This document shows, one piece after another, positions 1-64,000 of a stretch of DNA of 64,000 bases. A program made the position numbers and the translations under genes. The notes under the pieces were generated by a model. The model ran no database searches and had not been told where the DNA came from. It saw only the letters and a program-made list of their open reading frames with translations. Source of the stretch: Sulfurimonas gotlandica GD1 (GTDB taxonomy: Bacteria > Campylobacterota > Campylobacteria > Campylobacterales > Sulfurimonadaceae). Numbering within the stretch: position 1 is the stretch's first letter; every line of letters starts with the position of its first letter. The DNA lies in contig NZ_AFRZ01000001.1 in the NCBI RefSeq assembly GCF_000242915.1, forward strand, positions 1,860,001 through 1,924,000. Reading direction: 5' to 3'.

Positions 1-26
1 TATTAGAAAATTTCATTAACTTATAA
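1..26 (+). CDS. C-terminal tail of an upstream gene, possibly hisH (partial)
   Basis: An open frame runs in from the left edge and ends at TAA 24-26, encoding only LENFINL. It ends 10 nt before hisA. In many bacteria hisH (glutamine amidotransferase subunit of imidazole glycerol phosphate synthase) directly precedes hisA, so hisH is the natural guess. Seven residues cannot identify a family, so this rests on context. Confidence 0.4.
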
Positions 27-36
27 GGAAATAATA

Positions 37-747
37 GTGACGTTATACCCAGCAATTGATTTAAAAGATGGAAAAGCAGTTCGCCTTACAAAAGGTATTA
101 TGGATAGTGCAAAGATTTACTCGGATGAGCCTTGGTCTTTAGTGAAAAAATTTGAAGAGATGGGTGCAGAGTGGGTGCATTTGGTCGATTTAAATGGTGC
201 TTTTGCAGGAGAGCCTAAAAATCTAGAGCAGATTATTAAAATCAGACAAAACTGTAATGTTAAGTTAGAACTTGGCGGTGGTATACGTGATGAGGAGACT
301 ATACAAAAAATGCTTGAGATAGGTATAGATAGAATTATACTTGGCTCAATTGCAGTAAAAAATCCTCAATTTGTTAGAGACATGGCAGCAAAGTACCCAA
401 TAGCTGTTGGAATAGACGCTATAGACGGATTTGTAGCGGTTGAAGGCTGGGGTGAAGTTAGTAGTATGAAAGCTACAGATCTTGCAAAAGAATTTGCAAA
501 TGCTGGTGTTGAAGCGATAATCTGTACTGATGTTGGCAAGGATGGAACACTCTCTGGTGTAAATGTTGAGTTTACGCTAGACATTGCAAGAGCAAGCGGT
601 ATTAGTACAATTGCTAGTGGTGGAGTAAAAGACGCTAGTGATATTGAAGCTCTTATCGCTACGAAAGAAGTTGATGGTGTTATCATCGGCAAGGCATATT
701 ATGAGGGTACATTAGACTTACCAAAGATGTTTAAACTTCTTGATTAA
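37..747 (+). CDS. hisA: Phosphoribosylformimino-5-aminoimidazole carboxamide ribotide isomerase (HisA)
   Basis: HisA catalyses the Amadori rearrangement of ProFAR to PRFAR, the fourth step of histidine synthesis, in the cytoplasm. The 236-residue product has the usual length and (beta/alpha)8 layout. Near the N-terminus is [13 protein letters not shown] with catalytic Asp8; the second acid is probably Asp127 in the VGIDAIDG segment. The phosphate-binding glycine motifs LELGGGIR (78-84) and ASGGV are present. The start is GTG at 37, with AAGGA at 25-29 as ribosome site; no ATG is better placed. It lies directly behind a probable hisH tail. A 74-nt gap separates it from cheY, so it may end the his operon. 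Confidence 0.95.
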
Positions 748-821
748 TGGTAAAAAAACGAAAATTTAGATATTATTAGATTATAAATTTTGCAAAATAT
801 ATTTTTTAAAAAGGATTTCAA

Positions 822-1196
822 TTGAAATTACTTGTTGTTGATGATAGTTCTACAATGCGTCGTATTATTAAAAATACTTTAGCGCGCTTAGGTTATAAAG
901 ATATTCTAGAAGGCGCTGATGGTCTTGAAGGTTGGGCTCAAATGGATTCTAATCCAGATATTGAGATGCTGATTACTGACTGGAATATGCCAGAGATGAA
1001 TGGATTAGAATTAGTTAAGAAAGTTCGTGCTGATGCTCGTTTTAAAGATACTCCAATTATTATGGTAACAACAGAGGGTGGTAAAGCAGAGGTTATTACT
1101 GCACTTAAAGCAGGGGTAAATAACTATATTGTTAAACCGTTTACACCACAAGTATTGAAAGAAAAACTTGGTGCTGTAATGGGTATTTCCGAATAA
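822..1196 (+). CDS. cheY: Chemotaxis response regulator CheY
   Basis: This is a stand-alone receiver domain of 124 residues with no output domain, as in CheY, which carries the signal from CheA to the flagellar motor switch. The acidic pocket Asp7/Asp8, phospho-acceptor Asp53 (TDWNMPEMNG), Thr83 and Lys105 (IVKPF) match the CheY pattern, and Tyr102 sits where the CheY switch tyrosine lies. The start is TTG at 822 after an AAGGA ribosome site. Its stop overlaps the prmA start by one base (TAATG). From memory, cheY-prmA-ftsH is also the order in Campylobacter jejuni, so this is probably the main CheY although no other che gene is in view. Confidence 0.93.
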   Translation: MKLLVVDDSSTMRRIIKNTLARLGYKDILEGADGLEGWAQMDSNPDIEMLITDWNMPEMNGLELVKKVRADARFKDTPIIMVTTEGGKAEVITALKAGVNNYIVKPFTPQVLKEKLGAVMGISE

Positions 1197-2023
1197 TGCA
1201 GGAATACTACTACGAGCTAGTAGTTAAAGTTTCATCTCACAAGGAGTTATTTGCTGACTTTTTGCACGATACTATACCAGTAGGTTTTGAAGAATCAGAA
1301 TCTGGTTTTATTGTGAGAAGTGAAGATGAACTTGATACTATTATGTGGGGTTTAGAACAATTTTGTGAAGCCCTGCAAAAAGCAATAGGTGAAGTGATAG
1401 AGCTTGAATGTATACAGCAAAAACTTCCAAACAGTGACTGGGTTGAACTTTACCAAAAAAGTATCACTCCACTTGCAATAGACAAATTCTATATTCATCC
1501 GACTTGGGATGAAGAAAATCCAGATTTAATCAACATAGCGATAGATCCAGCACTAGCTTTTGGCACTGGACATCATCCAACAACTGCTTCGTCATTAAAA
1601 GCAATCTCTAAATATGTTAAAGAAGGCGATTCTGTAATAGATGTAGGTTGTGGCAGTGGAATACTAGGTATAGGAGCGATGAAGCTCAATGCAGTTGTAG
1701 AAGCTTGTGATACTGATCCTGTATCTGTTGAAAATAGTATTGTAAATGCTAAATTAAACAATTTGAAATTTACAAAAATATGGGAAGGTTCATGCTCTCT
1801 AAGCTCTGCAAAATATGATATAGTCGTGGCTAATATAGTAGCGGATGTACTTACTTTTATAGCAAAAGATTTGAAAAATGCTTTAAAGGATAATGGTATA
1901 TTGATTTTATCAGGTATTTTGGATAAATACGAGAGTAAAGTTTTAGGTTTTTACAAAGATTGTGAAATCATTGAAAGAATAGCAGTAGATGAGTGGGTAA
2001 CGCTTATTTTAAAAAGAAAATAA
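1196..2023 (+). CDS. prmA: Ribosomal protein L11 methyltransferase (PrmA)
   Basis: PrmA uses S-adenosylmethionine to trimethylate amino groups of ribosomal protein L11. The 275-residue protein has the expected two parts: an N-terminal substrate domain of about 110 residues and a C-terminal Rossmann methyltransferase domain. The AFGTGHHPTT segment typical of PrmA precedes the SAM motif DVGCGSGILGIGA near residue 149, and VVANIVADVL matches the catalytic NxxA/D region. Translation is coupled to cheY by a one-base overlap, and ftsH follows after 14 nt, suggesting a single transcript. Some Campylobacterota annotations shorten the name to methyltransferase. Confidence 0.92.
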   Translation: MQEYYYELVVKVSSHKELFADFLHDTIPVGFEESESGFIVRSEDELDTIMWGLEQFCEALQKAIGEVIELECIQQKLPNSDWVELYQKSITPLAIDKFYIHPTWDEENPDLINIAIDPALAFGTGHHPTTASSLKAISKYVKEGDSVIDVGCGSGILGIGAMKLNAVVEACDTDPVSVENSIVNAKLNNLKFTKIWEGSCSLSSAKYDIVVANIVADVLTFIAKDLKNALKDNGILILSGILDKYESKVLGFYKDCEIIERIAVDEWVTLILKRK

Positions 2024-2037
2024 AAAAGAGATAAATA

Positions 2038-4029
2038 ATGTCAGATAAGAATTCAAACAATAATGATAATAAAAATAATAATTTTTTTAATAATAACCCA
2101 TTAATAACTTTTGCAATATTTTCAGTAGTAATAATTTTACTATTTAAAGTACTTGTTGGTGAAGGTACAGATCTAGACAGTGCTAACAATACAGTTAATA
2201 GAAAAACAAAACAAGTTAGTTACTCAGAGCTTAAGAGTTTAGTGGAAAGCAAAACTGTATCAAAAGTAAGTATTGGACAGAGCTATATAAAAGCAGTTTC
2301 AACAGATGGTTCAGTTTATACTACTAGAATAGTAAGAGGTGATACAAACCTTGTTGAACTATTGGACAAACAAGGAATTGAATATACAGGATTTAGTGAA
2401 ACAAATTGGTTTACTGAGATGTTTGGATGGCTATTTCCATTTTTAATAATTATTGCTATTTGGATGTTTTTTGCTGGAAGAATGCAAAAAAGTATGGGTG
2501 GTGGTATTCTTGGTATGGGTAATTCTAAGAAAATGGTTAACTCAGAGAAACCAAACACGAAGTTTGATGATGTAGCTGGTGTTGAAGAAGCAAAAGAAGA
2601 AGTTCAAGAGATTGTTGATTTCTTAAAGTATCCAGCTCGTTATGTAGAAATTGGTGCAAAAATTCCAAAAGGTGTTTTACTTGTAGGTTCTCCAGGTACT
2701 GGTAAAACACTTCTAGCAAAAGCAGTTGCAGGTGAAGCAGATGTTCCTTTTTTCTCTGTAAGTGGCTCTAGTTTTATAGAGATGTTTGTTGGAGTTGGTG
2801 CCGCTCGTGTTCGTGACTTGTTTGAGCAAGCTAAAAAAGATGCTCCGAGTATTATATTTATAGACGAGATAGATGCTATTGGTAAGAGTCGTGCAGCAGG
2901 TGGAATGATGGGCGGAAATGATGAGAGAGAACAAACTTTAAATCAACTCTTAGCTGAAATGGATGGTTTTGGAACTGATACTCCTATAATTATTTTAGCT
3001 GCTACAAATAGACCAGAAGTTCTAGACGCTGCACTACTTCGTCCAGGCCGTTTTGATAGACAAGTTCTAGTAGATAAGCCAGATTTTCAAGGTCGTATTA
3101 AGATTCTTAAAGTGCATATGAAAAATGTTAAAATGGATGATGATGTAGAAATTGAAGAAATTGCTAGATTAACAGCAGGTCTTGCTGGTGCAGACTTAGC
3201 AAATATTATCAATGAAGCTGCTCTCTTAGCGGGTAGAAAAAGTCAGAAAACTGTTAAGCAAAAAGACTTGTTTGAATCAGTAGAGAGAGCTATTGCTGGA
3301 CTTGCAAAAAAATCTCGTAGGATTAACCCTAAAGAGAAAAAAATTGTAGCATACCATGAAAGTGGGCATGCTCTTCTTGCTGAGACAACTGAAGGGGCTA
3401 AAAAAGTTTCAAAAGTTTCTATAGTTCCACGTGGACTTGCTGCTCTTGGTTACACCTTAAATAAACCAGAAGAAGATAAGTTTATGATGCAAAAGCATGA
3501 GTTATGGGCAGAAGTAGATGTATTGCTTGGTGGTCGTGCAGCTGAACAAGTTTTCATTGGTGAAATCTCTACTGGTGCAGGAAATGACCTAGAAAGAGCT
3601 ACAGATATTATAAAGTCTATGGTTCAAACATATGGTATGAGTGATGTTGCAGGGCTTATGGTTTTAGAAAAAAGCAGACAATCTTTCCTAGGTGGAGGAC
3701 AACAAGCAACTCGTGAATACAGTGATAAGATGGCTGAAAAGATGGATGAATTTATTAAATCATCTTTAGCTGAGAGATATGAATCTGTTCTTGCTCGTCT
3801 TGAAGACTATAAGGGTGCTATAGAAAATATGGTAGCTCTTCTTTACGAAAAAGAAAATATTACGGGTGAAGAAGTTAGAGATATTATTATTAATTTTGAA
3901 AAAGATAATAATATGGAATCAAAAGTTGCTGCTTCTGTTGATGATATTGAGGCTGAGCTAAAAGAAGACGCTGCAATGTCTAAAAAAGATAGTAAAATAG
4001 AAGAAAGTGAAAGCAAAGATGAACAATAA
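2038..4029 (+). CDS. ftsH: ATP-dependent zinc metalloprotease FtsH
   Basis: FtsH is a membrane-bound AAA+ hexamer that extracts and degrades misfolded membrane proteins and short-lived regulators. The 663-residue protein has two transmembrane helices (about 21-41 and 125-146) around a periplasmic loop. These are followed by Walker A GSPGTGKT at 217-224, Walker B IIFIDEID, the second region of homology with two arginines (RPGRFDR), and the protease motif HESGH at 440-444. The third zinc ligand is probably Asp517 in [10 protein letters not shown]. The C-terminal tail is long, charged and probably disordered. The N-terminus is Asn-rich (NNNDNKNNN), which is unusual but does not affect the call. 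Confidence 0.97.
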
Positions 4030-4651
4030 TCTTTTACCAATAGCAAAAGAGGGTTTTAGTCGTATAGGTTTTACTATATTAGCGTTTATAATTTTTGCTA
4101 TTTTAGATTTAAATCTTTTAGAGTTCTTATCATTTTTAACACTTTTGTTTTTTGTATTTGTTTATAGAAATCCGGAGAGAATGTTACCTAACCTTGAGCA
4201 GATGAGTGTTGTAAGTCCGGTTGATGGAATTTTACTTTCTATAGAAGAAGTAGAGGGTGAAGAGTATGCATATAAACTAGAAGTAAACAGTAGCTACCTA
4301 AATGTTTCTCTTCTTCGTGCACCACTTAGTAGTGCCATTGAGAATATCAATTTTAAACATGGTGCTAGACTATCCCATGCATCACCATTATCAAGAGAAA
4401 TAAATGAAAGAGTTGAGCTTATATTTAAAGATACTCATGATAATAAAGTAAAAGTATCTCATATCTTAAAACAGAGTTTTGATGAGATTAAACTAGATGT
4501 AATAACTAAACAAAACTTGGTTCAAGGTAGTAGATACGGTCTAATGGTAAACGGTATAACTACTATATATTTACCTCAAAATTTCAGAGTAAATGTAAGC
4601 GTAGGGCAAGAATTAAATGCATCTCAATCATTAGTAGGATATTTTTCATAA
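4019..4651 (+). CDS. psd: Phosphatidylserine decarboxylase family protein
   Basis: The product has an N-terminal hydrophobic pair of helices, a VSPVDGILLSIEE segment and a C-terminal QGSRYGLM motif. These match the short (archaeal-type) phosphatidylserine decarboxylases that self-cleave at Gly-Ser to make a pyruvoyl cofactor; here this would be Gly170-Ser171. It sits directly before pssA, which makes phosphatidylserine, so it would supply phosphatidylethanolamine. I chose ATG 4019 (210 residues); a GTG at 4007 would add four residues and overlap ftsH more deeply. The usual DVHV-type His motif is replaced by YLNVSLLRAP, so activity is likely but not certain. Confidence 0.75.
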   Translation: MNNNLLPIAKEGFSRIGFTILAFIIFAILDLNLLEFLSFLTLLFFVFVYRNPERMLPNLEQMSVVSPVDGILLSIEEVEGEEYAYKLEVNSSYLNVSLLRAPLSSAIENINFKHGARLSHASPLSREINERVELIFKDTHDNKVKVSHILKQSFDEIKLDVITKQNLVQGSRYGLMVNGITTIYLPQNFRVNVSVGQELNASQSLVGYFS

Positions 4652-4654
4652 ACT

Positions 4655-5374
4655 ATGACAAAAAAACCTGCTAATCTAATATATATCCTTCCAAATCTTT
4701 TTACCGCAGCCTCCATATTTTCTGGTGTATTTAGCATTATAAGTGCAGTAAATGGAAATTTTGAAAAAGCTGCATGGCTTATAATGCTCTCTCTTATATT
4801 TGATGGTTTAGATGGAAGAGTTGCAAGACTGACGAATACATGTTCTAAGTTTGGTGTAGAGTTTGACTCTCTTGCAGATATGGTTGCTTTTGGTGTAGCC
4901 CCTGCACTTTTAATGTATCTATTTGTTGGTTATGAATTTGGGCGTTTTGGTGTTGTTGCATCTGCAATATTTGTAATTTTTGGAGCTATTAGATTAGCTA
5001 GATTTAATGTTATGACTGTAACTACTGAACCATCTGTTTTTATTGGAGTACCTATCCCTACTGCAGCAGTTTTTGTTTCTCTTATGGTTTTACTTTTTCA
5101 AAAATATGGTTTCAATAATGATTATGGATTAGTAATTATGCTTCTTTCTATTTTGGTTTCAATACTAATGGTAAGCAATATTAGATATCCAAGTTTCAAA
5201 AAAATAGATTTTAGCCCAAAACATGCGATGAAGTTTTTTGTTATTATTATATCAGCATTGTTTGTTGTATTCATGTACCCAATAGAAGGTTTTACCCTGA
5301 TATTTGTACTTTATATTCTTTATGGCTTAGTTCGTGCTGCGATGCTTATGCCTAAGAGTTTAGGCAAAAAATAA
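4655..5374 (+). CDS. pssA: CDP-diacylglycerol--serine O-phosphatidyltransferase (PssA)
   Basis: This membrane enzyme joins serine to CDP-diacylglycerol to form phosphatidylserine, the precursor of phosphatidylethanolamine. The CDP-alcohol phosphatidyltransferase signature DGx2ARx8Gx3Dx3D is complete: Asp53, Gly54, Ala57, Arg58, Gly67, Asp71, Asp75. The rest of the 239 residues is hydrophobic, with six or more membrane segments, as in the type II (Bacillus-like) PssA family. It starts 3 nt after the psd-like gene, so the two are surely co-transcribed. It ends 5 bp from the convergent TPR gene, leaving no room for a terminator outside the coding regions. Confidence 0.95.
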   Translation: MTKKPANLIYILPNLFTAASIFSGVFSIISAVNGNFEKAAWLIMLSLIFDGLDGRVARLTNTCSKFGVEFDSLADMVAFGVAPALLMYLFVGYEFGRFGVVASAIFVIFGAIRLARFNVMTVTTEPSVFIGVPIPTAAVFVSLMVLLFQKYGFNNDYGLVIMLLSILVSILMVSNIRYPSFKKIDFSPKHAMKFFVIIISALFVVFMYPIEGFTLIFVLYILYGLVRAAMLMPKSLGKK

Positions 5375-5379
5375 GTTCT

Positions 5380-7716
5380 TTATTTTACTGCTTGTTCTTT
5401 TTCAAACAGTAATTTGTCTAAGTCAATATCAAAGTTGAAATATTCAGAACTAAAACCATTATCTCCGATTCTGGCAAACTGAATTCCAGCACCCTGGTTA
5501 TTTTTAACTTCAAGGTATAACAGACCTAAAGCATAACGACTCTCCAAGAAACTTCCATCTTTCATCTTAGATAGTTCAAGAAGAGCTATAGCATTGGCAT
5601 GATGATCTGCAGCGGTTGAAGCTACAGCACCTAAAAAAAGTGTATATGCATCCCTTACTTTTAAATCATCAATTAGATTGTTATAGAGAGTATATGACTC
5701 TTCATAAGCTTTGTCGTATAAAGACGCAAGAGCTAATGCACTAGTAATCTCATGCGTATTTCTTTTTGTAGTCTCCAGTACTTCTCTTAGTTGTTTTCTA
5801 AGGAAAAAGAGTTTACCTGTTATAAGATTTTGTTGAATGTATAGATATCTAGTTATATATGGTCCATAATATAGATCATTGAAATCAAAATTTTGTAATT
5901 TTAAATAGTTTAATACTTCCTTCGCATATTCTTTAGGTTTAAGATCTGAGAAATATGAATCTATGTACATCATGTGTGGAAGTATCTCATTTGGAAGTAA
6001 AATTGTCAGTTTGTGAGAAGCTTTCTTCGCAGCATTGATATCATTTAATCCTAGAGCAATAATCGTATCGAGCGCTAAGTAAAGAGGTTTTTGCTTATAA
6101 TCTTTATCTAGCCAGTCTGCTGTGGAAATAATGTTGTTATCACTAATAAATAGAAGTGTTTTGTATAGATCAATCTTTTCGCTTGGATCTTCTAAAGATA
6201 TAGAGTCTTTAACAATTGTAGCTAATTTCGTGCTGTCTTTATCAATTAGCTGACTTGTCATAATCGCAAAAATACCAGATAAATAATTTTTTGCATCTAG
6301 GTGGTATGAAAGAAGAAAATGCTTTTGCGCTTTAGATATATTGCCCATTTGAGCATATGTAAGAGCAAGATTGTAATGTAGAATAGAGTGTTTTGGTTGA
6401 AGTTTTACAAGCTCTTGTAAGTCAGTATTTGACTCTCTTAATTTAAAAGATAAGGCTTTTTGAATTGCTTTTACAATGCCCTGATTTACATTAGAAGTTG
6501 AAGCACTTTTTGTTAGATACTCTTTTGCAGATGCAAGGTTGTCAATATAAATATTAGCATTTCCTTTTTGAATAGAGCTAATAGTCTGGTCAGCATTAAA
6601 TACTTTATATGGAGAAAAATAGAATATTTTTTGATAGTTGAACATTCTAGCATGTATAATTTTGTCTCTATATCTAAGTTGTGCTTTTAACGAATCAAAA
6701 AGAGACTCTTTCAGTTCTACTTTAACAGGATATGGTTTATATACCTCTTCAGGAAACATATCTGTAACATTTTTTATCTGTTTGCTTGCAGTAGCCACTC
6801 TTCCAGCTTTTAAGTTTATTAGTGCTTGTGCAACAGCAGATTTAACAGGTTCAATGTTCTTTACAATCGCTTGGGCTAAATGCTTTTGTGCGAGTGTTAA
6901 GTCGCCAACTCTAGCATAGAGTAGAGCGATGCTAAAAGAGTCCGCAACTTCAAAGTGCTCTTCCATAGCTTCTATAGCTTTATAGTCGTTAGAATATAGA
7001 GCATTGATCTTTGCCCTGAGATGTTTTTGAGTTACTGGATATTCTTTACTTGTAGGATTTTCCAATGAACTTAGTGCCTCAAGATAGTTATTATTATAGT
7101 AATTAATAAGTGTATAGTAGTATGAGTAAAGAGGTGAATCTTTTTCACGTGCTAAATATGCATATGCTAAATCTATGTAGTATCTAAAGTTCTTTTCATC
7201 TTTTAAATGTAAAGAACATACAGCTGCATTAATAGCACTAACACAGCGTTTCTCATCATTAACTATAGCTTTTTTAAATGTCTGCAATGCTAAATCGTAA
7301 GTTCCGTCTTTTAGCTGCGCTACACCTAGATTGTAAACTGAAATTGCTTCACTATAAACTGCAATTTTTTCATATAAAAAAAGAGCTTCATCTTTTGATC
7401 CAGTAGAGTAAAGATAATTTGCTTTTGCAATCATATTTTCTAATTTGCTAGGTTGTATAGGTTGAGTTGTGTTTTGTTCTAGTTTGGTTTCAATAAAATC
7501 TAGTGAGGAAGTGTTTTTAGCATCTGGAGTTTTTAAAATGAAAAACAGCACAATTATAATTATTAAAACCAGTAAAAAAGCCACAAGACCGAAAATAATT
7601 ATTTTTTTCTTTTTTGAAGAATCATCATCTAAAATAGATTCTGATTCATGAGGTGCATAAGATCCAGCTGCGTCACTCTCTTCAATGATAATTATATCTT
7701 CTAGTTCTTCAGCCAT
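5380..7716 (-). CDS. Membrane-anchored TPR-repeat protein of unknown function
   Basis: The 778-residue protein begins with an acidic cytoplasmic stretch of about 35 residues, then a basic KKKK and one strong transmembrane helix (about 36-62). The rest is helical and contains repeated TPR-like units, for example NLGVAQLKDGTYDLALQTF and NLALTYAQMGNISKAQKHF. With the N-terminus inside, the repeats would face the periplasm and probably bind protein partners. There is no enzymatic motif. It stands alone between pssA (convergent) and ppk2 (60 nt upstream, same strand). I do not recognise a named family; a scaffold for envelope or motility assembly is possible but not shown. Confidence 0.85.
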   Translation of the reverse strand: MAEELEDIIIIEESDAAGSYAPHESESILDDDSSKKKKIIIFGLVAFLLVLIIIIVLFFILKTPDAKNTSSLDFIETKLEQNTTQPIQPSKLENMIAKANYLYSTGSKDEALFLYEKIAVYSEAISVYNLGVAQLKDGTYDLALQTFKKAIVNDEKRCVSAINAAVCSLHLKDEKNFRYYIDLAYAYLAREKDSPLYSYYYTLINYYNNNYLEALSSLENPTSKEYPVTQKHLRAKINALYSNDYKAIEAMEEHFEVADSFSIALLYARVGDLTLAQKHLAQAIVKNIEPVKSAVAQALINLKAGRVATASKQIKNVTDMFPEEVYKPYPVKVELKESLFDSLKAQLRYRDKIIHARMFNYQKIFYFSPYKVFNADQTISSIQKGNANIYIDNLASAKEYLTKSASTSNVNQGIVKAIQKALSFKLRESNTDLQELVKLQPKHSILHYNLALTYAQMGNISKAQKHFLLSYHLDAKNYLSGIFAIMTSQLIDKDSTKLATIVKDSISLEDPSEKIDLYKTLLFISDNNIISTADWLDKDYKQKPLYLALDTIIALGLNDINAAKKASHKLTILLPNEILPHMMYIDSYFSDLKPKEYAKEVLNYLKLQNFDFNDLYYGPYITRYLYIQQNLITGKLFFLRKQLREVLETTKRNTHEITSALALASLYDKAYEESYTLYNNLIDDLKVRDAYTLFLGAVASTAADHHANAIALLELSKMKDGSFLESRYALGLLYLEVKNNQGAGIQFARIGDNGFSSEYFNFDIDLDKLLFEKEQAVK

Positions 7717-7776
7717 TACCCACCCTGTTTAGTCTTTTATAAGCAAAAAAAGTACCAAATTTTGTCTTTTAATGTT

Positions 7777-8610
7777 TTACAATTTATCAATATTATTTAG
7801 CTTATGTATATCCATTAGTTTTAATTCTTGACTTGCCGTAAAAACAATTTTAGCATCAGGTGTTAAATCTATTGCGCGACTTTTTCCATCATATTCAATT
7901 TGACTTAAAATTAATTTCATTGTTTCTAATCTAGCTTTATGCTTATCACTTGAACGTATTACATACCATGGTGCTTTTTCATGGTTCGTCTGTTTTAACA
8001 TATTGTACTTAGTTGTTGTAAATTGCTCCCACATACTTTGTGCTTGCAAGTCTATTTCACTTAACTTCCATTGACGTAGCGGGTCTGTACGGCGTTGTTC
8101 AAATCTTAAAGCTTGTTTTTCCTTTTTGACACTAAAATAAAGTTTTACAAGTACCGTTCCATGATCAACCATAGACTCTTCAAAGGGAACTACGTGTTTC
8201 ATAAATATTTCATGTTCTTCTTCTGAGCAAAAATTAAAAACAGGCTCAACCATAGCTCGATTGTACCAACTTCTATCAAAAAGTACTACTTCTCCTCCAT
8301 GTGGACAGTGTTTAACATATCTTTGAAAGTACCATTGTGTACGTTCTTCTTCGCTAGGACGACCTAAGGCTACAATTCTGTAATGTTTCGGATTTAGATA
8401 CCTGCTTACACTGCCTATAACGCTCCCTTTACCTGCAGCATCACGACCTTCAAAAACAATGATAAGCTTGAGCTTATAACGTTCTATATGTTGTTGAAGT
8501 TTTACTAATTCTGCTTGATATTGCTCTAAAGCTATATTTTCTGAATAGTTTATCAGAGCCTCTTTTTGTTGCTCATTAGTTAAGTTTTCTATTTGCATAT
8601 TACAGTCCAT
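7777..8610 (-). CDS. ppk2: Polyphosphate kinase 2
   Basis: PPK2 enzymes move phosphate between polyphosphate and nucleoside diphosphates or monophosphates. The 277-residue protein carries the Walker A variant GRDAAGKG (55-62), the PPK2 hallmark ALGRPSEEE region, and the lid motif FDRSWYNR (111-118). It has one P-loop kinase domain, as in class I PPK2, which normally uses ADP or GDP. The start may be ATG 8610 or four codons later. It is transcribed away from the DUF2156 gene and lies 60 nt upstream of the TPR gene. The substrate class (ADP or AMP) cannot be fixed by eye. Confidence 0.93.
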   Translation of the reverse strand: MDCNMQIENLTNEQQKEALINYSENIALEQYQAELVKLQQHIERYKLKLIIVFEGRDAAGKGSVIGSVSRYLNPKHYRIVALGRPSEEERTQWYFQRYVKHCPHGGEVVLFDRSWYNRAMVEPVFNFCSEEEHEIFMKHVVPFEESMVDHGTVLVKLYFSVKKEKQALRFEQRRTDPLRQWKLSEIDLQAQSMWEQFTTTKYNMLKQTNHEKAPWYVIRSSDKHKARLETMKLILSQIEYDGKSRAIDLTPDAKIVFTASQELKLMDIHKLNNIDKL

Positions 8611-8824
8611 TGTAGATAAAAATAAATTATATGTGTTTATAATGAAACTATATCCTTTTTTTTAAATATTGTGAAAATATTTTAAAAATTATTTTTCAAT
8701 TTCATCTATTTTTCAAAAAATAAACTTCTGAAATATGCTATTTAAGGGCATTGAAAAATTGCAACCGCAAAACTAAAAATTAGATGTATGATTCCATTTA
8801 TATTTGTATTTATAAAGGAAATTT
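8611..8824. other. Divergent intergenic region between ppk2 and the DUF2156 gene
   Basis: This 214-nt region separates two genes transcribed apart, so it must hold both promoters. It is very AT-rich, with T-runs and A-runs that form many weak short inverted repeats (for example AATATT at two places near 8670). An AAGGA ribosome site (8815-8819) precedes ATG 8825. I cannot pick one confident -10 box. No RNA gene or repeat is visible. Confidence 0.6.
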
Positions 8825-9805
8825 ATGGCTAATTTAACAGTAAAAAAACAGACTCTCAAGCCTTTCACACTTGATTCAAAACCTATAATAGAAAAGTATC
8901 TTTCTAAGCTGGATGTAGATCTTAGTGACTATACTTTCGCGGCTAATTTTATATGGCTAGCTAACAGCAGCGGATTTTACGCAGTGATAAATAAATGTTT
9001 TTGTCTTTTTGTAATGACTGGTGGTGAGTTAACAATGTTATTGCCTCCTCTGGGAAAGAAAAAATATGTTACAGATGCAATGATACGCTGTTTTGAAATC
9101 ATGAATGCAAATAACAGCTCTCCATATTATGCTCGTATAGATTATGTACAAGAATCTATGGTAGAAGAGTTTGTTCATTCTACTGATGAAGCAGAGAGTA
9201 TGTTTGTAATGCTTGAACATTACATCGTAGAAAAAAAACTGGTTGATTATATCTACTCTGTTGACAGTTTGATTGAGCTTCGCGGTAACAGTTATCATAC
9301 AAAGCGTACGGAGATAAATAAATTTACAAAATCTTATCCTGATCATATAATTGAGCCTCTTGATAGTATTAAGCATAAAGATGAGATTATGCACCTATTT
9401 AACAAATGGGTATCTGACAGAGTTAAATATATGCCAAAAGAGGAGGCTGAAGTTTTTTTAGAAGGTATTCACCAAGAGAGACATGCTGTTAAGCAGATGT
9501 TGAAAAATTATGAAGCTTTATCCCTTGTAGGCCTAGTAATATATATAAATGATGAGTTAAAAGGCTTCACCGTAGGTGAGCGAATCAATGATGATACTGC
9601 TACAGTAATTATTGAAAAGACAGACTTTGAAGTTCTTGGATGTGCGCAGTTTATCTTCCGCGAATTTTCTAAGATGCTTAAAGATCATTATGATGTGAAA
9701 TATATAAATGTTGGTGACGACATGGGGTTTGAAAATCTTCGCAAGGTTAAAATGTCTTATCGTCCATTTAAACTTGTGCCTAAATATACAATTTATCAAA
9801 AATGA
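8825..9805 (+). CDS. DUF2156 (phosphatidylglycerol lysyltransferase C-terminal-like) protein
   Basis: The 326-residue protein resembles the stand-alone DUF2156 family, which shares a double GNAT-like fold with the C-terminal aminoacyl-transfer domain of MprF and with FemX-type enzymes. Supporting segments are the N-terminal LSDYTFAANFIW, the central RGNSYHTKRTEINKF, and the C-terminal YINVGDDMGFENLRKVK, the usual end of the fold. There is no membrane helix or signal peptide, so it is cytoplasmic. The stop overlaps the next start by 4 nt. The substrate is unknown; family members are often annotated only as DUF2156, and lipid aminoacylation is not established here. Confidence 0.8.
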   Translation: MANLTVKKQTLKPFTLDSKPIIEKYLSKLDVDLSDYTFAANFIWLANSSGFYAVINKCFCLFVMTGGELTMLLPPLGKKKYVTDAMIRCFEIMNANNSSPYYARIDYVQESMVEEFVHSTDEAESMFVMLEHYIVEKKLVDYIYSVDSLIELRGNSYHTKRTEINKFTKSYPDHIIEPLDSIKHKDEIMHLFNKWVSDRVKYMPKEEAEVFLEGIHQERHAVKQMLKNYEALSLVGLVIYINDELKGFTVGERINDDTATVIIEKTDFEVLGCAQFIFREFSKMLKDHYDVKYINVGDDMGFENLRKVKMSYRPFKLVPKYTIYQK

Positions 9806-10263
9806 TAATACGCAAGGCTGAGCCTCGTGATGCAGTAAAGCTTTATAAACTTGAGCAAGAACTTTTTGACATAGAGAATTATCCTCTGTCTAAAAGCTCA
9901 TTTGCATATCATTTGCGCAATAATCTTCTATATATTGCAGAAGTAGAAGGGAATATCGCAGGTTATGTCTTAGTGCTAATAAAACGTGCTAATGCTAAGC
10001 TATATTCTATAGGAGTTAGTGAGGATTACAGAGGAAGAAAAATAGCAGTTAAGTTGATGGCAATAATTTCTAAGGAGTTAGTTTCTTTAGGTTTTAAAGT
10101 GATACTTCTGGAAGTTCGTGTAGATAATGAGATAGCGATAGCTTTGTATAAGAGACTAGGGTTTAATGTAAAAAAGAGACTTGAAGCCTTTTATCGTGAT
10201 GGGTGTGATGCCTATCTTATGGAGTTAGAATATGGCACTGAAAAATTACAAGGCGCTCTTTAA
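9802..10263 (+). CDS. GNAT-family N-acetyltransferase, RimI-like
   Basis: This 153-residue protein is a single GNAT domain that would transfer an acetyl group from acetyl-CoA to an amine. Motif A is seen as SIGVSEDYRGRKIAVKLM (Rx2GxG/A type), followed by the RimI-like LEVRVDNEIAIALYKRLGF with the conserved Asn and Tyr. RimI acetylates ribosomal protein S18, but many short GNATs share this pattern, so the target is open. Translation is coupled to the DUF2156 gene by ATGA, and the next gene starts inside its last 32 nt. Confidence 0.85.
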   Translation: MIIRKAEPRDAVKLYKLEQELFDIENYPLSKSSFAYHLRNNLLYIAEVEGNIAGYVLVLIKRANAKLYSIGVSEDYRGRKIAVKLMAIISKELVSLGFKVILLEVRVDNEIAIALYKRLGFNVKKRLEAFYRDGCDAYLMELEYGTEKLQGAL

Positions 10264-10882
10264 AGAGCTTGGAAATAGTAAACTACTCAAGCTTCAAGTA
10301 ACTGTACTGTTTTTTACTACTTATATAGATTGGGTTCTTATGCCTTTTATAGCAAAACTGGAAGGTCTGTATCTTCCTGTATTTGCAATAAGTTTTTATA
10401 TGCTTCTTGGTGCTACTGATGGCTTGATTCAGCCGCTGTTTAAGAAGGTAAAAATTTATCGTATATACCTTTTTGTTATACTATTAGATTTAGTACAGAT
10501 ATGCAGTTATATGCTTGCTGAAGTGGATATATTGATATTCACATATATAATAATAACTATTTTCACTCTGCAAGCAATTACATTTGAGATTTCAAGGGTT
10601 CATACTATTGATTTTATGCAAGATGAAATAAATCTAAAAGATTACCTTATGCTACGTTCATTTGTTGTATCTAGTGCAATTATTGGTGGAGCTGTGACAG
10701 CTATGATACTTGACTATTTTGATGTAGATTTCAAATATGTACTATTGTCACTTGCAATACTTGGTGTCTTTGCAATATTTGTAGAGTATAAGTTATATGC
10801 AAAATTTAAAAAGATTGTTCAAACAGAAGAGACAATTATAGAGAGACAAAAAACATTATTAAATGAAAAAATAAACCTTTAA
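10232..10882 (+). CDS. Six-helix integral membrane protein of unknown function
   Basis: The 216-residue protein is mostly hydrophobic, with about six predicted helices (near 20-40, 46-66, 72-91, 97-115, 140-160, 165-185) and a charged C-terminal tail. The short basic loop KKVKIYR between helices 2 and 3 recalls the loop in one half of a major facilitator, but the protein is half the usual length. The start ATG 10232 lies 32 nt inside the acetyltransferase gene; the next in-frame Met is inside the first helix, so this start is preferred. The tight overlaps make it part of one operon with the DUF2156 and GNAT genes. I do not recognise a family. Confidence 0.75.
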   Translation: MALKNYKALFKELGNSKLLKLQVTVLFFTTYIDWVLMPFIAKLEGLYLPVFAISFYMLLGATDGLIQPLFKKVKIYRIYLFVILLDLVQICSYMLAEVDILIFTYIIITIFTLQAITFEISRVHTIDFMQDEINLKDYLMLRSFVVSSAIIGGAVTAMILDYFDVDFKYVLLSLAILGVFAIFVEYKLYAKFKKIVQTEETIIERQKTLLNEKINL

Positions 10883-10898
10883 ATCACAGGGAGATAAA

Positions 10899-12260
10899 AT
10901 GAAATCATCATTGATAGAACTTATTGAAATACTTGAATATAAAGTTCAAAGATATATAGAGGGTTTTGACACAAATGTGCACCCATATGATATTGCTGAA
11001 ATATTATTAGAGTTACGTGATTATGATGAAAATATTTATCTACAAGAGTTAGAAAAATTTCCTGAAGATCTTAAAGCATCTGTCCTTATTGAACTTCCAA
11101 AGCAGTGCCATGAAGAGTTTGTAGAGCATTTTACAACTAATGAACTTGCAGATATTACTAACACTCTTGATACAGATGATGCAGCTGAATTTATTCGTAA
11201 TATAGAAGAGGTTGATGAGGATGTTGCTGAAGAAGTTTTACAAAATTTACCAAAAGAAGATCGTGATAATTTAGAAACATTAATATCGTTTGGAGAATAT
11301 GAAGCTGGCTCATATATGCAAACGGAGCTTTTTTCAGCATTTATAGATGAGCAAGTCGGTGATTCTATAAGAAGGCTTAAAAGTTTAAAAGCTGCAAAAG
11401 AGTTAGATAGTGTTTATCAGGTCTATGTAATAAACAGAAAAAAAATATTTCTTGGTTCAATACCATTAGAAGACTTGATTCTACTGGGGCCAAATGTATA
11501 TTATGAAGAGCTTGTTAAAGATGGTGTAAATACAGTAGCAGTAAATGCGTTAGATGATATTCATGATGTTGTTGAGGTGGCTTCAAACTATGATATGGGT
11601 GTTATTGCTGTAGTAGATTCAAAAGGTAAACTACTTGGACGTATTACATCTGATGATATTTATGACATAATTGAAGATCGTGCTACAGGGCAGCTTTATA
11701 ATCTTGCCGGTGTTAGTGATGAGGCAGAACAGGAAGAGAGTCTGCTTAACATTGGTAAGCATCGTGCATTCTGGCTTGGCATAAATCTTCTGACGGCTAT
11801 TGCTGCATCTGTTGTTATTGGGCTGTTTGATACAACATTACAATCGTTTGTCGCCTTAGCAGTGTTAATGCCAATTGTTGCATCTATGGGTGGTAATGCT
11901 GGAACACAAACACTTACAGTAACAGTAAGACAAATGGCACTTGGAGATATTAGTGATGATGACGCGAAAAAGACAATAAAAAAAGAGGTTTATTTGTCGC
12001 TAATGAATGGGAGTATCTTTGCAGTTACTATAGGTCTTATTGCATGGGTGTGGTTTTCTATACCATTGCTTGGTGTTGTTATAGCAATTTCAATGGTCGT
12101 AAATCTTATAACCGCAGGTTTTTTTGGAGCATTAATACCTTTGCTTCTTAAAAAAGCAGATATTGATCCAGCTGTCGGATCTTCTGTATTACTGACAACA
12201 GTTACAGATATAGTTGGTTTTTTTAGTTTTCTAGGACTTGCAACAATAATTTTGCTTTAA
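10899..12260 (+). CDS. mgtE: Magnesium transporter MgtE
   Basis: MgtE is a dimeric inner-membrane Mg2+ channel whose cytoplasmic domains sense Mg2+. The 453-residue protein has the standard order: an acidic MgtE-N superhelical domain (about 1-135), a CBS pair (about 140-265), and a C-terminal domain of five helices (about 290-453). The pore motifs MGGNAGTQTLTVTVR and DPAVGSSVLLTTVTD are well conserved. A GGGAG ribosome site (10887-10891) precedes ATG 10899. It follows the six-helix protein after 16 nt and is probably the last member of that operon. Confidence 0.95.
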   Translation: MKSSLIELIEILEYKVQRYIEGFDTNVHPYDIAEILLELRDYDENIYLQELEKFPEDLKASVLIELPKQCHEEFVEHFTTNELADITNTLDTDDAAEFIRNIEEVDEDVAEEVLQNLPKEDRDNLETLISFGEYEAGSYMQTELFSAFIDEQVGDSIRRLKSLKAAKELDSVYQVYVINRKKIFLGSIPLEDLILLGPNVYYEELVKDGVNTVAVNALDDIHDVVEVASNYDMGVIAVVDSKGKLLGRITSDDIYDIIEDRATGQLYNLAGVSDEAEQEESLLNIGKHRAFWLGINLLTAIAASVVIGLFDTTLQSFVALAVLMPIVASMGGNAGTQTLTVTVRQMALGDISDDDAKKTIKKEVYLSLMNGSIFAVTIGLIAWVWFSIPLLGVVIAISMVVNLITAGFFGALIPLLLKKADIDPAVGSSVLLTTVTDIVGFFSFLGLATIILL

Positions 12261-12290
12261 CATGATAAGATTTCTCAAAAAGTAGTATAG

Positions 12291-12971
12291 ATGCAAAATA
12301 GTTATAAGAGGGTAGATGCTCATCTTTCAAGTTTGGGATATTGCTCAAGAAGTGAAGCTAAAAAATTTCTAAAGATATTTCAAGTTCGCGTCAATGGAGA
12401 GAGAGTATTTGATACAAACAAAAAGGTATATCATAATGATATAATCATTGATGAAATAGTTCTTGACCCTGAAACATTAACTGTTTTGATGCATAAACCC
12501 AGTGGTATAATCTGCTCTCATGATGATGTTGGAGTCCTTATATACTCTCTTTTACCAGAGCGTTGGCAAAAAAGAAATCCTAAGCTATCAACTATAGGAA
12601 GGCTTGACGGTGATACAACAGGGGCAATTTTACTTACAGATGATGGAGCTCTAAATCATCGTCTAACAAGTCCAAAAAGTGATATATCAAAATTATATGA
12701 AGTTACACTTGCCCAGCCGTTGAAAGGGAATGAAGCAGAAATATTTACAAGCGGAACGCTTATCTTAAGGGGTGAAAAAAAACCGCTTCTTCCTGCAAAA
12801 ATGAATGTTATCAGTGAATCTGTTGTTCACTTAGAGATTAGTGAAGGAAAATACCACCAAGTTAAACGTATGTTTGCAGCTGTAGGCAACAAAGTAACCG
12901 CACTGCATAGAGTAAGTTTTGGAAAATACAGTATAGAAAATCTTGCAATTGGTGAGTATAAAATCCTTTAA
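12291..12971 (+). CDS. RsuA-family rRNA pseudouridine synthase
   Basis: The 226-residue protein has an N-terminal S4 RNA-binding domain (about 4-60) followed by a RsuA/RluB/E/F-type catalytic domain. The active-site motif GRLDGDTTGAILLTDDG places catalytic Asp at 106, and HQVKRMFAAVGNKV is the second family signature. Enzymes of this family isomerise one uridine in 16S or 23S rRNA. The length and S4 domain fit RsuA (16S U516) best, but the target base cannot be decided from sequence alone. It starts 30 nt after mgtE. Confidence 0.88.
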   Translation: MQNSYKRVDAHLSSLGYCSRSEAKKFLKIFQVRVNGERVFDTNKKVYHNDIIIDEIVLDPETLTVLMHKPSGIICSHDDVGVLIYSLLPERWQKRNPKLSTIGRLDGDTTGAILLTDDGALNHRLTSPKSDISKLYEVTLAQPLKGNEAEIFTSGTLILRGEKKPLLPAKMNVISESVVHLEISEGKYHQVKRMFAAVGNKVTALHRVSFGKYSIENLAIGEYKIL

Positions 12972-13023
12972 ATAATTAAATGGTACAATAATTGAATTTA
13001 AGTATCTTTAATTTGGAGAATTT

Positions 13024-13764
13024 ATGATTTACGATTTTTGGAAAGATTATGAGGAGTTGCTTTCCTACGAACAAGCATCCCTTCTTGATTACCGACTAGA
13101 TAATATAGCAATCAAGCTAAATACGTTTCTTCAGCGATTGATCATACAAAATATAAAAAAAAGAGAGATTAAATTTTTTCTAGCAGGTTCCTGCCTGAAA
13201 GCTGACACGTTCAGAGATTTGGATATATTTTTCCCATCTAATGAAGATCGAGAACTTGTTAACAGCGCCATGAATCAAGACTATTTTGAGTATGAGAACA
13301 ACTCATATACATACAGGTATAAAAGTGAGCTTTACCAGCTTGTTTTTCGAGAAAGATTTAAAGACGCTTCTCTAAAAGAACTTGTGGACGGATTTGATTT
13401 TGATTCAACCAAGATAGCCTTTGAATGTAACTATGACACAAAAAAAAGACTCTTTACTATTGTAGGGTGCGATATGAGAATAGAGTTTGTTAACTATATT
13501 AATACAAGAGTAAATCATCTCTCAAAAGTAAGTATTAACCCTTTCGTATCACTTCAGCGTGCTATTTACTTTTTAAAACGTGGTGATGATGTTCCCTATG
13601 ATGTCTTTCTCCAGGTGTGTTCAAAAATTGCAGATTTAAAAGTGGAAAAAAGTGAAGATTTATCAGTTTATTTTAAAAATTTGCAGGGAAATCCGAATAA
13701 ATTAACTAACATTAAAGAAGCAATTACAAATTATATTGAGGATCAAAAAGATAATCATCAATAA
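13024..13764 (+). CDS. Conserved hypothetical protein with a nucleotidyltransferase-like motif
   Basis: The 246-residue product contains FFLAGSCLKADTFRDLDIFF (51-70). This fits the polymerase-beta superfamily pattern hG[GS] followed by an Asp-x-Asp (Asp65, Asp67). The later segment CDMRIEFV could supply the third acid. The C-terminal half is helical, as in many minimal nucleotidyltransferases. It has its own GGAGA ribosome site at 13014-13018 and an AT-rich hairpin just behind it, so it is probably a single-gene transcript. The domain call is a motif reading only; the function is unknown. Confidence 0.7.
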   Translation: MIYDFWKDYEELLSYEQASLLDYRLDNIAIKLNTFLQRLIIQNIKKREIKFFLAGSCLKADTFRDLDIFFPSNEDRELVNSAMNQDYFEYENNSYTYRYKSELYQLVFRERFKDASLKELVDGFDFDSTKIAFECNYDTKKRLFTIVGCDMRIEFVNYINTRVNHLSKVSINPFVSLQRAIYFLKRGDDVPYDVFLQVCSKIADLKVEKSEDLSVYFKNLQGNPNKLTNIKEAITNYIEDQKDNHQ

Positions 13765-13791
13765 AACTTAAGCTTATAAACTTAATTTTAA

Positions 13792-13809
13792 ACTAATAAA
13801 GTTATTAGT
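13792..13809 (+). terminator. AT-rich hairpin behind the nucleotidyltransferase-like gene
   Basis: ACTAATAA (13792-13799) and TTATTAGT (13802-13809) are perfect inverted repeats. They are followed by a T-run at 13812-13816 (TTTTT). This fits a weak intrinsic terminator for the gene ending at 13764. The stem is all A/T except one pair, so strength is doubtful. Confidence 0.45.
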
Positions 13810-13848
13810 ATCTTTTTAATAAACTATTTAGATAATTTTAATAATTAA

Positions 13849-13865
13849 TATCAATTGATAGGAGG
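13849..13865 (+). promoter_or_regulatory. Palindrome abutting a perfect Shine-Dalgarno sequence
   Basis: TATCAATTGATA (13849-13860) is a perfect 12-bp palindrome. Its last base begins AGGAGG (13860-13865), a full Shine-Dalgarno sequence 5 nt before ATG 13871, and the strongest ribosome site in this window. The palindrome could be an operator or could occlude the ribosome site in RNA. No regulator is implied by the sequence. Confidence 0.45.
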
Positions 13866-13870
13866 ATGTT

Positions 13871-14230
13871 ATGAATAAGATTTTAAAATATGACAATTTA
13901 ACAGATAGGTTTCCTCACTTACAGGATGGATTATGCAATGCTATTCAAAATGAATTTTTAGAGATTAAAAAGGTTAATTATACATGCCCCACTTATGCAA
14001 AAGCATGTAAGAAGTATCCTAAATTAGAATATGCAGATTGTGTTATATACTCTCCATTTATGGATAAAAAAAACCATGACTATGAGACTTTTATTTTTAT
14101 TGATAGTCAAGGAGGAATTTTAGAGCATATTTGTGATCGTAATTTGAATTTATATGGAATGCTTGAAAATGTAAATAGATTATTTGTTAATACTGAATAT
14201 GAAATAGATAGGAAAAATGCAGAAGCATAA
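13871..14230 (+). CDS. Small cysteine-containing hypothetical protein
   Basis: The 119-residue product has no membrane helix or signal peptide and no domain I recognise. It holds several cysteines (in GLCNA, YTCPTY, KACKKY, ADCVIY and HICDRN), enough to suggest metal binding or a redox role, but without a classical CxxC pair. It has a very strong ribosome site, is preceded by a 12-bp palindrome and is followed by a terminator. It is therefore probably a well-translated single gene rather than a chance frame. Confidence 0.65.
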   Translation: MNKILKYDNLTDRFPHLQDGLCNAIQNEFLEIKKVNYTCPTYAKACKKYPKLEYADCVIYSPFMDKKNHDYETFIFIDSQGGILEHICDRNLNLYGMLENVNRLFVNTEYEIDRKNAEA

Positions 14231-14263
14231 ATTATATAATAATCTTTTTTTAAATAAAATTAA

Positions 14264-14291
14264 AAAGTGGCTGAAAATAGACAGCCACTTT
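14264..14291. terminator. Bidirectional terminator between the cysteine-rich gene and serS
   Basis: AAAGTGGCTG (14264-14273) pairs with CAGCCACTTT (14282-14291) around an 8-nt loop. The stem lies between converging genes ending at 14230 (plus) and 14317 (minus). For serS the RNA past the stem ends in a U-rich stretch, as the minus strand reads TTTTTAATTTTA beyond 14264. Confidence 0.75.
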
Positions 14292-14316
14292 GCACAATAC
14301 CCTCTAAAATATTAAA

Positions 14317-15567
14317 TTACATCCCTAAATAAGGTTTTAAAACTTCAGGAATATCTATAGAACCATCTTCGTTTTGGTAATTTTCCATAATAGCTACAAG
14401 TGTACGTCCTACAGCTAGAGAAGAGCCGTTTAGTGTATGGACAATAGAATTTTTATTTCCATCTTTAAAACGGATTTTTGCACGTCTTGCTTGAAAATCT
14501 CTAGTGTTTGAGATTGAAGAGATTTCTCTGTATTGGTTTTGTCCTGGCAACCAGACCTCAATATCTGTAGTGTGAGCAGCTGAAAAACCTAAATCTCCTG
14601 TACAAAGATTAACAATTCTGTGTGGAAGTTCAAGTGCAGTTAAAATATCAGATGCACACTCTACCATCTCATCAAATATAACTTCACTCTCATCAGGTTT
14701 TGACAGAGCAACTAACTCAACTTTATGAAACTGGTGCTGTCTGATCATTCCACGTGTGTCACGACCCGCAGCACCTGCTTCTTTTCTAAAACATGATGTA
14801 TATGCAGTCATCTTTTTAGGTAACTCGTCTGCTGATAAAATCTCATCTTGATAGAGATTTGTTACTGGAACTTCTGCTGTTGGGATTAAGAAAAGTTCTT
14901 GACCATCAATCTTGTAAAGATCATCCTCAAACTTAGGAAGCTGACCTGTTCCTTCTAATGCTGTACGGTTAACAAGTGCAGGAACACTAACTTCTTCAAA
15001 CCCTCTTTTAGAGTTGAAGTTAAGCATGAAGTTAATTAGTGCACGTTCAAGTTTAGCACCCATTCCAAAAGATACACTAAAACGACTTGTAGCTAGTTTT
15101 ACACCACGTTCAAAGTCTATCCAACCATTTTCCTCAGCTAACTCCCAGTGCTCTTTAGGTGTAAAGCTGAACTCTTTAGGAGTTAGAACTTTTTTTATCT
15201 CTATGTTGTCATTTTCATCTTCACCGTCTGGAACGTTATCATCTGGCATATTTGGAATGGACATAGCTATATTTTCTAATTCTTCTTGGCAAGTTCTTTG
15301 AATTTCTAGTGCTTCATTTATTACGATTTTATTAGCATCTACTCTCTGTTTGAGTTCGCTTATATCTTTACCTTCTCTTTTGTAAATACCGAACTCTTTA
15401 CTCATAGAGTTTTGTAGTGCTTGAAGTGTTTCAAAGCTTGATTTTGCTTTTTTTAACTCTTCATTTTTTGTCTTTAATTTTTCAATTAGTGCAGCACCTA
15501 CACCTTTACGAATTAGCTTAGCACTAACCGTGTCAAAATCTTTTTGTAGTAACTTTAAATCAATCAT
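14317..15567 (-). CDS. serS: Seryl-tRNA synthetase
   Basis: SerS attaches serine to tRNA-Ser (and tRNA-Sec). The 416-residue protein has the N-terminal antiparallel coiled-coil arm (about 25-105) that grips the tRNA long variable arm, followed by a class II catalytic core. Motif 2 is [15 protein letters not shown] and motif 3 is [18 protein letters not shown]. The RDTRG and QFHKVE segments are typical. A TATAAT -10 box on the minus strand at 15610-15605 gives a leader of about 30 nt. The gene is flanked by a clear terminator. Confidence 0.97.
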
Positions 15568-15604
15568 ATATTTCCTAATAAATTTGGCATAAAATAATAG
15601 TGTG

Positions 15605-15610
15605 ATTATA
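15605..15610 (-). promoter_or_regulatory. -10 box of serS promoter
   Basis: The minus strand reads GATATAATCAC here. The TATAAT lies 38 nt upstream of the serS start at 15567. No -35 box is evident, as is usual in Campylobacterota. Confidence 0.6.
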
Positions 15611-15658
15611 TCAAAATATAAACCAAAACCTCATATAACGCTTTCCTGGTAATTGTTG

Positions 15659-15664
15659 TATAAT
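15659..15664 (+). promoter_or_regulatory. -10 box before the HD-GYP gene
   Basis: TTGTATAATAC gives TATAAT at 15659-15664. A start of transcription about 7 nt downstream would leave a leader of only about 12 nt before ATG 15683, just enough for the GAGGA ribosome site at 15672-15676. Confidence 0.6.
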
Positions 15665-15682
15665 ACAATATGAGGACATCTG

Positions 15683-17425
15683 ATGGGGTATAGGGCACAT
15701 TTTATAAATAAAGTTGTTTATGCTGTTATTCTGGTGTGGACTATTTTAATGTTAAGTGCAGCAGTTGTTTTAATGTATCAAGATTATGCTTATGCAAATG
15801 TTTTAGCAAAACATGAAGCTGTTGTCAGTGTTAACAAAGACTTAGCATATAGATCTTGGGTGGCTTCACACGGTGGAGTATATGTGCCAATAACAGATAA
15901 AACCCTTCCAAACACATATCTTTCACACATAAAAAATCGTGATGTAAACACGTCAGCATCTCAGCAATTAACTCTTATGAACCCAGCATATACTCTATCT
16001 CAAATGATGAAAGACTACTCAGAACTTTATGGAACTAAAGGACATATCACTAGTAGAATTCTTATGAATCCTAAAAATAAGCCAGACTCTTGGGAAGAAA
16101 AAGCATTGGAAGATGTTGAAATAACGAGAGAGGCGGTGTATGAAAAAGCGATTATTGACTCAGAGGAGTATTTTCGTTATTTAAGTCCTCTTGTAACGGA
16201 GAAATCATGTCTGAAGTGTCATGCATTTCAAGGTTATAAAATTGGTGATATTCGTGGTGGTGTCTCTGTTTCTATCCCAATGAAAAAGTTTTATGAAGAA
16301 GCATTTTCACATTCAGTAGTTAATGCGAGTGTAATTATCATAATATATTTATTGGGCTTAGGTGTGATCTTTTATGGAAGAAGAAAAACAAGAGAAATTT
16401 TAGAGGATAAGATTAAAGATTATGAACAACATATATTTTCTTTAGTAAATATCATAGAAACGAGAGATAGTTATACGGCTGGGCATACACAAAGAGTGGC
16501 AAAATACTCAGTTCTAATTGCAAAAGAGATGGGCTTTAATGAAGAAAAAGTAGATGATATGTATAGAGCTTGTATGCTCCATGATATAGGAAAAATTTCA
16601 ACGCCTGATTCTATTCTTTTAAAACCAGGCAAGTTAAATGCTCTAGAATATGAAATTATTAAAGAGCACGTTGTTGTTAGTTATGAGCTTTTAAGTAATG
16701 TAGATATATATAAAGAAATTGCTGAAATAGTTCGTCATCATCACGAACACTATGACGGTAGCGGTTATCCACAAGGTCTTAAAGGTGATGAGATTCCAAT
16801 ACTCTCTCAAATCATGACAGTTGCAGATGCTTTTGATGCTATGACTACCAACAGAATATATAAACCTAGAAAAAGTGTAAAAGAAGCTATCAAAGAGTTG
16901 AATGCATTGTCATCTAAACAGTTCAGCACACAGATAGTCAATGCGGCTACTATAGCACTAGAAGATATTGAAATTGAGATGTCAATAACACAACGACCAA
17001 AAAGTAAAATAGAACGAGAGCGATTTGCATACTTTTATAAAGACCAAGTAACTGGTATATATAATAAAGAGTACTTGGAATTTGTTTTAGCGTACAATCA
17101 TTCAGATGAGTTTGATATGAAGTATGCAAGCGGAGTCTATTTACATAGTTTTAATCAGTACAATAAAAAATATGGCTGGGCTGAGGGTGATAAACTTCTT
17201 AAAAAATTTGCAAAAATACTCGATGGTAGTGGTCGTAATGACTTAGTTTTTAGAATTTATGGCGATGATTTTGTAATTTTAAACAAACAACAAATTGAGA
17301 TTGAAAGTTACATATCAAATTTAGAAGAAGTTTTAATTGATACAGGTATTACAATAACATACAGACATTTTGATATGCGAGAAAAAGATATCAAAAATAT
17401 CCATGATTTAGAAGAATTACTTTAA
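15683..17425 (+). CDS. Membrane haem-sensor (DUF3365) HD-GYP protein with degenerate GGDEF domain
   Basis: The 580-residue protein starts with a transmembrane helix (about 12-32), then a periplasmic domain with one c-type haem motif CLKCH (Cys176, Cys179, His180) followed by GDIRGGVSVSIP, typical of DUF3365/Tll0287-like sensors. A second helix (about 212-232) leads to a cytoplasmic HD-GYP phosphodiesterase. Its metal motifs are intact: His300-Asp301 in LHDIGK, and HHEHYDGSGYPQGLKGDEIP from 353. HD-GYP domains hydrolyse c-di-GMP. The last 125 residues look like a GGDEF domain in which the signature is YGDDF (526-530), so it is probably not a cyclase. The output is likely c-di-GMP breakdown controlled by a redox or gas signal at the haem. 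Confidence 0.85.
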   Translation: MGYRAHFINKVVYAVILVWTILMLSAAVVLMYQDYAYANVLAKHEAVVSVNKDLAYRSWVASHGGVYVPITDKTLPNTYLSHIKNRDVNTSASQQLTLMNPAYTLSQMMKDYSELYGTKGHITSRILMNPKNKPDSWEEKALEDVEITREAVYEKAIIDSEEYFRYLSPLVTEKSCLKCHAFQGYKIGDIRGGVSVSIPMKKFYEEAFSHSVVNASVIIIIYLLGLGVIFYGRRKTREILEDKIKDYEQHIFSLVNIIETRDSYTAGHTQRVAKYSVLIAKEMGFNEEKVDDMYRACMLHDIGKISTPDSILLKPGKLNALEYEIIKEHVVVSYELLSNVDIYKEIAEIVRHHHEHYDGSGYPQGLKGDEIPILSQIMTVADAFDAMTTNRIYKPRKSVKEAIKELNALSSKQFSTQIVNAATIALEDIEIEMSITQRPKSKIERERFAYFYKDQVTGIYNKEYLEFVLAYNHSDEFDMKYASGVYLHSFNQYNKKYGWAEGDKLLKKFAKILDGSGRNDLVFRIYGDDFVILNKQQIEIESYISNLEEVLIDTGITITYRHFDMREKDIKNIHDLEELL

Positions 17426-18328
17426 AATATCTTTTGCCAGTGTAAATTGGTTTGCAGTCATTAAATGAATCTTTGGATGGTACGCTTTAAGAGAATCGAA
17501 TAGATTTTTACTAAGCTCAAATCCAACTTTATACTCTTCTTCTACGCCTTTTTCATTAGCGATCCTTAAAGCTTCTATCCAACTATCAGGAACATTGATT
17601 CCTGGAACATGTGCGGATAAAAACTGTGCAGTGCGCAGTTTAGTAATAGGAAAGATTCCTAAAATAAGTTCAGCACTCTTATTTTCACTGCCAAATTCAC
17701 GATTTGCTGCTTCTTTTAGTTCAAGTAACTGTTTTGCATTTTCTAAATCATAAACAGGCTGAGTAATTATTCCTATTGCTCCGTGTTTGATTTTCTTCTG
17801 CATCTTTTTTTGTAATGTTTTTGGATTTTTTGCATAAGAATTTACAACAGCAAATGGATAAATCTCTCTTGGCTTAAAAGCGAGAGGTTTTCCAGCATAG
17901 TCCATACCTGAGTTAAAAGCACTTATGATATCAAGTAAAAGAGAGCTGTCTGCTTCAAACACACCTTTGGCATGAGGTTGGTCGGAGATTGTCGCAGGAT
18001 CGCCAGTAAGTGCTAATATAGCTCTAATATCAACTTCATTTGCTCCAAGAAGATCAGACTGAAGTGCGATCTTGTTCCTATCTCTCATGCTCATAGTTGC
18101 AATAACTGGTTTGTTAAATCTATCTTGAAGCATTTTTGCTGCAAAAAGAGAGTTGTATTTTAATTTAGCAAGCGGGTTGTCCGTCGTTGAAAAACCATCT
18201 ACATAATTTTGTAGTTCTAACTCTTCTATTTTGTCTATGATAGGAGAGAAGACCGGTGAATGTCCAGGTGTAGTCTCAAGTGTAATATATGTGTCGTTTT
18301 TTAGTTTATTTATCAGTTTATCAAACAA
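17417..18328 (-). CDS. Divergent methylenetetrahydrofolate reductase (MetF) family protein
   Basis: MetF reduces 5,10-methylene-THF to 5-methyl-THF with FAD. The 303-residue protein has the family's barrel signatures: ILALTGDPA, a YPFAVVNSYAK segment, and GIITQPVYDLENA (the QPxFD motif). However, the N-terminal EFFPP motif is replaced by LETTPGHSP; the glutamate remains. This may be a MetF paralogue rather than the housekeeping enzyme. It overlaps the convergent HD-GYP gene by 9 nt and is divergent from serB across 54 nt. I am confident of the family but not of the substrate. Confidence 0.75.
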   Translation of the reverse strand: MFDKLINKLKNDTYITLETTPGHSPVFSPIIDKIEELELQNYVDGFSTTDNPLAKLKYNSLFAAKMLQDRFNKPVIATMSMRDRNKIALQSDLLGANEVDIRAILALTGDPATISDQPHAKGVFEADSSLLLDIISAFNSGMDYAGKPLAFKPREIYPFAVVNSYAKNPKTLQKKMQKKIKHGAIGIITQPVYDLENAKQLLELKEAANREFGSENKSAELILGIFPITKLRTAQFLSAHVPGINVPDSWIEALRIANEKGVEEEYKVGFELSKNLFDSLKAYHPKIHLMTANQFTLAKDILK

Positions 18329-18345
18329 AAAAAATCCTAAGTGGG

Positions 18346-18363
18346 TATAATTGCGACATTATA
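18346..18363. promoter_or_regulatory. Opposed overlapping -10 boxes for metF-like and serB
   Basis: TATAAT (18346-18351, plus strand, toward serB) and ATTATA (18358-18363, which is TATAAT on the minus strand, toward the metF-like gene) are only 6 bp apart. Each predicted start point falls in or near the other promoter's -10 box, so two polymerases should not fit at once. Confidence 0.55.
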
Positions 18364-18382
18364 ACAAAAGTGAGTGATATAG

Positions 18383-19006
18383 ATGCTAAAACTAGCTGTA
18401 TTTGATTTTGATTCAACTTTAATGGATGGAGAAACAATTGATTTCTTCGCTGAGGAGTTAGGACTAGGTGAAAAAGTTAGCCGTATAACCGAAGAAGCGA
18501 TGTCCGGAAGACTTGATTTTTTTGAGTCTCTGCAACAAAGAGTTGGACTTTTAAAGGGACTTGACTATAGTGTTGTTGAGAAAATAAGTCAAAATCTACC
18601 ATATATGCCAGGTGCTATAGAGACTATCGCAGAGCTTAAAAAAAGAGGCATAAAAGTAGTATGTTTTAGTGGTGGTTTTAGAAGTGCAACAGGCTATGCA
18701 AAAGATATCTTAGGCTACGATGCAGACTTCTCAAATGTACTGCACCAAAAAGATGGAAAACTTACTGGACTTGTTGGAGGAGATATGATGTTTAACTTCT
18801 CTAAAGGTGATATGTTGCAAAGATTACAAGGCATCTTAGGTGTTAGTAAAGAAGAAACATTAGTATGTGGTGATGGAGCAAATGACCTTAGTATGTTTGC
18901 ACACGCTGGAACAAGAGTCGCTTTTTGTGCAAGAGAAATCTTAGAAAAAGAAGCAAATATAATAATAAAAGAAAAAAATTTAACACTAATATTGGAGAAA
19001 ATATAA
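18383..19006 (+). CDS. serB: Phosphoserine phosphatase (SerB)
   Basis: SerB removes phosphate from phosphoserine in the last step of serine synthesis. The 207-residue protein is a HAD phosphatase with all motifs: DFDSTL (8-13, nucleophile and acid Asp) followed by ETIDFF, motif II CFSGGF, and motif III/IV GDGANDLSMF. The helical cap between them carries SGRLDFFESLQQRVGLLKG, characteristic of SerB. It lacks the N-terminal ACT domain of the E. coli enzyme. Its stop overlaps the next start by one base. A TATAAT box at 18346 gives a leader of about 25 nt. Confidence 0.92.
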   Translation: MLKLAVFDFDSTLMDGETIDFFAEELGLGEKVSRITEEAMSGRLDFFESLQQRVGLLKGLDYSVVEKISQNLPYMPGAIETIAELKKRGIKVVCFSGGFRSATGYAKDILGYDADFSNVLHQKDGKLTGLVGGDMMFNFSKGDMLQRLQGILGVSKEETLVCGDGANDLSMFAHAGTRVAFCAREILEKEANIIIKEKNLTLILEKI

Positions 19007-19326
19007 TGCTAGAAAGCTCAGTGTGGAGACAGTACAATAACGAAAATAATTTTAGACAGATGATTGCAAGATTTTGTAAAATGGATATTGAAATACTTAT
19101 TGAAGATGATAAACTCTTATATGGAGTTTTAAAAGCTAAACTTACAAAAAAAGAGTTGAAACTTTTTGCAATGGATAGCGCACAGATAGAAAATGATGAG
19201 CTTAAATCTGAACTTTCTTTAAATGATGAAGAGCTTGAAAAGGCAAAATTTAAATTATATAAGAAACTAAAACAAGATAAAGTTCGTTTGAGTTTTAGAG
19301 AATCTGCTTTAACATTTGACGCATAA
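19006..19326 (+). CDS. Small conserved hypothetical protein downstream of serB
   Basis: The 106-residue product is charged, mainly helical, and without membrane segments or a known motif. The start is taken as ATG 19006, which shares a base with the serB stop (TAATG) and has GGAGA at 18994-18998 as ribosome site. The frame is open further upstream inside serB, but that part is a basic, low-complexity artefact. Coupling to serB suggests co-expression; I cannot assign a function. Confidence 0.75.
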   Translation: MLESSVWRQYNNENNFRQMIARFCKMDIEILIEDDKLLYGVLKAKLTKKELKLFAMDSAQIENDELKSELSLNDEELEKAKFKLYKKLKQDKVRLSFRESALTFDA

Positions 19327-19352
19327 GCGCTTAATAAATAACTAAACTTTTG

Positions 19353-19373
19353 TTTACGCGCTTTGCGCGTAAA
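19353..19373. terminator. GC-rich hairpin between converging genes
   Basis: TTTACGCGC (19353-19361) and GCGCGTAAA (19365-19373) form a 9-bp stem with a TTT loop. It lies between the gene ending at 19326 and the minus-strand gene ending at 19375. Neither side has a long U-run, so this may stop transcription poorly or act as an RNA end-protecting hairpin. Confidence 0.5.
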
Positions 19374-19374
19374 A

Positions 19375-21087
19375 CTACTTCAAAATAATTTTAAATGAGA
19401 CTCTTCTAGATTTTTCTCTATTCTCATTCTCACTTCTCATAATCTTTTTAGAGTAACTAAGACCACTCCCTTTTAAAATATTTGTAAGCCAAATTTGTTT
19501 TTTCAAATCTTGATTTTTAAATATATGACTAAGTGTAGAGTAAGAACGGTTCATAGATAGCTTTTCATTTTTAAGATATCTGCTTGTGAAATTATCACCA
19601 TTCCATTCACTAGATGTATGCCCATTTATCTCTAAAGTATTAATATACTCTTGTGTCCTATGTAGAAACGGGATTAGTTTAGTTGAAAACTTATCTAAAT
19701 AGATTTTTTGTTTATCTGTTAGTTCATACTGAGAAACTTTAAAGTAGAGTGCACTATCCATAAACTCTATGCTTAAATCTTCTTTGATTATCATCTTCCC
19801 AGATGCTATCTCATCTTTAAAAAGTTTTACAAGTTCTTCGTATATGTTTACGCTATTTATTGATTTTTGGGCGATGGTTGCATCTCTATTTAATTTAACT
19901 ACCCACATATTAGATTCTTGTGAGTCCTTATATGTATATATTCCAGCCGCTGCAGCTTGGGAGTTATGAAGTATCGTAACGGCATTAAAAATATCATAGT
20001 TTTCTTCACCGTAGTGCTCTTGATGAAGCATATCAAGTCCACTGTCTAGCATCATAACTAATGCATCAGTATTGTATGTATCATTTACATAGCCAACTCC
20101 GACAAGAGAGCCATCTGAATACTCTTTAATATCTTTGAGGCCACTTGAATATGCCGTATGAATTTTTTGATCTATAAGTACATTCTTTTGCAAGTCAAAT
20201 TTAATAAGTCTAATCTGCTCTTTTTTCATCTCATCTTTTTGAGTAAGAGAAACTAAAAAATTGTTATCTCTTAGTTTAATAATTTTATATGGAGTAATAA
20301 CTTCATCTGCCATATAATGCTTAAGCCAAACCTTATTTCCATTTTCAGTTATACGCATAAGAGTAACATTCTTGTTATTCTCATAACTAGTAGTGCTTAA
20401 AACTAATATAGAGCCATCAAATGCCTCCACGGCATCAATTCCTCTATCATCATATTGGGTACCATACTTTTTGCTCCAAAGCTTTCTTCCATCTTTTGAA
20501 AAGCGTGTTAAGTAGATGTCATTAAGTCCAAGCCCAGTTTCAAATAAACCGTCATGTGTAGAGCGAGAAGTGATTGAAGAACCGATAGCTAAAACACCAC
20601 CGTCGCTTAGTTTAACTAGATTGTTCATTCTGTCATAATTTTTTGTTCCAAATGACTTGTTAAAAATAATATTGCCATTAGAATCAAGTTTTAATATTAT
20701 AAGTGAGCCATCAAGTGTATATCCACCAACGAAATATCCATTTGAGGGTGTTTTAATTACAGCAATAGCTTCGCTAAAACTGGACATCTTTGTTGCTTTA
20801 TTAAGTGTTAGGTTTGCATATTTATCTATCTTCACTAGCTGCATCTGAGGGCCATGTGCATCAGCTACACTAGATAAATAATCAAAAGCATTTGTGTATG
20901 TATTAGATTGGTTATTAGAAGATTGTTTGTACTCTCTGGAAAAACCAACAGCACTTATCTGTCTATCATAGTCTTGAGTGATATCAAGCAGAGCATCATT
21001 AAATGGCTTGTTTATCACAACTGAAAAATCAGAACCTTTTGAATAGAGGGAAGTTAGTAGTAAAAATAAAATGATAAAAATGCGCAT
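19375..21087 (-). CDS. Exported beta-propeller-like protein with C-terminal OmpA-like domain
   Basis: The 570-residue protein has a signal peptide (MRIFIILFLLLTSLYSKG). About 400 residues of repeated units of roughly 50 follow, with patterns such as LSDGGVLAIGSS, LTRFSKDGRKLWSKKYG and LMRITENGNKVWLKHY, typical of beta-propeller blades. The last 120 residues resemble an OmpA-like peptidoglycan-binding domain: INGHTSS, then LSMNRSYSTLSHI, and ENREKSRRVSFKI at the end, which is the usual closing NRRV-type motif. It is probably periplasmic or outer-membrane associated and bound to the cell wall. The ligand is unknown, and it is a single-gene unit. Confidence 0.8.
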   Translation of the reverse strand: MRIFIILFLLLTSLYSKGSDFSVVINKPFNDALLDITQDYDRQISAVGFSREYKQSSNNQSNTYTNAFDYLSSVADAHGPQMQLVKIDKYANLTLNKATKMSSFSEAIAVIKTPSNGYFVGGYTLDGSLIILKLDSNGNIIFNKSFGTKNYDRMNNLVKLSDGGVLAIGSSITSRSTHDGLFETGLGLNDIYLTRFSKDGRKLWSKKYGTQYDDRGIDAVEAFDGSILVLSTTSYENNKNVTLMRITENGNKVWLKHYMADEVITPYKIIKLRDNNFLVSLTQKDEMKKEQIRLIKFDLQKNVLIDQKIHTAYSSGLKDIKEYSDGSLVGVGYVNDTYNTDALVMMLDSGLDMLHQEHYGEENYDIFNAVTILHNSQAAAAGIYTYKDSQESNMWVVKLNRDATIAQKSINSVNIYEELVKLFKDEIASGKMIIKEDLSIEFMDSALYFKVSQYELTDKQKIYLDKFSTKLIPFLHRTQEYINTLEINGHTSSEWNGDNFTSRYLKNEKLSMNRSYSTLSHIFKNQDLKKQIWLTNILKGSGLSYSKKIMRSENENREKSRRVSFKIILK

Positions 21088-21180
21088 ATAACTACTTTTT
21101 TACTAAGTATAAGCAAAAAATATTCCTAGTTTTAGTAGAAGTTAGTGTTGATAGATTATTAAAGGAATTTAATTAAAAGT

Positions 21181-21197
21181 GGTGCAGAAACTGCACC
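21181..21197 (-). terminator. Terminator of the rpsF-ssb-rpsR operon
   Basis: GGTGCAG (21181-21187) and CTGCACC (21191-21197) form a 7-bp stem with a 3-nt loop. On the minus strand the stem is followed by ACTTTTAATT. It lies just beyond rpsR. Confidence 0.75.
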
Positions 21198-21205
21198 AAA
21201 AAAAC

Positions 21206-21469
21206 CTATCTTAGGTTTTCGAATGGTGCAGTTACAACTGCTTTTCTAGTTACAGTATAAGGAACTAATGCTGCTGCACGAGCTCTTTTAATTACTACTG
21301 TAATCATGTCTTGGTGACGTTTACAGTTTCCAGTAAGACGACGAGGCATGATTTTATAACGCTCAGAAAGAGAGAAACGTAGTGCTCCTACTTCTTTGTA
21401 GTCCATAAAATCAACTTTTGATTCACAATATTTACAATATCTTTTTTTGTATTTTCTTTTTTCAGCCAT
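21206..21469 (-). CDS. rpsR: 30S ribosomal protein S18
   Basis: S18 is a small basic protein that binds S6 on the platform of the 30S subunit. The 87-residue product has the core [23 protein letters not shown] region and the C-terminal LVPYT motif. It retains cysteines CKYC (12-15) plus NCKRH, i.e. the zinc-binding (C+) form of S18. It is last in the rpsF-ssb-rpsR operon, 24 nt after ssb, and is followed by a terminator. Confidence 0.97.
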
Positions 21470-21493
21470 GTTATTTCCTTTATTATCTATTTT

Positions 21494-22084
21494 CTAAAAT
21501 GGAATTTCATCTTCATCGATGTCGATCACAGGAACAGAATCACTACTTGGCATCTGGCGACTTTGAGCATTCGCTTGTTGTTGTCCATAACCATTTCCAC
21601 CACTCGGTTGCTTATAGCTTTGCGTTTGTTGACTCTGAGGTTCATTATTACCATAGCTTGGTTGCTGTTGGTAACTTTGTGTTTGCTGACCTTGAGGCTG
21701 ATTATAGCTCTGCGCATCATTATTTTGTGCAGGAGCTTGGTATCCACCACCTTGATTGTCACCTTTCGAGTCTAGCATCTGCATAGTTTCAACTGTTACA
21801 GAGTGTTTAGAGCGTTTTTGTCCATTTTGATCTGCCCATTGTTCAAAGTTAAGTCTTCCTTCAACTAGGATTTTACTCCCTTTACGAAGGTATTGGTTAG
21901 CAACTTCTGCGCTTCTAGCAAAGAAAGTGATATCTACAAAACATATTTCCTCTTTCTTTTCACCATTTACAGTGAATTTGCGGCTAGTTGCAATAGCAGT
22001 TTTTGCTATTCCCATACCACCTTGAGAGTATCTAAGTTCGATATCTCTAGTTAAGTTTCCAACTAATATTACTTTATTAAACAT
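21494..22084 (-). CDS. ssb: Single-stranded DNA-binding protein
   Basis: SSB coats single-stranded DNA during replication and repair and recruits partners by its tail. The 196-residue protein has an N-terminal OB fold (about 1-110: MFNKVILVGNLTRDIELRY, ILVEGRLNFEQW). A Gln/Ser/Tyr/Asn-rich disordered linker follows, then the acidic tip DIDEDEIPF that binds partner proteins. The linker is longer and richer in glutamine than in E. coli but otherwise normal. It is the middle gene of the rpsF operon. Confidence 0.96.
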   Translation of the reverse strand: MFNKVILVGNLTRDIELRYSQGGMGIAKTAIATSRKFTVNGEKKEEICFVDITFFARSAEVANQYLRKGSKILVEGRLNFEQWADQNGQKRSKHSVTVETMQMLDSKGDNQGGGYQAPAQNNDAQSYNQPQGQQTQSYQQQPSYGNNEPQSQQTQSYKQPSGGNGYGQQQANAQSRQMPSSDSVPVIDIDEDEIPF

Positions 22085-22115
22085 GAGCTTTCCTTAATTT
22101 ATTAGGCTTTGCTGA

Positions 22116-22571
22116 TTACTCAGCTGCCGCTTCAACTGCTACTGGAGTTTCTTCAACTGCAGTTACTTCTACTGGAGCTTCTTCAGTTACAGGTGCTTCT
22201 TCTACTGGAGTTTCCTCTTTAGCTGGTGCTGCTGCTTTTCTCTGAGCTTTTTCAACTAATTTGTTCCATGCAATTATTTCACGGTTTGTGTCATATTTGA
22301 TAGTTACAAAACGAAGAAGATCTTCATTAATACGGAAACGTCTTTCGATTTCACTAATTGCAGATGGAGCAATAGAGTAATAGATAACATGGTAGTAACC
22401 ACGCTCGTTTTTATTTATTGGGTATGCTAATTTTCTCATTCCCATTGAATCTGTAGTAGCTATTTCGCCACCGTTAGAAGTTATTACTTCTTCAATAGCT
22501 TTGATGCTACTTTGAATTTCTTCAGCTGTAAATGTTGGTTTAACGATAACTAAGTTTTCGTAGTTTCTCAT
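22116..22571 (-). CDS. rpsF: 30S ribosomal protein S6 with long acidic tail
   Basis: S6 pairs with S18 on the 30S subunit. The core (about 1-110) is standard: MRNYENLVIVKPT, the MGMRKLAYPINKNERGYYHV segment, and RINEDLLRFVTIKYD. Residues after about 112 form an extension rich in Ala, Pro, Glu and Val with near-repeats such as TPVEEAP and EEAPVEV, giving 151 residues against roughly 100-135 in most bacteria. It is first in rpsF-ssb-rpsR. A 95-nt leader precedes it and may hold an S6:S18 binding site. Confidence 0.96.
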   Translation of the reverse strand: MRNYENLVIVKPTFTAEEIQSSIKAIEEVITSNGGEIATTDSMGMRKLAYPINKNERGYYHVIYYSIAPSAISEIERRFRINEDLLRFVTIKYDTNREIIAWNKLVEKAQRKAAAPAKEETPVEEAPVTEEAPVEVTAVEETPVAVEAAAE

Positions 22572-22667
22572 AGAGTATAATCTCCTTTTGGTATTTGACT
22601 TAAAGTCATTGTTTCCCTTTCGGATGTGTATATATCACTAGTTTATTAGTAATACAAAGAGAAAGGA
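22572..22667 (-). promoter_or_regulatory. rpsF leader with a possible S6:S18 autoregulatory RNA motif
   Basis: Read on the minus strand, GUUCCUUUC near the 5' end can pair with GAAAGGGAAAC. A CCG lies directly 5' of that second strand, inside the loop. A CCG placed against a stem is the known core of the S6:S18-binding leader found upstream of rpsF in many phyla. A small hairpin (22596-22608) lies nearer the gene. This is a pairing done by eye with one bulge and one G-U pair. Confidence 0.4.
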
Positions 22668-22674
22668 ACGCGGG

Positions 22675-22680
22675 ATTATA
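22675..22680 (-). promoter_or_regulatory. -10 box of the rpsF operon promoter
   Basis: The minus strand reads TTTTTTTAAGC, then ATGTATAATCCCG, giving TATAAT at 22680-22675 behind a T-tract in the Campylobacterota style. The predicted leader is about 95 nt. Confidence 0.65.
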
Positions 22681-22797
22681 CATAATGTATGCTTAAAAAA
22701 AGCTCGTTATATTATAAGTATGGCTAATTGTCATATATATGCTATATTTTTATTTTTTTGGATATAGTTATGAAAATTTTGGAGATTATAGATTTAT

Positions 22798-23802
22798 ATG
22801 GCAAAAAGAAAAAGACAAAAATCAAGCAGTAATAATTTTTTAACATACGTAGCATGGACATTAGCAGTGATTGCACTGGTATTGAGCTCCATTATTGGAG
22901 GCTATTATATTGGCTATAAAGATGCTAAAAACGATATAGAAAATCAAACTGCAATTGATAAGAAAAAAAGACTCTCTATGCTTCAAAAACTTGAAATAGC
23001 AACTTCTAAAAAAGATAAGTCAAGTGTTAATACAAGGTTAAAAGATGTTCTAAAAAAAGAGAGTAAAATTGACACTGGAGCTGCTGCGCATGAATATGGT
23101 GACGGCACTCTTCCTGAACCTCCAGAAGCACCAAAAAGAGATGTTATTAGAACTTCTTCTAAGCCAAAATTAGCAATTATTATAGATGATGTTAGTGTAC
23201 GTTCACATGTAAACGCAATTAAGAGTTTGGGCATACCTTTGACTATGTCATTTTTACCTCCTAGTAAACTTCGTCCGAACTCTGCAAAACTTGCTGATAA
23301 AGAGAATGTTTATATGGTTCACTTACCAATGGAAGCACAGAACTTTAGTGCAGAAGAGCCTATGACACTTAGAATAAGTGATTCAGACTTTAAAATATCT
23401 CAAAGAGTTAAAGATATTAAAAAAGAATTTCCAAGAGTTTCATATATTAACAATCATACAGGAAGTAAATTTACATCAAATGAACTAGCAATGAATAGAC
23501 TGATTTATGCGCTAAAATCAGAAGATATAAATTTTATAGATAGCAGAACAACAGCTGACACAAAAGCACCAACGGTTATGAAAAATTTAGGTCTTAATTA
23601 TGTTGCAAGGGATGTCTTTTTAGATCATACAATGGATAAAGTTTCAATAATTATTCAGATAAAAAAAGCCATTCAAGTTGCTAAACTTCATGGAACTGCA
23701 ATAGCTATAGGGCATCCACATGCAAACACACTTTTAGCTCTTCATGAGTCGAAGAAATTATTTAAAGATGTAGAGTTAGTTTATATAGATAGGCTTTATT
23801 AG
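22798..23802 (+). CDS. Divergent polysaccharide deacetylase family protein (YibQ-like)
   Basis: The 334-residue protein has a basic N-terminus (AKRKRQK) and one signal-anchor helix (about 17-37). A charged linker follows, then a domain from about 122 on with KLAIIIDDVS, YMVHLPMEA, INNHTGSKFT, FIDSRTT, VARDVFLD and AIAIGHPH. These are the signatures of divergent polysaccharide deacetylase proteins, which keep the NodB-like barrel with altered metal residues. It would face the periplasm. It starts where a rpsF-divergent promoter region ends and is separated from dprA by one base. Confidence 0.85.
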   Translation: MAKRKRQKSSSNNFLTYVAWTLAVIALVLSSIIGGYYIGYKDAKNDIENQTAIDKKKRLSMLQKLEIATSKKDKSSVNTRLKDVLKKESKIDTGAAAHEYGDGTLPEPPEAPKRDVIRTSSKPKLAIIIDDVSVRSHVNAIKSLGIPLTMSFLPPSKLRPNSAKLADKENVYMVHLPMEAQNFSAEEPMTLRISDSDFKISQRVKDIKKEFPRVSYINNHTGSKFTSNELAMNRLIYALKSEDINFIDSRTTADTKAPTVMKNLGLNYVARDVFLDHTMDKVSIIIQIKKAIQVAKLHGTAIAIGHPHANTLLALHESKKLFKDVELVYIDRLY

Positions 23803-23803
23803 A

Positions 23804-24583
23804 ATGAAAATAGTTCAAGAACATATTTGCGAACTAGAAACTATGAAAAGCTATCCTAAAGAGCTTTTTTTCAGTGGCAATCTTGAACTATTGAAAAAAA
23901 CTAAAATTTCTATCGTAGGCAGTAGAAAACCATCAAAATACTCTCGCTCACTTACACATCAACTCTCAGCTAAATTGTCAAAAAATGGCATCTGCGTAGT
24001 TAGCGGTGGTGCAATGGGCATCGATGCAATAGCACACAAAGGAGCAGGTGAGTCAAATACAATCTCTGTCCTTCCATGCGGAATAAATATAAAATATCCA
24101 ACTATAAATAAAAATTTATTAAGCACAATTGAAAATGATGGACTTTTGCTTAGTCAGTTTGAAGAAAATTTCCGTGCTACTCCTTGGAGTTTTGTAGTTA
24201 GAAATGAGCTTGTAGTTGCCCTTGGTGATGTTTTGGTTGTAGCGGAAGCTGAGCTAAATAGTGGAAGTATGAGAAGTATAGAATTTGCTCTAAAGATGAA
24301 TAAAGAGATATATGTATTTGCCCATAGAATAGGGGAGAGTAGTGCGACGAATGAGCTTTTAAAAACAGGTAATGCAAAAGCTATATATGACATAGATGAG
24401 TTTGTATCTAAATATGCAAATCATGAAATTAATGCATCAGTAATGATAGATGATTTTAAAAATTATTGTCAAACAAATCCTACCTATGATGATGCTCTTA
24501 AAAAGTATCCAAACAAAATATTTGAAGCAGAACTAAGTGGTGAGATAATTATAGAAAACGGAAGAGTTATTTCTAGCTTATAG
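23804..24583 (+). CDS. dprA: DNA-processing protein DprA
   Basis: DprA protects incoming single-stranded DNA and loads RecA during natural transformation. The 259-residue protein is the bare Rossmann-like core: IVGSRKPSKYS (the GSR nucleotide-binding motif), VSGGAMGIDAIAHKGA, SVLPCGINIKYP, and the conserved ATPWSFVVRNELV region. The N-terminal SAM and C-terminal winged domains found in larger DprAs are reduced or absent, as in other Campylobacterota. It is coupled to the deacetylase-like gene and overlaps the convergent queA by 6 nt. Confidence 0.92.
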   Translation: MKIVQEHICELETMKSYPKELFFSGNLELLKKTKISIVGSRKPSKYSRSLTHQLSAKLSKNGICVVSGGAMGIDAIAHKGAGESNTISVLPCGINIKYPTINKNLLSTIENDGLLLSQFEENFRATPWSFVVRNELVVALGDVLVVAEAELNSGSMRSIEFALKMNKEIYVFAHRIGESSATNELLKTGNAKAIYDIDEFVSKYANHEINASVMIDDFKNYCQTNPTYDDALKKYPNKIFEAELSGEIIIENGRVISSL

Positions 24584-25606
24584 TATCAACATTGCGTCGC
24601 CATAAGAGTAGAATCTATAGTTGTTTTTTATTGCATTTGCATAAAGCTGCTGCGCTTTTTCAACGCCTACAAAAGAAGCCACCAACATTAAAAGAGTTGA
24701 TTTTGGCAGGTGAAAATTTGTAAGAAGGTAATTAACTCTTATTGGTTTATTGTTTGGATGCAAAAAAAGGTTTGCTTCTCCTCTTTGCATTTCTTTGTGT
24801 CTGGCATAAAACTCAACAGTTCTTGTTGATGTTGTACCGATGCTAAGTATTGGTTTGTCAGAATCAAGCAATTCTTTAGCTTTATTAGAGATTTCATAAT
24901 ACTCTGAATGCATTGGATGATCTGTAATTGTTTGGGCCTCAACAGGCTTAAATGTACCACTTCCAACATGAAGAGTTATAAATGCATGATCATGGTTTTT
25001 ACAGACTCTTTCATGTTGTTCCTCGGTAAAGTGTAGTGATGCTGTTGGTGCTGCTACAGCTCCCTCTTGGCGTGCAAAAACACTTTGGTACTCCGAAGCA
25101 TCTTCGGCATTATCTTCTCTTTGAATGTATGGAGGAAGTGGTATATGACCGATTCTATCAATGATTGGTAAAATATCTTCAAATCTTAGAAGTTTATTTT
25201 TCTGAAAAAAGTTTACAACTCTGCTTCCATCATCGTTTAATTTTAGAACAACAGCTTCTAAATCTTCATCAAACAAGATTTTCGTCTCATCTTTTACTTT
25301 GCCTCTTATATATACATTTATATTATTAGCATCTAGGGGTTTGTTAATTAAAAGTTCGATTTTACCACCGCTAAGTTTATGTCCGTAAAGTCTTGCTTTA
25401 ATAACTTTTGTGTCATTAAAAATAAGTGCACAATCTTTGGGGATATATTTTTCAAAATCGTAAAAATGGCAATGTTTAATTTCATTTGTTCTGCGGTTAT
25501 AAACTAAAAGTTTTGCATGGTCTCTAGGAGAGGCTGGATGGGTTGCTATGAGTTCATCTGGAAGAATGAAGTCATAGCTAGATGTAAGTAACTCTGGGTT
25601 ATTCAC
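24578..25606 (-). CDS. queA: S-adenosylmethionine:tRNA ribosyltransferase-isomerase (QueA)
   Basis: QueA transfers and rearranges the ribosyl moiety of SAM onto preQ1 in tRNA to form epoxyqueuosine. The 342-residue protein has the family motifs LPDELIATHPASPRDHAKLL at the N-terminus, GHIPLPPYIQRED, APTASLHFTE, LHVGSGTFKPV and the C-terminal TNFHLPKSTLLMLVASFVG. It is the last gene of a minus-strand run hemW-tatB-tatC-queA. The start overlaps the tatC end by 8 nt. Confidence 0.96.
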   Translation of the reverse strand: MNNPELLTSSYDFILPDELIATHPASPRDHAKLLVYNRRTNEIKHCHFYDFEKYIPKDCALIFNDTKVIKARLYGHKLSGGKIELLINKPLDANNINVYIRGKVKDETKILFDEDLEAVVLKLNDDGSRVVNFFQKNKLLRFEDILPIIDRIGHIPLPPYIQREDNAEDASEYQSVFARQEGAVAAPTASLHFTEEQHERVCKNHDHAFITLHVGSGTFKPVEAQTITDHPMHSEYYEISNKAKELLDSDKPILSIGTTSTRTVEFYARHKEMQRGEANLFLHPNNKPIRVNYLLTNFHLPKSTLLMLVASFVGVEKAQQLYANAIKNNYRFYSYGDAMLIL

Positions 25607-26411
25607 TCTTTTTCTCTAGTGCAATAACTACTTCATCTTCATCTTCGTCCTCATCTTCGTCCTCATCCTCAAGTGGAGGAGCAGGGTTAACAAGTCTAAC
25701 AATTATAATTGAAAATCCGTAAAGTATGATTAGCGGTCCTGCCATAAGCATCTGAGTAAGCACATCAGGTGGAGTTAAAAGTGCTGCAACGATAAATATG
25801 ATAACAACAGCATATTTAAAAAAGTCTCTCATCATTCTGTCATCGATCATGCCAAGTAGTGCCAAGAAATATGCGAATATAGGCAGCTCAAAAGCTAGTC
25901 CAAATCCAAACATGATTTTTGTAAAGAATCCTACATAATCTTCTATATTTATAAGCGGTGTAAACTTGAAACTACCAAAGGTGATGAGAAAATCAAACCC
26001 AAAAGGTGTAACGATATAATAGGCGAACAAAACACCAATTAAAAACATTACTGTTCCACCAACTATAAAAGGAATGATCATCTTTTTTTCGTTGGCATAT
26101 AAACCTGGTGCTACAAATAGCCATATCTGAGCTAAAATTATAGGAAGAGCGCCTACAATAGCTGCAAAAAATGAAACTTTTAATGCAACGAAGAACGCTC
26201 CACCAACCTGAGAAGTTGTAATCATACCTTCTGCAGCATGAACAGATTTTTTTCCAACTTCTAAAAGTGCAACATTTAGAGGTTCTACCATCCATTCTAA
26301 GATTGGTTCGTGAAAGTAAAACATAACAAAAAACATAACTATCAGGCTGCCTGCGGATATCCCTAATCTTTTTCTTAGTTCAACTAAGTGTGGTTTTAAA
26401 TCATCAAACAT
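25599..26411 (-). CDS. tatC: Twin-arginine translocase subunit TatC
   Basis: TatC is the six-helix core receptor for twin-arginine signal peptides. The N-terminal DLKPHLVELRKRL with the conserved glutamate, the periplasmic-loop EP of MVEPL, the LIFAP-like LWLFVAPGLYANEKK and the six helices are present. The C-terminal tail is unusual: an alternating Glu-Asp run of 13 residues, then VVIALEKKSE. I take ATG 26411 (MFDDLKPH); another ATG three codons upstream would deepen the tatB overlap from 8 to 17 nt. It works with TatB from the gene just before it. Confidence 0.95.
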   Translation of the reverse strand: MFDDLKPHLVELRKRLGISAGSLIVMFFVMFYFHEPILEWMVEPLNVALLEVGKKSVHAAEGMITTSQVGGAFFVALKVSFFAAIVGALPIILAQIWLFVAPGLYANEKKMIIPFIVGGTVMFLIGVLFAYYIVTPFGFDFLITFGSFKFTPLINIEDYVGFFTKIMFGFGLAFELPIFAYFLALLGMIDDRMMRDFFKYAVVIIFIVAALLTPPDVLTQMLMAGPLIILYGFSIIIVRLVNPAPPLEDEDEDEDEDEDEVVIALEKKSE

Positions 26412-26814
26412 CAGCAGCATCTTCTTTTTCTATTTTTGTACTTTTTTTCTCAAAAGTTACTTTTTCAGGTTTAACAGGCTCTTTTTTCTCTTTTTTTGTT
26501 TTCGACTCAATCTCATCATCTAAAAAATCATCACTTAAGTTTGTAAGAGAAGCTCCTATCTGAGAAACATCAGTTACACGTTTGAGTTCACCACTTGCAC
26601 TAAGCAGCTCTTTTTTGTAAGCTAATGCCTCTTCTTTTATATCTGCTACATTTAACTCTTCTTCTAAAGAATCTTTAACTGTAACGATAGTCTTTTTAAC
26701 GCTTCTAAAAAATTTAGCTACTTCTACCATGGTACTAGGAAGTTTATCTGGACCTAGAAACAAGATGGCAATAACAGCAATAATGAGTATCTCTGTAAAC
26801 CCCATACCAAACAT
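26404..26814 (-). CDS. tatB: Sec-independent protein translocase TatB
   Basis: TatB and TatC form the receptor that binds folded Tat substrates. The 136-residue protein has the short N-terminal membrane helix with MFGMGFTEILIIAVIAILFL, then GPDKLP and an amphipathic helix, followed by a charged tail. The glutamate in the membrane helix and the GP hinge are typical. It is longer than TatA, supporting TatB. tatA itself is not in the window, which is common in this group. Confidence 0.92.
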   Translation of the reverse strand: MFGMGFTEILIIAVIAILFLGPDKLPSTMVEVAKFFRSVKKTIVTVKDSLEEELNVADIKEEALAYKKELLSASGELKRVTDVSQIGASLTNLSDDFLDDEIESKTKKEKKEPVKPEKVTFEKKSTKIEKEDAADV

Positions 26815-26876
26815 ATTGAACCTTCAAAATTATAATTTAAGAGCATGAGTTTAGCTAAACAATGATTAAATTTTCT

Positions 26877-27932
26877 TCAAGAAGTCAAGAAAAGTGCAAT
26901 CTCATCTGCTAAAAGGTAGTCATAGTTGTAAAATGTAGCATTTTCAAAGTAAAGTTTATTTTCATCTACTAGAATATCAGCTCTTTTTTGTTCTTTAGAG
27001 TTTAAAATGCTAGTCTCTACACCAATGAATGAGCGAAGACCTAGAAATATTTGCTCTATTTTTTTATCTTCAATAGTTAAATCTTCGACTTTTATGTCAA
27101 AAGGATTTTTTATATAATCTTCTACAACGCTAGTTGGATAAAATCTTTGTAGTCCAAGTTTTCCAACTGCTCCACTTCCTAAGCCTATATAGTCTTTATA
27201 TTCCCAATATCCAGTATTGTGAGTACTTTTGTATGTTCCAAAATTACTTATCTCATATTGTTTAAACCCTGATGTTATTATTGTCTCAAAAATCCAATTT
27301 GTAAGTTCTAATGTTTCTTTGGACATATAAGGCTTTGACTCAAACGGTGTGCCTTCTTCTATGGTCAGAGCATAAGCGCTAAGATGGTTTATGGGTAGTG
27401 AAAAAGCTGTTTTTAGGTCGTTTTGTAAAAGTTCTTTAGTATCTCCAAGAGTTGCATATATCAAATCTAAGGAAAGATTTTTATAACCTATATTATGTGC
27501 GTTTAATATTGCTTTTTTTGCATCTTGGACATTGTGAGCACGATTTAGGAGTTTTAATTTTTTGTCGTTGAAGCTCTGAACTCCAAAACTGATGCGGTTT
27601 ACACCTAAGTCAAACATCCCCTGCAGCCAAGTTTTTGTCGCACTGTTTGGATTCGCCTCACTTGTTATTTCTATATGATTTTGAAGATATGGTTTTATCA
27701 GTTCAAATATAGGTTTATATAGTTGTGGTGAAACTGTTGAGGGGGTACCTCCACCTATAAAGACAGATTCTATTGATTTAGAACTTGCATCAAATCTCTT
27801 AAGCTCAAAATCTAATTGAGCTAAGAGAGCATCCATGTATTGCTCTTTAAGATGAAACTTGTCTACATAAGAGTTAAAAGCACAGTATGAACACTTAGAA
27901 TCACAAAATGGAATATGAATATATAGTAGCAT
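26877..27932 (-). CDS. hemW: Radical SAM haem chaperone HemW-like (HemN family)
   Basis: The 351-residue protein has the radical SAM cluster motif CDSKCSYC (Cys10, Cys14, Cys17). The position where coproporphyrinogen oxidase HemN has a fourth cysteine is Phe, as in HemW. GGGTPSTV, ITSEANPN, GVNRISFGVQSF and LSAYALTIEEGTPF are family signatures. HemW binds haem and helps insert it into respiratory proteins. Such genes are often labelled oxygen-independent coproporphyrinogen III oxidase, but the missing cysteine argues against that. It starts the hemW-tatB-tatC-queA run. Confidence 0.88.
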   Translation of the reverse strand: MLLYIHIPFCDSKCSYCAFNSYVDKFHLKEQYMDALLAQLDFELKRFDASSKSIESVFIGGGTPSTVSPQLYKPIFELIKPYLQNHIEITSEANPNSATKTWLQGMFDLGVNRISFGVQSFNDKKLKLLNRAHNVQDAKKAILNAHNIGYKNLSLDLIYATLGDTKELLQNDLKTAFSLPINHLSAYALTIEEGTPFESKPYMSKETLELTNWIFETIITSGFKQYEISNFGTYKSTHNTGYWEYKDYIGLGSGAVGKLGLQRFYPTSVVEDYIKNPFDIKVEDLTIEDKKIEQIFLGLRSFIGVETSILNSKEQKRADILVDENKLYFENATFYNYDYLLADEIALFLTS

Positions 27933-28047
27933 TCTTTATTGTCCTTATTTAGCATGAAAGTATAGCAAAGTTTAATATTACTAAAAGAATAAAGATATAT
28001 AATTGGTCATTAAATATTATTATAATATAACTAAAAAAGTATGGTTT

Positions 28048-30603
28048 ATGAATCAAGATACAAAATTATTAAAGAACATCAAACTTTTATATGTTGAAGA
28101 TAACGATGATGTAAGAGAGTCAACTCTAGAAATTTTAGAATATTATTTTAAAGATATCACGATTGCAAGAGATGGAGAAGAGGGGTTTGAGCTTTACGAA
28201 AAGTCTTATCAAGCAACAAACTCATACTTTCATATAGTTGTTAGTGATATAGAGATGCCAAAAATGAATGGCGTCGATATGTGTAAAAAAATTAAAGAGA
28301 TAAATACAGATCAACTGCTAGTGCTACTGACAGCACATGATAGCCAAGAGTACTTGATGGAAGCAATCAATACCGGGATTGATAGGTTTATCACTAAACC
28401 TGTAATAAGTGTAGATGACTTAATAAATCCATTGATAGATTTGTCTAAGAAAATCATGCTAGAAGCTGAATTCAATAAACGAGATTTTCTATTAAAGCAA
28501 AAAAATAGAATTATTGATGAAAATATTTTTATGACCGTTTCTGATTTAAACGGAAAAATTATAGATATATCTCAGGCATACATGAATTTTACAGGGTACA
28601 CTAGAGATGAAGTGATTGGAAAAAATCATAGTATCTTTAGGAATGAGGGAGCAAATCCAGATATTATAAAAAATCTTTGGGCAACAATCTTGGCAGATAA
28701 AGAGTGGACAGGAAAGCTAAAAAATAATAAATACACAGGTGAAGAGTATTGGATTAGTTCAACAATAAGTCCACTTTATGATATCAACCATAAAAAAATA
28801 GGTTATACAGCTATTGTGCAAGATATTACTAACACTAAAAGACTAGAATCTCTGTCAATTACTGACGCTCTGACAGAAATCCATAACAGACGATATTTTG
28901 ATTACTCTTTAAAAAGAGAATTTAAGAGTGCAATATGGAGAAAAGAGAAGTTTGGACTTCTTATAATAGATGTAGATTTTTTTAAAGATTATAACGATTT
29001 TTACGGACATGTAAAAGGCGATAAAGTCTTAAAAATGGTAGCTACAGAAATTAAAAAAAATATAAGTGATTCAGTAGAAGATGTTTTTAGAATTGGTGGG
29101 GAAGAGTTTGCTGTTTTTATCTCAGACGCTACAGATAAAGAAGTAGAGAAAATAGCATTAGAACTAATCACAAATGTTGAACTATTAGAAATAGAACATG
29201 AAAAGAGCTCAGTCTCAAAATTTATAACTATCTCTATCGGTGCTGTAAATATTGATGGCTCTGAAAATATTATGTCAAATGAAGATTTATATAATTTAGC
29301 AGACAACAACCTTTATAAAGCAAAAGAAGGTGGACGAAACAGAGTGGTTTATAATGTAAATACATCTTCAATAAACACACTTAAGAACTTAGATGTTATT
29401 ACAAAATTACCTAATAGACAATCTCTCATTCATGACCTCTCGCTAATTCAAGAAGAAGCTATGTTAGTTCTTCTTCATATAAATCAGATTAACTCTATTA
29501 AAGATTTATATGGAATTGAAGCAGTTGGTGATATGGTCTCTCAAAAGGCAAAACAGTTAAGTCAGATTATCATAGATGATAATGTGACTCTCTATAGTTT
29601 AAATATGCAAGAGTTTGCGATCTTAGTAACTTCAAGAATTCTTTTCGATAAATATTTGGCACTTCTTAAGTACTCTATTTTAACAAATAGTGATGAAAAT
29701 ATTTACTATGCAGATGATGAGAATTATTTGGTCCCAGATTTTACAGCCGGTGTATCTTATGGAATGTTGAACATATTTAATCAAGCAGATATAGTCTTGC
29801 AAGAAGCTATTATGGCTAAAAAGAATCTAATAATATATAAGAATAACCAGACTACTTTAGAGCTTCAGAAGTCAACATTAAATAGGCTTCGAGTTTACAA
29901 AAAAGCACTACATAGCGGAAATATAATCCCTTATTTTCAACCTATTATAGATGTAAGAGATAACTCGATATTAAAATATGAAGCATTGGCTAGACTACTC
30001 ACTGACACAGGAGAGATAGTAACTCCATACTACTTTTTGGACTCTGCAAAACAAGACAATACTTTTGAGTTTTTTACAAGACAAATGATGCAAAAAGTAT
30101 TTAATATTTATGCTAAAAAGAAAACAGATATCTCTATAAATATTACATACGAAAATATCAACTCAGAAAGTATGCAGGCATATATAAAAAATAGACTTGA
30201 AAAATATGGTGGAGATGGAATAACATTTGAAATTGTAGAGTCAGAAGATATAGAAGATTATGAGCTCATAGAAGATTTTATACTAATGCTAAAAGAGTAT
30301 AACTGCAAGGTTTCCATAGATGATTTTGGCTCAGGGTACTCAAACTTTACCAATATAATAAAGCTTAACATTGATTATATAAAACTGGATGGTTCTCTAA
30401 TAGAAAAATTAAACATAGATAAAAATGTTGAACATATGATAACAGCACTTTTATCTTTTGCAAAAAATGCAGGTATTAAGACAATAGCTGAGTTTGTAAG
30501 TACAAAAGAATTAGACAAAAAAGTTAGAGAGCTTGGAGTGGACTACATACAGGGTTATTTATATGGTGAGCCAAAGAGTGCAGAAAGCTACGATATAGTT
30601 TAA
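28048..30603 (+). CDS. REC-PAS-GGDEF-GGDEF(degenerate)-EAL signalling protein
   Basis: From ATG 28048 the protein has 851 residues; a frame extending to 28003 gives an unlikely hydrophobic start. Domains in order: a receiver (about 8-125, phospho-acceptor Asp67, Lys in TKPV); a PAS domain (about 155-265, FTGYTRDEVIGKNHS); a GGDEF domain with intact GGEEF (350-354); a second GGDEF-like unit without signature (about 430-585); and an EAL domain with EAL at 645-647 and DDFGSGYSN from 758. It could both make and degrade c-di-GMP under control of an unseen histidine kinase. No helix suggests membrane location. It lies between hemW and rppH, which are neighbours in Campylobacter as I recall. Confidence 0.88.
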   Translation: MNQDTKLLKNIKLLYVEDNDDVRESTLEILEYYFKDITIARDGEEGFELYEKSYQATNSYFHIVVSDIEMPKMNGVDMCKKIKEINTDQLLVLLTAHDSQEYLMEAINTGIDRFITKPVISVDDLINPLIDLSKKIMLEAEFNKRDFLLKQKNRIIDENIFMTVSDLNGKIIDISQAYMNFTGYTRDEVIGKNHSIFRNEGANPDIIKNLWATILADKEWTGKLKNNKYTGEEYWISSTISPLYDINHKKIGYTAIVQDITNTKRLESLSITDALTEIHNRRYFDYSLKREFKSAIWRKEKFGLLIIDVDFFKDYNDFYGHVKGDKVLKMVATEIKKNISDSVEDVFRIGGEEFAVFISDATDKEVEKIALELITNVELLEIEHEKSSVSKFITISIGAVNIDGSENIMSNEDLYNLADNNLYKAKEGGRNRVVYNVNTSSINTLKNLDVITKLPNRQSLIHDLSLIQEEAMLVLLHINQINSIKDLYGIEAVGDMVSQKAKQLSQIIIDDNVTLYSLNMQEFAILVTSRILFDKYLALLKYSILTNSDENIYYADDENYLVPDFTAGVSYGMLNIFNQADIVLQEAIMAKKNLIIYKNNQTTLELQKSTLNRLRVYKKALHSGNIIPYFQPIIDVRDNSILKYEALARLLTDTGEIVTPYYFLDSAKQDNTFEFFTRQMMQKVFNIYAKKKTDISINITYENINSESMQAYIKNRLEKYGGDGITFEIVESEDIEDYELIEDFILMLKEYNCKVSIDDFGSGYSNFTNIIKLNIDYIKLDGSLIEKLNIDKNVEHMITALLSFAKNAGIKTIAEFVSTKELDKKVRELGVDYIQGYLYGEPKSAESYDIV

Positions 30604-30625
30604 CTTCTTTTAATAGCTACTTTAG

Positions 30626-30631
30626 TATAAT
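30626..30631 (+). promoter_or_regulatory. -10 box of the rppH-lysC-hobA-holB-folP operon
   Basis: TTTAGTATAATCGCG gives TATAAT at 30626-30631 behind T-rich DNA. The next gene starts at 30660, implying a leader of about 20 nt. The tight gene spacing that follows makes this the likely promoter of the whole operon. Confidence 0.65.
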
Positions 30632-30659
30632 CGCGTTTATTATAAATTTAGGTGTTTAA

Positions 30660-31130
30660 ATGAACGAAAAAGATTTATATCGTCCTAATGTTGCGATGAT
30701 TATTGTTTCAAACAATTATCCTCAAAAAAAAGAGATTTTTATAGCGCAAAGAAATGATTTAACTGATATATGGCAGTTTCCTCAAGGTGGTATAGATGAA
30801 GGTGAAGAAGTACATGAAGCACTTTTTCGTGAGCTAGAAGAAGAGATAGGTACTGATAAAGTCAAGATTATCGCTGAATATCCTACCTGGATATCATATG
30901 ATTTTCCTCCTAAGATAGCTAAGAATATGAAACCCTATAAGGGACAAAAGCAGAAATATTTTTTAGTAAAATTAAAAAAGAGTGCGAAGATAGATATAAA
31001 TACTGCTCATCCTGAATTTAGTGATTATAAATTTGTTAGTGTAGATGTAGCTTTAAACTTAAGTGCATCTTTTAAGCAGGCAGTCTATAAGACTGTGATT
31101 AAACATTTCAAAAATGAAGGTTATCTTTAG
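30660..31130 (+). CDS. rppH: RNA pyrophosphohydrolase (RppH / NudH)
   Basis: RppH removes pyrophosphate from 5' ends of mRNA to start decay. The 156-residue Nudix protein has the box GGIDEGEEVHEAL plus RELEEEIG at about 43-65, with QFPQGG before it, all typical of RppH rather than general Nudix enzymes. The YRPNVAMIIVS opening and the WISYDFP stretch are also characteristic. It ends at the base before the lysC start, so translation is coupled. Confidence 0.93.
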   Translation: MNEKDLYRPNVAMIIVSNNYPQKKEIFIAQRNDLTDIWQFPQGGIDEGEEVHEALFRELEEEIGTDKVKIIAEYPTWISYDFPPKIAKNMKPYKGQKQKYFLVKLKKSAKIDINTAHPEFSDYKFVSVDVALNLSASFKQAVYKTVIKHFKNEGYL

Positions 31131-32342
31131 ATGTTAATAGTTCAAAAATTTGGTGGAACAAGTGTCGGTGATTTAGAACGCATTCAAAATGTGGCAAATC
31201 GTGTAGCGGAGACTAAAAAAGCTGGTAATGATGTGATTGTAGTTGTATCTGCGATGAGTGGAGAGACAAATAAACTAGTTGAATATGCGGAACATTTTTC
31301 ATCTAATCCAGCAAGAGCTGAGATGGATATGTTACTTAGTTCTGGAGAAAGAGTAACAGCTTCTCTTTTATCTATTGCTTTAAATGAAATGGGGCATAAT
31401 ACTGTTTCTATGACTGGCAGAAAAGCTGGAATTATTACAGATAATCTTCATACTAAAGCACGTATAGAGGAGATAGATCCTACAACTATGAACAATGCTC
31501 TGAAAGAGGGCAAGATTATTGTTGTTGCTGGTTTTCAGGGAGTCTCGCTTGAAGGTAATGTTACTACACTTGGTCGTGGAGGCAGTGATTTAAGTGCTGT
31601 TGCGATTGCTGGGGCTGTAAAAGCAGACCTTTGTGAGATATATACGGACGTTAGTGGCATCTACACAACTGATCCTCGTATAGAACCAAAGGCTAGAAAA
31701 CTAGACCTTATATCTTATGATGAGATGCTGGAATTAGCATCTTTAGGTGCAAAAGTACTTCAAAATCGCTCAGTAGAGTTAGCAAAAAAATTAAATGTAA
31801 ATCTAGTAACAAGAACAAGTTTCTCAAATGAAGAGGGAACACTAATAACAAAGGAAGAAAATATCATGGAAAAACCATTAGTAAGCGGAATAGCATTAGA
31901 TAAAAATCAGGCTCGTATCTCTTTAATGGGTGTAACAGATCGACCAGGAATAGCATCAGATATATTTGGTAAATTAGCTGCAAGCGATGTAAACATTGAT
32001 ATGATTATTCAAAATAAAGCTCATGATGGCACAACAAATATTGACTTTACAGTTGCTAAAGGTGACCTATATGATGCTAAAAATGTTGTAGATGGCTTCG
32101 TAAAAAGTGGTGAAATTAAGGCTGATTCTTACAATGAACAAATTTGTAAAGTCTCTATTGTTGGTGTAGGCATGAAATCACATACTGGTGTTGCTGCAAA
32201 AGCTTTCTTAACAATGGCAAATGATAATATAAACATAAATATGATCTCAACTTCAGAAATAAAAGTTTCTATGGTAATAGATGAAAAATATGCGGAGCTT
32301 GCTGTTAGAAGTCTGCATAATGCGTATGAGCTGGACAAGTAA
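31131..32342 (+). CDS. lysC: Aspartate kinase
   Basis: LysC phosphorylates aspartate at the head of the lysine, threonine, methionine and diaminopimelate pathways. The 403-residue protein has KFGGTSVG (6-13), TLGRGGSDLSAVA and ITDNLHTKARI in the kinase domain, and two ACT domains from about 255 to 400 for feedback control. An internal in-frame ATG at 31866 with AAGGAAG (31851-31857) upstream could yield a separate ACT-only subunit. No lysine riboswitch is seen before the operon. Confidence 0.95.
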   Translation: MLIVQKFGGTSVGDLERIQNVANRVAETKKAGNDVIVVVSAMSGETNKLVEYAEHFSSNPARAEMDMLLSSGERVTASLLSIALNEMGHNTVSMTGRKAGIITDNLHTKARIEEIDPTTMNNALKEGKIIVVAGFQGVSLEGNVTTLGRGGSDLSAVAIAGAVKADLCEIYTDVSGIYTTDPRIEPKARKLDLISYDEMLELASLGAKVLQNRSVELAKKLNVNLVTRTSFSNEEGTLITKEENIMEKPLVSGIALDKNQARISLMGVTDRPGIASDIFGKLAASDVNIDMIIQNKAHDGTTNIDFTVAKGDLYDAKNVVDGFVKSGEIKADSYNEQICKVSIVGVGMKSHTGVAAKAFLTMANDNININMISTSEIKVSMVIDEKYAELAVRSLHNAYELDK

Positions 32343-32348
32343 TAGTTA

Positions 32349-32897
32349 ATGCAGGATTTTGCACAGTGGAGTTTGGATGTTATTCGAGAAGATGGAGCAT
32401 CCCTTAGTTGGTTAGAAGAGCAAAGATTTGACTGGACTAACCCTCTATCCTTAGCTCTAGAGCAGATTTTAAACGGTAAAACTATTATTCTTATAACTGA
32501 TGAAAAAAGAAAATGGTTGGAGACGTATATCTTATCTTCAATCAATGCTATGAATCTTGATAGACCGCTATTACCAATTGTAAGCATGGATAGCCTTTAC
32601 CAACACTATAAACACGTTAGTGGTGGAGAGATGATAGACGTAGTTGAAGATATGATTTCACTCTCTTACAAAGATGATTACTTCTTTTGGTATATAGGAA
32701 AGGGTGATGACAAAAGAGCTGACATTGCTAAAAGGAAAGATAACAGCTATTTTTGGATTTTTGATGAAGAGTTTCACAATGGTTTTACATTGAAATCTTA
32801 CGACCCAATTATAGATATCAAACTTTTACAACTTTATAAACTTTTTGACGCGTCGCTTAATGCTACAATATTTGGAGAAGTGGATGTTGGATCCTGA
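32349..32897 (+). CDS. hobA: DnaA-binding replication regulator HobA
   Basis: HobA is a Campylobacterota protein, structurally related to DiaA, that tetramerises and binds DnaA domain I to promote initiation at oriC. The 182-residue length fits. The identification rests on the FAQWSLDVIREDG opening, the LEEQRFDW segment, and the location between lysC and holB, the same order as I recall for Helicobacter pylori lysC-hobA-holB-folP. It starts 6 nt after lysC and its end overlaps holB by 14 nt. Confidence 0.88.
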   Translation: MQDFAQWSLDVIREDGASLSWLEEQRFDWTNPLSLALEQILNGKTIILITDEKRKWLETYILSSINAMNLDRPLLPIVSMDSLYQHYKHVSGGEMIDVVEDMISLSYKDDYFFWYIGKGDDKRADIAKRKDNSYFWIFDEEFHNGFTLKSYDPIIDIKLLQLYKLFDASLNATIFGEVDVGS

Positions 32898-33501
32898 TAC
32901 TATAAAAGGGCATATTTTAATCTCCAGTGATATTGAAGCTGAGGTTGAAAAGCTAAAACTGTTGCTAAAATCAAACAGAGTTGTTGCTTTTGTGCAAGAG
33001 AAGTTTCTTATTGAACATGCAAAAGCTGTTGTAGCAGAAGCTTACATAAGTGAATCTAAAACTAAGTATATTATTTTAGGCGCTTTAGAGTTTAATGCAG
33101 TCTCTCAAAACTCTCTTTTAAAAGTTTTAGAAGAGCCGCCAAGAAATATAGAATTTATAATAATCTCCCCAACAAAATCAAATCTTCTTCCAACAGTTCG
33201 CTCTAGACTTCCAATAATAAAAGGTCAATTGTCACAAATTGAGAAAGAGTGTGAACTTAACCTTGCCAGATTGGATTATGATGCTGTATTTTCATTTTTA
33301 AAAACAAATTCTAGAATTACAAGAAATGAAGCGAAGGCAACAGTTGAAGCTCTTTACAATAGAGCAACAGTCGTGGATATGTTAATCCTTTCTCAAAAGC
33401 AACTGGATAACTTTGATATGGCATATAGACTTTTAGAGTTGAACTCAAGACCGCAGAGTGTTTTAGCACTTATTCTTATGGGATTTATAGATGCAAATTG
33501 A
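32884..33501 (+). CDS. holB: DNA polymerase III delta-prime subunit (HolB), short form
   Basis: The delta-prime subunit is part of the clamp loader. The protein is only 205 residues, as usual in this phylum, where the C-terminal collar domain is reduced. It keeps NSLLKVLEEPPRNIEF and the arginine-finger region LLPTVRSRLPII. It has no Walker A, as expected for a non-ATPase clamp-loader subunit. I use ATG 32884 because GGAG at 32874-32877 lies 6 nt upstream; a longer frame begins at 32845 but has no ribosome site. It overlaps folP by 11 nt. Confidence 0.85.
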   Translation: MLDPDTIKGHILISSDIEAEVEKLKLLLKSNRVVAFVQEKFLIEHAKAVVAEAYISESKTKYIILGALEFNAVSQNSLLKVLEEPPRNIEFIIISPTKSNLLPTVRSRLPIIKGQLSQIEKECELNLARLDYDAVFSFLKTNSRITRNEAKATVEALYNRATVVDMLILSQKQLDNFDMAYRLLELNSRPQSVLALILMGFIDAN

Positions 33502-34633
33502 GAAACTATCAAATAACATAGAGACGAAAAAATATTTAACAGAGTTAGGTGTAGATGGTGCTGGAGTTAACATATTAGCTTCAAAAATGACTAATCACAT
33601 TATCTATATTAGAGACTTACATGTTGGTGCTGCAAATATATTAAAGCAAGATGCTCTCTCTATCGGTGCTGATTTAGCTGTTCCAAAAGGAACAATAGTA
33701 GCCGAGACACCTCTTGTTGATTGTATTTTGATAGCTACAACTGCACAGTTAAAGACTCTGAGTAAAAAAGAGTTGGCACAGCCATTTGGATTAAAAATCC
33801 TAGCAAAAAAACTAGATGAATTTATTAAAATAAAAAAAGCAAAAAAAATAGAGATTATGGGTGTTATAAATGCAAATGATGATAGTTTTTTCTCTTCAAG
33901 CAGATTTGTAGATAGTGATGCTATTTTCTCAATAGAGAAGATGATAGAAGATGGTGCAGATATTATAGATATAGGCGGAGTATCTTCAGCACCAAATTCA
34001 AAACTAGTAGATGCAAAAGAAGAGTTGCGTAGAGTTAAACCAATACTTCAGGCAATAAAAGAACAAAAGTTATATGAAAGAGTTAACTTTAGCATCGATA
34101 GTTACGAGCCATTAGTTGTAGAACAAGCGCTGGATAGTGGTTTTAAAATAGTTAACGATATAACTGGACTAGCAAATGATGAGATTTGTAAGTTAGTTGC
34201 AAACTATAATGCAAGAGCTATAATCATGCATATGCAAGGAACGCCACAAACAATGCAGATAGCACCTAAATATGAAAATATTATTAGTGATATGTATACT
34301 TTTTTTGAGCAGAGAATAGAAAAAGCTGAGAGTTTTGGTGTTAAAGATATAAGTTTAGATGTTGGCATAGGTTTTGGAAAAACATTAGAGCAAAACCTGC
34401 AGCTCATAAAGCATCTGGAGCATTTTTTAACTCTAAATAAGCCAATTTTAGTTGGTGCTTCGAGAAAATCTATGATAGATCAAATATCAAAGTCATTACC
34501 TAAAGATAGACTTGCTGGTACTCTGGCTTTGCATCTAGAAGCAATCAGAAATGGCGCTTCAATAATTCGTGTTCATGATGTGGCAGAACATATTCAAGCT
34601 ATTAAAATTAAGCAGGCCCTAGACGCAATATAA
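33491..34633 (+). CDS. folP: Dihydropteroate synthase with long N-terminal extension
   Basis: FolP condenses p-aminobenzoate with dihydropterin pyrophosphate in folate synthesis. The catalytic barrel begins near residue 118 with MGVINANDDSFFSSSRF (usually MGILNVTPDSFSDGG). It continues with IDIGGVSSAP, SIDSYEP, IVNDITG, IIMHMQGTPQTMQ, LDVGIGFGKT and LVGASRKS. The first 115 or so residues form an extra domain, making 380 residues against about 270-280 elsewhere. Similar extensions are known in Campylobacter. It ends the rppH operon; the CBS-GGDEF gene follows 9 nt later. Confidence 0.93.
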   Translation: MQIEKLSNNIETKKYLTELGVDGAGVNILASKMTNHIIYIRDLHVGAANILKQDALSIGADLAVPKGTIVAETPLVDCILIATTAQLKTLSKKELAQPFGLKILAKKLDEFIKIKKAKKIEIMGVINANDDSFFSSSRFVDSDAIFSIEKMIEDGADIIDIGGVSSAPNSKLVDAKEELRRVKPILQAIKEQKLYERVNFSIDSYEPLVVEQALDSGFKIVNDITGLANDEICKLVANYNARAIIMHMQGTPQTMQIAPKYENIISDMYTFFEQRIEKAESFGVKDISLDVGIGFGKTLEQNLQLIKHLEHFLTLNKPILVGASRKSMIDQISKSLPKDRLAGTLALHLEAIRNGASIIRVHDVAEHIQAIKIKQALDAI

Positions 34634-34642
34634 AGGAGTTTT

Positions 34643-35974
34643 ATGAAGTTTCCAAATATAGGCGACATTGCTACCAAATCAGTAGTCTCTATTGATATGA
34701 AAAGTACATTTAACGAAGCTATGAGTAAGATGCTAGAAAATGAACATAGGAATATAATAGTAAAAGATATAAATGATTTTTATATAATGAGTATTATTGA
34801 TGTGTTAAATATACAAACCAAAGAGGTTAACACAGATATACCTCTATGCGATTTACAGCTATTTAAAATTCCAACAATAAATAAAGATAAAAATATTTTA
34901 GACACTTTAGAATATTTGAATAATTCTATAGAATATATCTGCGTAATTAATGATGATAATTCTCTTTATGGATTAGTTACACATACGGATATCACTAGCA
35001 ACATAGATCCAGACACGCTAATGGACAATTATCGTTTGCAGGACTTTTTAAAGCTTGGGCGTAGAATGAAGTGGGTTCATAAAGATGAAAAAATAGTATT
35101 TCTACTTAAGGATATGGTTAATAATTTTTATGATAATGTAGTTGTAGTTGAAGATTTAAAGCCAATAGGTATTTTTACTACAAAAGATATAATGAGTCTA
35201 ATTAAAAATAAAATTGATTTGGATGTTGCAATAAAAGAGTATATGTCATCTCCTGTTGATTCTATCAATAAAAACTCATCAGTTAGAGAAGCACTTGCTT
35301 TTATTAAAGAGAGACACTATAAAAGAGTTATAGTTATAGATGATGAAGGAAGTCTATCTGGTATTATTTCACAAAAAGAGCTGATTTCTTTAACCTACTC
35401 TAAATGGGCTATGTTGATGAAAGAGTATCAGGATGAATTAAGTGAAATAAACTTGATGCTTCAAAATAAAAATATAGAGTATGAGAATATTGCATCTACG
35501 GACGCTCTAACGGGACTCTATACTAGACATAAGTTTTTTCAGCTATATCTATCATCATATACATCTATGGTTCAAAGACATAATTATATGTCTTTAATAC
35601 TAGTAGATATAGACTACTTTAAAAAAGTTAATGATGTTTATGGACATAATGCAGGAGATAAAACTCTTGTGCAAGTTGCACATACACTTTTAAAAATACT
35701 TAGAAATGTTGATGTTGTTTGCAGATGGGGTGGGGAAGAGTTTCTTATAATGCTACCAACTGCTGATATGGAACATGCTATATTTATTGCTCAAAAGTTA
35801 AGAGTATCAATAGAAGAGTTATCTATAGATGTGGTTGGAAACGTAACAGCCAGTTTTGGAGTTTCTCAAGTTAGAGAAGGCGAAGAGATGCAAGACGCTA
35901 TAGATAGAGCTGATAAAGCTCTATATCTTGCAAAAGACTCAGGTCGTAATTGTGTTAAATGCGAGATGGATTAA
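34643..35974 (+). CDS. Diguanylate cyclase with two CBS pairs
   Basis: The 443-residue protein has four CBS-like repeats (roughly 5-125 and 130-250), short coiled coil, then a GGDEF domain with intact RWGGEEF (363-367) and STDALTGLYTRHKF at its start. CBS pairs usually bind adenine nucleotides, so c-di-GMP synthesis may respond to energy status; this is inference. No RxxD inhibitory site is obvious. A strong AAAGGAG ribosome site precedes ATG 34643. It follows folP after 9 nt and overlaps the convergent pit gene by 4 nt. Confidence 0.88.
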   Translation: MKFPNIGDIATKSVVSIDMKSTFNEAMSKMLENEHRNIIVKDINDFYIMSIIDVLNIQTKEVNTDIPLCDLQLFKIPTINKDKNILDTLEYLNNSIEYICVINDDNSLYGLVTHTDITSNIDPDTLMDNYRLQDFLKLGRRMKWVHKDEKIVFLLKDMVNNFYDNVVVVEDLKPIGIFTTKDIMSLIKNKIDLDVAIKEYMSSPVDSINKNSSVREALAFIKERHYKRVIVIDDEGSLSGIISQKELISLTYSKWAMLMKEYQDELSEINLMLQNKNIEYENIASTDALTGLYTRHKFFQLYLSSYTSMVQRHNYMSLILVDIDYFKKVNDVYGHNAGDKTLVQVAHTLLKILRNVDVVCRWGGEEFLIMLPTADMEHAIFIAQKLRVSIEELSIDVVGNVTASFGVSQVREGEEMQDAIDRADKALYLAKDSGRNCVKCEMD

Positions 35975-37617
35975 ATCATAATCCCTTTAATCATATAAAA
36001 TAATATTGCAGCGAGAGTAGCTGTAGCTGGCACTGTAACAACCCATGCAGTGACAATTTTCTTAATAGCGTCTCTTTTTACAAACTCCACTTTTTTAGCA
36101 TGTTTAATGCTCTTTTTAGCAGATTTAATCTGCTTTTCTTCATATGCGATTTGTTTGTAAAGTTCAACAACTCTCTCATAGTCAGCTTGAGATTTTGAAT
36201 TTTTTGCTTCTAAAGTTTTAAGCTCAGCACTAAAGGCGTGAAGATTTTCTCTTTCATCAATAATAGACTGCTTATCATCTTCTAGAGTTCTTCCCATATC
36301 ATTTAAGTGCAGCCACTCTCTTAAAAAACCAACACCAAAAACACCACCAATAGCAATGTGTGTAGAACTAACAGGAAGACCAAGTTGAGATGCTATGATA
36401 ACTGTGATAGATGCAGCCATAGCGATTGAGAATGCTCTTATTTGGTCTAGTTCAGTGATTTCACTACCAACTGTCTTAATTAGTGTTGGGCCATATAGAG
36501 CAAGACCTAGAGCGATACCAAGAGCACCAACTCCCATTACCCATAGAGGAATAGCAGCTTTTGAAGATACCCCACCATTTACTACAGCATCGTTAATAGC
36601 TGCTAAGGGTCCAATTGCATTTGCAACATCGTTTGCCCCGTGAGCAAAACTTAGTAGTGCAGCTGCAAAGATAAGAGGAATTGTAAATAGTGTATTTACC
36701 GAAGCTTTAGTATTCTCAAGTTTTGTTGTGTTTGAGCTGACTTTAGCTTTAACAAAAAAGTAAACCATTACAGCAATAACAAATCCAAGAGTAAGTGCAG
36801 TAGAAAGAGATGGCTTGTTAGTCATTTCAATTGCTACAAAAGGAATCATATTTAATAATTCAACAACTTGTGGCCAGATTTTTTTAAGACCTTTTAGTGT
36901 TATGTATGTTACAAATGCCCATGACATTATTGCTACAAAGATAGGCACATACCTCTTGGCAGCTTTTACTTTGTCATCTTTAAATACAATAGATTTTTTA
37001 ATAGAAAAAAGAAAGGCTGCTGCGATAACTCCACCTAAAACAGGAGATATTACCCATGAAGCTGCAATTTTACCCATTGTACTCCATGATACAATACTAA
37101 ACCCCGCTGCTGCAATACCTGCACCCATTACACCACCAACAATAGAGTGAGTTGTTGAAACAGGAGCTCTCACCATAGTTGCAAAGTTAAGCCATAGAGC
37201 TGCTGCTAAAAGTGCAGCCATCATTGCCCATATAAAAGGATCTGCATTACCACCAAAAGCAGAAATATCAATGATACCTTTTTTGATAGTTTTAACAACT
37301 TCACCACCAGCAATAATAGCCCCTGCAGCTTCAAAAATTGCAGCAATTATAATGGCAGTTGTTAGTGTCATAGCTTTTGAGCCAACAGCAGGTCCGACAT
37401 TGTTAGCAACATCGTTCGCACCAATATTCATTGCCATATAAGCGCCAATTAGTGCAGCAACAGCTAGGAACATATTATTTGAAATCCCACCATTACTTAA
37501 AAAACTAAATGTCAAAACACCTATCATAAAAAATAGTGCAAAACCTAATCTTGTAAAGTCTGTTCCACTCTTTTTCAGTGCTTCTTTCTCAAGTTTATTC
37601 ATAGTTTGAATTTCCAT
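35971..37617 (-). CDS. pit: Low-affinity inorganic phosphate transporter (PiT family)
   Basis: PiT proteins move phosphate with protons or sodium. The 548-residue protein has the two family signatures as internal repeats: GANDVANNVGPAVGSKAMT near residue 66 and HGANDVANAIGP in the second half. About ten membrane helices are predicted. A charged, helical insert of about 80 residues (roughly 430-510), probably coiled coil, sits before the last helix. The AGAGGAA ribosome site supports ATG 37617. It ends on the CBS-GGDEF gene with 4-nt overlap. No phoU-like gene is adjacent. Confidence 0.93.
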   Translation of the reverse strand: MEIQTMNKLEKEALKKSGTDFTRLGFALFFMIGVLTFSFLSNGGISNNMFLAVAALIGAYMAMNIGANDVANNVGPAVGSKAMTLTTAIIIAAIFEAAGAIIAGGEVVKTIKKGIIDISAFGGNADPFIWAMMAALLAAALWLNFATMVRAPVSTTHSIVGGVMGAGIAAAGFSIVSWSTMGKIAASWVISPVLGGVIAAAFLFSIKKSIVFKDDKVKAAKRYVPIFVAIMSWAFVTYITLKGLKKIWPQVVELLNMIPFVAIEMTNKPSLSTALTLGFVIAVMVYFFVKAKVSSNTTKLENTKASVNTLFTIPLIFAAALLSFAHGANDVANAIGPLAAINDAVVNGGVSSKAAIPLWVMGVGALGIALGLALYGPTLIKTVGSEITELDQIRAFSIAMAASITVIIASQLGLPVSSTHIAIGGVFGVGFLREWLHLNDMGRTLEDDKQSIIDERENLHAFSAELKTLEAKNSKSQADYERVVELYKQIAYEEKQIKSAKKSIKHAKKVEFVKRDAIKKIVTAWVVTVPATATLAAILFYMIKGIMI

Positions 37618-37740
37618 AATTTTCCTCTTGTAACCATTTTGTAATATTTTTTGGAATTATATCGAGATAAAGGTTACGAGAATATTACAAAGCTTTATAA
37701 TACCCTTCTATCCCAGTCCAATTACCATTCATAAGTCCTA

Positions 37741-39069
37741 CTATTTGATATATGCTTTTATTATTTCTTGTCTATCTTGTGGTCTATCTGCACCACTTCT
37801 GCCAAAAGTATCTACATTATTCAGCTTCATAATTGTTTCCATAGAAGATTCTTTTACTTGGCCAAAAATAGTATGTCTGCCGTTTAACCAAGGAGTTTTA
37901 GCAGTTGTTATGAAAAATTGGCTTCCATTAGTATGTGGTCCTGCGTTTGCCATTGCAAGGATTCCTGCTTTGTCAAATGTTTTATTTTTATATTCATCTT
38001 TGAATGATTTATCCCAGATACTCTTACCACCCCTACCACTCTCAGTTGGATCTCCGCCTTGAATCATAAAGTTTTTAATAATTCTATGAAAAGCTATACC
38101 ATTATAGTAACCGTTTTTTATATGTGTTTTAAAGTTTTCAACTGCTAATGGTGCTATATCAGGATATAAATCTATCTCAATTTTGCCTTGAGTAGTTTCT
38201 AGAACAATTGTGTTACTTTCACTGGCTGCTTTTTCTGTGTATGAATCAAGTTTTATTGGTGCAATTAGTGATTTTTCTAAAGCTGCAAATTTATCATCTG
38301 ATTTAGTAGGAAGTTTAAAGTAAAAATCACCAATTATGTCATCATGTGTCCAAGGTCTTTGTTTTTGATTTGTTTTTTCATATACATCTTTTTTTACTCT
38401 TTTAAACATTCGACCTATTGGAATTCCTTCCGTGTCTATATGTTTTATAATTTGTTCTGTAAAAACACCGTTATTTTTATTTCCATCGCTTGCAACTTCT
38501 CCTGGACTTGTTGCATATGCTATGAACATACCTTTAGCATTCTGGACTTTTGCTAGACCACCTCCACTAGAGCGAGAAAATGGATTATTTCTACATGCAT
38601 CAAGTAAAACGATGTTTAATCGATTGCCTGATTTGTTCATTTTATTTATAACCCTACTAAGTTCAAGTGTTTCATCTTCTATCTCATCTTCTGAAATAAG
38701 GTTTGAGTCTTTGCCGATAAGGTAATTTTGTCCTTGAGATTCAATTCCGTGACCAGCAAAAAAGAAAAGACCAACACCACCTTTTTGAAGTTCTTCCCCA
38801 AAATCACGGAGCTTTTTGCGCATTTCGCGTACTGTTAGATTTTCACCATAGTATACTTTAAAGCCAAGGTCCTTTAATTTATCTTTCATAGCTCTTGAAT
38901 CATTTATTGGGTTCTGTAATTTTCCAAGACGATTACTGTCATATTGGTTGTTACCTATAACTAAAGCTACTCTTTGCTCAATCTTCATCATCTTAAATGA
39001 TCTATCGATATCCTTAGCAGCAAAAATTGTTAGTGGGATTAATAGTAGTAGAATAAAGCGTTTTATCAT
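37741..39069 (-). CDS. Secreted caspase-like protease (peptidase C14) fused to cyclophilin peptidyl-prolyl isomerase
   Basis: The 442-residue protein starts with a signal peptide (about 1-18). Residues 30-255 form a caspase fold: RVALVIGNNQYD, then LFFFAGHGIE with catalytic His107, and LLDACRNNPF with catalytic Cys159, with the C14/orthocaspase pattern ATSPGEVASDG following. A linker of about 30 residues leads to a complete cyclophilin from about 287: AFHRIIKNFMIQGGD with catalytic Arg329, NGSQFFITTA, and WLNGRHTIFGQV. Both active sites look intact. It would act in the periplasm. It follows the NERD/P-loop gene by 27 nt and has an AAGGTAAT ribosome site. I know of no described protein with this pairing. 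Confidence 0.9.
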   Translation of the reverse strand: MIKRFILLLLIPLTIFAAKDIDRSFKMMKIEQRVALVIGNNQYDSNRLGKLQNPINDSRAMKDKLKDLGFKVYYGENLTVREMRKKLRDFGEELQKGGVGLFFFAGHGIESQGQNYLIGKDSNLISEDEIEDETLELSRVINKMNKSGNRLNIVLLDACRNNPFSRSSGGGLAKVQNAKGMFIAYATSPGEVASDGNKNNGVFTEQIIKHIDTEGIPIGRMFKRVKKDVYEKTNQKQRPWTHDDIIGDFYFKLPTKSDDKFAALEKSLIAPIKLDSYTEKAASESNTIVLETTQGKIEIDLYPDIAPLAVENFKTHIKNGYYNGIAFHRIIKNFMIQGGDPTESGRGGKSIWDKSFKDEYKNKTFDKAGILAMANAGPHTNGSQFFITTAKTPWLNGRHTIFGQVKESSMETIMKLNNVDTFGRSGADRPQDRQEIIKAYIK

Positions 39070-39096
39070 GTAATTACCTTGAATAATGTCCGGAAA

Positions 39097-40605
39097 TTAT
39101 ATCATAGTATGACTAAGTTTTTTTAAAGCCTCTACATTTTCACAATCATCTTCATAAAGAACAAAAGCTTTGTCCTCAGCTAAATTAACAGCATGTTCTA
39201 CTTCATTAAGTGAGGCATCTGCTACATCCATAAGTATGATAAATTTTGAGTTCATAGAACTAATCTGAGAGTAAGAACATAAAAGTAAATTATCTAAGTC
39301 TTGGGATATTAAATTATTGGAACTATCTAATAAAACTGCTTTATCTTTTATAAAATACTCTAAGTCGTCTTTTAATTTTCTTTTACTTAAGTTGTCGCTT
39401 ACTACCAATATATCCTGTGATTTATTTTCTTCTAGTAGGCTTGAAATTATCTGTAGAGCTTTAGCGTGCTGATTTGCTCGTTTAAAAACTACTTCTAACT
39501 CTTTAGTTTTAAAACTTTTATTAAATCTGAATGTTGATTCTTCATCACTGTGTTCATTTACTAAAAGAAGAGAAGATTTTTTTTGTATATGTTTTAAGTA
39601 ATATATAAATTCAAAAGATAGTAGATTAGAGTCATCGCAGATTATTAAATCTGCAACATTGAAATTTTTATTCATTAGTTTGTCATCAATGTTTAGTATA
39701 ACTTCTAGCTGTGGTTTATTGAGTTTAGCCAGATGCTTGTTAACTAAATCTATTGGTGTAATTATCTCTATTAAGGTGATATCCACTTCAATGATTGCAT
39801 ACTCAATGATGTTAAGCAGTTTTTGCTTTAGTATATCGCAGGCTAGTGTTGTTGGTTCAATTATAATGATTTTAAGTTCAGGGTTACGTAAACTTTCCAA
39901 AATAGCTTTTAAAAGAATAGAACTTGTTTTACCTGAGTATGCATTGCCGCTTAATGTTTCTTGTCCAGTAGTTGCAGACTCTATAAACCTTATCTGCTCC
40001 TGTGTTGCAATATGCATAGTTTTATCTTTTGAAAATATAAGATACTGAACAAGCAAGTTCCCTATAATATTAACTTCATCAGGCATAGGTAAAGATGGGA
40101 ATGGTATTTCTTGTAATTTATGCAATATTTCTGATTCTAAAGAGTCATTAAACATGATTTTTTTATAAGGAAGCAATTCTTTAAAAGAGTTGTCTAGATG
40201 CTTATATTCATCACTGTTTAGATTTTCCATCAGCAGATAGTTGTAGATTGGCACACCATCGTGATGTGTGAGTTCATTAAACTTCTGTTTTATGAACTCA
40301 TGAGTTTTTTCATAAGCAAGACTTTTATTACTTGAGTCTTGGTTTGTAGCTTTTGATACTGTTGCATTTTTAAGATCATCATATGACCACTCTTTATATT
40401 CAAACAGATAGATACCTCTAGCTGGATCTAATATAAGTAGAGGGATATAAAAGCTTTGGGTATGATGATATATTGTTATATTTTCGTAAACGCTTAGATT
40501 ATTTCTTTTACTAACTTCTTTTAATTTTTTGATTAATAGTGAATCTGGAAGTTTTAGAGTTTTCTGTTTTGTTTTAAATAGAGAGAAAAATGAAGATATA
40601 TTCAT
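39097..40605 (-). CDS. NERD-like domain fused to degenerate SF1 helicase-type ATPase
   Basis: The 502-residue protein has an N-terminal region with RGIYLFEYKEW (63-73). Its E69-x-K71 after a conserved hydrophobic strand matches NERD (nuclease-related) domains. From about 200 an SF1 helicase-like start follows: IATQEQIRFIES (Q-motif-like) and Walker A GNAYSGKT (220-227). The Walker B equivalent, IICDDSN, departs from DEAQ, and I cannot find clear motifs V and VI, so helicase action is doubtful. The protein is cytoplasmic. It is co-directional with the caspase-cyclophilin gene 27 nt downstream. It might process nucleic acid, but this is inference. Confidence 0.7.
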   Translation of the reverse strand: MNISSFFSLFKTKQKTLKLPDSLLIKKLKEVSKRNNLSVYENITIYHHTQSFYIPLLILDPARGIYLFEYKEWSYDDLKNATVSKATNQDSSNKSLAYEKTHEFIKQKFNELTHHDGVPIYNYLLMENLNSDEYKHLDNSFKELLPYKKIMFNDSLESEILHKLQEIPFPSLPMPDEVNIIGNLLVQYLIFSKDKTMHIATQEQIRFIESATTGQETLSGNAYSGKTSSILLKAILESLRNPELKIIIIEPTTLACDILKQKLLNIIEYAIIEVDITLIEIITPIDLVNKHLAKLNKPQLEVILNIDDKLMNKNFNVADLIICDDSNLLSFEFIYYLKHIQKKSSLLLVNEHSDEESTFRFNKSFKTKELEVVFKRANQHAKALQIISSLLEENKSQDILVVSDNLSKRKLKDDLEYFIKDKAVLLDSSNNLISQDLDNLLLCSYSQISSMNSKFIILMDVADASLNEVEHAVNLAEDKAFVLYEDDCENVEALKKLSHTMI

Positions 40606-40616
40606 AAAATATAAAA

Positions 40617-40645
40617 AAACTCATTGCCTTGGGCGCAATGAGTTT
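40617..40645 (-). terminator. Strong terminator behind hup
   Basis: AAACTCATTGC (40617-40627) and GCAATGAGTTT (40635-40645) form an 11-bp stem with a 7-nt loop. On the minus strand the stem runs into TTTTTTT. It ends hup just before the next gene's start at 40605. Confidence 0.88.
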
Positions 40646-40652
40646 CTAGCAA

Positions 40653-40937
40653 TTATTTGCCAGCTGCCACGCGATCTTTTAGACCCTTACCAGCTTTAAA
40701 TTTAGGAACCATTTTATCCTGAGTAGTATAAGTCTTATCTGTACCTGGAACTTTACCACTTTTGCCTTTTTGAAGGTTTGCAGCAAAACTACCAAAACCT
40801 ACTAAAGAAACATCTTCTTTTTTAACTAGAGCAGCTGTCACAGCCTCAGTAAATGCTTTAATCGCAAGTTCTGCTTCAACTTTAGTTTTGTAACCACCAT
40901 TTGCCTGTACTAATTCAACGAATTGAGCTTTGTTCAT
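40653..40937 (-). CDS. hup: DNA-binding protein HU
   Basis: HU is the small dimeric nucleoid protein that bends DNA. The 94-residue product (from ATG 40937) has MNKAQFVELVQANGG, the VSLVGFGSFAA strand and the C-terminal VPKFKAGKGLKDRV. The usual arm tip RNP is replaced by KVPGTDK, so the intercalating proline is present. The start is fixed by AAGGG about 10 nt upstream; a longer frame to 40988 lacks homology. A strong terminator follows. Confidence 0.93.
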   Translation of the reverse strand: MNKAQFVELVQANGGYKTKVEAELAIKAFTEAVTAALVKKEDVSLVGFGSFAANLQKGKSGKVPGTDKTYTTQDKMVPKFKAGKGLKDRVAAGK

Positions 40938-41035
40938 ATATTGACCCTTAGATTCATAAAGATTTCCGAAATTATTAAGCATAAGCACCAGAAAGCCTTG
41001 TGCCTAAAATAATTCAGCTATGGATACTTTATAGT

Positions 41036-41269
41036 TTATTTGCTTAAATTTTTCTTCTTTTTTATGAAAAGTGTGATAAATTGCGATAATTTTGACTCTT
41101 TGAGTCCTGTTTTAGCCATTTCCAAGAACTGTGATGTGTTTAGGCTTATGTTCTTAGACAAAATTAAAGATGAAAAATCTTTTAATTTTGAATACTTATC
41201 ACTATTCTTGCCAATGGACAAAAAAATATCTTCTAATCCATCTCTCTCTTGTTTAGTTAGTGTGCTCAT
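41036..41269 (-). CDS. Small hypothetical protein paired with HTH regulator
   Basis: The 77-residue product is helical and ends in a run of lysines. It has no motif I know. It starts 3 nt after the end of the HTH gene, so they are surely one transcript, and 47 nt before the next gene region toward hup. It may be the partner or target of that regulator. Confidence 0.6.
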   Translation of the reverse strand: MSTLTKQERDGLEDIFLSIGKNSDKYSKLKDFSSLILSKNISLNTSQFLEMAKTGLKESKLSQFITLFIKKKKNLSK

Positions 41270-41272
41270 TTA

Positions 41273-41515
41273 CTATACCTCTTCAAGTCTATTGATTTTT
41301 CTAACAGCTCTAATAATCTCATCATCATCTAACTTTCCTAACATTTTCATAACTACTGAAGCAGCCTGAGGTTTAGCTCTGCCTAACTTCCAGTCCTGAT
41401 ATGTACGCATAGAAATCCCAAGTGAATCAGCCATATCTTTGAGAGATACTTTTTTCCCATTGTTTTTTGACTCTAGCGAGTTATGAAGAATATTAAATAG
41501 ATCATCAATTTGCAT
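41273..41515 (-). CDS. XRE-like helix-turn-helix regulator
   Basis: The 80-residue protein contains VSLKDMADSLGISMRTYQDWKLGRAKP (read in two parts: VSLKDMADSLG and ISMRTYQDWKLGRAKP), the typical Cro/XRE helix-turn-helix with the R-T-Y-Q-D-W recognition helix. The remainder is a short helical tail, enough for dimerisation only. It is first in a two-gene unit, behind the AT-rich region 41516-41734, where its own operator may lie. Its targets are unknown. Confidence 0.78.
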   Translation of the reverse strand: MQIDDLFNILHNSLESKNNGKKVSLKDMADSLGISMRTYQDWKLGRAKPQAASVVMKMLGKLDDDEIIRAVRKINRLEEV

Positions 41516-41734
41516 AAAGAGAAGTATACGGATTAAATACTTAAATATACATTTAATTTAACAAAAGGTATTATATAAATATGTTTATATGCAATTGAAG
41601 ATATTTAATACACAATATATAAGATTAAAAACACTATTTATATATTTATTTACACGGAAAACCGTATTCTAATTACATAGAAATATCCTCATATAGGAGG
41701 ATATAAAAAAATTATTGAATTTTGATTTTTGCTT
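41516..41734. other. AT-rich intergenic region with hairpins
   Basis: This 219-nt region separates the HTH gene from the FapA-like gene on the same strand. It has a perfect inverted repeat ATATCCTC/GAGGATAT (41683-41690, 41697-41704) that may end the FapA-like transcript. A small ACGG/CCGT hairpin lies near 41654. Quasi-palindromic TAAATACTTAAATATACATTTA-like DNA lies near the HTH gene and could be an operator. A TATAAT on the minus strand near 41575 could be its -10 box. No RNA gene is seen. Confidence 0.5.
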
Positions 41735-43408
41735 TTAAAGGAAGATGGATTTTTTAACTGGTTGTAGGGTGATTTTTTCTTCAGATATTTCTAGATAAAA
41801 AGGCTCGTAGCTCTGTGCATCAGTCTTGTAAACAATCTCTTCATCATTATCAAGAACAAAGATAATGTTATTTAGACCTTTTAGAGGTTTTTCTATAGTG
41901 ATTGTGGCTCTTGAAGCAGAGTCTTTTATAGTTTGTATCTCACTTTTTAATTTTTTTATTTCATCTTGGATACTCTCAACCTCTGACTTATTATGCCTGT
42001 TAGCTTCCTCAAGAGAAAATTTTAACTCTTCAATATCTTCATTTATAAGATCTATTTTAGAACATAAAATAGGAATATTTTTATAGTTGATTTTAAAAAT
42101 GTTATCCTCACCACTTACAAGTTTTATGCTTATAGATTCAGAGGCATAAACTTTTAAGTTGCTTTTTACATGTCCTATCTTTACATTCTGAGCATATATT
42201 ACTCCACCAAGAGAGGCTTCAATCTCAACATTAGTTGCATGGACAATTCCACCTTCTAAAAGCGCTATCTTGGCATCGTGGCATCTCAGAGTTCCTTTAT
42301 GTCTATTTATCTTAGCAACCCTTGCAAATTGTAATGAATCCTTGTGAGTAGCTCCATCTATCTGCATGTTTACAGCTTCCAATATACTGTTGGCACCTAT
42401 GTGACCATTTACGTGTATGGTTTCACTTGTAAGTTCAACACCTTCTCCAATACTGTCTTTTGTAGTGTCATTTTGAGAGATGTGTACTTCTATATTATTT
42501 GCTTCTTCTTTTGCAAGAGAATCTTGTACTCTTGATAATTTTGACATTCTTACTTTATTATCAATACTAAGCAGTGTTTCACTAAAGTGAACAAAACCTT
42601 TTACTCTACTTTTATATAATTTTTTATCATCACTCTCTTCAATGTAGATACTTTTGTCATCTACTGGTGTTTGAAGATCGTCTGCATTATGCAGGTAGTC
42701 TTTGTCTATCTGTTTGCCATGAGAGTTGAATCCGCTCTTTCCATATACTGGTTTTTTAAACTCTACAAGCACTTCATCTTTTTCAACTTCTATTATCTGA
42801 TGTTTCTGCTCTGATTCTTTGTGTTTAAACCAAAGTATTAGTTTACCAGCTCTAGTTATTTGAGGTTCTATCCCTTCAAAGAGAGGAATTCTTATTTTCT
42901 TTATAAACTTACCTTCATATAAGTATTTTGTAAAAGCTTTTAGATTTTTCATCATTTTTTCATCATATATATTGATTAGAATTCCATTTTTAGCTTTTAT
43001 CTTATTTATCTCTTTAAGTAGAAGTTTAAAAGTCTCTATAGGCTTATGGGTTTTATATAAAATATGTGAATCTGGGTGTAAAACAAGTTTTGGCATACAT
43101 TCGTGCTCGTCAAGTTCCAAAGTGTAGTTCAGCTTCATCTCTATCTCTTTTGTCTGAATGGCCACAATAGTATAGAGCTGTTGGAATTCTACACGTTGAT
43201 TTAGAAGGTTTTTTTCATCTTTATAATGTTCATTTATATTTTCATTAAAAAGTCTGAAATCATCATCGAAGCTTGTTTTAATATATGTAGCAACATTTTG
43301 TATATTAAAATCACATTCATTAAGAGGTATAAAATTATCAGATGCGAATGTTGTCATCGAGTTTTTAATATTTTTTGTTTTTATTATTGTATTTTGTATT
43401 TCACTCAT
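41735..43408 (-). CDS. FapA (DUF342) family protein
   Basis: The 557-residue protein has the DUF342 signature region KPVYGKSGFNSHGKQI (close to PVYGKPG in family members). A long beta-helix-like stretch follows (about 320-440: NIEVHISQNDTTKDSIGEGV, VNGHIGANSILEAV, HKGTLRCHDAKIALL). A C-terminal coiled coil of about 60 residues comes next (RHNKSEVESIQDEIKKLKSE). FapA-type proteins in Vibrio and others affect carbohydrate uptake or polymerase activity, but the role is not settled. It is last of a three-gene unit with the coiled-coil protein and the cyclase-like protein. Confidence 0.8.
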   Translation of the reverse strand: MSEIQNTIIKTKNIKNSMTTFASDNFIPLNECDFNIQNVATYIKTSFDDDFRLFNENINEHYKDEKNLLNQRVEFQQLYTIVAIQTKEIEMKLNYTLELDEHECMPKLVLHPDSHILYKTHKPIETFKLLLKEINKIKAKNGILINIYDEKMMKNLKAFTKYLYEGKFIKKIRIPLFEGIEPQITRAGKLILWFKHKESEQKHQIIEVEKDEVLVEFKKPVYGKSGFNSHGKQIDKDYLHNADDLQTPVDDKSIYIEESDDKKLYKSRVKGFVHFSETLLSIDNKVRMSKLSRVQDSLAKEEANNIEVHISQNDTTKDSIGEGVELTSETIHVNGHIGANSILEAVNMQIDGATHKDSLQFARVAKINRHKGTLRCHDAKIALLEGGIVHATNVEIEASLGGVIYAQNVKIGHVKSNLKVYASESISIKLVSGEDNIFKINYKNIPILCSKIDLINEDIEELKFSLEEANRHNKSEVESIQDEIKKLKSEIQTIKDSASRATITIEKPLKGLNNIIFVLDNDEEIVYKTDAQSYEPFYLEISEEKITLQPVKKSIFL

Positions 43409-43425
43409 GAAGTTACCTTGTTATA

Positions 43426-44079
43426 TTAATACGAAAGAAGATCACTATAGTCATACTTTGAAAAGTCTAGGTATAGCTTGCCATCTTTCTGAACTACTCT
43501 AATATCATTATCATAAACGGAAAGAAATCTTCTTTTGATTACTTTTCTTTGATAAGATCTCAAGTTTAATGTTTTAAGATACTCTTTTAGTTCAACAATA
43601 CCTGGTTCAGTCTCTGGAATTTCTTCTTCTTTTTCTAAAGTCTCAACTTCATGAATAGTCTGGTCCTGATGCTCAAGCATCATTTTTGTATTTACAAGTT
43701 CTAAAATATTTTTTAATTGCTCATCTTTTTTACTATATAACTGCTCAATTTTATCACGTTCATCACGAAGCATCTGCTCTTTGTCATCTATTAACTTGTC
43801 TATTTTGTTCTCAAGCTGCATGATTTTTTCTTTGAGTTGAGTGTTTTCTCTTTGGTAAAGTGCTATAACGGTTGCAACAGTTGTTTTTGGTTTAGTTAAG
43901 GCTCTTTTTTCTTGAACAGGTTCACTTTTTTCTTCTTTTTGCACTGGAATATCATCAACTTGAATGTATGTCACAGAGTCATCTATAATATAGTTTAGTT
44001 TTTTTGCTCTTAGTTTTGAGTTTATCATCTCTTTTGACATTTTAAATTGTTTTGAATATTCGTCTATCGTTAGTTGCAT
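43426..44079 (-). CDS. Coiled-coil protein with N-terminal HTH-like motif
   Basis: The 217-residue protein starts with a short helix-turn-helix-like segment (about 5-30, EYSKQFKMSKEMINSKLR). A strongly charged coiled coil follows (about 80-130, rich in K/E with heptads), then an acidic stretch, and a conserved-looking C-terminal part (LNLRSYQRKVIKRRFLSVY). No enzyme motif is seen. It starts 1 nt after the cyclase-like gene and ends 17 nt before the FapA-like gene, so the three are co-expressed. I do not recognise a named family with confidence. Confidence 0.65.
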   Translation of the reverse strand: MQLTIDEYSKQFKMSKEMINSKLRAKKLNYIIDDSVTYIQVDDIPVQKEEKSEPVQEKRALTKPKTTVATVIALYQRENTQLKEKIMQLENKIDKLIDDKEQMLRDERDKIEQLYSKKDEQLKNILELVNTKMMLEHQDQTIHEVETLEKEEEIPETEPGIVELKEYLKTLNLRSYQRKVIKRRFLSVYDNDIRVVQKDGKLYLDFSKYDYSDLLSY

Positions 44080-44080
44080 T

Positions 44081-44776
44081 TCATGTCCTTGTAAGCATAG
44101 AATTAAAATTTGTATTTGGCGGGTTAATTATACCAGCCTTTCGTAGCCACACTAAGCGACCCTCTTTTTTATTGCCGTGTTTATCTTCAAAAGTGTATGG
44201 AGATGAATATTTAAATTCTCTCTCAATTAATAGTGCATTAAAATTTTTATATCTGTCTAAAAAAGCTTTTAAACTTTCATAAGCAGTATCTGAAACCATT
44301 ATAGTAGAGATTTTATAATCTTTTATCTCCAAATATCTAGCACAGTCATTTAATCCATCACCTATATAGTTTTTATTTCCAAGTATATCTGTAAATTCAT
44401 AGATTTTACCTGTATGTACCGCAATTCTAAGGCCTTCAAAATATGAATATTTTGATGATATTTGCTCAGAAAAATAGTTAAAACTTAGACCTAAGATAAT
44501 TCCATAACCCTTTAGTTTAGGGTTTAAAATACAGTAAAAGCCATCACCGGTAGAGATATAGCCAAGTATAAGATTCTTAAGCGACATGTTTGAATTTTCT
44601 AACATCTTTTCTATCATCTTGGTGTAGCTTTTAGTTAAAAAGTTAATAATCTCTAACTGATGCTTTGCATCTAATTTAGAAAAATTGATGATATCAATGA
44701 GAACGATATCTGTTATCCACTCATTATTACTTTTAATAGGCATAGCAAACTCTATGTTTTTTAACCATTTTAACAT
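44081..44776 (-). CDS. Class III nucleotidyl cyclase-like protein
   Basis: The 231-residue protein resembles the class III adenylate/guanylate cyclase domain. It shows IDIINFS with a metal Asp at 28, STGDGFYC with the second metal Asp at 78, RIAVHTG, then YIGDGLNDCARYLE with Asn143 and Arg147 in the N-x3-R transition-state motif. The lysine that usually selects adenine before the second Asp is not seen. The protein could therefore be a divergent cyclase or an inactive relative. It has no sensor domain of its own. It opens the unit with the coiled-coil and FapA-like genes. Confidence 0.65.
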   Translation of the reverse strand: MLKWLKNIEFAMPIKSNNEWITDIVLIDIINFSKLDAKHQLEIINFLTKSYTKMIEKMLENSNMSLKNLILGYISTGDGFYCILNPKLKGYGIILGLSFNYFSEQISSKYSYFEGLRIAVHTGKIYEFTDILGNKNYIGDGLNDCARYLEIKDYKISTIMVSDTAYESLKAFLDRYKNFNALLIEREFKYSSPYTFEDKHGNKKEGRLVWLRKAGIINPPNTNFNSMLTRT

Positions 44777-44812
44777 AAAAAGTTTACAAAAAAAGTTATT
44801 TCAAATAAAGCT

Positions 44813-44823
44813 TATAATATAAT
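44813..44823 (+). promoter_or_regulatory. Overlapping -10 boxes of fbaA promoter
   Basis: TATAATATAAT contains two TATAAT boxes sharing a T (44813-44818 and 44818-44823), behind T-rich DNA. fbaA starts at 44855, giving a leader of about 25-30 nt. Confidence 0.6.
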
Positions 44824-44854
44824 CACAAATATAATAAAAAAAGTAGGAAGCGTA

Positions 44855-45934
44855 ATGAGCAAAGGCATATTAGATATTGTAAAACCGGGTGTCCTTTTTG
44901 GAGATGACGTGCAAAAAGTTTACAACATGGCAAAGGAGGTAGGGTTTGCTATTCCTGCTGTAAATGTTGTATCAAATGATTCTATCAATGCTGTGTTAGA
45001 AGCAGCAGCAAAAGTTAAATCTCCTGTGATTATTCAATTTAGTAATGGCGGTGCATCTTATTTTGCTGGTAAAGGTTTAAGCAATGAGAATGAAAAAGCT
45101 GCGATTGTAGGCGCAGTAGCTGGTGCTAAATATGTTCATTTGATGGCGGAAGCTTACGGCATTCCTGTAATACTTCATACTGATCATGCTGCTAAAAAAC
45201 TTCTTCCTTGGATAGATGCTCTTCTAGATGCTGGAGAGAAACATTTTAAGCATACTGGCCGTGCACTTTACTCTTCACATATGTTAGATTTATCAGAAGA
45301 ACCTTTAGAAGAGAATATTTCAATTTGTAAATCATACTTAGAGCGAATGAGTAAGATTGGAATGAGTATTGAAATAGAGCTTGGTGTAACTGGTGGAGAA
45401 GAAGATGGTGTTGATAATACTAACATCGACAATGCTCTTCTGTATACTCAACCTGAGGAAGTTGCATATGCATATGAAGAGTTAAGTAAAGTGTCACCTG
45501 ACTTTACAATTGCAGCTTCATTTGGAAATGTTCATGGTGTTTATAAGCCGGGTAATGTTCAACTAACTCCAACTATTTTAGATAACTCACAAAAATATAT
45601 TCAAGATAAGTTTGGAACATCTGCTAAACCTGTAAATTTTGTTTTTCATGGTGGCTCAGGTTCAGCTCCTTCAGAAATCACTGAAGCTATCGAATATGGT
45701 GTTATCAAAATGAACATAGATACTGACACTCAGTGGGCTACTTGGCTTGGTACAAAGCAATATGTTGAAAAATACAATGAGTACCTACAAGGTCAGATAG
45801 GTAACCCAGAAGGTGAAGATAAGCCAAATAAAAAATATTATGATCCTAGAAAATGGTTAAGAGCAGGACAAGAAACTTTAGTAGCTAGAGTCGAAGAAGC
45901 ATTTGCCGATTTAAATGCATTGAATAAAAACTAA
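44855..45934 (+). CDS. fbaA: Class II fructose-bisphosphate aldolase
   Basis: This enzyme cleaves or forms fructose 1,6-bisphosphate in glycolysis, gluconeogenesis and the pentose cycle. The 359-residue length matches the FbaA (class IIA) type. Zinc-site signatures are present: LHTDHAAKKLLPW, IEIELGVTGGEEDG, FGNVHGVY and FHGGSGS, and the C-terminal NMDTDTQ-type motif appears as MNIDTDTQWA. AGGAAG precedes ATG 44855. In an autotroph it would also serve the gluconeogenic branch after CO2 fixation. Confidence 0.96.
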   Translation: MSKGILDIVKPGVLFGDDVQKVYNMAKEVGFAIPAVNVVSNDSINAVLEAAAKVKSPVIIQFSNGGASYFAGKGLSNENEKAAIVGAVAGAKYVHLMAEAYGIPVILHTDHAAKKLLPWIDALLDAGEKHFKHTGRALYSSHMLDLSEEPLEENISICKSYLERMSKIGMSIEIELGVTGGEEDGVDNTNIDNALLYTQPEEVAYAYEELSKVSPDFTIAASFGNVHGVYKPGNVQLTPTILDNSQKYIQDKFGTSAKPVNFVFHGGSGSAPSEITEAIEYGVIKMNIDTDTQWATWLGTKQYVEKYNEYLQGQIGNPEGEDKPNKKYYDPRKWLRAGQETLVARVEEAFADLNALNKN

Positions 45935-45936
45935 TA

Positions 45937-45960
45937 TTTAAAGGCTCTTAAGCCTTTAAA
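45937..45960. terminator. Bidirectional terminator behind fbaA
   Basis: TTTAAAGGCT (45937-45946) and AGCCTTTAAA (45951-45960) form a perfect 10-bp stem with a CTTA loop. It lies over the end of the convergent minus-strand gene (stop at 45948), so it serves both sides. Confidence 0.75.
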
Positions 45961-46295
45961 TCATGGTAAATATCTTTAATAGAGCTAGTATGAGAGTTTT
46001 CTAAATGATAGTAGTTTAATAGTTGGTTTAGTTTGTTTTGATTAAACCTCCAAAATCTTTCTTTATTGAATGTATCATCATCTTGTACTTTCATAAAAAG
46101 CTCACTGTGGCTTAATTCTCCATCACTTTCTTTTATTACTTTAAGAATTACTTTTAAAAGATCTTCTTGTGACTCTTTTGTAGTGTCATCATCTGCTAAT
46201 GGTTTATTTGGCAAAAAAACATAAATTTTCCAGATACTAACTACTAATAATATTATAAAAAATATCAGCATCCACGTCGAAGTGTTTATTTCCAT
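45948..46295 (-). CDS. Small membrane-anchored hypothetical protein
   Basis: The 115-residue protein has one N-terminal membrane helix (about 9-28, hydrophobic after STW) and then a hydrophilic domain of about 80 residues. The domain contains a winged-helix-like pattern of two helices and aromatic residues (HSELFMKVQ, FWRFNQNKLNQLL). The function is not recognised. It overlaps the terminator stem of fbaA and is divergent from cmoA. Confidence 0.7.
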   Translation of the reverse strand: MEINTSTWMLIFFIILLVVSIWKIYVFLPNKPLADDDTTKESQEDLLKVILKVIKESDGELSHSELFMKVQDDDTFNKERFWRFNQNKLNQLLNYYHLENSHTSSIKDIYHDLKA

Positions 46296-46351
46296 ACGAT
46301 TCTCTCATTATTTATTTTTTGAATTATAAACATTTTAGCTAAAATACGATT

Positions 46352-47059
46352 ATGAATGATAAAGTATTTACAAAACCAATAGAAAAACAGTTTGAGTTTA
46401 ATGAAGAAGTAGCAGTAGTTTTTGATGATATGCTAAACCGCAGTGTGCCTTTTTATAAAGAGTCTCAAAAGATTACAGAGTTCTTTGCACTAAAGCAGCT
46501 TAAAGATGGCGGACTTATTTATGACTTGGGCTGTTCAACTGCATCTCTGCTTATAAGCATCTCAAAGCAGTTAAAAATAGAAGCAATTTTAATCGGACTT
46601 GATAATTCAGATGCAATGTTAGAGCAAGCTAGAAAAAAATGTCAAGCACTTGGGGCTACAATAGATCTTCAAAATGCAGATATATTAGAATATGATTATA
46701 AGCAAGCAGATGTCTTTGTAAGTAACTATACGCTGCAGTTTATTCGTCCTCTAGTTCGTGAAGAGCTAGTAAAAAAGATAGCAGATTCTCTTAAAAAAGA
46801 AGGTATCTTTATTTTTAGTGAAAAAGTAATTTCACACCATTCAAAATTAAATAAAGATCTTATAGAGTGTTATTATGATTTTAAAAAAGAGCAGGGTTAC
46901 TCAGAATATGAGATCATGCAAAAAAGAGAAGCTTTAGAAAATGTTTTAGTTCCATATAGTGAAGATGAAAATATTAAGATGGCTAAAAACTGTGGTTTTT
47001 CACACTGTGAAGTAGTATTTCGCTGGGCAAACTTCGCCACATTTATTGCTATAAAGTAA
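46352..47059 (+). CDS. cmoA: Carboxy-S-adenosyl-L-methionine synthase (CmoA)
   Basis: CmoA makes carboxy-SAM from SAM and prephenate, for the wobble uridine modification cmo5U. The 235-residue protein has the CmoA opening [20 protein letters not shown], then the SAM site [11 protein letters not shown] (57-67), and the conserved [11 protein letters not shown] segment. The partner CmoB is not in the window. It is a single gene behind a short AT-rich promoter region, followed by a structured repeat at 47082-47120. Confidence 0.92.
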
Positions 47060-47081
47060 ACTTGTTTCATATTTCGTCGTT

Positions 47082-47120
47082 AGTTGATTTCAATTGGCAT
47101 TAGCCAATCCTCAATCAACT
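47082..47120. repeat. Nested inverted repeat downstream of cmoA
   Basis: AGTTGATT (47082-47089) pairs with AATCAACT (47113-47120). Nested inside, ATTGGC (47093-47098) pairs with GCCAAT (47103-47108) around ATTA. Together they make a 14-bp hairpin with one internal loop. It lies between cmoA (plus) and a minus-strand lipoprotein gene. It could be a terminator, although no U-run follows. Confidence 0.6.
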
Positions 47121-47170
47121 GCCTAGAACTATTTTACAATTTTAATTTCTAGCAACAAATGGCACTTCCT

Positions 47171-47410
47171 TTACCAGACATTACCTTTTGGCTTAGGTTT
47201 ATTACCTGTCCATGTATCAATAACTTTTCCACCGGCTTCACCTATCTCTTTGTATGTAACTATATCGTCTTCTCCACACTCTTTATGGTAGTAACCTTGC
47301 AGGTCGTAGTATTCTTTACAGTCGCTATAGTATTTTGCAGATATTCCGTGCTTATTTACGCATCCGCTAAAAAAAAGTGTTGCTAAAATTAGTAATGTTA
47401 TTTTAATCAT
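47171..47410 (-). CDS. Small lipoprotein, function unknown
   Basis: From ATG 47410 the product has a lipoprotein signal (MIKITLLILATLFFSGC) with lipobox Cys17, then about 62 residues of mature protein containing DCKEYYDLQGYYHKECGEDD, with two further cysteines. An ATG four codons upstream is also possible. It lies between cmoA and nth and faces cmoA. Function cannot be judged. Confidence 0.65.
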   Translation of the reverse strand: MIKITLLILATLFFSGCVNKHGISAKYYSDCKEYYDLQGYYHKECGEDDIVTYKEIGEAGGKVIDTWTGNKPKPKGNVW

Positions 47411-47442
47411 GTCTAGATGCAAGCATTTGTTATACCAAGTTA

Positions 47443-48084
47443 CTAAACTTTGAAAGTATCAGTTGTCTTACAATACTCAGTTAAAAAACACTCATCACAT
47501 TTTGGATTTTTTGCCGTGCAAATATAACGGCCAAACAAAACCATTCCCTGATGAAGAGCATGAAGGTTATTTTTAAACTTTTTAACGAGTGTTGCTTCTG
47601 TCTTTAACGCAGTTTTATCATCACTTAGACCTAGTCTATGAGAAACTCTAAAAACGTGAGTATCAACGGCCATAAGGTTTGCTCCAGTATATTCTATCAT
47701 TACAACATTAGCTGTTTTTTGTCCTACACCGCCAAGAGTTATTAAATCTTTTTCTCTCATAGGAATCTCTCCTTCATAAACATCTACAACTCTTCGCGCC
47801 ATTGCAATAATATTTTTAGCTTTATTATTAAAGAATGAGCAACTGTTTATTAGTCCCTTTACATCATCTATGTTTGCATCTGCCAACTCTTTTGGGCTAG
47901 GATAGATCTCAAATAGCTTTGGCGTTATAATATTTACTCTTTTATCGGTGCATTGTGCTGACAGTGCAACAGCTACAACAAGCTCATAAGCATTCTTATA
48001 TTCAAGCTCGGTTACAGCGTCACTGTACCTTTGGATAAACAGTTCGTGAATTTCTAAAATCTCTTTTTTAGTTGCTTTTTTCAT
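47443..48084 (-). CDS. nth: Endonuclease III (Nth)
   Basis: Nth is a DNA glycosylase/AP lyase that removes oxidised pyrimidines. The 213-residue protein has the helix-hairpin-helix with LGGVGQKTANVV (catalytic Lys), then VDTHVFRVSHRLGL (catalytic Asp), and the 4Fe-4S loop Cx6Cx2Cx5C at Cys189, 196, 199, 205. All key residues are present. It starts 60 nt from the divergent hybrid kinase gene. From memory, nth, the PEB4-type gene and the aldolase gene are also close together in Campylobacter jejuni. Confidence 0.97.
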   Translation of the reverse strand: MKKATKKEILEIHELFIQRYSDAVTELEYKNAYELVVAVALSAQCTDKRVNIITPKLFEIYPSPKELADANIDDVKGLINSCSFFNNKAKNIIAMARRVVDVYEGEIPMREKDLITLGGVGQKTANVVMIEYTGANLMAVDTHVFRVSHRLGLSDDKTALKTEATLVKKFKNNLHALHQGMVLFGRYICTAKNPKCDECFLTEYCKTTDTFKV

Positions 48085-48110
48085 AATGACATTTTATCAA
48101 AGTTATATGA

Positions 48111-48116
48111 TATAAT
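48111..48116 (+). promoter_or_regulatory. -10 box of the hybrid kinase promoter
   Basis: ATATGATATAATC gives TATAAT at 48111-48116, 28 nt before ATG 48145. It lies behind T-rich DNA in the style of this group. Confidence 0.6.
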
Positions 48117-48144
48117 CAAAATAACAATTTTAGAGGTATGCGAT

Positions 48145-50082
48145 ATGGGGATATTTTCATTTTTTAAAAATACAAAACAAGAGTCAGAAGAGAAGTACCA
48201 CTACAGTGACTATTTTACAAAAGAATTGATTTGGGATATAGTTGATTCCAACAGCTCAATGATGCTATTTTTTACAAAAAAAGATGGATGGATAGGGGCT
48301 AATAAGCTTTTTTTTAGAACATTTGGTTTTAAAAATATCGAAGAATTCCGTGGTAAATATGAAAGCGTAAGAGAGCTTTTTTTAAATGAAAGTGAAGAGA
48401 TATTTACTGAAGATGATAAAAGTTGGCTTGATTACATAAAAAAATATAAACAAGATGGTTACCACATAACTGTCTCAACATATAATGATGAGATGCAAAC
48501 TATAAATGCTAAGTGTCACTCCGTACCAAGAATGAAGGGTTTTTATATATTAGAGCTAGAAGATATTACTAAACTTCATCAAGCAGAGTTAAAAATTAAA
48601 GAAGTTGAAAATTTAAAATCCAAATTCCTATCAAATATTGGGCATGAATTTAGAACTCCAATGAATGGAATACTAGGCTTTATAGAGCTACTTCAGCAGA
48701 CAAATTTGGATAAGAATCAGAGTGAATATCTTCAAATGATCAATCGTTCTTCAAAAAGTCTAATGTCAAATATAGAGACTTTACTAGACTTGTCTCAGAT
48801 GCAAGGCGGCAGACTAAAACTAAATCCATCACTTTTTTCAATATCTCAAGAAATGGAGAAGATCGCCTATAACTACGGCGTTGTCGGAAGAGATAAAGGG
48901 GTAAGTGTTTTTTCATTTATAGATCCCAAGCTTCCAAGTGAAATAAATGCAGATTTTAGAAAAATTAAACAGGTAATGAACTCCCTTATTCAAAATGCTA
49001 TAAAATTCACGCCAAGGGGCGGTAGAATAGTTGTAGAAGTTAAACTACTAAAAAAACAGATAAATGGTGATTGCAGTGTAAGTTTTAGTGTTAAAGATAA
49101 TGGTAAAGGCATTGCTAATGAACAAATAGCAATGATTACAGAGCCATTTATCGCAGGTAGTCAAGCGGATGAAAGACTAGGTGTTGGACTTAGTCTTTCT
49201 CATGGTCTTGTAAGTTTGCTTGGTTCAGAGTTGAAGATTCAAAGTGAAGAGGGTTATGGAAGTTACTTTAACTTCACCATTAATTTTAAAGCTTCAAAAG
49301 GACAATCATATAAAATGATGCCTAAAAGAAAAGTCAAGGTATTACTTCTTGACCCATCTAGAGTCGATGAAGCAAACTTTTTAACTATATATCTGCGCTC
49401 TTTTGCTATTGATGTTGTTAAATCAAACACATTAGATGCTACTATTTATAATGGGGTTGAGACTCTCTATATAATAGCCGATCAAAAAGACTCTTCATGG
49501 ATGCTAAAACTTGGCACTTACTCTAAAAAAATTCCTGTAATTCTTCTTATTGATGAGAGTGAAAAACTTCAAACAAAACTTACTCACATAGTTGATGGTG
49601 TATTTAGAAAACCACTTCTTCCTAGTTTGGTAGCGAAACAGCTAAATGAGATATACAGCAAAGATTTAGAAATAAAACAAGAAGAAAAACATGGACTAAG
49701 AGAACATTTGTCTGCATTGGTTGTTGAGGATAATCTAATCAATCAAAGACTTATACAGATACTTCTCCAAGAGTACAGAATAATCGTATCAACTGCTTTA
49801 AATGGTAATGAGGCTGTAAGTATGTGTGAGAAAAATAGGTATGACATTGTTTTTATGGATATAGATATGCCTGAAAAAAATGGAATAATAGCGACAAAAG
49901 AGATAAAAGAGAAAATCAACTTAAATGGTAAAACACCAATCGTAGCTTTAACTGCAATGGCTATGCAGGGAGATAAAGAAATGCTTTTAAGTGAAGGTCT
50001 TGATGACTACATGTCTAAGCCTTTAACACGAGAAAAACTTGAAAATGTATTGGATAAATATCTCAAAGTGACTTCTGTTTAA
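48145..50082 (+). CDS. Hybrid sensor histidine kinase
   Basis: The 645-residue protein has no membrane helix. Domains in order: a PAS-like sensor (about 25-145); HisKA with phospho-acceptor His167 in SNIGHEFRTPMNG; a HATPase (about 270-390, with SLIQNAIKFTPRGG and DNGKGI); a receiver-like domain without the acidic site (about 400-510, degenerate); and an intact receiver (about 530-645) with VVEDN and phospho-acceptor Asp572. The phosphate probably passes to an unseen Hpt or regulator. Being cytoplasmic, it reads an internal signal. A partner response regulator is not adjacent. Confidence 0.9.
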   Translation: MGIFSFFKNTKQESEEKYHYSDYFTKELIWDIVDSNSSMMLFFTKKDGWIGANKLFFRTFGFKNIEEFRGKYESVRELFLNESEEIFTEDDKSWLDYIKKYKQDGYHITVSTYNDEMQTINAKCHSVPRMKGFYILELEDITKLHQAELKIKEVENLKSKFLSNIGHEFRTPMNGILGFIELLQQTNLDKNQSEYLQMINRSSKSLMSNIETLLDLSQMQGGRLKLNPSLFSISQEMEKIAYNYGVVGRDKGVSVFSFIDPKLPSEINADFRKIKQVMNSLIQNAIKFTPRGGRIVVEVKLLKKQINGDCSVSFSVKDNGKGIANEQIAMITEPFIAGSQADERLGVGLSLSHGLVSLLGSELKIQSEEGYGSYFNFTINFKASKGQSYKMMPKRKVKVLLLDPSRVDEANFLTIYLRSFAIDVVKSNTLDATIYNGVETLYIIADQKDSSWMLKLGTYSKKIPVILLIDESEKLQTKLTHIVDGVFRKPLLPSLVAKQLNEIYSKDLEIKQEEKHGLREHLSALVVEDNLINQRLIQILLQEYRIIVSTALNGNEAVSMCEKNRYDIVFMDIDMPEKNGIIATKEIKEKINLNGKTPIVALTAMAMQGDKEMLLSEGLDDYMSKPLTREKLENVLDKYLKVTSV

Positions 50083-50133
50083 TAATGGTTAGTATAAAAG
50101 CACTAAAATTTTTGAATTAAAAAAGGAATATAT

Positions 50134-50961
50134 ATGATGAAAATGACTAAAATCGTTGCTACACTTCTATTGACAAGCACACTAGTTAGTGCTACAACAC
50201 TAATAACGGTGAATGGTACACAAATTACTCAACAAGATGTTGATACGGCACTTATGAATGCAACACAAGGCAGATTCAATCAAGTTCCAGCTGAAAAGCA
50301 AGCAGAATTTAGAAAACAAGTTCTTGAACAACTAATAGCTAAAGAGCTAGTTTTTGGAGATGCTCAAAAAACTGGTGTCTTAAACTCTAAAGATTTCAAA
50401 GATGAGTTTGTACAAGTTCAAGAAAGAGTGAAAAAAGAGTTAGCTATTCAAGTTTGGCAAAAACAACAACTTGATAAAGTTGAAGTTTCAGACAAAGAAT
50501 TGAAAAACTATTATGATAAGAACAAAGATGAGTTTAATGAAAAAGAGACTGTACATGCTCGTCACATTCTTGTAAAAACAGAAGAAGAAGCAAAAAATAT
50601 TGTTAAAAGTTTAAAATCTTTAAAAGGCGAAGCTCTTAAAGCTAAGTTCATAGAAGAAGCAAAAGCAAAATCTACAGGACCTAGTGGACCAAAAGGTGGA
50701 GATCTAGGTTACTTCGCTCAAGGTCAGATGGTTCCAGAGTTTAATGACAAAGTATTTGGCATGAAAGTTGGAACTGTATCAGAGCCAGTTAAAACTCAGT
50801 TTGGATATCACGTAATTTACTTAGAAGACAAAAAAGCTAAAAAGACACTAGCATTTACTGAAGTTAAATCTTTTATCGAACAGAGACTAAAAATGGAAAA
50901 ATTTAAAGTTGTAATGCAAGATAAGATGTTAGAACTTAAAAACAAAGCAACAATCAAATAA
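50134..50961 (+). CDS. Periplasmic parvulin-type peptidyl-prolyl isomerase (PEB4/SurA-like)
   Basis: The 275-residue protein has a signal peptide (about 1-21, ending SATTL), a helical SurA-like N-terminal chaperone part, a parvulin (PpiC) domain at about 138-230 (HARHILVKTEEEAKNIV, GGDLGYFAQGQMVPEF, TQFGYHVIYLED), and a C-terminal helix. It resembles PEB4/CBF2 of Campylobacter, which helps outer-membrane protein folding and adhesion; this is a family-level comparison. AAAAGGAA precedes the start. The PLP enzyme follows after 6 nt. Confidence 0.9.
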   Translation: MMKMTKIVATLLLTSTLVSATTLITVNGTQITQQDVDTALMNATQGRFNQVPAEKQAEFRKQVLEQLIAKELVFGDAQKTGVLNSKDFKDEFVQVQERVKKELAIQVWQKQQLDKVEVSDKELKNYYDKNKDEFNEKETVHARHILVKTEEEAKNIVKSLKSLKGEALKAKFIEEAKAKSTGPSGPKGGDLGYFAQGQMVPEFNDKVFGMKVGTVSEPVKTQFGYHVIYLEDKKAKKTLAFTEVKSFIEQRLKMEKFKVVMQDKMLELKNKATIK

Positions 50962-50967
50962 ATATAT

Positions 50968-51822
50968 ATGAATAACTCTCCTATCTCTAAGATCTCATTA
51001 GAGGGGAGAGACTTTTATGTTAAAAGAGATGATTTAATAGATCCTTTTTTAGCAGGAAATAAATACAGAAAACTCTATACACTTCTAAAAACTCCCTCAA
51101 ATAAACTTCATAAAATAATCTCTTACGGTGGAACGCAATCTAATGCTATGCTCGCAATTGCAGCAATGTGTAAAAGTAAAGGCTGGGAGTTTGATTACTA
51201 CACCAAACCTTTAAGTCAAACGCAAAAGAGTTTTTCTCATGGAAACTATTTTCATTCCATAAACCTTGGCATGAATCATATAGAAATAGCTGAAGTACTA
51301 TATAAAGATTTTATCGCTTCAATATCTATAACAGTAGATGCTACAACATTCATAATAGATCAGGGTGGAGCAGTTGAAGAAGCAAAAAAAGGCTTGGAAG
51401 TTTTAGCACAGGAAATAAGAGAAGCTAATTTGGAGATTAAATCTCTGGCAACTCCATCTGGAACAGGGACAACAGCTCTTTTTTTAGCTTTGTCGCTTCC
51501 AGAGTTTAAAGTTTATACTACACCTTGTGTTGGAAATACTGAGTATTTGAGAGAACAGATGCAAGCTTTACATGAATTACCAGATAATTTAGTAATACTA
51601 GAACCTTTAAAAAAGCATCATTTTGCAAAGCCTTATCCAGAGTTTTTAGATATATACAAAAAACTTTTAGAGGCAGGGGTAGAATTTGATCTGCTTTATG
51701 CACCTGGAATGTGGGAAGCTCTTTTAAATCAAACAAATGAAGAGATTTTGTATATACATAGTGGCGGAGTAAGTGGAAATGAGAGTATGCTCAAAAGATA
51801 TGAGCAAAAGGGTTTCTATTGA
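50968..51822 (+). CDS. PLP-dependent ACC deaminase / D-cysteine desulfhydrase family protein
   Basis: The 284-residue protein is a fold-type II PLP enzyme. FLAGNKYRKLY supplies the Lys that binds PLP, and ISYGGTQSNAMLAIAA follows with the conserved Ser-Asn substrate loop. The C-terminal phosphate-cup segment LATPSGTGTTALF is present. Members deaminate 1-aminocyclopropane-1-carboxylate or cleave D-cysteine; the substrate cannot be told. It follows the parvulin gene by 6 nt. Confidence 0.85.
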   Translation: MNNSPISKISLEGRDFYVKRDDLIDPFLAGNKYRKLYTLLKTPSNKLHKIISYGGTQSNAMLAIAAMCKSKGWEFDYYTKPLSQTQKSFSHGNYFHSINLGMNHIEIAEVLYKDFIASISITVDATTFIIDQGGAVEEAKKGLEVLAQEIREANLEIKSLATPSGTGTTALFLALSLPEFKVYTTPCVGNTEYLREQMQALHELPDNLVILEPLKKHHFAKPYPEFLDIYKKLLEAGVEFDLLYAPGMWEALLNQTNEEILYIHSGGVSGNESMLKRYEQKGFY

Positions 51823-51832
51823 TTTGTTCGTA

Positions 51833-51874
51833 AAAGGAGCAAGTCCCTTTCACTTCGCTTGAGGCGTTAAGCCT
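51833..51874. terminator. Two hairpins between converging genes
   Basis: AAAGGA (51833-51838) with TCCCTTT (51844-51850), and AGGC (51862-51865) with GCCT (51871-51874), form two small hairpins between the PLP enzyme gene and the nitroreductase gene. No long U-run is present, so this is a weak call. Confidence 0.4.
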
Positions 51875-51882
51875 ACTAAAGA

Positions 51883-52560
51883 TTAAATAAAAGTGACATT
51901 ATCCTCTAAAGATACTCTAGTTGGCTGATAAGCGTTTATCTTAGCGTCTTCATCAGCATAACCTAAAACAACACTATATAAAAGTGCCAGATTATCTGGA
52001 GTGTTTAAAACCTCTGCAACAACTTTACCAAACTCAGTTGTTGAGCCTTGAGGGCATGTGTCAAGTTCAAACTCTTTAGCAGCAAGCATGATACTTTGCA
52101 TATATGCACCACAATCTATTAGCGCACCTTGAGCATTATCTATTAAAGCTTTATCAGTAAATACAAAAAATACTGTTGAAGCACCAAACCATCTAAAGTT
52201 ATCATGCCACATCTCAGTTCTTTTTTTTATATCTTTTCTATCTACTTCCATAAGAGTATAGAGACCAACACCGGTTTCGATGCGACGTTTCTTGTATGGA
52301 TTTGTCCACTTTACTGGATAATACTGTATAAACTGATCATGTTCAACACCGGAGTTCATCTTTTGAATAATGGAATCACCAATATTTTCTAGTACTTCTT
52401 TGTTGCTAATAGCATAAACAATCCAAGGCTGCATATTGGCACCACTCGGCGTCATGCTAGCAGCTCTTAAAATTTTTTCTTGAATCTCTTTTGAGACTGG
52501 CTTTGGAAGATATGATCTTTTTGAAGAGCGATTTGTGATAGCTTCTAAGATTGTTGGCAA
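51883..52560 (-). CDS. Nitroreductase family protein
   Basis: The 225-residue protein is an FMN-dependent nitroreductase-fold enzyme. It has the N-terminal NRSSKRSYLPKPV FMN-binding arginine motif, TPSGANMQPWIVYAI, and the C-terminal GYADEDAKINAYQPTRV. Members reduce quinones, flavins or nitro compounds with NAD(P)H; the substrate is unknown. It is divergent from clpB and faces the PLP enzyme. The region between it and clpB holds the clpB promoter and its HAIR-like site. Confidence 0.85.
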   Translation of the reverse strand: MPTILEAITNRSSKRSYLPKPVSKEIQEKILRAASMTPSGANMQPWIVYAISNKEVLENIGDSIIQKMNSGVEHDQFIQYYPVKWTNPYKKRRIETGVGLYTLMEVDRKDIKKRTEMWHDNFRWFGASTVFFVFTDKALIDNAQGALIDCGAYMQSIMLAAKEFELDTCPQGSTTEFGKVVAEVLNTPDNLALLYSVVLGYADEDAKINAYQPTRVSLEDNVTFI

Positions 52561-52663
52561 ATTAAGTCCTTAGTGAAATATAATGCTAAAGTTTTAATGA
52601 TTATATTATAAATTAACTAAATTTAGATATAAAGCTACTCCTGATGATGATTAACTAAGATGA

Positions 52664-52694
52664 CTTGACATGCATACACTCAACTTGCTATAAT
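52664..52694 (+). promoter_or_regulatory. clpB promoter with HAIR-like (HspR) operator
   Basis: TTGACA (52665-52670) and TATAAT (52689-52694) are 18 bp apart, the only perfect -35/-10 pair I found here. Between and over them lies CTTGACA (52664-52670), a 7-nt spacer, then ACTCAAC (52678-52684). This matches the HAIR operator CTTGAGT-N7-ACTCAAG at 11 of 14 half-site positions. HspR represses clpB and other chaperone genes in Campylobacter and Helicobacter, so repression by HspR is the natural reading. Confidence 0.65.
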
Positions 52695-52723
52695 AACTAC
52701 ATATAAATATAAAGGAATTTGAG

Positions 52724-55303
52724 ATGAATAATAATATTTTTGAAAAATTAACACATAACATGACGGAAGCTATAGAGTCTTCTATATCGTTAGCACTACA
52801 TAATAAAAATCAAGAGGTTGGAAGTATACATTTTTTGTGGGCTTTACTTACAAACTCTAATTCAGTACTCAATCAGATGTTTAATAAAATGAACATTGAT
52901 AAAGTGGCAATCGAGCTAGATGTTAAAAGTTTAAGCGAGAAGCTTCCAAAATCTTCAACAGTATCAAAGGAGAATATAAAATTATCAAGAGATTTTGTTC
53001 ATACATTGGAAAATGGTGCTGGACTTATGACAAAGAACGGGGATTCTTTTTTAGCAGTAGACACTTATATATTGGCAAATTTAAAAGACGAGCCGTACTC
53101 TAGTATATTGAAAAAATACATCGATGTATTGGAGTTAGCTAAAAATTTAGAAGCAGCTCGTGCGGGGGCAAAAATACAAACGCAGAGTTCTGATGAGACC
53201 TTAGAATCTTTAGATAAATATGGTATAGATTTGACTGCAGAGGCAAGGGAAGGTAAGCTTTCACCAGTAATTGGACGCGATGAAGAGATTACTAGGATGA
53301 TGCAAATATTAATCCGTAAAACAAAAAACAACCCTATGCTTTTAGGTGAACCAGGAGTTGGTAAAACAGCTTTAGTTGAAGGATTGGCACAACGTATTAG
53401 CGATAATAAAGTTCCTACTTCACTTAAAAATAAAAGATTAGTCGCACTTGATATGAGTGCATTAATTGCAGGGGCTAAATACAGAGGTGAGTTTGAAGAT
53501 AGACTAAAAGCTGTAATAGATGAAGTAAAGAAGAGTGGAAATATTATTTTATTTATAGATGAGATTCATACTATTGTTGGAGCAGGGGCAAGTGAGGGCA
53601 GTATGGATGCCGCAAATATATTAAAGCCGGCATTAGCACGTGGAGAACTTCACACAATTGGTGCTACAACTTTAAAAGAGTATAGAAAATACTTTGAAAA
53701 AGATATGGCACTTCAAAGAAGATTTTTACCTATTAATCTTGATGAGCCAACTGTAAACCAATCACTTCAGATTTTACGTGGAATAAAAGGGCGTTTGGAG
53801 ACACACCATAATGTGACGATTACAGACAGTGCACTTGTCGCAGCAGCAAAATTATCAGATAGATATATCGCAGATAGATTCTTGCCGGATAAAGCTATAG
53901 ACCTTATAGATGAAGCAGCAGCGGAGCTTAAGATGCAGATAGAGTCAGAGCCAAATGTACTTGGTTCGGCAAAAAGAAAAAGCTCAGAACTCCAAGTTGA
54001 AAAAGAAGCTCTTAAGATGGAAAAAACTCCTGCTAATGAGAAAAGACTTGGGGAGATTGAAAAAGAGTTAGCTAATGTAGAAGAAGAAGTTAGAAGCTTA
54101 GAAGCACAGTTTGCTTCAGAAAAAGAGGTGTTTGAGAGAATCTCAGGCATCAAAAATGATATTGAGAAAAAGAGAAAAGAGGCACATGCCGCTAAGTCAA
54201 ACTCAGAGTTTAATCGTGCCGCAGAGATAGAATATGGTGAAATACCGGCTCTTTTAGAAGAAGAGAAAAGTATAAATGCCAACTGGGAAAAACTACAACT
54301 TGCAGGAACACTTCTGAAAAATAGTGTTGATGAAGAAGCGATAGCATCTATCGTATCTAGATGGACAAATATTCCTGTAACTAAAATGCTTCAAGGTGAT
54401 AAGGACAAGATTTTAAATGTAGAAGCGGAACTTAACCGTGATGTAATTGGACAGGCAAAAGCTACTCATGCAGTATCTCGTGCTATAAAAAGAAACAAAG
54501 CAGGACTGTCAGATGCCAACACTCCTATCGGTAGTTTTCTGTTTTTAGGGCCTACCGGTGTTGGTAAGACACAAACGGCTAAAACATTAGCTAAGTTTTT
54601 GTTTGACAGTGAAGATTCGATGATTCGTATAGATATGAGTGAGTATATGGAGAAACATGCTGTGTCACGTTTGGTCGGTGCAGCTCCGGGATATGTTGGT
54701 TATGAAGAGGGCGGACAACTTACAGAAGCAGTTAGAAGAAAACCATATAGTGTAATACTTTTTGACGAAGTTGAAAAAGCACATCCAGATGTTTTTAATA
54801 TTTTACTTCAAGTTTTAGATGATGGAAGGCTAACGGATAACAAAGGTGTTACAGTTGATTTTAGTAATACTATTATTATCTTAACTTCAAACATAGCTAG
54901 TGATAAAATTATAAATAATCCTGCATCTGATGAGCTTGATAATATGGTCTTAAGTGAGTTAAAGCAGGCATTTAAACCTGAATTTTTAAATAGACTAGAT
55001 GATATAGTTATATTTAATGCTCTTGGTCGTGAACAGATTATAGATATTGTAGATATCTTCTTTAGTGATATTAGCAGAAAAGTTGAGCAAAGAGACATAG
55101 AGCTTACTCTTAGTGATAGTGCTAAAGCTTACATAGCAGAGGCAGGGTTTGACCCAGTTTATGGTGCTAGACCACTTAAGCGTGCTCTATATGAAATAGT
55201 AGAAGATAGATTAGCTGAGTTGATTCTTGAGGGTAAAGTTATGGAAGGCTCAAAAGTTTTATTTGATATCGAAAACGGTGAAATAAAAGTAAGTGTGAAG
55301 TAA
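52724..55303 (+). CDS. clpB: Disaggregating chaperone ClpB
   Basis: ClpB is a AAA+ hexamer that, with DnaK, rescues aggregated proteins after heat stress. The 859-residue protein has the N-terminal Clp repeat domain (about 1-145), a first AAA+ domain with Walker A GEPGVGKT (208-215), the coiled-coil middle domain (about 400-520), and a second AAA+ domain with Walker A GPTGVGKT (609-616) and [18 protein letters not shown]. The pore motif [13 protein letters not shown] is in place. It has an AAAGGAA ribosome site and a leader of about 22 nt. Confidence 0.97.
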
Positions 55304-55328
55304 ATAAAACAGAGGTTATAATTTTATT

Positions 55329-55682
55329 ATGAAATATATAACGCTAATACTACTTTTTACATATTTACTATTAGCTTGCACGGGTGACTGTTTAACATGT
55401 CATCCAAAGCTAGTTCCTACGATTAACGAAGACCTGAGACATAAGCCAATGCTTGGCTGTATAAAATGTCATTCAGCTGAGCCAAATAGTATGGCAGAAT
55501 GTGGTGATGACTGTTTCTCCTGTCATCCTATGGCAAAGATAAATAAAGCAAATGTTAGAGAGCATGATGTCATACAAAGCTGTGTAGATTGCCATGTAGG
55601 AGCAAATGAGAAAATTTTTGATAACTCAATAAAATATGATCAATCACAAAGTGAATCACTGAAAGATTTTTTAACTAAATAG
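55329..55682 (+). CDS. Small tetrahaem cytochrome c lipoprotein
   Basis: The 117-residue protein has a signal ending LLLAC (lipobox Cys17) and four c-type haem sites: CLTCH (21-25), CIKCH (44-48), CFSCH (62-66) and CVDCH (85-89). Other histidines may serve as distal ligands. It would be anchored in the envelope and carry electrons. It could belong to a periplasmic redox chain, though no oxidoreductase gene is adjacent. It starts 25 nt after clpB, and its last 12 nt overlap the convergent GGDEF-EAL gene. Confidence 0.85.
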   Translation: MKYITLILLFTYLLLACTGDCLTCHPKLVPTINEDLRHKPMLGCIKCHSAEPNSMAECGDDCFSCHPMAKINKANVREHDVIQSCVDCHVGANEKIFDNSIKYDQSQSESLKDFLTK

Positions 55683-57662
55683 ATAGGGAATGTGCTTTTC
55701 TATCTCTTCTGGTTTACCGATATAGTAACCTTGAGCGTAGTCAATATTTAGCCTTTTCACAACATCTAAAATCTCCTTTGATGAAACAAACTCCGCGATG
55801 GTCTGTATATTTAGTTTATGTGCCAGTCCTACAATAGTCTCTACCATTATTTGAGAGTTCATATCTCTGTCAATATTAGAAATCAGTGAAGCATCTATCT
55901 TTATGTAATCAATAGGAAGATTTAGTGCATGTGAGAAGTTTGAATATCCTGCTCCAAAATCATCAAGAGCTACTTTGATACCGTAAGATCTAACCTTTAA
56001 ACAAAAGTCATAAACTCTTTTATAATCTTTAAACTCTTCTGTTTCTAGAAGCTCAATACTTAGGTGATGATTGTACTCAAATTCATCAAATTTTGCATAT
56101 AGCATCTGTATTGTTTTATCGTTTTCAATATCTTCCATTGATATATTAATAGAACATGGAATATCGTATTTAGAGATGACTTCAAAAGTATTGTTTATAA
56201 TAGCTTGTGTAAGTTTGTGATAGACACGATTTTGTTTTGCAACATCTATAAATCTAAATGGAGCAATGATATTTCCATCATCTTCTCTTATTCTAACAAG
56301 AGATTCATACTTAATATCCAGAGAAGCATCTTGAATCGGAGCGATTGGCTGAAAGAAAGAGATGATGTTGTTCGTATCAATAGCATGTATTAGTTTTTTA
56401 TGACACTCAATATCCTCTTTATGCAACTTTTCTAACGCTTTATCATCATTAAAGATAGATATTTGAACATTTCTTTTTTTAGCATCTTTAAGTGCCATGT
56501 CAGCATAAGCTAACATTTTTCTAGATCCGCTAAATGCTAACCCTGCACTCATCATAAAAGTAAATCTTTTATCTTCATAGATAAAATTTTCTCTTCTATA
56601 TTGTTTTAGAATATCTTCTACTTTCTCTATAAAGTGAGTATTATTTAATTTTGTAGAGTCTTTAACAGCAAAAACAAACTCATCTCCCCCTATATGGTAA
56701 AGAAGAGTATTGTTATCATCAACATGTAATGTTAAAAAATCTGCAGTTAGTTTTAATGCAATATTTCCCACTTCTTCTCCATAAACATCATTGAATTTTT
56801 GAAATTTGTCTATGTTTAAAAGTGCCATCTGTTTGAATTTGTAAATGTAAGAGTCTTCTAAAAGTTTATTTCTATTTGGCAAACCGCTTAAAAAGTGTGT
56901 ATAAATTTTTTGATGTAATTCTGCTGTCTTTTTAGATATTTCTTCTTCTAAGTCATCATTATATTTTAGCAGCTGAGACTGTAATTTTTTTTGTTCAATC
57001 TCTGCTAATTCTCCAAGTATCAGTTCCTTTTCTGTTGCAGAATGACGCTTAGATAGTTTATAAACAGCAAATAGTATTAATAAAACTGCAAGAATAAATG
57101 TATATAGTGTCTCTTTTTGAGTCTCGCTGTTCGTACTTTTAAGTATTTGTATTTTTTCTTTTGACATGATGTCTACTAGTCTTATCATTTCATCAGTATT
57201 TGAAGAAAACTCAAGCGTGATAGTTTTAAAGTCTATCAGAGAATTATGTACCTTATTGTGGCTATTAGCTTTAATTGCTTTAATCAGAGATTCCTCAAAA
57301 GCTTTATATTCTATAACCCTATTTTTAATAGTATGGATTGTTTCATCAATGTCATGGAAGCTATTTTTATTTACAAAATTCTCTATTGATTTTAGCGTGT
57401 CATTAAGATTATCAAATGAAGTATAGAATTTTTCTGTAGAATGTATGTCGTCTAAAATTATGGATTGAAGAATATCTGATTGATAATTAGCTATATCTTG
57501 ATTAAATTTAAAAATCATTTTGGAGAGTTTTATCTGTTTTGTTTCAATATGATCAATCATATTGCTGGTTGCATTTATACTTTTAGAATTAATATATAGA
57601 GAATAAGATAAAAGGATAAAACTGACCAATATAGTAAAGTACAGCTTAGCTTTAAAATTCAT
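55671..57662 (-). CDS. Membrane-bound GGDEF-EAL protein with altered EAL motif
   Basis: The 663-residue protein has a membrane helix (about 8-26), a helical periplasmic sensor (about 30-185), and a second helix (about 187-203). A coiled coil then leads to a GGDEF domain with intact GGDEF at 325-329 and a C-terminal EAL domain. In the last, the EAL motif is ESL (453-455), while DDFGAGYSNF and the QGYYIGKPE end are conserved. The altered Ala may leave phosphodiesterase action intact. It probably joins c-di-GMP output to a periplasmic signal. It is divergent from rpmH. Confidence 0.88.
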   Translation of the reverse strand: MNFKAKLYFTILVSFILLSYSLYINSKSINATSNMIDHIETKQIKLSKMIFKFNQDIANYQSDILQSIILDDIHSTEKFYTSFDNLNDTLKSIENFVNKNSFHDIDETIHTIKNRVIEYKAFEESLIKAIKANSHNKVHNSLIDFKTITLEFSSNTDEMIRLVDIMSKEKIQILKSTNSETQKETLYTFILAVLLILFAVYKLSKRHSATEKELILGELAEIEQKKLQSQLLKYNDDLEEEISKKTAELHQKIYTHFLSGLPNRNKLLEDSYIYKFKQMALLNIDKFQKFNDVYGEEVGNIALKLTADFLTLHVDDNNTLLYHIGGDEFVFAVKDSTKLNNTHFIEKVEDILKQYRRENFIYEDKRFTFMMSAGLAFSGSRKMLAYADMALKDAKKRNVQISIFNDDKALEKLHKEDIECHKKLIHAIDTNNIISFFQPIAPIQDASLDIKYESLVRIREDDGNIIAPFRFIDVAKQNRVYHKLTQAIINNTFEVISKYDIPCSINISMEDIENDKTIQMLYAKFDEFEYNHHLSIELLETEEFKDYKRVYDFCLKVRSYGIKVALDDFGAGYSNFSHALNLPIDYIKIDASLISNIDRDMNSQIMVETIVGLAHKLNIQTIAEFVSSKEILDVVKRLNIDYAQGYYIGKPEEIEKHIPYLFS

Positions 57663-57827
57663 TCACACTTCCAATAGCAATATGTTATTTGAGTATATAC
57701 TCTTTATCGGTTGATTATAAGATTTTAAGTGTTAAATTATCGTTAAATCATTTCACTGTGAACCTTAACCACGCTTTAAGTAATTTTTCTGTAACATTGC
57801 GGACTTAATTTTAAATAAGGATATGTC

Positions 57828-57962
57828 GTGAAAAGAACATACCAGCCTCATAGTACACCAAGAAAAAGAACTCACGGTTTTAGACTTCGTATGTCTACTA
57901 AAAATGGTCGTAGAATCATAAACAGACGCCGTGCCAAAGGTCGTAAAAGATTGTCAGTTTAA
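57828..57962 (+). CDS. rpmH: 50S ribosomal protein L34
   Basis: L34 is a tiny basic protein of the 50S subunit. The 44-residue product starts [18 protein letters not shown] and ends GRKRLSV, with the [18 protein letters not shown] core, a textbook L34. The start is GTG 57828 behind AAGGA (57817-57821). The first gene of the conserved rpmH-rnpA-yidD-yidC-jag-mnmE block, it overlaps the probable start of rnpA. Confidence 0.95.
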
Positions 57963-58300
57963 GCGGCTTCTTTACACTGAAGCAACATAAAGAGTTTCAG
58001 TACATATACAAAAAAGGAAAAAATATTCACTCCTCGAGTGTAGTACTTTTTCATCTCCCACAACAAGATATTCACAAAGTTGGATTTACAGCGACTAAGA
58101 AAATTGGTAATGCGGTAAAAAGAAATAGGGCTAAAAGAAGACTTAGAGCTCTATTTTGTGAATACTCAACTTCACTTCAAAATGGTACATACATTTTTGT
58201 AGCAAAACATGCAATAAATGAAGCATCACATCAAGAATTAGACAACGATTTTAAAAAGATTCTAAATAAGTCTAAAAGTTTTAAAGCAGATTCCCAATGA
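57950..58300 (+). CDS. rnpA: Ribonuclease P protein component (non-canonical start)
   Basis: RnpA assists the RNase P RNA in removing 5' leaders from tRNA. The reading frame ends at TGA 58298-58300 and includes [43 protein letters not shown] (RNR motif), and [15 protein letters not shown]: a clear RnpA core. No ATG, GTG or TTG lies in frame between the stop at 57944-57946 and the core. I give ATT 57950 as start, with AAGG at 57937-57940, giving 116 residues; CTG 57977 is another option. yidD overlaps its end by 4 nt. Confidence 0.85.
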
Positions 58301-58623
58301 TAAAAAAGATTTTGCTTAAGCTTTTATGGCTATATCAGAAGTTTTTTACCCTTATTGGCTACGGAAGTTGTAGATATTACCCAACATGTAGTGAATTCGC
58401 AAGAATTAACTTTGAAAATAATTCCATTTCAAGTGCTTTTTACCACACTTTGATTAGAATACTTCGTTGTAATCAATTATTCGACGGTGGAATAGAGTAT
58501 CCACTACTAGATAAACTGTCTATAAAGCCCACAATACTAGGGGTTGATTCTATAAAATATTGGTTGGTTCCAAATAAAAAAAACCGTTTTCATATAATAA
58601 AAAATTTTTCATTTAAAGGGTAA
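58297..58623 (+). CDS. yidD: Membrane protein insertion efficiency factor YidD
   Basis: YidD is a small membrane-associated protein that helps insertion by YidC. The 108-residue product has the signature GSCRYYPTCSEFARI with conserved cysteines, then ILRCNQLFDGGIEYP. The ATGA overlap with rnpA shows coupling. It is longer by a C-terminal tail than many YidDs (about 70-85). yidC follows 2 nt later. Confidence 0.93.
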   Translation: MIKKILLKLLWLYQKFFTLIGYGSCRYYPTCSEFARINFENNSISSAFYHTLIRILRCNQLFDGGIEYPLLDKLSIKPTILGVDSIKYWLVPNKKNRFHIIKNFSFKG

Positions 58624-58625
58624 TC

Positions 58626-60284
58626 GTGTTAGACAAATTGACACCTAATCAAAGACTTATGCTAGCAGTGGCAATGTCAGTAATTTTTTTCGTAGCTTAT
58701 ACAGCTATTTTTCCACCAGCGGAGCCAGAGAATTTAGCGGCTAATAAAAAAGTAGAACAAGTAAAAAATGTTGGATCAAATCAGGACGCTTCATTACAAG
58801 TTTCTTCAAATTTAGAACAAACAACTGGACATTCTATCTCTGAAGTAGAGAAGTATGGTTCAAGTGACGCAAATACAATTTTAACTGTTACGAATAAAGA
58901 TTTTATTTTAAAAGTTGATACTTTAGGTCGTATATCTTCAAAAGAGTTACTTCAAGATAAATTTAAAACAAAAGAAGATAAGCATGCTCAGCTAATCCCT
59001 TCTACAGGAATGAAACCACTATTTATTAGATTTTTAGACGAAATATTAAACAATGAATCTACAAGAGTAGCATACAGCGCAAGTATAAATAATATTGCAT
59101 TAGATGGTACACCTCAAAAAGTAACACTAACTCAAAAGTTATCTTCATTAGTAGTGACAAAAGAACTTACTTTTTATGCTGATGGACATTACGATGCAAA
59201 AATCTCACTTTCACAAGATAAGAGATATTTCATATATCTAGGTCAAAGACCAAAAGTAAATGAAACAGAACAGATGATGACTGTTACAGGTGCTATGGTT
59301 TATACTGATGATGAATTGGTAACAATTGTAGAAGATGGAGATGCTGAGGGTAGAAAAACTTTCAGCGGAGTTGAACTCATTTCAGCATTTGATCAATATT
59401 CTGCAACAATGATGTACGGGTTCCCTAAAGAAGCAAATATTATAATTGAGAGAGACAGAGATGACAATCCTGTATTGTATTTTGATGCAACTCAAAATAT
59501 GACATTTAATGGTTATGTAGGTCAAAAAGAGTATAAAGTACTTAAAAATATCAATCCTGTTTTAACTAATGCTATAGAATATGGCTGGTTTACATTTGCT
59601 TCTAAGCCACTGTTCCAACTGTTATCTTGGTTGCATGGTATTTTTGGTAACTGGGGTTGGTCAATTATTGCGCTTACTATTATGATCAGAGCTGTTCTTT
59701 ACCCGTTGACGTACAAGGGTATGATGTCTATGCAGAGAATGAAAGATATCTCACCAAAAATTAAAGAGCTTCAAGCAAAATATAAAAGTGATCCACAACG
59801 TATGAATGCAGCGGTAATGGATATGTATAAAAAACATAATGCTAATCCACTTGGCGGATGTTTACCGATGATATTACAAATTCCAGTATTTTTTGCAATT
59901 TATCGTGTACTTCTAAACGCAGTTGAACTTCAAGGTGCTCCATGGATGTTATGGGTAACTGATCTTTCTCGTATGGATGATTACTATATCCTACCTATTC
60001 TTATGGGTGCTTCAATGTTTTATCAGCAGAGACTTACACCAAACAACTTTACTGATCCTATGCAAGAGAAGGTATTTAAATATTTACCAGTTATCTTTAC
60101 ATTTTTCTTTTTAACTTTCCCATCAGGTTTGGTTCTTTACTGGTTCGTAAATAATCTTTTCTCAATAGGGCAACAGTTTATTGTTAATGCACAGTTTAAA
60201 AATGCTAAAGATGCAGAAATAGCACTGCATGAGCATGCTAAAAAAATAGAGAAAAAAGAAAAAATGGAAAAGAAAGATGATTAA
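58626..60284 (+). CDS. yidC: Membrane protein insertase YidC
   Basis: YidC inserts and folds inner-membrane proteins, alone or with SecYEG. The 552-residue protein has an N-terminal helix (about 10-30), a large periplasmic beta domain (about 60-330) as in Gram-negative YidC, and five C-terminal helices. The conserved RMKDISPKIKELQAKYK cytoplasmic loop and PLGGCLPMILQIPVFFAIYRVL segment are present. The start is GTG 58626. Its end overlaps jag by 8 nt. Confidence 0.96.
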   Translation: MLDKLTPNQRLMLAVAMSVIFFVAYTAIFPPAEPENLAANKKVEQVKNVGSNQDASLQVSSNLEQTTGHSISEVEKYGSSDANTILTVTNKDFILKVDTLGRISSKELLQDKFKTKEDKHAQLIPSTGMKPLFIRFLDEILNNESTRVAYSASINNIALDGTPQKVTLTQKLSSLVVTKELTFYADGHYDAKISLSQDKRYFIYLGQRPKVNETEQMMTVTGAMVYTDDELVTIVEDGDAEGRKTFSGVELISAFDQYSATMMYGFPKEANIIIERDRDDNPVLYFDATQNMTFNGYVGQKEYKVLKNINPVLTNAIEYGWFTFASKPLFQLLSWLHGIFGNWGWSIIALTIMIRAVLYPLTYKGMMSMQRMKDISPKIKELQAKYKSDPQRMNAAVMDMYKKHNANPLGGCLPMILQIPVFFAIYRVLLNAVELQGAPWMLWVTDLSRMDDYYILPILMGASMFYQQRLTPNNFTDPMQEKVFKYLPVIFTFFFLTFPSGLVLYWFVNNLFSIGQQFIVNAQFKNAKDAEIALHEHAKKIEKKEKMEKKDD

Positions 60285-61212
60285 GATTGAGTCAACAACG
60301 TTAGAGGGAGCATACAAAGATGCTGCTGCTACGTTGGACTGTTCTGTTACACAACTTAAAATAGAAGTTGTTCAGTACCCAAGTAGTGGCTTTTTAGGAC
60401 TCTTTAAAAAGAGTGCAATTATTGTTGCTGTTATTGATGCCAATATAGATTTACAACCAAAAGTCGAAGAAGAATCGACAGAAGTAAAAGTTAAAGAAAA
60501 ACCAAAAGCTAAAATATCTCCTAAACCTCAAAAACAAAAAAAACAAGATAAACCTGCTGTTAAAGCAGATGTTCAAAAAGAAGAAGTACAAAAAGAGATA
60601 AAACATTCTCACACTATGTTAAATGATACTATCATGCCTCAATCATTTGTAAGTACACAAGATGAAGAAGATGAAGAAGATGATGTGACATCTTATCTTG
60701 CTGATTATGATGATGAGTTCGACAACATAGATGGTGAAGATTTAAAATCAACTGCAGATATCGCAAAAATGGTTCAAGTTGATATAAATAAACTCTTTGA
60801 CTCAATCTGTTTTGAGATAGATAATATAGAGGTAAGTGTTTATGATGAAAATACACTTTTAATAGAGTTTAAAGGTGAAGATGCTGCACTTCTTATAGGT
60901 AAAGAAGGTTATAGATATAAAGCACTCTCATATATGATATTTAATTGGATTAATACTAAGTATCAACTACAGCTTCGCCTTGAAATTGCAGAATTTTTGA
61001 AAAATCAAGAAGAATCAGTTTCTAGATACCTAACTGGTGTTAAAGAGAGTGTAGATAGAGATGGAAGGGCACAAACTAAAGTCTTGGATGGTGTTCTTGT
61101 TCAAATCGCTTTAAGAGAACTACGTGAAATCTACCCAGATAAATATGTTGCAATCCGCTCAACTCGTGATGGGCTAAAATACATCATTATAAATGATTAC
61201 CACTCGAATTAA
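60277..61212 (+). CDS. jag: Jag/KhpB RNA-binding protein (Jag_N, KH, R3H)
   Basis: The 311-residue protein has the N-terminal Jag domain (about 1-50, with GFLGLFKK), a long charged linker rich in Lys, Glu and Asp (about 60-165), a KH domain (about 185-240 with LIGKEGYRYKALSYM) and an R3H domain (about 245-311; the RSTRDG region near the end). KhpB partners with KhpA to bind RNA in several bacteria. It overlaps yidC and lies 4 nt before mnmE. Confidence 0.92.
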   Translation: MIKIESTTLEGAYKDAAATLDCSVTQLKIEVVQYPSSGFLGLFKKSAIIVAVIDANIDLQPKVEEESTEVKVKEKPKAKISPKPQKQKKQDKPAVKADVQKEEVQKEIKHSHTMLNDTIMPQSFVSTQDEEDEEDDVTSYLADYDDEFDNIDGEDLKSTADIAKMVQVDINKLFDSICFEIDNIEVSVYDENTLLIEFKGEDAALLIGKEGYRYKALSYMIFNWINTKYQLQLRLEIAEFLKNQEESVSRYLTGVKESVDRDGRAQTKVLDGVLVQIALRELREIYPDKYVAIRSTRDGLKYIIINDYHSN

Positions 61213-61216
61213 ATAA

Positions 61217-62557
61217 ATGGATAATGACACAATAAGCGCCATTGCCACTGCAAACGGAATCGGCTCTATCGCTATCATCCGCATAAGCGGAGATAGAGCT
61301 TTAGAAATTGCAAAAAAACTTACACACAAAAAAGATTTTTCTCCAAGATACGCAACATTAACAACGGTACATAATAAAAAAAACGAACTCATAGATGAAT
61401 CTATTGTTATTTATTTTAAAGCTCCATATTCATTTACTGCTGAAGATGTAGTAGAGATTCAGTGTCACGGTGGTTTTATAGTTGCACAAAGTATACTCAA
61501 AGCTACTCTTGAATTAGGGGCTAGACTTGCAAATGCCGGAGAATTTTCTAAACGTGCATTTTTTAATGGCCGTATAGATTTGAGTGAAGCCGAAGCAATA
61601 GCTCAACTTATAGAAGCTAAAAGTGAAGATGCAGCTAAGATCTTAGCTCAGCAGATGAAAGGTTCTCTAAAAGAGTATATAGAAGACATCAGGGATGAAA
61701 TCATACATATACTTGCATTTTCTGAAGTTAGTATAGATTATGCGGAAGAGGATTTACCAGAAGATTTGGTTAAGCAAATTGAATCTAAGTTAAGTGATTT
61801 AAAAAGCTCACTAGAATCAACTCTTCTTGCTTCTAGAGCAAGAGAAGGTTTGATGCAAGGCTTTAAAGTTGCAATTGTCGGAAAACCGAATGTTGGTAAA
61901 AGTTCACTTCTTAACTCTCTGCTTAATTATAATCGTGCAATCGTTAGTGAGATAGCTGGAACTACAAGAGACACAATTGAAGAGCAGGTTAAAATCGGAA
62001 CGCATCTTATTCGTATTGTTGATACTGCAGGTATAAGAGAGGCTAATGATGAGATAGAACGCATTGGAATTGAACGCTCTTTAGAGGCGATTCAAGAGTC
62101 TGATATTGTTGTTGCACTATTTGATGGCTCTAGAGTCTTAGATGCTGAAGATGAGCAAATATTAGCTCTTGTAGATAAGCATACTAAAAATAAGCATGTG
62201 ATATTTGTTAAAAATAAAATAGACTTAGAAAATAAGTTCTCAACTGAAGATATAAACTTTGATTTAGAACTAAACTCTAAAGATAGTGTCACTTCTCTTA
62301 TAGAGAGTTTGAAAAATATTATGGATGTGAATAATAATTCTGACGAAATTATGTTGATATCTCAAAGACAAATAATGGCTGTACAAAACACTCTAAATAA
62401 TATAGAAGAGTCCTTTTATCCATTGCAAGATCAAGAACTTGAAATATTTTCTTTTCATCTAAATGAAGCAGTTAAAGAGATGGCATCTATTACCAGACCT
62501 TTCGAGAATGATGAGATGCTAGACAAAATGTTTGGCTCTTTTTGTTTAGGAAAATAA
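61217..62557 (+). CDS. mnmE: tRNA modification GTPase MnmE
   Basis: MnmE works with MnmG to modify wobble uridine 34 of tRNA. The 446-residue protein has the N-terminal folate-binding domain (DTISAIATANGIGSIAIIR), helical domain, and a G domain with G1 GKPNVGKSSLLN, DTAGIR and NKID. The C-terminal motif is CLGK, whose Cys is catalytically important (usually CIGK). It lies 4 nt after jag and ends 1 nt before ruvX. Confidence 0.96.
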   Translation: MDNDTISAIATANGIGSIAIIRISGDRALEIAKKLTHKKDFSPRYATLTTVHNKKNELIDESIVIYFKAPYSFTAEDVVEIQCHGGFIVAQSILKATLELGARLANAGEFSKRAFFNGRIDLSEAEAIAQLIEAKSEDAAKILAQQMKGSLKEYIEDIRDEIIHILAFSEVSIDYAEEDLPEDLVKQIESKLSDLKSSLESTLLASRAREGLMQGFKVAIVGKPNVGKSSLLNSLLNYNRAIVSEIAGTTRDTIEEQVKIGTHLIRIVDTAGIREANDEIERIGIERSLEAIQESDIVVALFDGSRVLDAEDEQILALVDKHTKNKHVIFVKNKIDLENKFSTEDINFDLELNSKDSVTSLIESLKNIMDVNNNSDEIMLISQRQIMAVQNTLNNIEESFYPLQDQELEIFSFHLNEAVKEMASITRPFENDEMLDKMFGSFCLGK

Positions 62558-62558
62558 T

Positions 62559-62954
62559 TTGAAGTATATAGCCATTGACTTAGGTCTTAAACGAATCGGA
62601 CTTGCATATTCTGCACATAAAGATTTAGTTACTCCACTACCGGCTATTATGAGAAAAAATAGAAATCAAGCTTCTGCAGAAGTTAAAAAAGCTTTAAAAG
62701 AGTGGGAAGTAGATGCTGTTGTAATCGGTGTTCCTCTTGGTGGCAGCAGTGAAGATGAGATGAGGAGACGAATAGCTCATTTTATGAATTTAGTTAACTT
62801 TGAAGGTGAGATATTATATCAAGATGAAGCAGGTTCTTCTCTTGAAGCTGAAAATATGATGAAAGGCGAGATTAAGTACATTCGTGATGGACGAATTGAC
62901 TCAATCTCTGCTATGATTATCTTGCAGAGATATCTATACTCTATTAAAAAATAG
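62559..62954 (+). CDS. ruvX: Putative Holliday junction resolvase / pre-16S rRNA nuclease (RuvX/YqgF)
   Basis: The 131-residue protein is a single RNase H-like domain with DLGLKRIGLAYS (catalytic Asp7), IGVPLGGSSEDE, and DGRIDSISAMIILQRYL at the end with the last acidic residue. YqgF is linked to 16S rRNA end processing in E. coli. The start is TTG 62559, one base after the mnmE stop. It is convergent with the hypothetical gene at 62960. Confidence 0.9.
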   Translation: MKYIAIDLGLKRIGLAYSAHKDLVTPLPAIMRKNRNQASAEVKKALKEWEVDAVVIGVPLGGSSEDEMRRRIAHFMNLVNFEGEILYQDEAGSSLEAENMMKGEIKYIRDGRIDSISAMIILQRYLYSIKK

Positions 62955-62959
62955 GTAAC

Positions 62960-63580
62960 TTACACAATCTTAAAAAATTGTGCAGCGTCTTCCTCATCAT
63001 CAGTTAACTCTTCTCTCTTAAAGTGAGGATCGTTTTCTATTTTATTTTTTACTATATTTTGACAGAAATCAAAGAGGACTTTTTTAGCTTCTTCATCATC
63101 GTTTAAAAAACCAAGACCGCTAAACTGGTAAGGATCTTTTTGTTCAATACAAAGAATTGTACCATCACATTTTTCTTCTAAAACTTCAACCAAAGTTCTG
63201 TAGTCAATATTAAACTCAGTTGCATGCCAGCCAATGTCTTCTAGACCTTTGTCTGAAAATTCAGCTACACCATCTGCTGTTGTATCGTCATAAGAAGCTC
63301 TTGGCGTATTAACTCCTATTAATTCTTGCCAGTTAGAAAAAGCCTTTATCAAAACTCTGTCTTCATCTTCAACAAGCTGATAGTTTTTACCTAAAACTTT
63401 TTCAAAATTATCTATAATTGTTGGTTTCCCTTGGTAGATTAGAACTTCTTTGTCTTCAAATGGTTCATATTTTACTTCACCTTTTATATTGATGCCAAAA
63501 AGTTTAGAAGAGTTTATAGCTTGTAGTAAAGTAGGTTTGTCAGTTATGATAATTTCGTTAAATAGATTGAATTTCTTCAT
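62960..63580 (-). CDS. Conserved hypothetical protein between ruvX and ilvC
   Basis: The 206-residue acidic protein has no membrane segments or signal peptide. It contains clusters of aromatic and acidic residues (GWHATEFNIDY, LTDDEEDAAQFF) but no motif I know. It is transcribed from a TATAAT at 63618-63613 (minus strand) and faces ruvX, with a gap of only 5 nt. It may be a Campylobacterota-specific protein; I cannot assign a role. Confidence 0.7.
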   Translation of the reverse strand: MKKFNLFNEIIITDKPTLLQAINSSKLFGINIKGEVKYEPFEDKEVLIYQGKPTIIDNFEKVLGKNYQLVEDEDRVLIKAFSNWQELIGVNTPRASYDDTTADGVAEFSDKGLEDIGWHATEFNIDYRTLVEVLEEKCDGTILCIEQKDPYQFSGLGFLNDDEEAKKVLFDFCQNIVKNKIENDPHFKREELTDDEEDAAQFFKIV

Positions 63581-63639
63581 GTTTTACTCTCTTATGTATA
63601 AATATTTCCCACATTATAAAAGTTTTTGCTTTATTTTAG

Positions 63640-63645
63640 TATAAT
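63640..63645 (+). promoter_or_regulatory. -10 box of ilvC promoter
   Basis: TTTTTGC, then TTTATTTTAGTATAATGCG gives TATAAT at 63640-63645 after periodic T-tracts, the classic pattern of Campylobacterota promoters. The leader to ATG 63696 is about 44 nt. Confidence 0.7.
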
Positions 63646-63692
63646 GCGAAAAATTTTTTAAGCACTTAAGCTTAATATTATGCAAGGAATAA

Positions 63693-64000
<308 letters not shown>

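Follow-up and report, generated by a model that had tools for sequence, protein, structure and literature searches.

The products of the locus analysed here, hereafter A, B and C, resemble members of several described protein groups. Class III nucleotidyl cyclases, such as the rhodopsin guanylyl cyclase (5OYH), CyaC (1WC1), Rv1625c and the Anabaena uridylate cyclase (8JSZ), share with A the fold, the pair of metal aspartates and the N-x3-R motif. In A, however, the Lys/Asp (or Glu/Cys) pair is replaced by I/V and an invariant N, PF00211 does not recognise the protein, and the single domain carries a conserved C-terminal DKH...PP segment. The DUF2652 family (PF10851; PMC4886424) is, like A, uncharacterised, single-domain and cyclase-like, and recognised via remote homology only; its mycobacterial set carries Lys-Glu, with Ile replacing Asn, whereas A carries I/V-Asn and retains the Asn, and PF10851 matched none of the 19 A1 members. 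Pycsar systems, where PycC is combined with PycTIR or PycTM, share with A the class III fold and a non-purine base pocket, but A has no effector, no match to the PycC model and other pocket residues; the published pyrimidine-cyclase sets (Y50/D94/R97, F60/K104/F109 and F100/R142/Q144; PMC11224242) all differ from that of A.

C is related to the FapA/DUF342 proteins. In Vibrio, FapA is a flagellar protein, which binds EIIA-Glc only when dephosphorylated (PMC6877527), and titles cited in that paper speak of a delocalisation, away from the flagellated pole, that depends on glucose; the fapA gene of spirochaetes is part of flagellar operons (PMC11607428). C shares with these proteins the FapA_N domain, a solenoid-like region and a helical hairpin in its model, and a distribution which tends to follow flagella; it differs in being a shorter paralogue, encoded outside flagellar operons and dispensable, and most genomes with C-type loci contain an additional, longer FapA-type gene. 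B has in common with DUF3972 (PF13118) an HTH-like start, a coiled coil and the occurrence in Campylobacterota, but a match, below threshold, was obtained for one B relative only (L074, E 0.016). No literature on a set composed of A, B and C was found, in agreement with an earlier, sequence-only reading of this DNA, to which no such combination was familiar.

Layout and neighbourhood of the locus

The window, i.e. the whole stretch of 64,000 nucleotides that was analysed, belongs to the sulfur-oxidising bacterium Sulfurimonas gotlandica GD1 (Campylobacterota), whose genome consists of a single contig of 2.95 Mb. The three open reading frames were found exactly at the positions given by the sequence-only reading, all on the minus strand and separated by 1 nt (A-B) and 17 nt (B-C). 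The features of the region are the following:

41273..41515, minus strand: small HTH protein, 80 aa, next gene 3' of C; weak HTH_3 match, position conserved
41683..41704, minus strand: terminator-like hairpin immediately 3' of C; 8-pair stem, consensus match only
41735..43408, minus strand: C, FapA-type protein (DUF342 superfamily), 557 aa, predicted beta solenoid plus helical hairpin; PF20250 match and AlphaFold model
43426..44079, minus strand: B, 217 aa, predicted N-terminal HTH, coiled coil and conserved C-terminal segment; HTH_17 matches in relatives
44081..44776, minus strand: A, class III nucleotidyl cyclase-like protein, 231 aa; AlphaFold model with PDB fold search, conserved residues
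44855..45934, plus strand: divergent neighbour of A, fba-like by similarity

We take the divergent neighbour to be a class II fructose-bisphosphate aldolase gene (fba). Genomes of the Sulfuricurvum type have a pyruvate-kinase-like gene in its place; across the loci, the gene on the A side is fba-like in 41 cases and pyk-like in 27. On the opposite side, the hairpin is a possible operon end, judging from its match to the consensus, and the small HTH gene, followed by HU and further genes, is probably a unit apart from A-B-C. The order of the three genes is kept across Sulfurimonadaceae, and their arrangement is for this reason beyond chance; the entire neighbourhood is, however, generally conserved as well, so that operon order alone constitutes little proof.

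A strict sigma-28 promoter was found upstream of A in 0 of 88 cases. Looser patterns, counted with no null model and given no weight, were observed in 32 cases for sigma-28 with one mismatch and in 9 cases for sigma-54 with two mismatches. No cyclic-nucleotide-binding protein is encoded within the operon.

Fold and active site of the cyclase-like protein

Searches based on sequence only revealed no family match for A in Pfam, NCBIfam or PADLOC, and none among PDB sequences; its cyclase-like character could be traced through fold comparison alone. An AlphaFold model was obtained with 19 homologues (pLDDT 85, pTM 0.83) and used for a PDB fold search, where all top matches were class III adenylyl, guanylyl or uridylyl cyclases (best E 2.1e-9, probability 1.0), the Anabaena uridylate cyclase being found among the matches. 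The class III cyclase-like domain proposed from the letters alone holds up, the search having returned class III cyclases instead of an unrelated fold.

In an alignment of 87 distinct homologues, D28, D78 and R147 are present in every sequence, N143 in 86 and T76 is invariant. From their position and from general knowledge of class III enzymes, rather than from a complex, we take D28 and D78 to be the metal ligands and N143 and R147 to be the transition-state residues; similarly, position 74, four residues before D78, and position 136, seven before N143, presumably correspond to the Lys site and to the Asp or Thr site of adenylyl cyclases. Position 74 is occupied by I or V (61 and 26 sequences, respectively) and position 136 by N in 87 of 87, so neither characterised purine-selecting pair (Lys-Asp/Thr or Glu-Cys) is present. 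The alignment agrees with the earlier description of an intact aspartate pair and N-x3-R motif accompanied by no obvious adenine-selecting lysine, and the catalytic set stays invariant in homologues down to about 24-30% identity.

The best reading is that A is a cytosolic class III cyclase-like protein of an uncatalogued subfamily. It is probably active on some nucleotide, with predicted base-selecting residues which match no characterised cyclase. If active, A would represent a new cyclase subfamily, having its own base specificity and a flagellar role absent from the literature searched. Alternatively, A may have kept the fold and not the activity, working as a nucleotide-sensing or structural dimer which regulates B or C by contact. 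This is possible, though rather unlikely in our judgement: the adenine- and guanine-selecting residues are gone, no receptor with a cyclic-nucleotide-binding domain is found nearby, and there are known precedents, such as DUF2652 (PMC4886424), for cyclase-like families without the canonical base residues. Yet all 87 homologues keep both metal aspartates and the arginine, and 86 keep the asparagine, residues for which a scaffold with no catalytic function would have no need. Even without activity, the analysis names a protein family missing in Pfam and NCBIfam, and ties C-type, perhaps also A-type, genes to flagella.

Homologues of A were also found outside Sulfurimonadaceae. At L226:6970-8720, in a genome (G111) from a different family of Campylobacterales, a TIR gene of the ThsB type is directly followed by a gene for a distant class III cyclase-like protein of 384 aa, which has Ile and Asn at the same positions as A and matches no PADLOC cyclase model; dGTPase, Cas6 (Cas6b), Cas8b and PtuA matches mark the surrounding defence island. 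From its sequence, the pair is a candidate TIR-plus-cyclase defence pair. At L084:5493-6491 (G067) the A homologue is fused to a C-terminal coiled coil. Its gene precedes one for a UDP-GlcNAc 2-epimerase, and the region resembles a sugar-biosynthesis locus.

The I/N pocket shared with the protein beside the TIR gene, together with the uridylate cyclase among the fold matches, would fit a role of A as a Pycsar-like pyrimidine cyclase working in defence. We regard this as very improbable, and membership of A in Pycsar was rejected: neither A nor B nor C matches PycC or any other PADLOC model, the locus holds no TIR, TM or CNBD effector and no adjacent cyclic-pyrimidine receptor effector, and the pocket is unlike the sets published for UTP and CTP (PMC11224242). 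A is, moreover, inherited vertically and keeps a fixed position between housekeeping genes, which also argues against this role.

Partner proteins and composition of the set

The sequence-only reading had described B as a coiled-coil protein with a helix-turn-helix-like start. The coiled coil is read from the sequence; HTH_17 matches 8 of 19 aligned family members (best 2.2e-5, below the cut-off), while B of the window itself gave no HTH match, so that the HTH-like start draws its support from relatives. B is near-universal in the genus. A paralogue, B2, adjoins yajQ (DUF520): it is located directly behind this gene at L078:4971-6139, and the pairing recurs in other Campylobacterales families (L085-L087).

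C matches FapA_N (PF20250) with an E value of 6e-9 and 35.9 bits, against a cut-off of 27, and the same match is found in all 27 aligned relatives. PF03961, which describes the beta-solenoid domain, matched neither C nor any of these 27 sequences. In the AlphaFold model (pLDDT 85, pTM 0.52), a strand-rich, solenoid-like region (about 307-440) precedes a helical hairpin (446-495), and the C-terminal part forms a beta domain; the model gave no significant match in the PDB fold search. The assignment of C to the DUF342 proteins stands through the FapA_N match, and the beta-helix repeats read from the letters would correspond to the solenoid-like region. Two longer FapA-type paralogues of C are present elsewhere in the same genome.

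In Sulfurimonadaceae, B directly follows A in 74 of 75 loci, the sole exception being due to a contig end. Over the 77 named contigs containing A, B is the next gene in 74, the exceptions being the same contig end and two loci outside Sulfurimonadaceae; in almost every locus the two genes are co-directional and closely spaced. C is present at 28 of the 77 A loci, absent at 30 and undecidable at 19. In the 65 loci of the tree set, 17 contain both A and C, 21 C only, 11 A only and 16 neither (Fisher p=0.80): A and C are gained and lost independently of each other. An obligate A-B-C trio was rejected on these counts; conservation holds for the A-B pair but not for C, which is optional. B is the constant element, and A and C are its accessories.

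A protein family found at the position of C in three loci (family 37; L112, L116 and L117) was considered as a divergent form of C and discarded. Its members are unrelated to C in type: they are membrane-type proteins, match GH17 weakly and fill the place of C (L112:8485-10413, and likewise in L116 and L117).

Distribution relative to flagella

The relation to flagella was surveyed in those 114 genomes of the family whose completeness is 95% or more, using FlhA as a marker of flagella. FlhA is absent in 10 of them (G012, G357, three genomes of g84 and five of g31). A is found in none of these ten, compared with intact A in 62 of the 104 FlhA-positive genomes; any DUF342 protein is likewise missing from all ten, compared with 103 of 104 (the exception is G020). 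Fisher tests, which ignore relatedness, gave p=2e-4 in the case of A and p=2e-13 in that of the DUF342 proteins taken together. A Pagel test on the B-gene tree gave p=0.27 for A and p=0.046 for C; after the phylogenetic correction, C thus retains a weak link, whereas that of A falls short of significance. The number of independent losses is only three or four: three are changes on the B tree and a fourth, G357, lies outside it.

B is retained at orthologue-level scores in 8 of the 10 FlhA-negative genomes. In the flagellum-less loci examined (L066 and L203-L209; G012, g31 and g84) it lies near HU, and A and C are missing. G357, where B is lost, is the only sampled g30 genome without FlhA and also the only one without A. 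Two further genomes contain A in fragments next to an intact B: G010, where FlhA is kept and flagellin was not found, and G003, where the flagellin frame is broken. An intact A is lacking in about 40% of the FlhA-positive genomes, and C is frequently absent as well; neither is therefore required for flagella.

The best single neighbourhood clue for a flagellar role of A is provided by a Campylobacteraceae MAG (G051, L083:139-6393), where the A homologue starts a co-directional run with a gene for a flagellin-IN/flagellin-N protein, flaG, fliD and fliS. The flagellin-IN/flagellin-N gene of this run is of the hook-associated/flagellin-like kind.

Taken as a class, FapA-type proteins have a well-supported link to flagella; the link of C is moderate and that of A suggestive. 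The earlier proposal of a small second-messenger or assembly module is reasonable, and the evidence leans towards flagella; the trio is not fixed, however, and B alone persists where flagella, A and C are all missing. It is also conceivable that A, B and C are unrelated accessory genes in a conserved stretch, and that the flagellar pattern of A results from general gene loss in reduced lineages. The conservation of the whole neighbourhood, the independence of A and C and the non-significant corrected test for A are in line with this explanation. We consider it unlikely, since the g31 and g84 genomes that lack flagella, with sizes of mostly 2.5-2.9 Mb, show no reduction, A and B are co-directional and close in nearly every locus, and the L083 homologue of A lies within a flagellar run.

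We prefer, tentatively and at a little below even chances, the explanation that A is an uncatalogued class III cyclase, encoded in an operon with B and often C, which serves the polar flagellum; the A-B(-C) operon may thus be an undescribed route of flagellar control. According to this scheme, A would dimerise and then cyclise, or at least bind, an NTP, whose base would be read by L26, I/V74, T76 and N136 instead of adenine- or guanine-selecting residues. The product, or the nucleotide state of A, would tune how flagella are assembled or where they are placed. C and related proteins of the FapA type would act as a scaffold at the flagellar pole; a nucleotide signal on the FapA-type protein would be an input parallel to EIIA-Glc in Vibrio. 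B could be a DNA-binding protein, an adaptor or a coiled-coil partner, with an extra role independent of flagella. Within this scheme, the modelled fold, the conserved residues, the gene order and the joint lack of A and C in genomes without flagella are observations; enzymatic activity, ligand, contacts among the proteins, direction of control and phenotype are inferred. A bolder version, which we think improbable as a whole, is that A founds a class III subfamily which makes a cyclic nucleotide, the base being selected by an Ile/Asn pocket, and signals to the flagellum via FapA-type proteins, forming a dedicated flagellar second-messenger circuit in Campylobacterota. The A-B-C set would also allow the input to which FapA-type proteins respond to be tested.

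A further gene of the window, located at 37741-39069 on the minus strand, encodes a fusion of a caspase domain (Peptidase_C14) with a cyclophilin. In 39 syntenic relatives a short, cyclophilin-sized protein only (about 103-205 aa) is found at this place, and no other genome of the set appears to have the fusion, as predicted from the sequence.
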